Positions 1-37,231 of a stretch of 37,231 nucleotides of DNA are shown piece after piece. Each line of letters starts with the position of its first letter. Position 1 is the stretch's first letter. Source of the stretch: Bauldia litoralis (GTDB taxonomy: Bacteria > Pseudomonadota > Alphaproteobacteria > Rhizobiales > Kaistiaceae); contig CAMCWB010000036.1 in the NCBI GenBank assembly GCA_945882315.1, positions 1 to 37,231 of the forward strand. Direction: 5' to 3'. The notes beneath the pieces were generated by a model. That model worked only from the letters and a program-made list of their open reading frames with translations. It made no database searches and was not told the DNA's origin. The position numbers were made by a program, and so were the translations under genes.

Positions 1-1
1 C

Positions 2-85
2 GGACAGATCGTCATGCGCAAAATCGACGGTTGGCAGACCCTCGCAACCAAGCCCGTCGATCAGCCGGTTGACCTGGCCGCCTGA
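2..85 (+). CDS. C-terminal end of an unidentified protein (partial)
   Basis: The reading frame is open from the window edge for 27 codons and ends at TGA (83-85). The tail reads roughly GQIVMRKIDGWQTLATKPV and then ends in LAA. I do not recognise the family with confidence. It is in the same frame as the solute-binding-protein remnant that follows, but the two do not look like one protein. Confidence 0.3.
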   Translation, partial: GQIVMRKIDGWQTLATKPVDQPVDLAA

Positions 86-148
86 ACCGATACCTTCAAC
101 ACGCCGGAGCCACGTCACGCGAATTCCAACACGACCAGCGACGGCACC

Positions 149-613
149 CTCATCCAGAAGCAGGCCGACTGCATCTCGGTGATGACCTACAACGAACTCG
201 GCCAGGCGATCGATGCCGGCTATACGCTCGATAAGCTCACCGTCTTCAACTACAGCGAGATGGGCAACGACCTGCTCGAGGACGGCCTTTACGTGCTCGA
301 GGACAAGCTCGCCGACGCCGCCTTCAAGGACAAGATGGTCCGCTTCGTTCGCGCCTCGATGAAGGGCTGGAACTATGCGCTCGCCAATCCCGACGAGGCC
401 GCCCAGATTGTCGTCGACAATGGCGGCCAGGATCTCGACCTTCAGAAATACATGATGGGCGAGGTCGCCAAGCTCACGGCCGGCGCCAACGGCGTCCTCG
501 ACGAGGCCGCCTACGACCGCACCGCCAAAGCGGTCCTCGACCAGAAGATCATCTCCAAGGAGCCCACCGGCGCCTGGACGCACGACATCACCGACGCGGC
601 GGGATTGAAGTAG
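149..613 (+). pseudogene. 3' remnant of an NMT1/SsuA-type ABC transporter solute-binding protein
   Basis: The roughly 155 codons match the C-terminal half of periplasmic solute-binding proteins of the NMT1/THI5-SsuA group: a QADCISVMTYNE block, then LEDGLYVLEDKLAD, VRFVRASMKGW, NPDEAAQIVVDN and a final GAWTHDITDAAGLK. Such proteins are usually 320-350 residues with an N-terminal signal peptide; here the signal peptide and first lobe are missing. The frame is open back to a stop at 83-85, but residues before about 149 do not resemble the family, so the 5' half appears lost by deletion or rearrangement. GTG (179) and ATG (182) could start a short product, but it could not form a two-lobed binding protein. 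No permease or ATPase gene is visible downstream. A terminator follows at 636-662. Family is fairly sure; substrate unknown. Confidence 0.65.
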
Positions 614-635
614 CTTTACCTATCTTCCCAAATGC

Positions 636-662
636 AAACGGGCGCCGAAGGGCGCCCGTTTT
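636..662 (+). terminator. Intrinsic terminator after the solute-binding-protein remnant
   Basis: A perfect 11-bp stem (636-646 with 651-661, core ACGGGCGCC/GGCGCCCGT) closes a GAAG tetraloop and ends in TTTT. Its A-rich left flank means it could also act on minus-strand transcripts of phoX. Confidence 0.75.
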
Positions 663-673
663 AACTCGAGACT

Positions 674-749
674 GTAGGGCGGATTAGCGAAGCGTAATCC
701 GCCGTCTTCATGCGGGCGGCGGGTTACGCCTCGGGCTAACCCGCCCTAC
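674..749. repeat. Pair of inverted intergenic palindromic repeats (GTAGGGCGG type)
   Basis: Two units lie head to head: 674-703 (GTAGGGCGGATTAGCGAAGC, continuing to AATCCGCC) and 718-749 (GGCGGGTTACGCC, continuing to CCGCCCTAC). Each is an imperfect palindrome, and the outer GTAGGGCGG/CCGCCCTAC arms also pair. A third copy of the family is at 23577-23608. They look like short non-autonomous palindromic repeats of the REP/MITE kind. Confidence 0.7.
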
Positions 750-752
750 GGA

Positions 753-2723
753 TCAAACCCCGATCACCCCGTCATCCTCGCGGCTGATGACCAGCAGCGA
801 CGGCCGCGGCGGCTGGCCGGCCTTGAAGTCGGGCCAGTTGGTGCCGGCATCGGCGATCGAGGTCGCGTCCTCGCCATCGGCAAGGCGCAGATCGCCCGGA
901 TGCTGGATCGAGATGAACAGCGTCTTGCCGTCCGGCGTGAAGGCCGGCGAGCAGACTTCCGAGCCGACCGGCGGCAGGTAGAAGAGCCGCGGCAAAGCGC
1001 GTCCCGGACCTTCCGTGTCGGCCACATAGAGGGCGTCGTTGAAGCCGGCGTCGGGCGGCCCGTCGGTGGTCACCCAGAGGCGGCCTTCGGGATCGACCGA
1101 GAGATTGTCGGGGTCGGTGAACCAGCCATTGGCCGTCGTCTCGGGATGGCAGAGCGCGTCGCTGGCCGGATTCTTCGGGTCGCCGCAAAGGATGAAGGCG
1201 TCCCACGAGAAGATTTCGGCGGCGTGGTCCGGCTTGTCCGGCGAGCCCGGGGGCGACATTTCGAGGATGTGGCCGTCCGGGTTCGGCGAGCGGCGGTTGG
1301 CGAGGTTGACCTGCTCGCGGGCGTCGCCTTCGCCTTCCGGCAGCCGGTCCTCGTTCTCGGTCATGGCAACGTAGATCTTGCCGGTCTTCGGATGCGGGAC
1401 GAAGCCTTCCGGCGCGTCCATCGGCGTCGCGCCGAGAAGATCGGCCGCCATGCGCGTCCTCAGCACGATGTCGGCCTGGCTGGTGAAACCGTTCTCCGCG
1501 GTCAGCGGACCCTGGCCCAGCACGAGCGGTAGCCAGGTCAGGACGCCGTCCGCGTCGAAGCGCGCCACCGAGAGCGTGCCCTCGTCGAGGAGGTCCTTGT
1601 TGGCGGCGCGGTCGGTCGGATTCCACGGCTTCGCGGTGACGAAGCGGTAGAGATATTCGAAGTCGTCATCGTCGCCCATATAGATGACGACGCGGCCGTC
1701 CGGGGCGATCGCCGTCTGCGCGCCTTCATGGGTGAAGCGGCCGAGCGCCGTGCGCTTGACCGGCTTGGCGTCCGGGTCGAAGGAATCGATCTCGACCACC
1801 CAGTCGAAGCGCATCCATTCATTCGGCTCTTCCTCGTAACGGAAGCGCGGGTCGATACGGCCGACCCCGTAGGCATCATTGTCTTCCTCGTCCCAGCCCT
1901 GTCGCTCGACCAGTTCCTGGTCGGGGAGGGTGGTGTAGTCGCCGGCGAAGACGTCCATGCCGCCTTCTTCGCCCGAAAGGATCGTGCCCCAGGGCGTGAT
2001 GCCGCCCGAGCAGTTGGAGATCGAGCCGAGCACCAGCCGGCCGGTCGGGTCGGCTTTGGTTTTCAGGCGGTCGTCTCCGGCCGCCGGGCCGGAAAGAACG
2101 ATCGGCGTCGAGAGATGGAGGCGGCGGTTGAATTTGCTGTCGAGCACCGGCTTCCAGTCGGCGCCCTCCTTCTTCACCTCGACCACCGACATGCCGGTCG
2201 ACGCGGCCATGGCGGCAATCTGCGCGTCGGAAATTTTGTCCTTCCAGTCTTCGTCGGTGACGCCCGGGAACATCAGCCAGGGCTGCGCATATTCGTGGTT
2301 CACGACGAGGAGGCCGCGATCGTTGCTCGCCGAGCCCTGCGGCAGCGACAGAAAGGCGGTGAAGTCGTTATTGTAGCCGAACTGCTTCTCCTGGGCGGCG
2401 CCGTCGAGCGTCGCGATGTCGAAGGCCGGCGAATCCGTGAAGATCCCATCGCCCTATTTCAGCAGGATCTGGCGGCGATAGCCTTCCGGCCAATGATCGG
2501 TCGTATCGGTGACGCGATCGAGTTCCTTGAAGGTCAGCGACGACGGCGAGGCGGCGGCGGCGAGCGCTACGCCCGGCAGGCCGAGCGCGGCGACGGCGGA
2601 AGAGGCGAAGAGGCCCTTCAGCACGGTGCGGCGGCTGGCGCCCTCGGCGAGCAAGTTCATGTAGGTCGTCGATTGCGCCCGCCGGCGTGTCGGCCGGGCG
2701 CGTGTCTTGTGGCGGTCAGTCAT
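753..2723 (-). pseudogene. phoX: PhoX-family (DUF839) Tat-exported alkaline phosphatase, interrupted by an in-frame amber codon
   Basis: The gene encodes a PhoX-type calcium/iron-dependent phosphatase, which would release phosphate from organic esters in the periplasm. The start at 2723 has AGGAG seven bases upstream. A twin-arginine signal (SRRTVLKGLF, then a hydrophobic stretch to GVALAAA) is clear. Downstream blocks include FGYNND, DRGLLVVNHEY, NCSGGITPWGTILSGEE, YMGDDDDFEYLYRF and GDLRLADGED. At 2454-2456 (minus strand) the codon is TAG where the family usually has Trp in an LLRWGD-like motif; one base (fwd position 2455, C to T) converts TGG to TAG. The frame on both sides is the same and intact, so this is a single nonsense change in an otherwise well preserved gene. 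No restart site with a good ribosome-binding site is seen after it. It could be a recent loss, a sequencing error or a suppressed codon. Its neighbours suggest phosphate-regulon membership, but I see only a weak Pho half-site upstream. Confidence 0.85.
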
Positions 2724-2941
2724 GGAACCACTCCTGTTTGGAAAGGTTCGAAATATCGGTTCCATCGACGACAGGTCCGTGTCGGTTTCGCGATGGATTG
2801 ATGACTGCCCGAAACGCCGCAGCCCCCGGCCCACTTGCCGAAATACAAGTCGCCGACACGAAAGGGCGCCCCGGAACGCCTCGCGGGCGAGGCGGATTTC
2901 CCGCCTATGCAATCCCGCAGGATCGGCTAGAGAGGGTACCC

Positions 2942-3766
2942 ATGAACGTCGCCCCCGCCACCCTCACCGATCCTGCCACCGTCGAGCGCCTCGTCGAATC
3001 CGCGATCGAGGCCGGTGTCCTCATCCTCGCTGTCCGCCGCCGCGGTCTTTCGGTCGAGCGCAAGGCCGACCTATCGCCGGTCACCGAAGCCGACCGGGCC
3101 GCCGAGGCGGAGATCCTCAAATGCCTCGATGAGGTCGCCCCGGGTATCCCGGTCGTCGCGGAGGAGGCCGTCGCCGCCGGCCGGATTCCGGAGGTTGGCG
3201 ACGAATTCTTCCTCGTCGATCCGCTCGACGGCACCAAGGAATTCGTCAAGGGCGGCGACGATTTCACCGTCAATATCGGCCTCATCCGCAACGGCGTGCC
3301 GGTGCTCGGCATCGTTCTCGCGCCGGCGACCGGCGACCTCTATGTCGGCATCGCCGGCGAGGGCGCCTGGAAGGCCAAGGTCGCGGCCGGCAAGATCGGC
3401 CCCCGCCACAAAGTGAGCATCCGTCCGGCGCCGGACGGCCCGATCCTCGTCGTCGCCTCGAAATCGCACCGGACGCCCGAGACCGACGACTTCATCTTCA
3501 AGTTCAATGTCGGCAATCTCGTCTCGGCCGGCTCCTCGCTGAAATTCTGCCTGGTGGCGGCCGGCGAGGCCGATCTCTACCCGCGCATGGGCACGACGAT
3601 GCAATGGGATACGGCGGCCGGCGACGCCGTCGTGCGGGCTGCGGGCGGCTCCGTGGTGACGCTCGACGGCAAGCCGCTGCCCTACGGCCCGAACGGCGAA
3701 GCGGGTGCCGCCGCCTTCCGGAATCCATGGTTCGTGGTGGCCGGCGGCATCGCGCCGCTCCCTTGA
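2942..3766 (+). CDS. cysQ: 3'(2'),5'-bisphosphate nucleotidase CysQ
   Basis: CysQ hydrolyses 3'-phosphoadenosine 5'-phosphate (PAP) to AMP and phosphate, clearing the by-product of sulfate activation and sulfotransfer. The 274-residue product is an inositol-monophosphatase-fold protein. Metal-site motifs are visible: the EE of VVAEEAV, DPLDGTKEFVKG, and WDTAAGDAVVRAAGG near the C terminus. Length is normal for the family. The ATG at 2942 follows a GAGAGGG purine run; the frame is open further upstream, but that part reads as non-homologous sequence overlapping the phoX leader. It lies 382 bp upstream of cysD on the same strand, which fits the pathway. The function is well supported by both motifs and context. 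Confidence 0.93.
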   Translation: MNVAPATLTDPATVERLVESAIEAGVLILAVRRRGLSVERKADLSPVTEADRAAEAEILKCLDEVAPGIPVVAEEAVAAGRIPEVGDEFFLVDPLDGTKEFVKGGDDFTVNIGLIRNGVPVLGIVLAPATGDLYVGIAGEGAWKAKVAAGKIGPRHKVSIRPAPDGPILVVASKSHRTPETDDFIFKFNVGNLVSAGSSLKFCLVAAGEADLYPRMGTTMQWDTAAGDAVVRAAGGSVVTLDGKPLPYGPNGEAGAAAFRNPWFVVAGGIAPLP

Positions 3767-3810
3767 GAAGGGAAGCGGCCGGGCTTCGCGCCTCCAGTCC
3801 TAGGTCGTCG

Positions 3811-3965
3811 TCGGCGGGCTTGACCCGCCGACCCATTCCGTGAGCTCTCGGTGTCGGAAAAATCACGAAGGTATGGAACAGCGTCCGTGGCCGCCCAAAA
3901 CCGTACAAGCCTGCTCTCGGAGGGGATGAATCGGGATGGGTCGGCGGGTCAAGCCCGCCGATGAC
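3811..3965. repeat. Inverted pair of GGCGGGCTTGACCCGCC-type repeats
   Basis: A left unit at 3811-3837 (TCGGCGGGCTTGACCCGCCG followed by ACCCATT) and a right unit at 3933-3965 (GATGGGTCGGCGGGTCAAGC followed by CCGCCGATGACG) are reverse complements over about 25 bases, separated by about 95 bp. Each unit is itself a hairpin. The enclosed segment has no convincing gene, so the whole may be a small palindromic insertion between cysQ and cysD. The remainder to 4088 shows nothing I can name. Confidence 0.65.
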
Positions 3966-4088
3966 GCCGAGGGTTGGTGACGGCACCCATCCAAAACCCG
4001 CGCCGGCCCCGAAAGAAAACCATTCCAAGAAAGGCCAAGTTCGCGCCAAAATCCTCGGCGACAGGCTGTAAATCCGGGCGGCCGATGC

Positions 4089-4114
4089 TTGAGACTGGAG
4101 CCGGCTACTATAGG
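4089..4114 (+). promoter_or_regulatory. Possible promoter for cysD-cysNC
   Basis: A TTGA element (4089-4092) and a CTATAG-like -10 (4108-4113) lie 35-60 bp before the cysD start. The spacing is slightly short for a housekeeping promoter, so this is only a candidate. Confidence 0.25.
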
Positions 4115-4148
4115 GTCCGCGGCGAGAACACTCTTGAGGAGAACACCA

Positions 4149-5057
4149 ATGAGCGTCGCGTCCCTGCCGCATCTCGCCCGCCTCGAGGCCGAGGCGATCT
4201 TCATCATGCGCGAGGTGGTGGCGACCTTCGAGCGGCCGGTCATGATGTATTCGATCGGCAAGGACTCGTCGGTCATGCTGCATCTAGCGCTGAAGGCCTT
4301 CTATCCGGCGCCGCCGCCCTTCCCCTTCCTCCATGTCGACACGACCTGGAAGTTCAAGGAGATGATCCGCTTCCGCGACGAGACCGCGAAGAAGTTCGGC
4401 CTCGACCTCAGGGTCCACACCAATGAGGATGGCCGGGCCCGCGGCGTGAACCCCTTCGACCAGGGATCGTCGCTCTACACCCAGATCATGAAGACCGATG
4501 CGCTGAAGCAGGCGTTGACCGCCGGCCGCTATGACGCGGCCTTCGGCGGCGCCCGCCGCGACGAGGAGAAGAGCCGCGCCAAGGAACGCGTCTTCTCCTT
4601 CCGCTCGGCGACGCATGGCTGGGATCCGAAAAACCAGCGGCCCGAGCTGTGGTCGCTCTTCAACACGCGCGTCAAGCCGGGTGAATCGATCCGCGTCTTC
4701 CCGATCTCCAACTGGACCGAGCTCGATATCTGGCAATACATCGCCGCCGAAAAGATCGACATCGTGCCGCTCTATTTCGCCGACGACCGCAAGGTCGTGA
4801 GCCGCAGCGGCCAGTGGATCATGGTCGATGACGAGCGCATGCGCCTGTTGCCTGACGAGAAGCCCGAGACGCGCCGCGTTCGCTTCCGCACGCTCGGCTG
4901 CTACCCGCTGACCGCGGCGGTCGAGTCCGATGCCACGACGCTGCCGGAGATCGTCGCCGAGATGTTCTCCGCCACCACCTCGGAGAGGCAGGGACGGCTG
5001 ATCGACCACGACGAGAGCGGCTCGATGGAATTGAAGAAGCGCGAGGGGTATTTCTGA
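4149..5057 (+). CDS. cysD: Sulfate adenylyltransferase subunit 2 (ATP sulfurylase small subunit)
   Basis: CysD is the catalytic subunit of ATP sulfurylase; it forms adenosine 5'-phosphosulfate (APS) from ATP and sulfate, powered by GTP hydrolysis on CysN. The 302-residue protein has the PP-loop SIGKDS at residues 35-40, [31 protein letters not shown] in two blocks, and a C-terminal [13 protein letters not shown], all diagnostic. The start at 4149 has GAGGAG eight bases upstream; an upstream in-frame ATG (4089) lacks a ribosome-binding site and adds non-homologous residues. The stop overlaps the cysNC start (TGATG), so the pair is translationally coupled. Confidence 0.97.
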
Positions 5058-6973
5058 TGGCCCGCGCCGAGACCCTGGCTTTGGCCGAGGCCGCCCTCCG
5101 GCCCGAGCCGGAAACCAAGGGGCAGCTTCGTTTCCTCACCTGCGGCAGCGTCGATGACGGCAAGTCGACGCTGATCGGCCGGCTTCTCTACGACACCAAG
5201 CGGCTTTTCGACGACCAGATCGAATCGCTCAAATCCGACTCCAGCCGCTACGGCACGACCGGCGGCGAGATCGATTTCGCGCTGCTCGTCGATGGACTTG
5301 TCGCCGAGCGCGAGCAGGGCATCACCATCGACGTCGCCTATCGCTATTTCGCCACCGAGCAGCGCCGCTTCATCGTCGCCGATACGCCCGGCCACGAGCA
5401 ATACACGCGCAACATGGCGACCGGCGCCTCCGACGCCGATCTCGCCGTGCTGCTCGTCGATGCGCGCCACGGCATCCTCACCCAGACCCGCCGCCACGCC
5501 TACATCGTCTCGCTCCTCGGCATCCGGCACGTCGTGCTGGCGATCAACAAGATCGACCTCGTCGGCTTCGACGAAGGCCGCTTCAACGAGATCCGCGAAG
5601 CCTTCGCCGAATTCGCCGACGCCTTCGATTTCCGCAGCCTCGTGGCGATCCCGATTGCAGCGCGCGATGGCGACAATGTCATCGCGCGGAGCGAGCGGAC
5701 GCCCTGGTACAGCGGCCCGAGTCTCCTCGAACATCTCGAGACGGTCGACGTCACCGAGGACGCCGCCTCCGGCGATCTCCGTTTCCCGGTGCAATGGGTC
5801 AACCGCCCGGATGCCAACTTTCGCGGCTATGCCGGCACGCTCGCCGCCGGCACGGTGAAGCCCGGCGACGACATCGTCGTGGCGCGCAACGGCGCCGTCG
5901 CCAAGGTCGCCCGCATCGTCACGCAGGACGGCGATCTCCCCTCTGCCGAAGCCGGCGCCGCCGTCACGATCACGCTTGACCGCGAGCTCGATGCGAGCCG
6001 CGGCGACATCTTCTCCTCGCCGGATGCGCGTCCGGAAGTGACCGACCAGTTCTCCGCCCATCTCATCTGGATGTCCTCGAACGAACTGCTGCCCGGCCGG
6101 CCCTATCTGTTGAAATCCGGCACCCGCACGGTCGGCGCCGCGGTCAGCGAATTGAAGCACCGCGTCGACATCGCCTCCTTCAAGCCGCTCGCCGCCAAGA
6201 CGCTGACGCTCAACGATATCGGCCTCTGCAATCTGTCCCTGTCGGAGCCGATCGCCTTCGACGTCTATGACGTGAACCGCACCACCGGCTCCTTCATCCT
6301 GATCGACCGCTTCACCAACGAGACGGTCGCGGCCGGCATGATCCGCTTCGGCCTCCGCCGCGCCAGCAACATCCACTGGCAGGCGCTCGACGTGAACAAG
6401 GGGTCGCGCGCCCGCGCCCTCGGCCAGAAGCCGGTCATCCTGTGGTTCACCGGTCTCTCCGGCGCCGGCAAGTCGACCATCGCCAATCTCGTCGAGAAGA
6501 AGCTCCATCTCCTCGGCCGCCACACCTACCTGCTCGACGGCGACAACGTCCGCCACGGCCTCAACCGCGACCTCGGCTTCACCGATGCCGATCGCGTCGA
6601 GAATATCCGCCGCGTCGCCGAGACCGCGAAGCTCTTCATCGATGCCGGCCTGGTCGTGCTGGTCTCCTTCATCTCGCCCTTCCGCTCCGAGCGCGACATG
6701 GCGCGCGAGCTGGTCGGCGAGGGCGAGTTCCTGGAGGTCTTCGTCGAGACGCCGCTGTCGGTGGTCGAGGAGCGCGATCCGAAGGGCCTTTATCGCAAGG
6801 CCCGGGCCGGCGAGATCAAGAACTTCACCGGCATCGACTCGCCCTATGAGGCGCCGCTCAACCCGGACATCAGGCTCGATACGACGACGGAAAGCCCCGA
6901 GGCGCTGGCCGACCGCATCGTCGCAAAGCTTCGCGAGGGCGGTTATCTCGGCTGGGATGCGGGCCTACCGTAG
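5057..6973 (+). CDS. cysNC: Bifunctional sulfate adenylyltransferase subunit 1 / adenylylsulfate kinase (CysN-CysC fusion)
   Basis: The 638-residue protein joins the GTPase subunit of ATP sulfurylase (residues about 20-445) to an APS kinase (about 455-638), so it both drives APS formation and phosphorylates APS to PAPS. The N-terminal part shows the G1 loop GSVDDGKS (30-37), the [20 protein letters not shown] region (G3) and NKID (G4). The C-terminal part shows a second P-loop, GLSGAGKS at about 466-473, then [15 protein letters not shown] and [18 protein letters not shown]. This NodQ-like architecture is common in rhizobia and relatives. It starts inside the cysD stop codon. A repeat region, not an obvious terminator, follows. 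Confidence 0.97.
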
Positions 6974-7008
6974 CGTGGGCGCCGACATGCGTCAGCGAAT
7001 GGTCACAC

Positions 7009-7099
7009 GTGGGCACGGCCTCCGACCTTTGCCCACCCTACGCGACTGAATGCCAGCCGGGCCTGTAGGTGGGCAAAGCTGCGAAGCAGCGTGCCCACG
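7009..7099. repeat. Inverted pair of GTGGGCA...TGCCCAC intergenic repeats
   Basis: Unit one (7009-7040, CGTGGGCACGGCC then TTTGCCCACCCTA) and unit two (7066-7099, TAGGTGGGCAAAGC then GCGTGCCCACG) are inverted copies of one palindromic family. Another inverted pair of this family is at 23482-23565. They fill the gap between the converging ends of cysNC and the next minus-strand gene. Confidence 0.7.
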
Positions 7100-7119
7100 C
7101 GGACAGATAGGCTCCGACC

Positions 7120-8775
7120 CTACGACGCCAGGATGTCGATCTTGATCGAGCGGATGTCGGTGCTGGTGCCGTCGCCGGGAATGCCGGGCTCGATCAGCAG
7201 GTAGTCGCGGGTGTTGTTGTCGCCGGCCGGCACGCGCCAGATCATGCCGTAAGTGCCGTAACCGTCGGTAAGGTTGGCCGCCTGCCAATGGCTGATCGCG
7301 ACGCCGCTCTGATAGGCGAAGCGGAGATTGGGGGCGCCGTTTTCCGCTGAAGCCCGGGCCAGCAACGTGATCCGCACGGTGTGCCCGGCGAAGCGTTCCG
7401 CGAGGCCGGGGCCGATGACGGCCCGCGCGCCGGCGGCGCTGGTCGCCGACGAGATTCGTGCGAATTCGCCGTCGGCGTCGCTGGCGAACTGGATCGGATT
7501 GTCCGGCGATCCCTCGAACACGGTCGGATCGCGGCCGTCGAACACGACGAGTGATTCCGTGACATCGACCGACCGCTCGGAAATCTCGCTCGCCGTCGCG
7601 CTGTCGCTGACGATGCGCGCCGCGCCGCCGGCAGCGGCGCCGTCGACCGGCAGCCTGTCATCGATCTTCGGCGGCGCTACGGTCGGCGCCACCGGTGCCC
7701 GCTCCGGCCCCATGATGAGCGGCAGGAAGACATAGGCATTGAAGGCGATCAGCAGGATCGCCAGCGCGGCAATCGTGAGCGACAGGATGCGGACCGGGCT
7801 GCGCCCGCCACTCCGTCCCGGCTTGGCGGCTTTCTTCCTGGATTTCTTCTTCGGCTGGGCGTGCTCGACCTCGGCATATTCTTCCTCGCCGTCGAACGCC
7901 TGCGCCTCGACGACCTCGGCGGACTCCCAGCGCTCGGCCCGGCGCTGGCGCGGGGCGCGCTCGACCGGTGCCGGCGCCGGCTCCTGCCACTCGTCCTCGT
8001 CCTGGCGGTATTTCGGCGCCTGATAGGCCCCGGTGCCCCGGGCAGGCGCGCCGCGCGGCGGCGGCGGCTCCTCGTAAGCCGCCTCCTCGTAATGCTCTTC
8101 CTGATAGGGCTCCGGCTCGTAGTCCTGTGTCACCCGGCGCGGCGGAGCGACGTCGTCGTCCTCTTCCGGCTCGTCCCACTGGTCGGCGGGCCGGGGCGGC
8201 GGAACATCCAGCCGCTCCGCGGTCCGCGGGTTGAACTGCTGCGGCTTGGCCCGCGGGCTGGGCGGTGGCGGCGGCGGTTGCTGCTGGCGGCGGTCCTGGC
8301 GGGCCGGCTCCGGACGCGCCTCGTAGCGGCGTGGGGCAGGTGCCGGCGGCGGCTCGTCATCGACGACGCGATAGGCCGGCGGCTGCTGCCTCGAATCACG
8401 CGTCTCGCGCGCGCCCGAACGGCCGCCGAAGGCCGGCATATAGTCGGCCTCCTCGTCATAGCCCTCATAGACCATGGGCTGGCGCTGCGGTTCCGGCGGC
8501 GGCAGCCGGCGCGGCTCGCGACGGCGCGGCGGTTGCGCCTCGAGCGCGTCGGCTTCGGCGAATGCGAGTTCGAGGTCGCTCTCGATGCGGTCGACGGCGG
8601 CGTCGAAAAGGCCGATGCGCGTGTCGATCTCGTCTTCGGCAAGCGGCGGGTCGAAGGACCACAGCTTGCGGATCATCGCCTTGCGCGCCTGGTCGTAGAC
8701 TTCCTGGCGGTCGGCCGGCGAGCGCAGGTCGCGGCTGACGATCGAACTCTTCAGGACGGAATAGAAATCGGTCAT
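7120..8775 (-). CDS. One-TM hypothetical protein with long Pro/Arg/Glu-rich linker
   Basis: I do not recognise the family. The 551-residue product has three parts. A predicted helical N-terminal domain of about 85 residues (TDFYSVLKSSIVSRDLRSPA, then QARKAMIRKLWSFDPPLAEDE) is followed by roughly 220 residues rich in Pro, Arg, Glu and Gln. A basic KKKSRKKAAKPGRSGGR stretch leads into a single membrane segment (LSLTIAALAILLIAFNAYVF), and the last ~170 residues look like an exported beta-rich domain (FAGHTVRITLLARA, ISHWQAANLTDGYGTYGMIW). The topology implies a cytoplasmic N terminus and a periplasmic C terminus. ATG 8775 is chosen over a TTG one codon upstream. It begins 10 bp after the ppk2 stop on the same strand, so the two are probably co-transcribed. 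The linker resembles low-complexity regions of envelope or division proteins, but I infer no function. Confidence 0.75.
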   Translation of the reverse strand: MTDFYSVLKSSIVSRDLRSPADRQEVYDQARKAMIRKLWSFDPPLAEDEIDTRIGLFDAAVDRIESDLELAFAEADALEAQPPRRREPRRLPPPEPQRQPMVYEGYDEEADYMPAFGGRSGARETRDSRQQPPAYRVVDDEPPPAPAPRRYEARPEPARQDRRQQQPPPPPPSPRAKPQQFNPRTAERLDVPPPRPADQWDEPEEDDDVAPPRRVTQDYEPEPYQEEHYEEAAYEEPPPPRGAPARGTGAYQAPKYRQDEDEWQEPAPAPVERAPRQRRAERWESAEVVEAQAFDGEEEYAEVEHAQPKKKSRKKAAKPGRSGGRSPVRILSLTIAALAILLIAFNAYVFLPLIMGPERAPVAPTVAPPKIDDRLPVDGAAAGGAARIVSDSATASEISERSVDVTESLVVFDGRDPTVFEGSPDNPIQFASDADGEFARISSATSAAGARAVIGPGLAERFAGHTVRITLLARASAENGAPNLRFAYQSGVAISHWQAANLTDGYGTYGMIWRVPAGDNNTRDYLLIEPGIPGDGTSTDIRSIKIDILAS

Positions 8776-8785
8776 CAATTCGAAC

Positions 8786-9745
8786 TCAACGCGTGCCCGA
8801 CCGCGGCGGACCGTCGCTCAGGATGAGCGGATCGGCATGCCCTATGGCATGCTTGTCCTTGCCGGCATAGTCGACTGCCTGAAGGACGTGGCGGATGATG
8901 GCCAGCCTGGCGCGCTTCTTGTCGTTCGCCCGGACGAAGGTCCAGGGCGCCGTCTTGGTATGGGTCGCGGCCAGCATCTTGTCACGCGCCACCGTGTAAT
9001 CATCCCATTTGGACATCGCCGCATAATCCGTGGGCGATAGTTTCCATATCTTCAATGGGTCGTGGCGCCGCTGGTGGAACTGCTTCAACTGCATGGCCCG
9101 CCCGATATCCAGCCAGAATTTGAACACGACGATGCCGGCCTCGGCCAGCATCTTCTCGAAAGCCGGCGCCTGGCGAAGGAATTCCTTGTGCTGCGCTGGG
9201 GTGCAGAAGCCCATAACCGGCTCTACGCCGCCACGATTATACCATGAACGGTCGAAGAGCACGATCTCGCCGGCCGTCGGCAAATGGGTGGCATAGCGCT
9301 GGAAATACCATTGGCCGGCCTCGGCCTCGGTCGGCTTCGGCAGGGCGACCGTGCGGGCGCTGCGCGGGTTGAGATACTGGTGGAAGGCGAAGATCGCGCC
9401 GCCCTTGCCGGCGGCGTCGCGGCCCTCGAACAGCAGGATCATGCGCAGGCCTTTCTGGCCGGCATGGTGCTGCAGCTTGACGAGTTCCACCTGAAGGGTT
9501 TCGAGCTCTTCCTCGTAGAGCTTGTCCTTCATGGTCTCGTCGTAGGGATAGCCGCCCGACCGGAGCGCATCGCGCTCGATCCATTCGGGCAGGACCGGGT
9601 CGTCGAGGTCGAAGGAACCGTCTTTCGTCTTGAAGCGCGGGGCGTCGACGGTCGGCACCAGGACTGCCGGCAGCGGGCGGTACTTCTCCGCTTTCCCGTT
9701 CTTTTCGGCGCTGTCCGTCTTCTTCTTGTCGCGTCGGTTCGCCAT
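8786..9745 (-). CDS. ppk2: Polyphosphate kinase 2 (PPK2 family)
   Basis: PPK2 enzymes transfer phosphate between polyphosphate and nucleotides, usually favouring NDP or NMP phosphorylation. The 319-residue protein has the Walker A motif [10 protein letters not shown] at about 107-116, the [16 protein letters not shown] block at about 165-180, then [20 protein letters not shown] and [19 protein letters not shown], which match the single-domain PPK2 class. The basic N terminus ([20 protein letters not shown]) is typically variable. The start at 9745 is the first ATG at which family-like sequence begins; its ribosome-binding site is weak, and longer starts would run into the phoR 5' region. It is transcribed divergently from phoR and upstream of the one-TM hypothetical. 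Its location suggests a link with phosphate storage, which is inference. Confidence 0.9.
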
Positions 9746-9881
9746 CTCTTCTGTCTTTGTGAACGTTCGCGCTTGGCCGGATAAGACCCTGATCTTATAC
9801 CGTGGTCGGGGCCGGACGGTCACTAAAGTCATGATTCGGTCAAATCCGGGGCGAGAAATCGGCCCCGATCCGGAGCTAGCG

Positions 9882-11216
9882 ATGGCAGATGCCAGAAGCC
9901 CTGATTCCGGCGACGATGGGGGACCACCCGCCCGGCGGCTGGCAAGGCGCCTGGCCGAACTGCGCTGGGTCCTCTTCGGGCTGGCCCTGCTTCTTGTTCT
10001 TTTCAGCCTCTCCGGCCTGCTCGTTCCGGGCGGCGCCTTCCTGGCTTTTGCCGCCATCGCGGCCATCATCCTGTTCGCGCCGCGGGCTCCGGATTCGGCC
10101 AGGCCGGCGGCCATGGAGATCCAGAAGCCGGTCTGGCCGGAAACCGGCGTCAAGCTTTTCGCCGAAGCCCTGCCTGACCCCTGCTTCGTCCTCGATCGCC
10201 GCGGTGTCGTCCGCTATGTCAACCGGCGCGCCGCCGCCGCCTTTCCGATCCGGCCCGGCGAGCCCTTCGCCGTCCGCCTGCGCGTGCCCGAGCTCGTCGC
10301 CGCCTTCGAGCGCGTCGCCAAAGGCGGGGCCCCGGAGCGGATCGAATTCGCCGAGCGGGTGCCCACCGAGCGCTGGTTCGCCGCCTGGTTCGCCGGCCTC
10401 GATGCGCGCGGCGGCGAGGACTTTGTCATCCTTCTCCTCGACGACCTTTCCGAGCAGAAGCGGATCGACCGCGTCCGGGTCGATTTCGTCGCCAATGCCA
10501 GCCACGAGCTGCGCACGCCGCTGGCCTCGTTGGCCGGCTTCATCGAGACCCTCCAGGGGCCGGCCCGCGACGACGCTACGGCGCGCAGCCGCTTCCTCTC
10601 CATCATGCACGACCAGGCCATGCGCATGAGCCGCCTGATCGACGACCTCCTGTCGCTGTCGCGGATCGAGCTGAAGGTCCACGTCAAGCCGTCCGACCCG
10701 ATCGACCTCGTCTCCGTCATCCAGCATCTGACCGATGCGCTGGAGCCGCTCGCCCGCGAACTGGGGGTGGCGATTGAATCCGCTTTGCCGGTGGCGCCGG
10801 TGATCGTGCCGGGCGATCGCGACGAGCTCATCCAGGTCTTCGAGAACCTGATCGAGAACGCCATCAAATACGGCCAGTCGGGCAAGCGCGTCGTCGTCAC
10901 CATCGAGGCGACCGAAACCGACGCCCCGGCCGTCTCCGTCCGCGATTTCGGCCCCGGCATCTCCGAGGAGCATCTGCCCCGGCTGACGGAGCGTTTCTAC
11001 CGGGTCGATGTCGAGGCCAGCCGCCAGCATCGCGGCACCGGGCTGGGGCTTGCCATCGTCAAGCATATTCTCGCCCGGCACAGCGCCCGCCTGGCCGTCG
11101 AAAGCACCCCGGGCGAAGGCGCCCGTTTCACCGTGACCTTTCCCCAGGCCCGTTTCGACGCCACCCCGCCGGCAGTCGAAAAAAGTGAAGAAAATCAGCC
11201 ACTAAGAGTGTCGTAA
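9882..11216 (+). CDS. phoR: Phosphate regulon sensor histidine kinase PhoR
   Basis: PhoR is the membrane histidine kinase that phosphorylates PhoB under phosphate limitation and is held inactive by PstSCAB-PhoU when phosphate is plentiful. The 444-residue protein has two N-terminal membrane segments (about residues 27-65), a PAS-like region ([20 protein letters not shown]), the H-box [13 protein letters not shown] with His at about 208, an N-box ([11 protein letters not shown]), and G1/G2 motifs ([20 protein letters not shown]). The start at 9882 has CGGAG six bases upstream; an ATG at 9831 would add 17 residues. It is first in the run phoR-pstSCAB-phoU-phoB, and its last codons overlap the Pho box for pstS. 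Confidence 0.92.
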
Positions 11217-11247
11217 AACCGTCACGCAACCGTCATAGAAACATTAC
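11208..11247 (+). promoter_or_regulatory. Pho box: tandem 11-nt PhoB repeats upstream of pstS
   Basis: Four 7-mers recur at an exact 11-base period: GTGTCGT (11208), CCGTCAC (11219), CCGTCAT (11230) and ACATTAC (11241), separated by AT-leaning tetramers. This is the direct-repeat pattern bound by PhoB dimers (consensus close to CTGTCAT-N4). It lies 86 bp before the pstS start and overlaps the end of phoR, so the pst genes have their own phosphate-responsive promoter. Confidence 0.8.
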
Positions 11248-11332
11248 CCGGGGTCTTTAGGGTCCGCCTCGCATCAAGGGCGCCAGACGGTTGCCCTTCT
11301 ACCAATGGTCTCAGACCTAAGGAGACAATCCG

Positions 11333-12382
11333 GTGAAAACCAAGTTTCTCACGAGCGTTGCGGCTTTCGCGATCGCTTCGGCCACGATGGCCGGTGCGGC
11401 GTATGCCCGTGACCAGATTCGCGTGGTCGGCTCTTCGACCGTTTATCCCTTCACCACCGCGGTTGCCGAGCAGTTCGGCAAGGCCGGTACCTTCAAGACG
11501 CCCGTCGTCGAGTCGACCGGCACGGGCGGCGGCTTCAAGCTCTTCTGCGGCGGCGTCGGCGCCGATCACCCCGATGTGTCGAATGCCTCGCGCGCCATCA
11601 CCAAGACCGAGTTCGAGAATTGCACCAAGGCCGGCGTTGACGGCATCATCGAACTGAAGATCGGCTTCGATGGCCTCGTCATGTCCAACTCGAAGTCGGG
11701 TCCCGATTTCAAGCTGACGCGTCAGCAGGTTTTCCTCGCTCTCGCCAAGCAGGTTCCCGGTGCCGACGGCCAGCTCGTCGACAACCCCTACAAGAACTGG
11801 AGCGACGTCGATCCGTCACTGCCGAACGAGAAGATCGAAGTCCTCGGCCCGCCGCCGACCTCCGGCACGCGCGACTCTTTCCTCGAGCTCTACATGGATC
11901 AGGGCGCTCGCAAGATCGAGACGCTCGCGGCGCTCCGCAAGTCGGACGTCAAGGCCTATGACGTGGTCTGGAAGTCGATCCGTGAAGACGGCGCCTATAT
12001 CGACGCCGGCGAGAACGACAACCTGATCGTTCAGAAGCTTGAGGCCAATCCGCAGGCTGTCGGCATTTTCGGCTTCTCCTTCCTCGAAGAGAATGCTTCT
12101 TCGATCAAGGGCGCCGAGATCGAAGGCGTCATCCCGACCTTCGAGACCGTGGCCGATGGGTCTTTCGATGGCGCCCGTCCGCTCTTCGTCTACTTCAAGA
12201 AGCAACATATCGACGTGATTCCGGGCATGAAGGAATTCATCGCGGAATACGTTTCGGACGCAGCGATTGGCGAAGACGGCTACCTTTCGGCCAAGGGCCT
12301 CGTGCCGCTTCCCGCCGAAGAGCTTGAGAAGGTTAAGGGCGCCGTTAACGCGCTCGAGACCATCTCCGGTCCGACGTCGTAA
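11333..12382 (+). CDS. pstS: Phosphate ABC transporter substrate-binding protein PstS
   Basis: PstS captures phosphate in the periplasm for the PstCAB importer. The 349-residue precursor starts at GTG 11333 (AAGGAG eight bases upstream) and has a signal peptide ending near GAAYARD. Ligand-contact motifs include VVGSSTVYPFT, STGTGGGFKLFC, and PPTSGTRDSFLELY, typical of the PstS branch in Rhizobiales. It follows the Pho box and is followed by a strong hairpin (12396-12437), which should make pstS mRNA more abundant than the rest of the operon. Identification is secure. Confidence 0.96.
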   Translation: MKTKFLTSVAAFAIASATMAGAAYARDQIRVVGSSTVYPFTTAVAEQFGKAGTFKTPVVESTGTGGGFKLFCGGVGADHPDVSNASRAITKTEFENCTKAGVDGIIELKIGFDGLVMSNSKSGPDFKLTRQQVFLALAKQVPGADGQLVDNPYKNWSDVDPSLPNEKIEVLGPPPTSGTRDSFLELYMDQGARKIETLAALRKSDVKAYDVVWKSIREDGAYIDAGENDNLIVQKLEANPQAVGIFGFSFLEENASSIKGAEIEGVIPTFETVADGSFDGARPLFVYFKKQHIDVIPGMKEFIAEYVSDAAIGEDGYLSAKGLVPLPAEELEKVKGAVNALETISGPTS

Positions 12383-12395
12383 TCAGACACGCTGG

Positions 12396-12437
12396 GAGCG
12401 GCGGCCGTTACGGGCCGCCGCTCTTCTCCTTTCCTTT
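12396..12437 (+). terminator. Hairpin between pstS and pstC (attenuator or mRNA 3' stabiliser)
   Basis: A perfect 11-bp GC-rich stem (GAGCGGCGGCC 12396-12406 with 12413-12423) is followed by a pyrimidine tract, TTCTCCTTTCCTTT. Being inside the operon, it probably gives partial termination or protects pstS mRNA, so that the binding protein outnumbers the membrane subunits. Confidence 0.65.
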
Positions 12438-12474
12438 GGGGCGGCGCCGCATCGCGGCATGGTTTCTGACCAAC

Positions 12475-13848
12475 ATGGTTCCGGTCTATTTCGTCGCCAT
12501 CGTCGTGCTCGCTGGCCTGGCTTTTGCCGCGGGACGCAAGCGTGGCTTTACCTTCATGCCCGTCGGCGGCGGCCCGCGGGCCCATTCGCTGCCCACCTAT
12601 CACGGGCTCTACACCGCGACGGCTGCCATCGTTCCGATGTTTCTGCTCCTCGTCGCCTGGGGCATCGTGGCTCCGCGCTTCGTCGATCACATGGCGCTGT
12701 CCAGCCTTCCGTCCAGCCTGGCGCCGATCGATGATTTGACGCGCGACGCGCGCCTTCGCGACATCGTCGGCATCGCCAATGGTCAGGTAAGCGCCGATCT
12801 CGCCCTGCTGTCGGCCGGTAACGTCTATGCCGGCTGGCGAGAGGCCGCCGGGTGGATCCTGCTGATTGCCGGTGCCGCGCTCGGAGCGCTCGGCGCCTTC
12901 TGGGCGCTGCGCAACCTGGCGCCGCGCTTTCGCGCCCGCAATCGCTTCGAGACCATAGTCAAGGTCGTATTGATCGCCTGCTCGGCGGTCGCCATCCTGA
13001 CGACGGTCGGCATCGTCTTCTCGGTGCTCTTTGAGACGCTCCGCTTCTTCGCCCGCTATCCGGTGCAGGACTTCCTCTTCGGCCTGCAATGGTCGCCGCA
13101 GACCGCGATCCGCGAGGACCAGGTCGGTTCCTCGGGCGCCTTCGGTGCGGTGCCACTTTTCGCCGGCACGACGCTGATCATGCTGATCGCCATGCTGATC
13201 GCCGGTCCGATCGGCCTGTTTGCCGCCATCTACATGGCCGAGTATGCGTCGCGGCGGGTGCGCGCCATGGCGAAGCCGGTCCTTGAGGTGCTTGCCGGTA
13301 TCCCGACGGTCGTCTTCGGCTTCTTCGCGGCGCTGACGGTGGCGCCGATGATCCGCCAGTATGGCGAGATGCTCGGCCTCGAGGTCGCCTCCGAGAGTGC
13401 GCTCGCCGCTGGTATCGTCATGGGCGTGATGATCATTCCTTTCGTCTCCTCGCTCTCCGACGACATCATCAACGCCGTGCCGCAATCGCTGCGCGACGGC
13501 TCCTACGGCATCGGCGCCACCAAGGCGGAGACCATCAAGCGGGTCGTGCTGCCGGCAGCGCTCCCGGGCATCGTCTCGGCCTTCATGCTGGCCGTCAGCC
13601 GCGCCGTCGGCGAGACCATGATCGTCGTCATGGCCGCCGGCCTCTCCGGCAACCTCACCTTCAACCCGCTCGAAGCGGTGACGACGGTGACGGTTCAGAT
13701 CAAGACGCTGCTCGTCGGCGACCAGGAGTTCGACAGCGCCAAGACGCTCTCGGCCTTCGCGCTCGGCTTCGTCCTCTTCTTCTTCACGCTGATGCTCAAC
13801 ATCATAGCGCTCCGCGTGGTCCGTAAGTATCGGGAACAGTATGACTGA
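12475..13848 (+). CDS. pstC: Phosphate ABC transporter permease PstC
   Basis: PstC is one of the two membrane subunits of the high-affinity phosphate importer. The product has about 457 residues. It begins with an extra membrane segment (VYFVAIVVLAGLAFAAGRKR) and a second near LVAWGIVAPRF, as in other rhizobial PstC proteins; the permease core follows, with AAIYMAEYAS, FGFFAALTVAP, and the ATPase-contacting loop SYGIGATKAETIKRVVLPAA. I chose ATG 12475 because family proteins start close to this first membrane segment; a TTG at 12436 would add 13 basic residues. Neither has a good ribosome-binding site, so the start is uncertain. Its last codons overlap the start of pstA by 8 bp. Confidence 0.92.
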   Translation: MVPVYFVAIVVLAGLAFAAGRKRGFTFMPVGGGPRAHSLPTYHGLYTATAAIVPMFLLLVAWGIVAPRFVDHMALSSLPSSLAPIDDLTRDARLRDIVGIANGQVSADLALLSAGNVYAGWREAAGWILLIAGAALGALGAFWALRNLAPRFRARNRFETIVKVVLIACSAVAILTTVGIVFSVLFETLRFFARYPVQDFLFGLQWSPQTAIREDQVGSSGAFGAVPLFAGTTLIMLIAMLIAGPIGLFAAIYMAEYASRRVRAMAKPVLEVLAGIPTVVFGFFAALTVAPMIRQYGEMLGLEVASESALAAGIVMGVMIIPFVSSLSDDIINAVPQSLRDGSYGIGATKAETIKRVVLPAALPGIVSAFMLAVSRAVGETMIVVMAAGLSGNLTFNPLEAVTTVTVQIKTLLVGDQEFDSAKTLSAFALGFVLFFFTLMLNIIALRVVRKYREQYD

Positions 13849-15682
13849 CCTCGCCGTGCCCGCGCAGGCCCAAGCCATCGATATCTCGAGCGACGCCGCC
13901 CGGAAGCGCACCCGCAAGCGCTATCGCGCCGAAGCCCGCTTCAAGGGCTACGGCATCGCGGCGATCCTCTTTGCCCTGCTGTTTCTGCTCTTCCTGGTCA
14001 CCGACATCCTGATCAAGGCGGTGCCGGCCTTCACCCTCTACAATCTGACGCTCGACGTGACGCCGGCGCAGGAGGACATCGACCCGCAAGGCACGCGCGA
14101 TCCCACCGTCATCGCGCGCGGCGACTACGTGGCCTCGATCCGCGCCTCGCTCTACACGCTCTTTCCTGGTGTGCAGGAGGATCGTCGCTCCCGGCAGAAG
14201 CTGAACGGCCTCGTCAGTTCCAGCGGCGACGCCGACCTGCGCCGGATGGTCGTCGCCGATCCGTCGCTGATCGGCCGGAGTGTCAGCGCCCCGGTCCTCC
14301 TCTCGGACGACGCCGATCTTTTCTACAAGGGCGTCGTCACCGACACCGTTACGGTCGATGCGAAGGGTATCGGCTCGCCATCGGCGACGGCCGGCGACGT
14401 GACGGTCTTGTCCTCCGCCAATGATTTCTCCGAGCCTCTGGTCATCATCAAGCAGGCGCTGTTTCAGCAGTCCGCCCGGCTTCGCGACGAAGTCCGGCGC
14501 TTCGAGGATCTGAAGGCGAGCTATGCCGCGCAGATGATGGCCGCCGAAGGCGAACTCGCCGCGGCGCGTGTCTCCAATCCCGGCGACGTGCCGCGTCTCG
14601 AAGGCGTCGTCGCCAAGGCCGGCGCCGATCGCGACAGCATCGACAATCAGATCGCGACGCTCGGCGGCCAGGCCGCGGCGCTCGAAGCCCGCTTCAGGTC
14701 GAACGATGCGGAGACGCTCGATGGCCGCGTGCCCTCGATGCTCGTCGAGATCAATGGCGGCGTCATCAAGGTCAGCCAGGTCGCCAACGACCGGATTGCC
14801 GGCACGACGCTGATCCCGCTCGAGTCGGCCGACGCAGCGACAGCGGGCGACTGGAAGGTTGTCGCGCTGGAGACGCCCGAAGCGAACCGCAAGCTCTCCG
14901 ATCTCGAGATCGCCTGGCTGATGCGCTTCGAGGACGAAGGCAAGGTTTCCTCCTCCTTCAACTGGCTCTTCTTCTCGACCGGCGACAGCCGCGAGGCGGA
15001 ACTCGCCGGCATTCTCGGCGCCCTGGTCGGCTCGGCCTATACGATGCTGGTCACGCTGGTCATCTGCCTGCCGATCGGCATCGGCGCCGCGGTCTATCTC
15101 GAGGAGTTCGCGCCGAAGAACCGCTGGACCGACGTTATCGAGGTCAACATCAACAACCTCGCCGCGGTGCCGTCGATCATCTTCGGCCTGCTCGGCCTTG
15201 CCATCTTCCTGAATTTCTTCGGCCTGCCGCGATCGACGCCGATCGTCGGCGGCCTGGTGCTGGCGCTCCTCGTCCTGCCGACCATAATCATCGCCTCGCG
15301 CGCCGCGATGAAGGCGGTGCCGCCGTCGATCCGCGAGGCGGCGCTCGGCGTCGGCGCCTCGCACCAGCAGGCCGTCTTCCATCACGTGCTGCCGCTGGCG
15401 ATGCCCGGCATCATGACCGGCACGATCATCGGCATGGCGCATGCGCTGGGCGAGACCGCGCCGCTGCTCCTCATCGGCATGATCGCCTTCATCGTCGACG
15501 TGCCCGGCGGCGTCACCGACGCGGCGACCGTGCTGCCGGTGCAGATCTTCCTGTGGTCGGATCTTCCGGAAGTCGGCTTCCAGGCGAAGACCTCGGCCGC
15601 GATCATCGTCCTCCTTATGTTCCTGCTGGTCATGAATGGCTGTGCCATCATGCTTCGCAAGCGCTTCGAGCGGCGCTGGTAG
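13841..15682 (+). CDS. pstA: Phosphate ABC transporter permease PstA, with enlarged periplasmic coiled-coil region
   Basis: PstA is the second membrane subunit. At 613 residues it is much longer than the 280-residue E. coli type and, as I recall, also longer than the roughly 430-residue DUF3333 type of Rhizobiales. After a basic N terminus and first membrane segment (about 38-58), residues about 60-390 are periplasmic. They include a charged, heptad-like stretch at about 200-292 ([20 protein letters not shown], then a second helix ending [19 protein letters not shown]) that looks like an antiparallel coiled coil. The permease core starts near 390 ([20 protein letters not shown]) and has the ATPase loop [20 protein letters not shown]. 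The frame is continuous and there is no sign of fusion by error. It overlaps pstC by 8 bp. The extra region may contact PstS or another envelope protein, which is inference. Confidence 0.93.
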
Positions 15683-15701
15683 AAAGTTTCGGAGAAGACC
15701 A

Positions 15702-16532
15702 ATGAACGACGCGTCTGTTTCAGCTTCTACCGCCGCTGCCGTTGCCGCGACCGGGAAGCCTGCCCCCAGCACCAACCAGGCCAAGGTCCATGCGGCCGAC
15801 GTCAACGTCTATTACGGCGAGAAGCAAGCCCTGAAGTCGGTCTCGATCGACATCCCGGAGCGCGCCGTGACCTCTTTCATCGGCCCGTCGGGTTGCGGCA
15901 AGTCGACATTCCTGCGCTGCATCAACCGCATGAACGACACCATCGAGACCTGCCGCGTCACCGGCACGATCACTATCGACAAGGCCGACATCTACGATTC
16001 CGGCCTCGACGTCGTCGAGCTCCGGGCTCGCGTCGGCATGGTCTTCCAGAAGCCCAACCCGTTTCCGAAATCGATCTTCGAGAATGTCGCCTACGGCCCC
16101 AGGATCCACGGCCTGGCGCGCTCCAAGACCGACCTCGAGGAGATCGTCCAGACCAGCCTGAAGAAGGCGAGCCTCTGGGAAGAGGTCAAGGACCGCCTCG
16201 CCGAATCCGGCACCGGCCTGTCGGGCGGGCAGCAGCAGCGCCTCTGCATCGCCCGCGCCATCGCCGTGTCGCCGGAAGTCATCCTGATGGACGAGCCCTG
16301 CTCGGCGCTCGACCCGATCGCCACGGCGAAGATCGAGGAACTGATCGACGAGCTTCGCGAGAATTACACGATCATCATCGTCACCCATTCGATGCAGCAG
16401 GCGGCGCGCGTCTCGCAGCGCACGGCCTTCTTCCATCTGGGTGTCCTGGTGGAGACCGGTGAGACCGACCAGATCTTCACCAATCCGATAGATCGGCGCA
16501 CGCAGGACTATATCACCGGCCGCTTCGGCTGA
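15702..16532 (+). CDS. pstB: Phosphate ABC transporter ATP-binding protein PstB
   Basis: PstB hydrolyses ATP to power phosphate import and, with PhoU, reports flux to PhoR. The 276-residue protein has a Walker [11 protein letters not shown]-loop [11 protein letters not shown], signature [16 protein letters not shown], Walker [14 protein letters not shown] and a switch His in VTHSMQQ. The ~25-residue Ala/Ser/Thr-rich N-terminal extension is ordinary for alphaproteobacteria. ATG 15702 has GGAG eight bases upstream and begins 19 bp after pstA. Confidence 0.97.
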
Positions 16533-16552
16533 CCGGACAGGGGATTTTTGAA

Positions 16553-17269
16553 ATGGCGGAACATATCGTCACCTCCTTTGACGACGACCTCAAGGATCTC
16601 GCGCGGCGCATCGCGGAGGTCGGCGGGCTCGCCGAACGGGCCGTCGATCAGGCGGTGCGGGCGCTGACGGCGGTCGATCTCGCCGTGGCCCGCAAGGTCA
16701 TCGAAAGCGACGACCACATCGACGCGCTCCAGCGCGAGATCGAGGAACGCGCCATCCTGGTCATCGCCCGGCGCCAGCCGATGGCGCAGGATCTGCGCGA
16801 GGTCATGGCGGCGATCCACATCGCCAACGACCTCGAGCGCGTCGGCGACCTTGCCAAGAACACCGCCAAGCGGGTCATCGCGATCGACGGCCAGTTCCAG
16901 CCGAAGCAGTTCGTGCATGGCGTCGAGCATCTCGCCGACCTGGCGCTGGAGCAGTTGAAGAACGTCCTCGACGCCTATGCCAGCCACGATCTCGAGCAGG
17001 CCCTCTCGGTCTGGAAGCACGACAACGAGATCGACGTTCTCTACACCTCGCTCTTCCGCGAGCTCCTGACCTACATGATGGAAGATCCGCGCAACATCAG
17101 CTTTTGCACGCATCTTCTCTTCTGCGCCAAGAATATCGAGAGAATCGGCGACCATGCGACTAACATCGCCGAGATCGTCAACTATGTGATCACCGGAGTT
17201 CAACTGACCGACGAGCGTCCCAAGAAGGATACGTCGAGCCTGACCTCCATTGAGTACAAGGAAGCCTGA
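16553..17269 (+). CDS. phoU: Phosphate signalling complex protein PhoU
   Basis: PhoU is a cytoplasmic metal-binding helical protein that couples the Pst transporter to inhibition of PhoR. The 238-residue sequence shows the two three-helix repeats of the family, with motifs IAEVGGLAERAVDQAVRAL, ANDLERVGDLAKNTAKR in the first repeat and CAKNIERIGDHATNIAE in the second; the two E/D-x-x-x-D clusters bind metal. It starts 20 bp after pstB and ends 21 bp before phoB, so all are probably one transcript. Confidence 0.97.
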   Translation: MAEHIVTSFDDDLKDLARRIAEVGGLAERAVDQAVRALTAVDLAVARKVIESDDHIDALQREIEERAILVIARRQPMAQDLREVMAAIHIANDLERVGDLAKNTAKRVIAIDGQFQPKQFVHGVEHLADLALEQLKNVLDAYASHDLEQALSVWKHDNEIDVLYTSLFRELLTYMMEDPRNISFCTHLLFCAKNIERIGDHATNIAEIVNYVITGVQLTDERPKKDTSSLTSIEYKEA

Positions 17270-17290
17270 GCTGAGCGCGGGAACTAGCCT

Positions 17291-17986
17291 ATGATCCCGA
17301 AGGTCATGATCGTAGAGGACGAAGAGCCTCTATCGCTGATGCTTCGCTACAACCTCGAAGCAGAGGGCTACACCGTCGACGCCGTCATGCGCGGCGACGA
17401 CGCCGAGGTGCGGTTGCGCGAAAGCGTGCCCGACCTTCTCCTGCTCGACTGGATGCTGCCGGGGATTTCCGGCATCGAGCTCTGCCGGCGCCTGCGCTCG
17501 CGCGAGGCAACCCGCTCGCTGCCGATCATCATGCTGACGGCACGCGGCGAGGAATCGGAGCGCATCCGCGGCCTCGCCACCGGCGCCGACGATTATGTCG
17601 TCAAGCCCTTCTCTGTGCCGGAGCTGATGGCCCGCGTCAGGGCGATCCTGCGCCGTTCCAAGCCCGAGCTGATCGCTACCATCTTGCGCGCCGGCGACAT
17701 CGAACTCGACCGTGAGACGCACCGCATCCGGCGCAACGGCCGCGAACTGCATCTCGGCCCGACCGAGTTTCGGCTGCTCGAATACCTCATGCAGAGCCCC
17801 GGCCGCGTCTTCTCGCGCGCCCAGCTCCTCGACGGCGTCTGGGGCAGGGACGTCTTCGTCGACGAGCGCACCGTCGACGTCCATGTCGGCCGCCTTCGCA
17901 AGGCGCTCGGTCGCGGCCGCGACCCGATCCGCACCGTCCGCGGCTCCGGCTATTCCTTCGACGAGAGCTTTCTGGTCCCGGCCTGA
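17291..17986 (+). CDS. phoB: Phosphate regulon response regulator PhoB
   Basis: PhoB is the OmpR-family activator that binds Pho boxes such as that at 11208-11247. The 231-residue protein has a receiver domain with acidic pocket (IVEDEEP), phospho-acceptor Asp at about 53 (LLLLDWMLPGISG) and Lys in DDYVVKPFSVPEL, then a winged-helix domain (LGPTEFRLLEYLMQSPGRVF, DERTVDVHVGRLRKAL, RTVRGSGYSF). Length is typical. Placing phoB last in the operon gives autoregulation if transcribed from the pstS promoter. Confidence 0.97.
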   Translation: MIPKVMIVEDEEPLSLMLRYNLEAEGYTVDAVMRGDDAEVRLRESVPDLLLLDWMLPGISGIELCRRLRSREATRSLPIIMLTARGEESERIRGLATGADDYVVKPFSVPELMARVRAILRRSKPELIATILRAGDIELDRETHRIRRNGRELHLGPTEFRLLEYLMQSPGRVFSRAQLLDGVWGRDVFVDERTVDVHVGRLRKALGRGRDPIRTVRGSGYSFDESFLVPA

Positions 17987-18013
17987 GCCTGCATCGGACC
18001 TAACCCCAAACTC

Positions 18014-18043
18014 CGCTCATTCCCGCGAAAGCGGGAATCCAGG
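18014..18043. repeat. Short palindromic repeat (TTCCCGCGAAAGCGGGAA)
   Basis: A perfect 7-bp stem with a GAAA loop (18020-18037) is followed by TCCAGG. This sequence type is a very common intergenic element in proteobacterial genomes. Only one copy is seen in this window. Confidence 0.55.
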
Positions 18044-18082
18044 GCAGCAAGCAAGGCTGCAGTTTGGGAACGCATCGCCAAA

Positions 18083-18121
18083 ACAAAAAGGCATCATCCA
18101 ATCCCGAGATCGGATGATGCC
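18083..18121 (-). terminator. Intrinsic terminator for gcrA
   Basis: Stem GGCATCATCC (18090-18099 and 18112-18121), 10 bp, with a 12-base loop. On the minus strand it is followed by TTTTTGTTTT, so it terminates gcrA, ending 40 bp beyond the gcrA stop. On the plus strand the tail is only CTTTG, so it is a weaker stop for the pho operon. Confidence 0.8.
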
Positions 18122-18160
18122 CTTTGATGCTGTCCGGCAGGCTGCGCCTGAGCGCGACCG

Positions 18161-18667
18161 CTATCCGGAATAGTTGCTGCGTTCCCGCCGCCGGTCGTTG
18201 ACCGGCTGGTAGGCCACCCGGCTGTGATACTCACAGTAGGGCAGGCTGTTGAAATTCTTGTGGCCGCAGAAGTAGAAGCCTTCCACGCCGGGGTCGCCGA
18301 GCGGCCATTTGCACATGGTATCGCTGAGTTCCATGAGCGACCGGTTGAGGCTGATCGGCACGACCACGTCTTCCGCCGCGATCGGCGCCGGCAGGCGCCG
18401 GGGCGCCGGTGGGGCATGCGGCTTCAGGACGGTATTGCCCTGAATGAAGGGTCGGGCCGAGGCCCGATGCTGCACCGCCGGTCGCGGCTTGCGCGGCCGC
18501 GGCGTGCTCGACGCCGGCTTGACGCGCCCCGAAAGGCTGAGGCGATGCACCTTGCCGATCACGGCATTGCGCGTCACGCCACCCAACTGGCCGGCGATCT
18601 GGCTTGCGCTCAGACCATCGGCCCACAGCTTCTTAAGCAACTCGACGCGTTCGTCGGTCCAAGACAT
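18161..18667 (-). CDS. gcrA: GcrA cell-cycle regulator
   Basis: GcrA binds sigma-70 holoenzyme and activates promoters carrying CcrM-methylated GANTC sites, setting the timing of cell-cycle genes in alphaproteobacteria. The 168-residue protein has the canonical N terminus SWTDERVELLKKLWADGLSA, SQIAGQLGGVTRNAVIGKVH, a Pro/Arg-rich linker, and the C-terminal sigma-interacting region (CKWPLGDPGVEGFYFCGHKN, YCEYHSRVAYQP). Start 18667 has GGGAAAG six bases upstream and matches the family start; an ATG two codons earlier would sit on the ribosome-binding site. It is divergent from argD. Its upstream region holds an unusual GANTC cluster. Confidence 0.95.
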   Translation of the reverse strand: MSWTDERVELLKKLWADGLSASQIAGQLGGVTRNAVIGKVHRLSLSGRVKPASSTPRPRKPRPAVQHRASARPFIQGNTVLKPHAPPAPRRLPAPIAAEDVVVPISLNRSLMELSDTMCKWPLGDPGVEGFYFCGHKNFNSLPYCEYHSRVAYQPVNDRRRERSNYSG

Positions 18668-18694
18668 CCGCATCTTTCCCGTTTAGGGCGACGG

Positions 18695-18847
18695 GACTCG
18701 CAATCCACCATCGTGCGCTGTCCGTACTCGTGGACGACGCCAAACGCCTGACAATGGAAGTACTGAGGTCCGCCGCGCGATATGTCGTATCTGACAAGCG
18801 GGAAGGTACAATATGCGTGGACTCCCTGACAAGAGTCACAGGGACTC
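18695..18847. promoter_or_regulatory. Cluster of CcrM-type GANTC methylation sites upstream of gcrA
   Basis: GANTC occurs at 18695, 18820, 18833 and 18843, three of them within 28 bp; a fifth is at 18978, inside the argD promoter spacer. The first two of the tight trio form an inverted pair (GACTC-N8-GAGTC). The sites lie 30-180 bp upstream of gcrA, whose product acts through such methylated sites, so methylation-dependent control of gcrA is plausible. Apart from these sites and the argD leader elements, the 18674-18970 stretch holds no gene that I can see. Confidence 0.55.
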
Positions 18848-18970
18848 GCGGGAATAAATCGGATCGTTTTCCCCAAGTGGTGCGTAAATCACAGGCAGGG
18901 TGTGTCCGCGCTGCAACGGCGGCCGGCAATGCGGGGTCGCCGGCGCCCATACTCCCTTCTTCCAGAAGAT

Positions 18971-19001
18971 TTGACAGGAATCCGCCTCGCAATGGTATAA
19001 G
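18971..19001 (+). promoter_or_regulatory. Strong sigma-70-type promoter for argD-argF-hslO
   Basis: A perfect -35 TTGACA (18971-18976) is followed after 18 bases by GTATAA (18995-19000). Transcription would begin near 19007, about 70 bp before argD. A GAATC (CcrM) site lies in the spacer at 18978-18982. Confidence 0.65.
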
Positions 19002-19013
19002 GGCGGCCGACGC

Positions 19014-19042
19014 AAGTGCTGCCCATGGCGGCGCTTTTTTTT
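19014..19042 (+). terminator. Leader hairpin plus T8 run before argD (possible attenuator)
   Basis: Bases 19014-19023 pair with 19027-19036 (two G-U pairs, three-base loop), directly followed by the end of eight T residues (19035-19042). It has the form of an intrinsic terminator and begins only about 7 bases after the predicted start of transcription, 37 bp before the argD ATG. Confidence 0.5.
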
Positions 19043-19078
19043 GATTTCTCGGACAGTCGAAAAGGCCAAGGCGGCGAC

Positions 19079-20269
19079 ATGGACCGCTCACCTCTCTATG
19101 ACACCTTCGCCAGGGCGCCGCTCGCTTTCGCGCGCGGCGAGGGTTGTTGGCTCGAGACCACGGATGGCGACCGCTACCTCGATTTCTCGAGCGGCGTCGC
19201 GGTCAATTCGCTCGGTCACGCCCATCCTAAGCTGGTCGAGGTCCTGTCCGACCAGGCCGGCAAGCTCTGGCATGTGTCGAACCTCTTCCGCATCCCCGAG
19301 CAGGAGAAGCTCGGCCAGCTCCTTTGCGACGCGAGCTTTGCCGACAAGGTCTTCTTCGGCAATTCGGGCGCCGAAGCCGTCGAATGCGCCATCAAGACGG
19401 CGCGCCGCTATCATTTTGTCAGCGGCCATCCCGAGCGCCGCCGCATCATCACCTTTGCCGGCGCCTTCCATGGCCGGACGCTGGCGGCGCTTGCCGCGAC
19501 CGGCAACGCCAAATATCTCGAAGGCTTCGGCCCGACGCCGGACGGTTTCGACCAGATCCCGGTCGTTGACGACCTCAAGGCGGTCGAAGCCGCCATCGGT
19601 CCGGAAACGGCGGCGATCCTGATCGAGCCGATCCAGGGCGAGGGCGGCGTGCGCCTGATCGGCGGCCCGTTCCTCCGCGAGCTTCGCGCTCTCGCCGACC
19701 GGCACGGCCTCCTCCTGATCTTCGATGAGGTCCAGACCGGCATCGGCCGCACCGGAAAGTTCTTCGCCCATGAATGGTCGGGCGTCACGCCCGATATCAT
19801 GGCCGTCGCCAAGGGCATCGGCAGCGGCTTCCCGCTCGGCGCCTGCCTTGCCACGGCCGAGGCCGCCAAGGGCATGACCGCGGGGACGCATGGTTCGACC
19901 TTCGGCGGCAACCCGCTCGCCTGCGCGGTCGGCGCTGCCGTCGTCGAAACCGTCGGCGCGCCCGAATTCCTCGATCATGTCCGCCGCATGGGCCTCTATT
20001 TCAAGCAGCGCCTCGCCGGTATCGTCGACGCCCATCCCGGGGTCGTCTCGGAGGTTCGTGGCGAGGGCCTGCTGGTCGGCGTGCGCTGCGTCCTGCCGGT
20101 CGGCGATGTCATCGCCGCCATGCGCGGCGAAAAGCTTCTCGGCGTCGCGGCCGGCGACAATGTCGTCCGGCTGATCCCGCCGCTCATCGTCACCGAAACC
20201 GAAATCGACGAAGCGATCGCCCGCTTCGACAAGGCGCTCGCCGCCCTCACGCCGGTCAGGGCCGGTTAG
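19079..20269 (+). CDS. argD: Acetylornithine aminotransferase
   Basis: ArgD is a PLP enzyme that transaminates N-acetylglutamate semialdehyde to N-acetylornithine in arginine synthesis, and often also acts in lysine synthesis. The 396-residue protein shows [55 protein letters not shown], the PLP-contact [15 protein letters not shown] and the lysine in [17 protein letters not shown] 19079 gives the usual family N terminus ([16 protein letters not shown]); ATG codons at 19016 and 19025 would run through the leader hairpin. argF follows after 10 bp. Confidence 0.95.
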
Positions 20270-20279
20270 GAGTGAAGCC

Positions 20280-21197
20280 GTGGTCCGGCATTTTCTTGAT
20301 CTCGCCGCCATCGACGGCGCCGACCTTCGTCATATCCTGGACGAGTCCGTCCGGCTGAAATCGATCCGCCGCACGCCGGCCGACGAGAAGCCGCTCGCCG
20401 GCCGCGTCCTGGCGATGATCTTCGATAAGCCCTCGACCCGCACCCGCGTCTCCTTCGACGTCGCGATCCGCGAGCTCGGCGGCGAACCGCTGATGCTCAC
20501 CGGCAAGGAGATGCAGCTCGGCCGCGGCGAGACCATCGCCGATACGGCTCGCGTGCTTTCCCGCTATGTCGACGGGATCATGATCCGCGCCCTCGACCAG
20601 GACATGGTCGAGGAGCTCGCCGCCAATGCGACCATCCCGGTCATCAACGGCCTCACGAAAAAGACGCATCCCTGCCAGATCATGGCGGATGTGATGACCT
20701 TCGAGGAACATCGCGGCCCGATCGCCGGAAAGAAAGTCGCCTGGATGGGCGACAGCAACAACGTGCTCGCCTCCTGGGCGCATGCCGCCGGCCGTTTTGG
20801 CTTCAGCCTGGCGATCGCGACGCCGCCCGAGCTTGCTCCACCGAAAGAACTGCTCGGCTGGGCGAAGGCCAACCAGGCCGACGTGACCGCCACCAACGAT
20901 CCCGATGCCGCGGCGGCGGATGCCGATTGCATCGTCACCGATACCTGGGTGTCGATGGGCGACGAGGAGGCCGAGCGCCGCCACAATCTCCTGAAGCCCT
21001 ACCAGGTCACGTCGCGGCTGATGGCGAAGGCCCGGCCGGAGGCGATCTTCATGCATTGCCTGCCGGCGCATCGCGACGAGGAGGTCACCGCCGAGGTCAT
21101 CGACGGGCCGCAATCGGTGGTCTTCGACGAGGCCGAGAACCGGCTGCATGCGCAGAAGGGCATTCTCCTCTGGTGCATGGGGAAAAGCGCCTCGTGA
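20280..21197 (+). CDS. argF: Ornithine carbamoyltransferase
   Basis: ArgF carbamoylates ornithine to citrulline. The 305-residue protein contains the carbamoyl-phosphate loop [10 protein letters not shown], the [12 protein letters not shown] block, the ornithine-side motif [18 protein letters not shown] and [13 protein letters not shown]. The start is GTG 20280 with AGGAG eight bases upstream. It is tightly spaced after argD, and its stop overlaps the hslO GTG (GTGA), so the three genes form an operon, an arrangement known in many Hyphomicrobiales. Confidence 0.97.
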
Positions 21198-22219
21198 CCG
21201 GCGCTTCCGGACTGGCCCCGCCGGCACCGCATGCCGGTGACGATGTCGTCCGCCCCTTCGAGGTGGCGGCGCTCGATCTCCGCGGCCGCGCCATCCAGAT
21301 GGGCGGCGAGCTCGATGCGATCCTCGCCCGCCACGACTATCCGCCGTCGGTGTCGAAGCTGCTCGCCGAGGCGATCGTCCTTGCGGTGCTGCTCGGCTCC
21401 TCGCTGAAATTCGAGGGCAAGTTCATCCTCCAGACCGAGACCGACGGCCCGGTCGACATGCTGGTCGTCGACTTCCGCACGCCCGACGCGGTCCGCGCCT
21501 ATGCCCGCTTCGACCGCGCGCGGGTGGAGGCCGTTCCGGGCGCCGACCAGCGCCAGCTCTTCGGCAACGGCACGCTCGCCATGACCGTCGACCAGGGCGC
21601 CCATACCAGCCGCTACCAGGGCATCGTCACGCTCGACGCCGATACGCTCGAAAGCGCCGCGCACACCTATTTCCGCCAGTCCGAGCAGATCCCGACCCGC
21701 ATCCGCCTCGCCGTCGGCGAGATCCATGTCCGCGGCGCCGATGGAATCATGCGGCATGGCTGGCGGGCGGGCGGCATCCTCGTCCAGTTTCTGCCCGAGG
21801 CATCGGATCGCATGCGCGTCCCCGACCTGCCGGGCGGCGACACGCCGGAGGGCAGCGAGGCCGACGGCGCCAAGGAGGACGATGCCTGGGTCGAGGCCCA
21901 GTCGCTGATCGAGACGGTCGGCGACGACGAACTCACCGATCCGGCGGTGCCGGTCGACACGCTCCTCTTCCGCCTTTTCCACGAGCGCGGCGTCCGCGTC
22001 TTCGCGCCGCTGCCGGTCCACGACCGCTGCTCCTGCTCGCGCGACCGCATCAAGTCGGTCCTGAGCCGCTTCAGCGCCGAGGAAATTTCGGCCAGCGTCG
22101 AGGACGGCAAGATCGCCGTCAAATGCGAATTCTGCGGCACCAACTATGCTTTCGAGCCAGCCGAGATCGCCGCCGCGGCCGCTGAAGACGAGCTGCCAAG
22201 CGATTCAAAAGACTCGTAA
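21194..22219 (+). CDS. hslO: Hsp33-type redox-regulated chaperone HslO
   Basis: Hsp33 is a cytosolic holdase activated by oxidation of a zinc-bound cysteine tetrad. The 341-residue product has [19 protein letters not shown], the core [37 protein letters not shown], and the C-terminal zinc site CSC (about residue 278) and CEFC, spaced as in the family. GTG 21194 overlaps the argF stop by 4 bp; the frame is open further upstream, but that part only shadows argF. The C-terminal tail is acidic and Ala-rich, and ordinary. Confidence 0.93.
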
Positions 22220-22303
22220 ATCCCGCCGCACTTGAATCGCTGCGCGAAGTCCCGGTCTCATCCTGAATCGGAAGATGAAGGAGCAGCCCAGACCGGGCCG
22301 GTT

Positions 22304-22420
22304 CCTCCCCTGCGAAGCGGGGGAGGGGGACACTCAAATCGGGTGTATCCGATTTGAGCATTATTGAATGCCCAACTCGGCTACAGCCGAGTTGGGTGCG
22401 AAGCGTGGTGGAGGGGGCGA
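22304..22420. repeat. Compound intergenic repeat with three consecutive hairpins
   Basis: Hairpin one: CCTCCCC/GGGGAGG (22304-22326). Hairpin two: CTCAAATCGG/CCGATTTGAG with loop GTGTAT (22333-22358). Hairpin three: CCCAACTCGG/CCGAGTTGGG with loop CTACAG (22371-22396). The end, GCGAAGCGTGGTGGAGGGGG, matches a widespread rhizobial intergenic repeat. It lies between the converging hslO and apaG genes and may also terminate both. Confidence 0.65.
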
Positions 22421-22462
22421 CCTAAAATTCTCCGCTCGAGCTGATGGTCGGGCGCCCAGCCC

Positions 22463-22855
22463 CTAATTCACCGTCCGCCGTTCGCCCGGCAGGTCCAGCG
22501 AAAAGGCCGGCACCTGGATGGAGAAGAGCTCGCCCTTCTCGTTCTGCATCTGGTAGCTGCCGACCATGATCCCGGACGGCGTCGAAAGCGGACAGCCGCT
22601 GGTATAGGCGAATTTCTCGCCGGGCTTCAGCACCGGCTGCTTGCCGACGACGCCGGCGCCGCGCACCTCTTCGGTTCGCCCATTGGCGTCGGTGATCCGC
22701 CAGTGCCGCGAGCGCAGCCGCACGACCTCCTCGCCCTTGTTGGTGATCTCGATCGAATAGGCCCAGAAATATCGATTGTCGCCGGGCGAGGATTCCGCCT
22801 CGACGAAGCTCGGCTCGACGGTGACCAGGATCGACCGGGTCGTCGCTTTGTACAT
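22463..22855 (-). CDS. apaG: ApaG family protein (DUF525)
   Basis: ApaG is a small immunoglobulin-like-fold protein of unsettled role; in enterobacteria it is linked to Co2+ resistance and diadenosine tetraphosphate metabolism. The 130-residue sequence shows [63 protein letters not shown] and [20 protein letters not shown], which cover essentially the whole family. The start at 22855 gives the usual length. It lies in the same neighbourhood and on the same strand as metZ, as in other Hyphomicrobiales, but here a toxin-antitoxin pair and repeats separate the two. Confidence 0.95.
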
Positions 22856-22954
22856 GAATTCCAGCCTCCGCCCGCCGCCGCCCGGCGCGCCGCCTGAATT
22901 ATGCGGTCGAGGCCGTTCGCGTCAATCGCCTGCGACGCTTGCCCCGGACAACCG

Positions 22955-23232
22955 CTACCGCTCCTGTGCGCCGTGGAAAATCGCCAAAATGGTGATCTCT
23001 TCGCGGGAACCGATCATCTCGTAGACGATGATGTAGGGCGTTCGACGAGCTCGCGGGTTCCCTCATCGCGACCCGGGCGGCCTATCTCCGTCATGCCGGG
23101 GATAAGAAGAAATTCGATCTTTGCGCGAATACGACGAATCATTTGGACGGCCGCAACAGGGCTGTCTCTTTCGATCCAATCCTGAATTTCTTCCAGGTCG
23201 CGGACCGCTTCGTCGCGGATGACGATCTTCAT
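22955..23232 (-). pseudogene. ParE/RelE-family toxin, frameshifted
   Basis: The N-terminal part (MKIVIRDEAVRDLEEIQDWI, AAVQMIRRIRAKIEFLLIPG, GTRELVERP) is a ParE-type toxin. After ERP at about 23036 the frame runs into TSSSTR and a stop at 23014. Shifting by one base restores YIIVYEMIGSREEITILAIF and HGAQER to a TAG at 22955-22957, exactly the expected ParE C terminus. So one base is missing in the CCCTAC region (fwd 23035-23039). The encoded 72-residue product lacks the last two strands and should be inactive, unless the base call is wrong. ATG overlaps the antitoxin stop by 4 bp, the usual coupled arrangement. Confidence 0.8.
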
Positions 23233-23456
23233 ACGCCGCGACGGCGGAGACGGCTATCCAACTCTGAAAGGGAGATGGTCTTGGGGTTCTTTGCGGCGCG
23301 ACGTCTGCGAAGCTCGGCGAGTTGCTCGTCTGTCAGACCATATGAGCTGGTCATCTGTGCTTCCATCTCAAGCAACATTCTGGCGGCGTCTTCCTGACGC
23401 TCCTCGGGCCAGTTTTGCACGCGCTCAATGGCTTCCTTGAGTGCTTTCGTCGTCAT
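23229..23456 (-). CDS. Antitoxin of a ParD/ParE-like type II module
   Basis: The 75-residue acidic/basic helical protein (TTKALKEAIERVQNWPEERQ, DEQLAELRRRRAAKNPKTIS) precedes the ParE-like gene with a 4-bp overlap, the standard antitoxin-toxin order. The N-terminal part, about helix length, would bind DNA or dimerise; the C-terminal part would wrap the toxin. The frame is intact. With the toxin frameshifted, the antitoxin may be a relic or may still neutralise related toxins elsewhere, which is inference. Confidence 0.75.
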   Translation of the reverse strand: MTTKALKEAIERVQNWPEERQEDAARMLLEMEAQMTSSYGLTDEQLAELRRRRAAKNPKTISLSELDSRLRRRGV

Positions 23457-23481
23457 AAGCCAACTATATCACAAGAGTCCG

Positions 23482-23608
23482 TGGGGTGGGCAAAGCCGCA
23501 GGCCGTGCCCACGCGTATCTGCGTGAACCTGCGTAGCCACGCTGCCTTGCAGTTTTGCCCACCCTGCGGCGTGCCCGTAGGGCGGGTTAGCCGGAGGCGT
23601 AACCCGCC
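23482..23608. repeat. Three palindromic repeat units from two families
   Basis: An inverted GTGGGCA...TGCCCAC pair (23482-23515 and 23533-23565), the family also at 7009-7099, is followed by one GTAGGGCGGGTTAGC...TAACCCGCC unit (23577-23608), the family also at 674-749. They occupy the whole gap between the antitoxin gene and the end of metZ. Confidence 0.7.
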
Positions 23609-23622
23609 GCTGCCTGCCGTCT

Positions 23623-24828
23623 CTAACCCAGCGCCGCCAAGCCCCGGTCGAGATCGTCGGCGAGATCCTCGACATCCTCGAGTCCGACCGAAAGCCGCAG
23701 CAGCCCCTGCGTGATGCCGAGCTCGCGCCGGGCCTCTTCCGAAAGCCGCTGATGCGTCGTCGTCGAGGGGTGGGTGACGAGGCTCTTGGCGTCGCCGAGA
23801 TTGTTCGAGATCTTGATGATCTCGAAGCCGTTGGCCATCTTGAAGGCCCCCGCCCGGTTGCCCTTCACCTCGAAGGCGATCAGGTTCGACCCGGCCGACA
23901 TCTGCTTCTTGACGATGTCGGCCTGCGGATGGTCGGCGCGGCCAGGATAGACCAGCCGCTTGATCTTCTTGTGGCCGGCGAGATAGTCGGCAAGCTTTGC
24001 CGCCGACGCCGTCTGCCGCTCGACGCGCACGGCCAGCGTCTCCAGCCCCTTCAGCAGCACCCATGCATTGAACGGGCTGAGCGACGGGCCGGTCTGGCGG
24101 AGATAATTGTGGAGATGGTCGGTGACGAATTTTTCGTCCGAGAGGATGACGCCGCCGAGGCAGCGGCCCTGGCCGTCGATATGCTTGGTCGCCGAATAGA
24201 CGACGACGTCGGCGCCGAGCTGCAGCGGCTTCTGCTGGAGCGGCGTCGCGAAGACATTGTCGACGATCAGCCGGGCGCCGGCCTTGTGGGCGATCTCGGC
24301 GACGGCGGCGATGTCGACCACCTCCAGCGTCGGGTTCGTCGGGCTCTCCAGGAAAAGGATCTTGGTGTTCTTGGTCATGGCGTTCCGCCACTGGTCGAGG
24401 TCGGTGCCGTCGACCAGCGTCGAGGTGATGCCGTAGCGCGGCACCAGATCCTCGACGATATAGCGGCAGGAGCCGAACAGCGCCTTCGCCGCCACGACAT
24501 GGTCGCCGGTCTTCAGCGAGCACAGGATCGCCGCCGTCACCGCCGCCATGCCGGTCGCCGCCGAGCGCACCGCGCCGGCCCCTTCGAGAAGCCGCATCCG
24601 CTCCTCGAACATGGCGACCGTCGGGTTGGAGAAGCGCGAATAGATGTAGCCCGGCTCTTCGCCGGAGAAGCGCGCCGCCGCCGCCTCGGCGCTGGCATAG
24701 ACGAAGCCCTGGGTCATGAAGAGCGCTTCCGACGTCTCGCCGAATTGCGAGCGGAGCGTGCCGCCATGCACCAGTTCGGTTGCCGGCCTGAGCCGCTTCG
24801 GGGAGGATTTCTTCGCTTTCTTGGCCAC
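23623..24828 (-). CDS. metZ: O-succinylhomoserine sulfhydrylase MetZ
   Basis: MetZ is a PLP enzyme that makes homocysteine from O-succinylhomoserine and sulfide. The 401-residue protein belongs to the Cys/Met metabolism family: ATELVHGGTLRSQFGETSEA, EPGYIYSRFSNPTVAMFEER, a PLP lysine in YSATKHIDGQGRCLGG, and SLSPFNAWVLLKGLETL. GTG 24828 has AGGAG eight bases upstream; a GTG at 24849 lies in the terminator U-run and is rejected as a start. Expression should be repressed by S-adenosylmethionine through the leader riboswitch (24896-24953) and terminator (24848-24881). Confidence 0.94.
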   Translation of the reverse strand: MAKKAKKSSPKRLRPATELVHGGTLRSQFGETSEALFMTQGFVYASAEAAAARFSGEEPGYIYSRFSNPTVAMFEERMRLLEGAGAVRSAATGMAAVTAAILCSLKTGDHVVAAKALFGSCRYIVEDLVPRYGITSTLVDGTDLDQWRNAMTKNTKILFLESPTNPTLEVVDIAAVAEIAHKAGARLIVDNVFATPLQQKPLQLGADVVVYSATKHIDGQGRCLGGVILSDEKFVTDHLHNYLRQTGPSLSPFNAWVLLKGLETLAVRVERQTASAAKLADYLAGHKKIKRLVYPGRADHPQADIVKKQMSAGSNLIAFEVKGNRAGAFKMANGFEIIKISNNLGDAKSLVTHPSTTTHQRLSEEARRELGITQGLLRLSVGLEDVEDLADDLDRGLAALG

Positions 24829-24847
24829 GAGCCCGTCTCCTTCGCAC

Positions 24848-24881
24848 AAAAAAACCCGGCCGAACGTGCCGGGCCGGGTTT
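24848..24881 (-). terminator. Riboswitch-controlled intrinsic terminator in the metZ leader
   Basis: A 10-bp stem (24852-24861 with 24872-24881; AAACCCGGCC on the minus strand is close to the 5' arm) is followed, on the minus strand, by about seven U residues, then by the metZ ribosome-binding site. It lies about 15 bases downstream of the SAM-II aptamer, so SAM binding probably favours this hairpin. Confidence 0.8.
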
Positions 24882-24895
24882 CAATCCGCTCCGGC

Positions 24896-24953
24896 CTGTT
24901 TAGCGACTTCTTTAACGTGGCTGCAAGCCGGCCGGCTCAAATGACCACGAACG
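24896..24953 (-). ncRNA. SAM-II riboswitch aptamer
   Basis: Read on the minus strand, the leader shows the SAM-II core: CGTGG (P1, fwd 24945-24949), an ATTTGAGCCGG loop, CTTGCAGCCACG closing P1, then GTTAAAGAAGTCGCTAAA for the pseudoknot and binding pocket. SAM-II aptamers control methionine genes in alphaproteobacteria, including metZ. One base of the ATTT-preceding position is C where I recall G in the consensus (TCATTTG against TGATTTG). The aptamer begins almost at the predicted transcription start. Confidence 0.85.
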
Positions 24954-24959
24954 GTTTCC

Positions 24960-24988
24960 GTCATAAAAGCCTTCGAACTTGGCGTCAA
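24960..24988 (-). promoter_or_regulatory. Promoter of metZ
   Basis: Minus-strand -35 TTGACG (fwd 24983-24988), 17-base spacer, -10 TATGAC (fwd 24960-24965). Transcription would start near 24953, directly at the 5' edge of the aptamer. The -35 and upstream half of the spacer lie in a direct repeat shared with 27678-27700. Confidence 0.6.
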
Positions 24989-24991
24989 TCG
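24969..24991. repeat. Left copy of a 23-bp direct repeat flanking the acyl-CoA cassette
   Basis: GCCTTCGA, then A, then CTTGGCGTCAATCG. It matches 27678-27700 at 22 of 23 positions. This copy carries the -35 and part of the spacer of the metZ promoter. Confidence 0.7.
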
Positions 24992-24992
24992 T

Positions 24993-25067
24993 TGCCGGAA
25001 CGACATCGGCAGCCAGGGCATAGCATGTGCGAGCCCGCTGACTTTCCGTACCTGCCGGGACGACATC
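24993..25067. repeat. Direct repeat of TGCCGG(A/G)ACGACATC
   Basis: The 15-mer occurs at 24993-25007 and 25053-25067 (14 of 15 identical), exactly 60 bp apart, upstream of the acyl-CoA ligase. It could be a paired operator or a local duplication. The rest of the 24992-25178 stretch shows no gene. Confidence 0.35.
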
Positions 25068-25184
25068 ATATCCTGCGACCAGTTGCCGGAGACGCGGCAA
25101 ATGTCCAATCTGACATCGGTCGCCGCTTATCCAAGCATGCCGGGGGGCATCCGATGAGCCGCGTGAGCCAACCGGAGGATGGAC

Positions 25185-26834
25185 ATGCCCGGCATCTACG
25201 ACACCGGACTCGAGCGCAACCCGGCGAATTACGTCGCCCTCTCGCCGGTGAGCTTCATCGAGCGCAGCGGAGAGATTTTCGGCGATCTCACGGCCGTGAT
25301 CCACGGATCGCGTCGGTACAGCTGGGCGGCAACCCGCGAGCGCTCGGCACGGCTCGCGGCGGCGCTTCGTGCAATCGGCGTCGGGCGCGGCAGCACCGTT
25401 ACCATGATGCTCTCGAACACGCCGGAGATGCTCGAGGCGCACTATGCGATTCCGGCCGTGGGGGCAGTCATCAATGCGCTCAACACCCGCCTCGATGCGC
25501 CCCTCCTCGCCTGGCAGATGAACCATTGCGAGACGGATGTCGTGTTCACCGATCGCGAGTTCTCAGCGACGATGGCGAAGGCGCTCAAAATCTTGGAACA
25601 CGAGCACGGCCGGACACCGTTGGTCATCGATGTCGTCGACTCCGAATATTCAGGGCCCGGCGAGCGGATTGGTAGTCAAGAATATGAGGCTTTCATCGAG
25701 GCTCACGAGCCGCTTGAGCGGCTCGAAGGCCCTGCCGACGAGTGGGACGCTATCGCGGTCAGCTACACCTCAGGCACGACCGGCGATCCGAAGGGGGTCG
25801 TCACCCATCATCGCGGCGCCTACCTCAACGCCGTCTGCAACGCCGTGACGTGGACCATGCCTAACTTCCCGGTCTATCTGTGGACCCTGCCGATGTTCCA
25901 CTGTAACGGCTGGTGCTTCCCGTGGACGCTGGCGATGCTCGGCGGCACGCACATATGTCTCCGGCGGGTCGAAGCCGGTGCCATTCTGGCGGCGATCCAG
26001 GCCAACAGGGTCGACCACTACTGTGGCGCGCCTATCGTCCACAGCCTTCTCGTCAATGCGCCAGACGAACTCCGCCGGGGCATCGACTGGCGCGTCCGCG
26101 GCATGGTCGCAGGCGCGGCCCCGCCCGCGGCGATGATCGAAGGAATGGCGCGGATCGGCTTCGATCTAACCCATACCTATGGTCTCACCGAGGTCTATGG
26201 CCCGGCCGCGGTCTGCGTCAAGCGGCCGGTCTGGGAGGATCAGCCGCTGGCACGGCAGGCGCAGCTCAACAATCGCCAGGGTGTGCGCTACGCCTTGCAG
26301 GAGAGCATGACTGTCCTCGACCCCGAGACCCTCGCCGAGGTTCCCGCCGATGGCGAAACCATGGGCGAGATCATGTTCCGCGGCAACGTCACCATGAAGG
26401 GCTACCTCAAGAATCCAAAGGCGACGGAAGCCGCCTTCGCCGACGGCTGGTTCCATACGGGCGACCTCGCCGTCCTCGACCGCGATCGCTACGTCAAGAT
26501 CAAGGACCGCAGCAAGGACGTCATCATCTCTGGGGGCGAGAACATCTCCTCGATCGAGGTGGAGGATGCGATCTATCGCCATCCGGCGGTGTTCGCCTGT
26601 GGCGTCGTCGCCAAACCTGATCCGAAATGGGGGGAGACAGCACTGGCATTCGTCGAGCTTCGCCCGGGGATGAGCGCCAGCGCCGAGGAATTGATCGCTC
26701 ACTGTCGCGAGCATCTCGCCCACTACAAGGTTCCGCGCGACGTGCGCTTCGAAGCGATCCCCAAAACGTCGACCGGTAAAATCCAGAAATACCTGCTCCG
26801 GGAACTCGCCAAATCGACAAGCGCGATTGCGTAG
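25185..26834 (+). CDS. AMP-dependent acyl-CoA ligase (fatty-acyl-CoA synthetase / DmdB-like)
   Basis: The enzyme should activate a carboxylic acid to its CoA thioester via an acyl-AMP. The product of about 549 residues has the ATP motif SYTSGTTGDPKGVVTHHRGA, LPMFHCNGWCFPWTLAMLGG, TYGLTEVYGPAAVC, the GWFHTGDLAVLDRD hinge region and the catalytic lysine in KTSTGKIQKYLLRE. This group includes medium-chain, aromatic and 3-methylmercaptopropionate ligases, so the substrate is not predictable. ATG 25185 is preferred (GGAGG seven bases upstream) over ATG 25179, which abuts the ribosome-binding site. An enoyl-CoA hydratase follows after 16 bp, suggesting a two-gene degradative operon. The pair lies between metZ and dcd and is flanked by direct repeats. 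Confidence 0.92.
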   Translation: MPGIYDTGLERNPANYVALSPVSFIERSGEIFGDLTAVIHGSRRYSWAATRERSARLAAALRAIGVGRGSTVTMMLSNTPEMLEAHYAIPAVGAVINALNTRLDAPLLAWQMNHCETDVVFTDREFSATMAKALKILEHEHGRTPLVIDVVDSEYSGPGERIGSQEYEAFIEAHEPLERLEGPADEWDAIAVSYTSGTTGDPKGVVTHHRGAYLNAVCNAVTWTMPNFPVYLWTLPMFHCNGWCFPWTLAMLGGTHICLRRVEAGAILAAIQANRVDHYCGAPIVHSLLVNAPDELRRGIDWRVRGMVAGAAPPAAMIEGMARIGFDLTHTYGLTEVYGPAAVCVKRPVWEDQPLARQAQLNNRQGVRYALQESMTVLDPETLAEVPADGETMGEIMFRGNVTMKGYLKNPKATEAAFADGWFHTGDLAVLDRDRYVKIKDRSKDVIISGGENISSIEVEDAIYRHPAVFACGVVAKPDPKWGETALAFVELRPGMSASAEELIAHCREHLAHYKVPRDVRFEAIPKTSTGKIQKYLLRELAKSTSAIA

Positions 26835-26850
26835 AAGGAGCGTCTGGGTG

Positions 26851-27630
26851 ATGGCCGAAACCGAACAAACTGTCGTCCTGCGCAAATCCGATGGCCGCGG
26901 CGTCGTGCGGCTGACGCTTAACCGGCCGCAGGCTTTCAATGCACTCTCGGAAGCCATGCTCGCGGCGCTCAAGGCCGCGCTCGATGAGGTCGCGCTTGAC
27001 GAGGCGGCGCGCATCGTGGTTTTGGCCGGCGCGGGAAAGGCCTTTTGTGCCGGCCACGACCTCAAGGAGATGCGGGCGAAACCGTCGTTCGCCTATTATG
27101 AAGACCTGTTCGCCCGTTGCACCGACATGATGCTCTCGATCCAGAACCTGCCCGTACCGGTTATCGCCCGGGTACACGGTATGGCGACGGCGGCGGGCTG
27201 CCAGCTGATCGCCATGTGCGACCTCGCGGTTGCCTCTAATGACGCGCGCTTCGCGGTGAGCGGCATCAATGTCGGCCTCTTCTGCTCGACGCCGAGCGTC
27301 GCTTTGGTGCGCAATGTTCCCCAGAAGCAGGCGATGGAGATGCTGCTCACCGGGGATTTCATCGACGCACAAGAGGCGCTCGCCCGCGGCCTCGTCAACC
27401 GCGTCGTGGCGCCCGATCGGCTCGACGAGGAGATCGAGGTTCTGGTGGCGAAGATCCTCGGCAAGCCTCGTCTGGCCATCGCCCTCGGCAAAGAGCAGTT
27501 CTATCGGCAGATCGGGAAAGGGATCGCCGAGGCATATGAGATCGCCGGTACCGCCATGGCTCTCAATATGATGGACGGTTCGGCGCTCGAAGGCGTTCAG
27601 GCCTTCATCGACAAGCGCGCCGGTCGTTGA
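26851..27630 (+). CDS. Enoyl-CoA hydratase/isomerase family protein (ECHDC3-like)
   Basis: A crotonase-fold protein of 259 residues, expected to hydrate or isomerise an enoyl-CoA, possibly the product of the ligase upstream. Visible are LTLNRPQAFNALSEAML, the oxyanion-hole region LAGAGKAFCAGHDLKEMRA, and VHGMATAAGCQLIAMCDLAV, AVSGINVGLFCSTPSVALVR. The second canonical glutamate is replaced by the GLFCSTP sequence typical of the ECHDC3-like subgroup, so true hydratase activity is uncertain. ATG 26851 has AGGAG ten bases upstream. It lacks a thiolase or dehydrogenase neighbour, so the pathway is incomplete here. Confidence 0.9.
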   Translation: MAETEQTVVLRKSDGRGVVRLTLNRPQAFNALSEAMLAALKAALDEVALDEAARIVVLAGAGKAFCAGHDLKEMRAKPSFAYYEDLFARCTDMMLSIQNLPVPVIARVHGMATAAGCQLIAMCDLAVASNDARFAVSGINVGLFCSTPSVALVRNVPQKQAMEMLLTGDFIDAQEALARGLVNRVVAPDRLDEEIEVLVAKILGKPRLAIALGKEQFYRQIGKGIAEAYEIAGTAMALNMMDGSALEGVQAFIDKRAGR

Positions 27631-27677
27631 TGGGCTATAAATCTGCCCTTCCTGCGAGTGGTAGTGGTCTGCCGCGT

Positions 27678-27700
27678 GCCTTCGACCTTGGCGTCAATCG
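27678..27700. repeat. Right copy of the 23-bp direct repeat flanking the acyl-CoA cassette
   Basis: It matches 24969-24991 at 22 of 23 positions (C at 27686 in place of A). Here the -35-like TTGACG on the minus strand has no -10 partner, as expected for an orphaned promoter half. Confidence 0.7.
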
Positions 27701-27755
27701 CGACATGGTTTAAGCCTCCGGTCGCCGCCGCTTCTGGGCGCGGCAAAGGGGCATC

Positions 27756-28862
27756 ATGGCGGACAAGAGCACGACCGGGATATTGCCGGGCCATCAGATT
27801 TCGGAGCTGGTCCAGAGCGGCGGGATCGTGCCGTCGGTGCCGCTCACCAGCGACCAGATCCAGCCCGCCAGTCTCGACCTCCGCCTCGGCAATATCGCCT
27901 ACCGCGTCCGCGCCAGCTTCCTGCCCGGTCCGTCCTTGACCGTCGCCGACCGGCTCTCGACCCTGACGCTGCACGAATTCGACATTTCCGGCGGCGCCGT
28001 CTTCGAAACAAACTGCGTCTACATCGTCCCGCTGGTCGAGGGCCTGAAGCTGCCGCCCGATCTCTCGGCCTCGGCCAACCCGAAATCCTCGACCGGCCGG
28101 CTCGATATCTTTACCCGCGTCATCATCGACAAGGCCCGCGAATTCGACAATGTGCCGGTCGGCTATGCGGGGCCGCTCTATCTCGAGATCAGCCCGCGCA
28201 CCTTCCCGATCATCGCGCGCGCCGGCTCGCGTCTCTCGCAGATCCGCTTTCGCCGCGGCGTCACGCGGCTCACCGATGCCGAGCATCTGGCGCTGCACCG
28301 CAAGGCCAACCTCGTCGACGGCATGCCCAACATCAATAACGGCATCGCCATCTCGATCGATCTCACCGGCGCGTCGAGCGGGCCGGGCGGCTTCGTCGGC
28401 TTCCGCGCCAAGCGCCACACCGGCCTCGTCGATGTCGACAAGCGGGCGCTCTGCGAGGTGCTCGATTTCTGGGAGCCGATCCCGCCGCACCGCCGCACCG
28501 AGCTGGTCCTCGATCCCGACCAGTTCTACATCCTCGTCTCGCGCGAGGCCGTGCATGTGCCGCCGGATTATGCCGCCGAGATGGTCCCCTACGATCCGCT
28601 GGTCGGCGAATTCCGCGTCCACTATGCCGGCTTCTTCGATCCCGGCTTCGGCCATTCCGAGGCTGGCGGCGACGGCAGCCGCGCCGTGCTCGAAGTGCGC
28701 AGCCACGAGATCCCCTTCATCCTCGAGCATGGCCAGATCGTCGGCCGCCTCGCCTATGAGAAAATGGTCGAGCGCCCGAAGAAGCTCTACGGCCTCGACA
28801 TGGGCTCGAACTACCAGGCCCAGGGCCTTCGCCTCTCGAAGCATTTCCGCGCCCTGACCTGA
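27756..28862 (+). CDS. dcd: 2'-deoxycytidine 5'-triphosphate deaminase (dCTP deaminase, long form)
   Basis: It should deaminate dCTP to dUTP in pyrimidine deoxynucleotide supply. The 368-residue protein is the double-length type seen in alphaproteobacteria, with two dUTPase/dCTP-deaminase-like domains: the first with LTSDQIQPASLDLRLGNIAY and LSASANPKSSTGRLDIFTR, the second with EMVPYDPLVGEFRVHYAGFF and DPGFGHSEAGGDGSRAVLEV. ATG 27756 follows a short AAAGGGGC purine run. dcd near metZ is, from memory, an arrangement seen in Hyphomicrobiales. The chromate-transporter gene begins 15 bp downstream. Confidence 0.92.
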   Translation: MADKSTTGILPGHQISELVQSGGIVPSVPLTSDQIQPASLDLRLGNIAYRVRASFLPGPSLTVADRLSTLTLHEFDISGGAVFETNCVYIVPLVEGLKLPPDLSASANPKSSTGRLDIFTRVIIDKAREFDNVPVGYAGPLYLEISPRTFPIIARAGSRLSQIRFRRGVTRLTDAEHLALHRKANLVDGMPNINNGIAISIDLTGASSGPGGFVGFRAKRHTGLVDVDKRALCEVLDFWEPIPPHRRTELVLDPDQFYILVSREAVHVPPDYAAEMVPYDPLVGEFRVHYAGFFDPGFGHSEAGGDGSRAVLEVRSHEIPFILEHGQIVGRLAYEKMVERPKKLYGLDMGSNYQAQGLRLSKHFRALT

Positions 28863-28876
28863 GCGGAGCCGGAGGT

Positions 28877-29473
28877 TTGTCGGTCAAGGATCAGCATGTC
28901 CCGGCCGACGCGTCCTCTTCCGGCCGCCCGCATGTCTCGCTCTTCGCCATCGCCCGCGTCTTCCTGTCGATCGGCGCGCTGAGCTTCGGCGGCGGCATCA
29001 CCGGCTGGGTCTATCGCGACGTCGTCCTGAAGCAGAAATGGATGACGGAAGTCGAGTTCGTCACGGGCCTGGCGCTCGCCCAGGCGCTGCCGGGCGGCAA
29101 CGTCACCAATATCTCCGTCTATGTCGGCAACTGGCTGCGCGGCATTCCGGGCGCGATCGTCGCGCTCCTCGCGATCCTCCTAGTGCCGGCGACGAGCACC
29201 ATCGCGCTGCTGGCCGCCTACGGATATTTCGCTGAGCTCTCCTTCGTGCGCGCCGCGCTCGACGGCATAGCGGCCGCGGCGATCGGCCTCCTGATCCTCA
29301 TTTCCTGGAAGACGTCCTATGAGATCAGGGCGTCGGTCACCGGCCTCGCGACAATGGCCGCGACCTTCATCGGCATCAGCGTCCTCCATCTCCCCTTCAT
29401 GCTGATCGTCGCAGTCATGGCGCCGCTCTCGATCGCCATCGCCTGGCCGAGAAAGCTGACCGATGCGGAGTGA
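28877..29473 (+). CDS. Chromate transporter, N-terminal-type half (short-chain CHR)
   Basis: A 198-residue membrane protein of the CHR family, one of two half-size subunits that together form a chromate (or other oxyanion) transporter. It shows the signature FLSIGALSFGGGITGWVYRD, then GLALAQALPGGNVTNISVYV and further hydrophobic segments to IAWPRK. The start is TTG 28877, with GGAG eight bases upstream; no ATG or GTG lies nearby in frame. Its final codons overlap the second half by 11 bp, so the pair is translationally coupled. Actual substrate unproven. Confidence 0.88.
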   Translation: MSVKDQHVPADASSSGRPHVSLFAIARVFLSIGALSFGGGITGWVYRDVVLKQKWMTEVEFVTGLALAQALPGGNVTNISVYVGNWLRGIPGAIVALLAILLVPATSTIALLAAYGYFAELSFVRAALDGIAAAAIGLLILISWKTSYEIRASVTGLATMAATFIGISVLHLPFMLIVAVMAPLSIAIAWPRKLTDAE

Positions 29474-29996
29474 GGATTTCTGGGCGCTCCTTTTCGCCTT
29501 CGTTCCGCTGTCGCTGATGGCCTTCGGCGGCAATCTCGCGATCCTCGGTGGCATCCAGCATCAGGCCGTCGACGTCAATCGCTGGCTTGGTCCGCAGGAA
29601 TTCGTCGACTACTTCGCGATCTCGCGCGCCGCACCGGGCCCGGGCTCGATGATCGTGACCATCATCGGCTGGAAGATCGGCGGCTGGCTCGGCGCCGTCG
29701 TCGCGACGCTGACGCTCTATTTGCCGTCCTCGCTCCTCTGCCTCGCTGTCTCGCGCGTCTGGACCCGCTATCGCGGCCGCGCCTGGCACACCGCGATCCA
29801 GAACGGCCTCGTCCCGGTCGCCGCCGGCCTCCTCTGGGTCGGCATCGCCGCCGTGCTCGAGGTAGCCAATTCCTGGCTCGCCATTGCCCTGGCGCTCGCC
29901 GCCTTCGCCGTCTTGCTATGGCGCCCGAAGATCAACCCGCTGATCCTGCTCGGCGCCGGCGCGGCGATTGCGATCGCGGTGGATCGTTTCTTGTAA
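29463..29996 (+). CDS. Chromate transporter, C-terminal-type half (short-chain CHR)
   Basis: The 177-residue partner of the preceding protein. Motifs: FVPLSLMAFGGNLAILGGIQ, NRWLGPQEFVDYFAISRAAP, GPGSMIVTIIGWKIGGWLGA, and two further hydrophobic hairpins. Split chr pairs of this kind are inserted oppositely in the membrane and function together. It starts inside the end of the first half. A terminator lies about 57 bp downstream. Confidence 0.88.
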   Translation: MRSEDFWALLFAFVPLSLMAFGGNLAILGGIQHQAVDVNRWLGPQEFVDYFAISRAAPGPGSMIVTIIGWKIGGWLGAVVATLTLYLPSSLLCLAVSRVWTRYRGRAWHTAIQNGLVPVAAGLLWVGIAAVLEVANSWLAIALALAAFAVLLWRPKINPLILLGAGAAIAIAVDRFL

Positions 29997-30053
29997 TTTG
30001 CGTTTGAACGAAAGCGGCCCCCAACCCGTTCAACCTATCACTCCAAGCAACCA

Positions 30054-30096
30054 CTCCCCGCCGCAATCATCATTGCGGCAGGGAGATTGGGTTTTT
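30054..30096 (+). terminator. Terminator between the chromate transporter and yciE-like genes
   Basis: Stem CTCCC-x-GCCGCAA (30054-30066) pairs with 30073-30085 with one mismatch and a six-base loop. A T5 run follows at 30092-30096, so it stops the plus-strand transcript; the minus-strand gene ends only 12 bp beyond, and it may serve both. Confidence 0.65.
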
Positions 30097-30107
30097 AAAC
30101 AGACGGA

Positions 30108-30608
30108 TCAGGCCGCTTCGGCTTCCTGGTTCACGACATTCTCGGCGAGCTCGGAAAGCGCTTCGTCGGTCGCCTCCTCCTCGTCGAGGGTGGCCTGCAG
30201 CAACTTGATCGCCTTGGTGTGGCCAAGCTCGTTGGCCCAGGCGCAGAGAGTTCCGTATCGCGCGATCTCATAATGCTCGACCGCCTGCGCGGCGGCGAGC
30301 AGGCCGGCGTCGAGCGCCGGCGTACCCTTATACTCGTCCATGATCTCGGCACCCTCGTCGATGATGCCGTTGATCGCGGCGCAGGTCTTGCCCTGCGGCT
30401 TCTTGCCGATGAGCTCGAAGACGTCTTCCAGCCGCGAAACATGCTCCGCGGTTTCGCGGCGATGCTTTTCGAACGCCGCCTTGAGGTCGGCGTTCTGCGC
30501 CGCTTTCGCCATCTTGGGCAGCGTGCTCAGGATCTTCTTTTCCGCGTAGTAGATGTCCTTCAGCGTGTTGTGAAAGAGATCGTCCAGTGTCTTGGGTGCT
30601 TTTGCCAT
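30108..30608 (-). CDS. YciE/YciF ferritin-like family protein (DUF892)
   Basis: A four-helix ferritin-like protein of 166 residues, a family induced by osmotic or other stress in several bacteria and of unknown reaction. Seen: LDDLFHNTLKDIYYAEKKIL, KAAFEKHRRETAEHVSRLED, and AVEHYEIARYGTLCAWANEL, with the Glu and His residues expected for a di-iron site. ATG 30608 has GGAGG eight bases upstream. The gene stands alone. The 147-bp gap to 30755 shows no other feature. Confidence 0.92.
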   Translation of the reverse strand: MAKAPKTLDDLFHNTLKDIYYAEKKILSTLPKMAKAAQNADLKAAFEKHRRETAEHVSRLEDVFELIGKKPQGKTCAAINGIIDEGAEIMDEYKGTPALDAGLLAAAQAVEHYEIARYGTLCAWANELGHTKAIKLLQATLDEEEATDEALSELAENVVNQEAEAA

Positions 30609-30755
30609 GCGTCTGTCCTCCAGGTTGAACAGCGCTAACGATTGTTGCCTTGCCGGGTTCCATGGCCGACGGGGTCGGCTCAAGCCGTAGCGCGCAATCT
30701 TGCGAAGGCCCGTAAGCGTCGCAACGAATTCTGCCGGAGAGCGCTGGCCTGGTGC

Positions 30756-32105
30756 CTAAGCGACGACATTCCTGCCCCAGCCCGGCGTGCCGGTAGGCCT
30801 CCCATCCAGCGCCACCGTCCGGCCGCGGACCAGTGTCCGCACCGGCATGCCCTGCACCGCAAATCCCTCGAAGGGCGTCGCATTGCCGATCGAGTGGAGA
30901 TTCTCCGCCCGGATCGTGCCGCGCTTCTCCATGTCGACCAGCACGATATCGGCGTCGGCGCCCTCCGCCAGCACGCCCTTCCGCGGATAAAGTCCGAAGG
31001 CCTTGGCCGGCTTGGCGGACGCCATGCGGACATAGTCGGAAAGCGTCATCCGCCCGCGCGAAACTTCGGTCAGCATGAGCACCATCGAGGTCTCGACGCC
31101 GGGAAAGCCCGGCGCGCAGTCCCAGATCGAGGCGCGGCGCTTCTCTGCCGGCAGATGCGGGGCGTGGTCGGTCGAGAGGATGTCGATCGTGCCGTCGAGC
31201 AACGCGTCGAAGAGCGGCCCGCTATGCCCCGGTTCGCGCACCGGCGGCTTGACGCGCAGGAAATTCTCGCCGAGCCGCGCGCCGTCATCGGTGGTGAGCA
31301 GGAGATAATGCGGGCAGGTCTCGACCGTCATGTCGACGCCGCGCGCCTTGGCGAAGCGGATATGCGGAAGCGAGTATCGGCTGTTCTCATGCGCGATATG
31401 GATCTTGCAGCCGGTCCATTCGGCGAAGATGCCGACGCGGCTGACGGCTTCAGCGGCGGCGACATCGGCATGCTGCTCGAGATGCGCCGCGGCATCCGTA
31501 CGGCCCGCGGCGCGGAGCCGCGCGCCGCGCCATTCGAGAATCGGCGTGTTCTCCGTATGCACCGTGCAGCGCAGGCCGAGCTCGGCCAGAAGCGCGAAGG
31601 CGTCGAGGATGGCCCCGTCGGGCGGGCAGGGCACCAGCGGATTCTCGCTGCCCATATAGAGCTTGAAGGAGACCGCGCCGGCTTCCGCCATCGGCCGGAG
31701 TTCGGCGAGGTTGTCGGGAGCAATATTGCCGTAGATGCCGAAATCGACGATCGCCTGCCGTCCGGCATTGTCGAGCTTCCAGCGGAGCGCATCGACGGTC
31801 GAGGTCGGCGGATTGGTGTTCGGCATGTCGAAGACGGTCGTCACGCCGCCGACCGCCGCCGCCTGCGTGGCGCTGGTCCAGGTTTCCTTATGCGAGAAGC
31901 CCGGCTCGCGGAAATGGACATGCACATCGATCGCGCCCGGCAGCACATGCAGTCCCGACGCGTCGATATGCTCGGCGGCTGGCGGCATCTCTTCCGCCGG
32001 CCCGATCCGCGTGATCCTGCCGCCGGCGATGGCGATCGCCGCCTCGACGATGCCCTCCGGGCTGACGAGCTTGCCGCCGGTGATGATCGTGTCGGCCTGC
32101 GTCAT
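30756..32105 (-). CDS. Dihydroorotase/hydantoinase-like cyclic amidohydrolase
   Basis: A 449-residue amidohydrolase. Metal ligands are visible: HVH (residues 62-64) in GAIDVHVHFREPG, the carboxylated Lys about 148 in SFKLYMGS, HTEN, HIAHENS and the Asp of STDHAPH. It closely follows the DHOase/allantoinase/hydantoinase branch, and the neighbours favour a catabolic role rather than pyrimidine synthesis. ATG 32105 overlaps the stop of the ornithine-cyclodeaminase-like gene by 4 bp (ATGA). The exact ring substrate (dihydroorotate, hydantoin, allantoin or similar) cannot be told from sequence. Confidence 0.88.
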   Translation of the reverse strand: MTQADTIITGGKLVSPEGIVEAAIAIAGGRITRIGPAEEMPPAAEHIDASGLHVLPGAIDVHVHFREPGFSHKETWTSATQAAAVGGVTTVFDMPNTNPPTSTVDALRWKLDNAGRQAIVDFGIYGNIAPDNLAELRPMAEAGAVSFKLYMGSENPLVPCPPDGAILDAFALLAELGLRCTVHTENTPILEWRGARLRAAGRTDAAAHLEQHADVAAAEAVSRVGIFAEWTGCKIHIAHENSRYSLPHIRFAKARGVDMTVETCPHYLLLTTDDGARLGENFLRVKPPVREPGHSGPLFDALLDGTIDILSTDHAPHLPAEKRRASIWDCAPGFPGVETSMVLMLTEVSRGRMTLSDYVRMASAKPAKAFGLYPRKGVLAEGADADIVLVDMEKRGTIRAENLHSIGNATPFEGFAVQGMPVRTLVRGRTVALDGRPTGTPGWGRNVVA

Positions 32106-33136
32106 GGCACCAGCGCCTCTTCCAACGGCGCCGCGGCGGGCACGACCGGGCGGCATAGCCCGCTGACCGGATCGAAATCGCTGCCCCTTCCGTCCTTCAG
32201 CGCGCGGGCGACGATGAGTTCGGCGAGGCCGATGTCCTGCGCGACGATGCCCATCGATTTGAACACCGTCACGTCATGCGGGAAGGATGTCGGGAAGACC
32301 TGTCCGGAAAGACGCTCGCCGATCTCGGCAAGAATCTGCTCGGGCCGGAGCGCGCCGGAATTCAGCGGCATGAGGATGTCGCCGGCCCGCTCCAGGCAGG
32401 CACGGCGATCGTCGACATAGAGGACGGCGCGGCCGATGAGATCGTCGTCGGCCTCGCGCGCCTGCGGCCGGTTGGCGCCGGCAAGGATGACGAGGGCGCC
32501 CGGTTTGATGCGATCTCCCGGGAAGACCGGCTTGTCGGCGGTAGTGAGCGTGACGATCACGTCCGCCTCGCGCGCCGCCGTCTCGGCATCGGCGACGCTC
32601 GCGTCGAGCCGATGCAGGATCCTCGTCGCCTGCGCCAGCGCGGCAGCTCGGCCGGGATCGCGGCCGACGATGAGCAGCCGCTTGAAAGGGCGCACGCGAA
32701 GGAGATAGTCGATCGCCGCCGGCGCGATCTTGCCGGCGCCGAACACGGCCAGTGTCTGCGGCGCGGCGGGTGCCAGCGCCTCGGCGGCGGCTGCGAGCCC
32801 GGCGGCGGTGCGGTGGTTGTTGAAGCCGTTGGTGGCGATGAGCGCCTTCGGTGCGCAGGTCGCGGCATCGAGGAGCAGCATCAGGCTCGTCGCCTGGCGG
32901 GGCAGGACGTCGCCGTCGGGATAGACATGCAAGTTCGCCTTGACCGCAAAGCTGCTGCCGGCGGCGTGGCCGGCAAGCAGCAACACGCTGCCCTTCGGGC
33001 TCTGGCGGGGCAGGTCGAGCCGGGCCGGCGCCGGCGCGTTGCCGCGCGCGTGGCTGCGATAGGCCTCCGCCATCGCGGCAATCGCCGCAGCGGGGTCGAT
33101 CAGGCTGTCGATGTCGCGCTCGGAAAGCATCAGCAT
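32102..33136 (-). CDS. Ornithine cyclodeaminase/mu-crystallin family protein
   Basis: A 344-residue NAD(P)-binding protein of the OCD/mu-crystallin family, which includes ornithine cyclodeaminase, alanine dehydrogenase, and imine reductases such as Δ1-pyrroline-2-carboxylate reductase. The Rossmann motif is AVFGAGKIAPAAIDYLL (about 131-147), with substrate-side SFAVKANLH and NGFNNHRTAAGLAAAAEALA. The start at 33136 is the first of two close ATG codons. It is followed by the amidohydrolase with a 4-bp overlap and preceded by a solute-binding protein gene. It may reduce or cyclise an intermediate from the imported compound, which is inference. Confidence 0.85.
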   Translation of the reverse strand: MLMLSERDIDSLIDPAAAIAAMAEAYRSHARGNAPAPARLDLPRQSPKGSVLLLAGHAAGSSFAVKANLHVYPDGDVLPRQATSLMLLLDAATCAPKALIATNGFNNHRTAAGLAAAAEALAPAAPQTLAVFGAGKIAPAAIDYLLRVRPFKRLLIVGRDPGRAAALAQATRILHRLDASVADAETAAREADVIVTLTTADKPVFPGDRIKPGALVILAGANRPQAREADDDLIGRAVLYVDDRRACLERAGDILMPLNSGALRPEQILAEIGERLSGQVFPTSFPHDVTVFKSMGIVAQDIGLAELIVARALKDGRGSDFDPVSGLCRPVVPAAAPLEEALVP

Positions 33137-33169
33137 CGGGAAGGGACCTCGGACGGGAAGGGGGAGGAA

Positions 33170-33196
33170 GAGCCCGGGCAGGCTTTGCCCGGGCTC
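33170..33196 (-). terminator. Hairpin between the solute-binding-protein gene and the OCD gene
   Basis: A perfect 11-bp stem (33170-33180 with 33186-33196, core GCCCGGGCA) with a five-base loop. On the minus strand it is followed by TTCCTCC rather than a pure U-run, so it is probably a partial stop or an mRNA stabiliser giving more binding protein than enzymes, like the pstS-pstC hairpin. Confidence 0.55.
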
Positions 33197-33221
33197 GTTG
33201 TCAGTGAGGGGAAGGGCCGCC

Positions 33222-34289
33222 TCAGTTGACGAGGATGTCCTTGTTCGCCTCTTTCCAGGTCTTCACAGCCTTCTTGACGTCGTCGGTCGAGAAGTCGTTG
33301 GCCGCGTCGATGAAGGAGGCGTCGATGAATTTCGAGATCTCGACGAGGCCCGGAATCTCGCCGAATTTCACGTAGGGCGGCTGCACATCGGTCCAGATGT
33401 CGCCCTGCAGCTCGCCATATTTCAGCGTCCGCCGCATCTGCGTGTTGGCGACGCTGTTCTCGACGATGGATTCGCCCATGCCGGCCTTTTCCCACTGCTC
33501 GGGAATGCGCTTCTTGCAGGCCGACATGACCGCCTTGATATCCATGATGCCGGCATGCTGGCCCTTGGCCCAGGCGCGCAGGAATTTCTCGATCAGCGGC
33601 CGCTTCTCCTCGACGGTCGGAGTCCAGACCGCCCAGGTGTTACCCGGGATCTGCGAGACATTGGCCGGCGTGATGTTCTTGATCTTGAGGCCGCCGGCGG
33701 CGAGCCCGGGGAAGTCGGTGAAGGCCGCCGCGAAGGCCTGGATGTCGCCGTCGAGCATCGCCTTGGCGACCACCGGGCCGCCGTCGCCGACGACCACCGT
33801 CGTCACTTCGGTGATGTCGATGCCGGCGGCGCTCAGCGCCAGCGCCGTGGTGAGCTGGTCGCGGTCGGACGCCATGCCGATCGTCTTGCCCTTGAGGTCG
33901 GCGACCGAGGCGATGTCGCCTTCGGCGAGCACGACGAGGCCGTCGCCGCCGCGCTGGTAGGCTTCATAGACGATCGAGATCGGCTGGCCGGTATGGACCG
34001 CCTGCAGGATCATGCCGGAATCGAGCGTCACGATATCGGCCTGGCCGTTCTTGAGGAAGGCGATGTAGGGGACGCTGGTGTCGGAGGAGAGGAGATCGAC
34101 CTGTAGTCCCTCTTCGGCGAAAAAGCCGAATTCGTCCGAGGCGATCTGCGGATAGGGGCTGCAGGAGACGTCGTTGGGCGTCATGATCTTGATGGTGTCG
34201 AGCGCCTGCGCCGGGACGGCGAGGATGGTGATGGCTGCTGCGGCCGCACAGGCAAGAAGCCGGCCGGCAGGTTTGGTGGGATGCGACAT
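33222..34289 (-). CDS. NMT1-type ABC transporter solute-binding protein
   Basis: A periplasmic binding protein of the SsuA/NMT1 (taurine, nitrate, thiamine-precursor) group, 355 residues. The signal peptide runs from MSHPTKPAGRLLACAAAAAI to about VPAQA. Then come IKIMTPNDVSCSPYPQIASD, NGQADIVTLDSGMILQAV and DLKGKTIGMASDRDQLTTAL. ATG 34289 has GGAG seven bases upstream. No permease or ATPase gene occurs nearby, so it may rely on transporter subunits encoded elsewhere. It is preceded on the same strand by a GntR regulator and followed by the OCD-like and amidohydrolase genes. It is a distinct paralogue of the remnant at 149-613. Substrate unknown, likely a nitrogenous compound. Confidence 0.88.
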   Translation of the reverse strand: MSHPTKPAGRLLACAAAAAITILAVPAQALDTIKIMTPNDVSCSPYPQIASDEFGFFAEEGLQVDLLSSDTSVPYIAFLKNGQADIVTLDSGMILQAVHTGQPISIVYEAYQRGGDGLVVLAEGDIASVADLKGKTIGMASDRDQLTTALALSAAGIDITEVTTVVVGDGGPVVAKAMLDGDIQAFAAAFTDFPGLAAGGLKIKNITPANVSQIPGNTWAVWTPTVEEKRPLIEKFLRAWAKGQHAGIMDIKAVMSACKKRIPEQWEKAGMGESIVENSVANTQMRRTLKYGELQGDIWTDVQPPYVKFGEIPGLVEISKFIDASFIDAANDFSTDDVKKAVKTWKEANKDILVN

Positions 34290-34477
34290 CGCGATGCTCC
34301 GTTGGAAAGAGTGTTCGGGTTCGCGAACGTTGGCGTCGCCCATGCGGCGGCTCGTAGAGGCTCGTCTTGATGATCGGGGCGCGTTCACAGTCTGCGATGT
34401 CGCAAGTTCCGGACCAAGTCTGAAACGGCAGAAATCAGCTGTTTCTACCGGTGCATAAAATGTGCAGGGCAATAATA

Positions 34478-34494
34478 TTTGTGCAAAAGACAAA
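34478..34494. promoter_or_regulatory. Candidate GntR operator between the regulator and the solute-binding-protein gene
   Basis: TTTGT-N7-ACAAA (34478-34494) is an inverted repeat in an unusually A/T-rich stretch (about 34456-34525) of the 288-bp gap. Several short TGTGCA motifs surround it. The form resembles sites of FCD-type GntR regulators, such as the one encoded next door. No other feature is seen in the gap. Confidence 0.4.
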
Positions 34495-34577
34495 AATTTC
34501 GATATTTTTAAGAGGCATATAGAGGCGCCTTACGGCCCGTGCCGACGATCACGAGGCGTCGGAAATGATCTTGGGGG

Positions 34578-35294
34578 TCAGGCGCTCATCCGCGAAAGCC
34601 CGCGGCCGCTCTCGACCGTCTTGAGGAGCTTGCTCGCCCCTTCGGATTTCAGGAGCCCGGCAAACTGGTCCGAGCTTTCCTGGATATGCTCGGTGAGCAG
34701 CGCCACGGCGCGCTCCGCGTCGCGCGCCAGCGTGAATTTCACGATCGCGGCATGGCTCGAGCGGAGCTTCGGATGGCGGTTGGCATGCAGCACGGCGAGG
34801 CGCCGGTAGCGGTCGAAATGGTCGTGCAGGCCGGTGCAGATATCGAGAAGGCGCGGCAGGCCGCAGGCCTCGATGAGCGCCATGTGATAGCCGCGATGCA
34901 GGGTTTCCCAGGCCGCGTCGACGAGGAGATCCTTGCTGCGCAGGCGCCGCGCCAGGCGATGATGCGCCGCCAGCACAGTCGCCTCCCATTCGTCGCCGCC
35001 GCGCTCCATCGCGAGGCAAAGCGCCGTCGTCTCGATATGGATGCGGGTCTCGGTGACGTCGCGGAGGTCGTCGAAGGAGGCTTCGGCGACGCGGAAGCCG
35101 CGCTGCCCTTCCTGGAAGACGAGACCGCGCCCGGTGAGCCGGGCGAGCGCCTCGCGGAGCGGGCTCATGCTCACCTCATAGGTCTCGCAGAGCGCCTGCA
35201 GCTTGAGCTTCGAGCCGGGTTCGAGGCTGCCGTTAAGGATGTCGTCCGCCAGACGCGCCTGGACAAGCTGCGCAAAGGTCTGGGACTCATCCAT
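34578..35294 (-). CDS. GntR family transcriptional regulator (FCD domain)
   Basis: A 238-residue one-component regulator: N-terminal winged helix (FAQLVQARLADDILNGSLEP, LQALCETYEVSMSPLREALA, TGRGLVFQEGQRGFRV) and a C-terminal helical FCD effector domain (DLRDVTETRIHIETTALCLA, FHRGYHMALIEACG-like and LRSSHAAIVKFTLARDAERA). The His and Asp residues of the FCD metal site are present. Start 35294 yields normal length; a GGAG lies rather far upstream. It probably controls the downstream solute-binding-protein/OCD/amidohydrolase cluster and possibly itself. Confidence 0.9.
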   Translation of the reverse strand: MDESQTFAQLVQARLADDILNGSLEPGSKLKLQALCETYEVSMSPLREALARLTGRGLVFQEGQRGFRVAEASFDDLRDVTETRIHIETTALCLAMERGGDEWEATVLAAHHRLARRLRSKDLLVDAAWETLHRGYHMALIEACGLPRLLDICTGLHDHFDRYRRLAVLHANRHPKLRSSHAAIVKFTLARDAERAVALLTEHIQESSDQFAGLLKSEGASKLLKTVESGRGLSRMSA

Positions 35295-35476
35295 CGGGAA
35301 TCTTTCGCTCCGGTCGGTCTCGAACGCTAAAGCAATGTCAGGAAAAGTGGAAACCGGTTTTCCGTCCGCCATTGCGCACGGCAGCAAGTCCTGCCGCAAA
35401 GCGAACCGTCCTGTGGCGCTGGCCATCGGCACAAACTTGACGCCGGGCGGCAGCGGTCGATAAAGATCATGCCAGT

Positions 35477-35551
35477 GCGGGTGTAGTTCAGTGGCAGAAC
35501 GACAGCTTCCCAAGCTGTATGTCGAGAGTTCGATTCTCTCCACCCGCTCCA
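35477..35551 (+). tRNA. tRNA-Gly (anticodon CCC)
   Basis: A full cloverleaf of 75 bases. The acceptor stem GCGGGTG (35477-35483) pairs with CACCCGC (35541-35547), followed by T and an encoded CCA. The D arm includes TAGTTCAGTGGCAGA, the anticodon stem ACAGC/GCTGT encloses TTCCCAA (anticodon CCC, reading GGG), and the T loop is GTTCGATTC. The genes beyond it look accessory, so it may have served as an integration site. Confidence 0.95.
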
Positions 35552-35696
35552 TAATGCCGCCAAGCGATCAATGGGACTGCGGCTTACCCGCCGCCTCATC
35601 CAAAAACCGGCCGCTCACCCCTTGTGGATCAGTTGCGTCCGTTCGGCTTAGTCTGCAAAAGTCAGGATGGTCCAACTGCACGTGAAGTGGATGAAC

Positions 35697-35709
35697 AGTG
35701 AAGTTCACT
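35697..35709. promoter_or_regulatory. Palindrome upstream of the extradiol dioxygenase-like gene (candidate operator)
   Basis: AGTGAA-G-TTCACT is a perfect inverted repeat 82 bp before the gene start. It could be an operator for the GntR regulator encoded just downstream. The rest of the 240-bp gap after the tRNA shows nothing further. Confidence 0.35.
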
Positions 35710-35791
35710 CACCCAGTCGCGGCGCTCTTGTCGGCTGCATGAATGCCGCAGCCATGGGCGTCCCCGGCGGACGCTTCACACGGAGGGTGGG

Positions 35792-36700
35792 ATGATACGC
35801 GGTATACGGTCGGTCGCCATCGGCTTCACAGCTCTCGATGCCGCCGCCGACTTCTTTGAACAGGTATGGCATCTGGACCGCGTGGGAAGCCAACCCGACG
35901 CGGTCTATCTTCGAGGTACTGGTCCTTATCATCATATCCTTGCGCTGCATCGGAGGCCGTCCTCCGGAATCCTCCGCATAGTCTTCGACGTCGAGGGCAG
36001 GGAAGGGATCGACCGACTGTATTCGGCGATCTGCAAGTCGGGCTGTGCGAATGTCGAGGCACCAGGCAGCATTGGCGCGCCGGGCGGCGGTTATGGCTTC
36101 GGCTGCCTGGATCCGGAGGGCCGCGGTCTCGCCTTCGTGACCGACGTCAGCGATCATCTCGATCAGGGGCCGCTTGCGGACCGTGTCCGCAAGATAACCC
36201 ATGTCAATCTCAACAGCGGTGAGGCGGATCAGAGCTTATCCTTCTTTGCCGAAATCCTCGGCTTCCGGTTGGTCGACGAGAGCATCTTCCGGTTTCTCCG
36301 CTGCGGCAGTCCTGACCACCACTCCATTGTTCTCGCCAAGGCGCCGGACGCGACGCTGAATCATATTGCCTTCGAGATGCCCGACCTCGACTCGGTCATG
36401 CGTGGCGCCGGCCGCATGCGGGATAATGGCTACCCGATCGAGTGGGGCGTCGGCCGCCACGGCGCGGGCAACAATGTGTTTGCCTATTTCGCCGGTCCTG
36501 AGGAAATACCCATCGAATACACCGCCGAGGTGCTGCAGGTTGACGACAGCTACGTGTCTCACGGGCCGGAATATTGGCGTTTCCCGCCTGGTCGTTCGGA
36601 CCAGTGGGGCGTCACCAGTCCCCGTTCGGCGCGCCTCCATCGCATCCAGCAGCTTTATCGCTTCGATCCAAAGGGCTATTGCGTAACGGACAACGATTGA
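35792..36700 (+). CDS. VOC superfamily protein, type I extradiol dioxygenase-like
   Basis: A 302-residue protein with two vicinal-oxygen-chelate domains. The second carries the likely metal ligands of extradiol (catechol-type) dioxygenases: His in RKITHVNLNS, His in LNHIAFEMPD, and Glu in PIEYTAEV. Its N-terminal half (MIRGIRSVAIGFTALDAAAD) lacks them, as usual. It might cleave a catechol, but related VOC proteins have other activities. ATG 35792 follows a GGAGGGTGGG ribosome-binding site. The downstream GntR gene begins 41 bp later and is probably its regulator. Its codon use is less strictly GC-ended than the core genes, fitting acquisition. Confidence 0.85.
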   Translation: MIRGIRSVAIGFTALDAAADFFEQVWHLDRVGSQPDAVYLRGTGPYHHILALHRRPSSGILRIVFDVEGREGIDRLYSAICKSGCANVEAPGSIGAPGGGYGFGCLDPEGRGLAFVTDVSDHLDQGPLADRVRKITHVNLNSGEADQSLSFFAEILGFRLVDESIFRFLRCGSPDHHSIVLAKAPDATLNHIAFEMPDLDSVMRGAGRMRDNGYPIEWGVGRHGAGNNVFAYFAGPEEIPIEYTAEVLQVDDSYVSHGPEYWRFPPGRSDQWGVTSPRSARLHRIQQLYRFDPKGYCVTDND

Positions 36701-36741
36701 ACTATCGCCCCGGGCGGTCGACGAAGCCGTAGGACGACAGA

Positions 36742-37084
36742 ATGAATCGCGAATTCCGCATCAAGTCCGATATGGCAGAAGCAGCGACGGTCAACGCCGC
36801 TGTCACACGCGCCAATCTCGTCTACGAGCGGGTGAAGACCGACATTATCGCCGGCGAGCTCACGCCCGGCACGCGGCTTCGCGTCGATTTCGTCTGCGAG
36901 CGCTACAAAATGGGGTCGAGCCCGGTGCGCGAGGCGCTGACCCGGCTTGCCGCGGAGGGCTTTATCCGACGTGAGGAGAAGCGGGGTTTCTTTGTTGCGG
37001 GCGTCAGCGCCGACGAGTTTCGCGAACTGACCGAAACAAGGTGCTGGATCGAAGAGCTTGCGCTCCGGCGTTCCATCGAACTCG
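36742..37084 (+). pseudogene. GntR family regulator truncated by an IS21-like element
   Basis: About 114 codons encode a winged helix (NLVYERVKTDIIAGELTPGT, DFVCERYKMGSSPVREALTR, EGFIRREEKRGFFVAGVSAD) and only the start of an FCD domain (FRELTETRCWIEELALRRSI). The homology ends at about 37084, where an insertion-sequence end begins. The effector domain is lost, so the product cannot work as a normal regulator. The frame runs on into the element to the window edge, giving a meaningless tail. Confidence 0.8.
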
Positions 37085-37231
37085 TGTCAACGCCGGATCA
37101 AAAATGCATCGGCGTTCCGGAGCAAAAATGCATCAGCCGGCCCGGCCGGACGGCTGGGCCGGGAGGCATTTCGGGGTTTTCGATCAGACCTTGGGTTTGT
37201 CGTCCGGCGGAGTTTCGTCAGGAAGGCTGCG
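37085..37231. mobile_element. End of an IS21-family-like insertion sequence (continues beyond the window)
   Basis: The tip starts TGTCAACGCC. Two subterminal direct repeats follow: CCGGATCAAAAATGCATC (37093-37110) and CCGGAGCAAAAATGCATC (37117-37134). Multiple GATCAAAA-TGCA repeats at the termini are characteristic of the IS21 family. A short minus-strand reading frame ends inside it, as the last transposition gene would. Only about 147 bp are visible, and the other end, target duplication and istA/istB genes lie outside. Confidence 0.7.
37184..37231 (-). CDS. C-terminal end of a transposition protein (partial, IS21-like)
   Basis: The minus-strand frame gives RSLPDETPPDDKPKV and a TGA (fwd 37184-37186), about 50 bp inside the repeated tip. 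Position and direction fit the last gene of the IS, probably the IstB helper ATPase or the transposase, but 15 residues cannot decide. Confidence 0.4.
   Translation of the reverse strand, partial: RSLPDETPPDDKPKV

Follow-up and report, generated by a model that had tools for sequence, protein, structure and literature searches.

Paired CcrM sites flanking the -35 element of a predicted gcrA promoter, through which chromosome copying probably switches gcrA on

Do the GANTC sites that crowd the intergenic region between gcrA and argD in Bauldia litoralis form a regulatory device, and if so, which gene do they serve and what reads them? GcrA is a global cell-cycle regulator of the Alphaproteobacteria. 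The stretch of DNA analysed here, which we call the window, comprises 37,231 bp; a sequence-only reading of it had pointed out five GANTC sites within 288 bp, three of which lie within 28 bp (18820-18847), and these positions are exactly as claimed.

18695, 18820, 18833, 18843 and 18978: starts of the five GANTC sites of the gcrA-argD intergenic region (18695-18982)
18161..18667, minus strand: gcrA coding sequence (sigma-70 cofactor GcrA; PF07750, E 2.9e-53), start set by relatives

The gcrA ORF itself extends to 18673, and relatives start at a methionine equivalent to 18667. The GcrA domain PF07750 spans positions 1-154 of 155, and the match to NF050816 (E 1.9e-49, 168 bits) stays under the 280-bit cut-off of that model. 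On the plus strand lies argD (19079-20269), with a TIGR00707 match above its cut-off.

How unusual is this crowding? The same reading had expected about one GANTC per 300 bp, which holds for independent bases at 65.2% GC (1 per 311) but not for the window as it is, where the density is lower (67 sites in 37,231 bp, 1 per 556 bp). Against the 227 sites expected from dinucleotide shuffles, the 67 observed throughout the window amount to a roughly 3.4-fold deficit, and under-representation, mainly in coding regions, has been reported for Ensifer genomes (PMC8725594). The gcrA-argD group contains both the tightest five and the tightest three sites of the whole window. In simulations that scatter 67 sites at random over the 37,231 bp, a group of five as tight as 288 bp arises somewhere in 8.6% of runs, and a group of three as tight as 28 bp in 5.4%. 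Dinucleotide shuffling of the 330 nt before gcrA yields at least five GANTC in 6 out of 1000 cases. As such, the clustering statistics alone are mildly unusual, weak and not decisive (P about 0.09 for the window), which is what one could expect if an AT-richer intergenic region simply gathered by chance the sites that coding DNA avoids. Because random placement yields five sites within 288 bp this often, the cluster has to be judged by its conservation. It should also be noted that the five sites are not one unit: those at 18820, 18833 and 18843 belong to the gcrA promoter, the one at 18695 to the gcrA leader, and the one at 18978 to the argD promoter.

18833..18837, minus strand: core site 1, GACTC on this strand, directly adjoining the -35 element on its upstream side
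18820..18824, minus strand: core site 2, GAGTC on this strand, lying 13 bp from site 1 between the -35 and -10 elements
18843..18847, minus strand: third GANTC near the promoter, 10 bp upstream of site 1
18827..18832, minus strand: predicted gcrA -35 element TTGTCA, between the two core sites

A block reading GACTC-TTGTCA-NN-GAGTC is common to all 28 aligned gcrA upstream regions of the family (Kaistiaceae, 9 genera), so that TTGTCA stands between the core sites in 28 of 28 loci. The third site is found at exactly 10 bp upstream of site 1 in 16 of these 28. When whole genomes of the family were searched, the pattern GANTCTTGNCANNGANTC was present upstream of gcrA in 28 of 28 and single-copy in 27, the only second copy, away from gcrA, being that of G027; a reversed control pattern gave no match in any of the 28 genomes.

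Beyond the family, the comparison covered 62 loci of the order (Rhizobiales), which derive from 63 of 73 other-family genomes after the ten with the weakest or split GcrA matches were excluded and one locus cut by a contig end (L153) was dropped, and 40 loci outside the order, the best 40 of 111 matching genomes (G136, whose match starts at a contig end, was skipped). Two weak extra GcrA matches (L111, L112) were excluded as well, and L003 and L107 are apparently one and the same Kaistia hirudinis locus. In addition, 211 loci were anchored at their starts under a looser threshold, at which some anchors may be wrong; L174, L200 and L203 were counted as misses. The looser core GANTC-TTG-N5-GANTC occurs in 20 of the 62 order loci, representing 14 of 45 other families, in none of the 40 loci sampled outside the order, and in 54 of 80 named loci, a set rich in Bradyrhizobium. 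Of 199 order genomes, 46 carry the stricter GACTCTTG-N5-GAGTC (48 matches, location at gcrA confirmed for part of them only) vs 6 for its reversed control; matches away from gcrA are G058:C52 and one of the two in G061.

Across nine genera of the family, the 330 nt upstream of gcrA hold 52 GANTC sites vs 12.9 expected, and the 62 order loci hold 199 vs 81.9, with 0 of 100 shuffles as high in either case; the 40 loci outside the order show no excess (48 vs 47.9). Among 16 gapped 5-mer palindromes, GANTC has the highest z-score upstream of gcrA in both the family and the order set (12.1 vs 4.0 for the next palindrome in the nine genera, 15.7 vs 8.8 in all 28 loci and 15.2 vs 6.2 in the order), and other palindromes of the same type also lie above expectation there. 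Further GANTC sites surround the core at varying distances in the relatives. Chance gathering therefore has to contend with a core held at fixed spacing in 28 of 28 family genomes and with an enrichment over shuffles of the very same gcrA upstream regions, and in our view it is hardly credible. Counting sites in related gcrA upstream regions had been proposed as a check by the sequence-only reading, and both the core pair and the leader site are indeed kept among relatives. The cluster is conserved and, in all likelihood, functional.

Would the enzyme that methylates these sites be available? On contig 2 of the same genome (162 contigs) an ORF carries the domains PF01555 (N6_N4_Mtase) and PF18755 (RAMA) of a CcrM-type methylase, and it matches the solved CcrMI chain 6pbd with an E-value of 7.9e-163. 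Its score against NF050803, the NCBIfam model of CcrM, is 628.7 bits, below the cut-off of 830 bits, which is reached by none of the 61 matches in the 62 order genomes, nor by the Caulobacter control. Judged by these matches, CcrM is present in the window's genome. Outside the family, CcrM matches are present in 61 of the 62 genomes of the order, two of them partial (G073, G074), and the sole miss (G052) is a genome that is 67% complete. The absence of CcrM as the cause of missing cores is not supported by these matches. Since 42 of the 62 order loci outside the family are without the core despite the CcrM matches in nearly all of their genomes, a methylation switch of this kind would not be universal.

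What, then, do the core sites flank? One lies directly upstream of TTGTCA and the other 2 bp downstream of it, on what we predict to be the gcrA promoter.

18803..18808, minus strand: predicted gcrA -10 element TACCTT (TANNNT), 18 bp after TTGTCA
18796, minus strand: predicted gcrA transcription start, 7 nt after the -10 element and 129 nt before the ATG
18866..18876, minus strand: conserved box TTGGGGAAAAC, some 30 bp further upstream than core site 1

A TANNNT follows TTGNNN by 17 or 18 bp in 92 of 102 core loci; in the other 10 it was not found at 15-20 bp. It should be taken into account that the wider order keeps only the TTG of the -35 element, and that there this TTG is itself part of the search pattern. 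In three loci (L038, L045, L072) the second core site lies 15 bp from the first instead of 13, and the offset of TANNNT is unchanged, as if the methylation site moved independently of the promoter. Seven nucleotides is a usual distance between a -10 element and a transcription start. In S. meliloti the gcrA start has been mapped at -122 (PMC4414408), and the 7-nt rule gives -122 in four of seven Rhizobium-type loci and -125, -127 and -128 in the other three; it gives -124 in L185, and L187 and L204 are without a TANNNT there. Since the distance was fixed with the published start known, this agreement is a consistency check and not an independent prediction. A scan of 18600-19150 for promoters of the E. 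coli consensus found none, and the gcrA promoter is therefore not of the strict E. coli type. Taken together, the core appears from sequence to be the -35 region of the predicted gcrA promoter, consistent with the published S. meliloti start.

As for the box upstream of the core, TGGGGAAA turns up at a distance of up to 400 nt from gcrA in 24 of 28 loci of the family; among other loci of the order it does so in 65 of 143, and outside the order in 1 of 40. The complement of TTGGGGAAAAC presumably resembles weak DnaA boxes; of the DnaA- and CtrA-type boxes looked for in the 28 family loci, TTWTNCACA and TTAA-N7-TTAA were both found in 0 of 28. TTAA-N6-TTAA occurs in 13 of 28 and is absent from the window.

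The conservation extends into the gcrA leader, where a further methylation site is kept.

18695..18699, minus strand: GANTC of the leader, some 100 nt past the predicted start

All 28 family loci have a GANTC at -20 to -75 of the ATG, as do 40 of the 62 loci of the order, from 30 of 45 families, and 4 of 40 loci outside the order. When the family loci are aligned, the leader site of the window matches the second site of the GGANTCNGANTC pair of some relatives, the first of which reads GGATTG in the window. In a set of 71 loci (the 62 of the order plus one per genus of the family), the GGANTCNGANTC pair, 6 bp apart, occurs in 11, and GGATTC is found in the leader region of 30. Among the one-letter departures from GGATTC, which come from related loci and are thus not independent, 14 of 24 fall at the N position, and for this reason it is the methylation site that is suggested to be what is kept. 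The same departures make an RNA motif less likely; GGAG-rich leaders could add some of these departures. A conserved RNA fold of the leader was rejected too: the leader of the window folds only slightly better than its shuffles (z -1.36, 20 of 200 as good), and at gathering scores no Rfam family was found in it. Of a different kind are the first bases of the predicted gcrA mRNA, GTCAGATACGACATATCG (18778-18796, minus strand), which an alignment of 25 of the 28 family loci shows to be shared by much of the family, and which can fold into a small hairpin. For S. meliloti, pairing of the sRNA EcpR1 is reported at 13 nt downstream of the gcrA start (PMC4414408).

The symmetry of the core invites another explanation, in which the inverted repeat GACTC..GAGTC bracketing TTG serves mainly as an operator for some protein that is not GcrA, with methylation being secondary. 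In 99 distinct cores the N positions are strongly biased (C 98%, G 88%), which is needless for a pure methylation site, and an operator for another protein can be entertained because of this bias. The bias may, however, merely reflect the constraints of the -35 element and its flanks. Moreover, an operator does not account for the additional sites at variable distances around the core, for a leader site that departs mainly at N, or for GANTC being the palindrome with the top z-score. We therefore consider an operator of this sort quite unlikely.

The nearest experimental precedent comes from A. tumefaciens. According to the available text of PMC11514494, six GANTC sites lie in the 250 bp upstream of gcrA in this species, its gcrA promoter is more active in CcrM-depleted cells, and when placed in E. 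coli it is less active with active CcrM than with an inactive variant; the authors propose that repression by methylation is relieved by hemimethylation after passage of the fork. The single-site mutations described in that text concern promoters other than gcrA (PMC11514494). Comparable numbers of sites were found in the 250 nt before gcrA of our seven Rhizobium-type loci (six in four, five in three). The conserved bracket around the -35 element gives the A. tumefaciens proposal an anatomical target. That gcrA transcription could be linked to CcrM methylation and replication, as the sequence-only reading had suggested, is supported by the conservation of the sites together with the lower activity of the methylated A. 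tumefaciens promoter (PMC11514494).

We therefore put at roughly 0.6 the probability that the cluster is a gcrA promoter built as a CcrM methylation switch, with the copying of the chromosome itself probably switching gcrA on through the methylation sites flanking the -35 element. What was observed here is that the sites exist, that they fall on a promoter-like sequence kept in relatives, that they are themselves conserved, and that the genome has CcrM. In the model, CcrM would fully methylate both of the GANTC sites that, 13 bp apart, bracket the -35 element, and the m6A marks, at the edge of the contact made by sigma region 4 and in the spacer, would bring promoter activity down. Passage of the fork through gcrA would leave the sites hemimethylated and the promoter more active, so that GcrA would be made in early or middle S phase; late in the cycle, remethylation by CcrM would close the promoter again. 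The bracketing pair would thus be the part that senses methylation, and sigma binding the step that is affected. For the direction of the effect the model relies on A. tumefaciens, and by analogy the sign of the methylation effect may be the same in the window's organism.

Could GcrA itself be the reader of these sites? Under such autoregulation, GcrA and sigma-70 at methylated GANTC would activate or repress the gcrA promoter in a feedback timed by replication. The idea is kept in play since GcrA binding is stimulated by GANTC methylation and the S. meliloti and B. abortus proteins likewise bind methylated GANTC better in vitro (PMC3667746). Furthermore, ChIP peaks of B. abortus GcrA are 4.4- to 4.7-fold richer in GANTC (PMC6813329), and one core site does sit in the gcrA -35/-10 spacer. 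When the core sites are held against the extended GcrA motif, however, which has been given as YGAKTCG (PMC7987155) and as YGAKTCK (in the part of PMC8725594 available), none of the 56 core-pair sites of the 28 family loci and none of the five window sites fit either form. Elsewhere upstream, 18 of the 28 family loci do carry a site fitting YGAKTCG, which in most Kaistia-type loci lies some 235 nt ahead of the ATG, and the motif may vary among species (PMC8725594). A review places GcrA on sigma domain 2 and describes it as an activator at methylated promoters (PMC7403470). Against autoregulation, methylation affects the A. tumefaciens promoter in E. coli too, where alphaproteobacterial regulators are absent (PMC11514494), and the main texts of PMC7987155 and PMC3667746 make no mention of the gcrA promoter, of GcrA's own promoter or of autoregulation. 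On balance, control of gcrA by its own product is an unlikely account of the cluster.

If the methylation switch is pressed further, GACTC-TTG-N5-GAGTC would be a dedicated element for reading methylation, almost private to gcrA, in which the sigma factor itself reads the m6A of the two sites. The gene would then sense the passing fork directly, without any reader protein; this arrangement would be retained across much of one order, and the transcribed leader would add a second conserved methylation site. For this stronger form the odds are somewhat unfavourable, and we advance it tentatively.

The gene rsmG is a marker of the replication origin, and in ten single-contig genomes plus G084 gcrA lies at most 0.21 replicon lengths from it in 10 of 11 cases, the exception being G076 (0.45). 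Because of this proximity in 10 of 11 genomes, the timing of hemimethylation mostly fits the map position. According to a survey, gcrA mostly sits halfway between origin and terminus, and the order tends the same way (PMC8116508). In C. crescentus, a GANTC inside the -35/-10 spacer goes with activation at 40-60 min, in mid cycle, and a GANTC outside the spacer with minimal levels at that time (PMC4287350). Since the core has one site inside the spacer and one outside, this rule predicts nothing clear for gcrA.

Methylation sites that overlap core promoter elements are known from elsewhere. In the transposase promoter pIN of IS10 a Dam site, GATC, is located at the -10 element; full methylation lowers the activity of this promoter, and a burst occurs on hemimethylated DNA. 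What it shares with the proposed gcrA switch is repression by full methylation at a core promoter element; it differs in that Dam and GATC act at the -10 element of a transposase gene, instead of CcrM and GANTC around the -35 element of a cell-cycle gene. Another case is P1 of C. crescentus ctrA, likewise a promoter of a cell-cycle regulator that requires GANTC hemimethylation and is active after the fork, but one that is activated by GcrA and for which no -35 bracket is described in the available text (PMC8116508). The closest relative is the A. tumefaciens gcrA promoter PG, which shares with the window the gene, a related bacterium and a dense GANTC cluster; in the text at hand, neither a mapping of its sites onto the -35 and -10 elements nor an order-wide conservation is reported (PMC11514494). 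In 2010, Brilli et al. tallied the GANTC sites that precede cell-cycle genes and stated that control by methylation, though possible, was not derivable (PMC2877005). Neither the -35 bracket nor its conservation is described in those parts of the literature that our searches covered. The gcrA arrangement is of a regulatory type already published for one species, and its anatomy is unusually clear here. If the methylation switch holds true, and with the same geometry in many families of the order, the Agrobacterium observation would turn into a general rule with a target both precise and mutable, namely two sites around one hexamer, and the reading of methylation marks by the polymerase without a reader protein would become directly testable. 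It would also set this group apart from the Caulobacter-like bacteria, in which DnaA and CtrA are described as controlling gcrA (PMC2877005).

On the other side of the intergenic region the picture is different.

18971..19000, plus strand: predicted argD promoter TTGACA-N19-TATAA, containing the fifth GANTC (18978-18982)

An argD promoter was located in 25 of the 28 family loci, and only in 1 of these 25, that of the window alone, does it contain a GANTC. The sequence-only reading had raised the possibility that this site ties argD to the cell cycle; because the site is not conserved, such control is unsupported, and the GANTC at 18978 is best read as a chance occurrence. A terminator-like hairpin followed by a run of T lies at 19014-19036 on the plus strand, between the argD promoter and the argD start, and could be an argD attenuator. 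In several relatives (e.g. L086, L088 and L089) a similar hairpin with a run of A is found on the gcrA strand.

Two further observations concern other parts of the window. A second GANTC cluster, of four sites in 68 bp (22202-22269), lies at the 3' end of, and just past, an ORF ending at 22219 that we take to be probably hslO. Finally, a SAM_alpha riboswitch (RF00521, 78.8 bits) at 24879-24958 on the minus strand is located directly upstream of a minus-strand ORF (23623-24849), presumably a transsulfuration-type enzyme, which is an ordinary arrangement.
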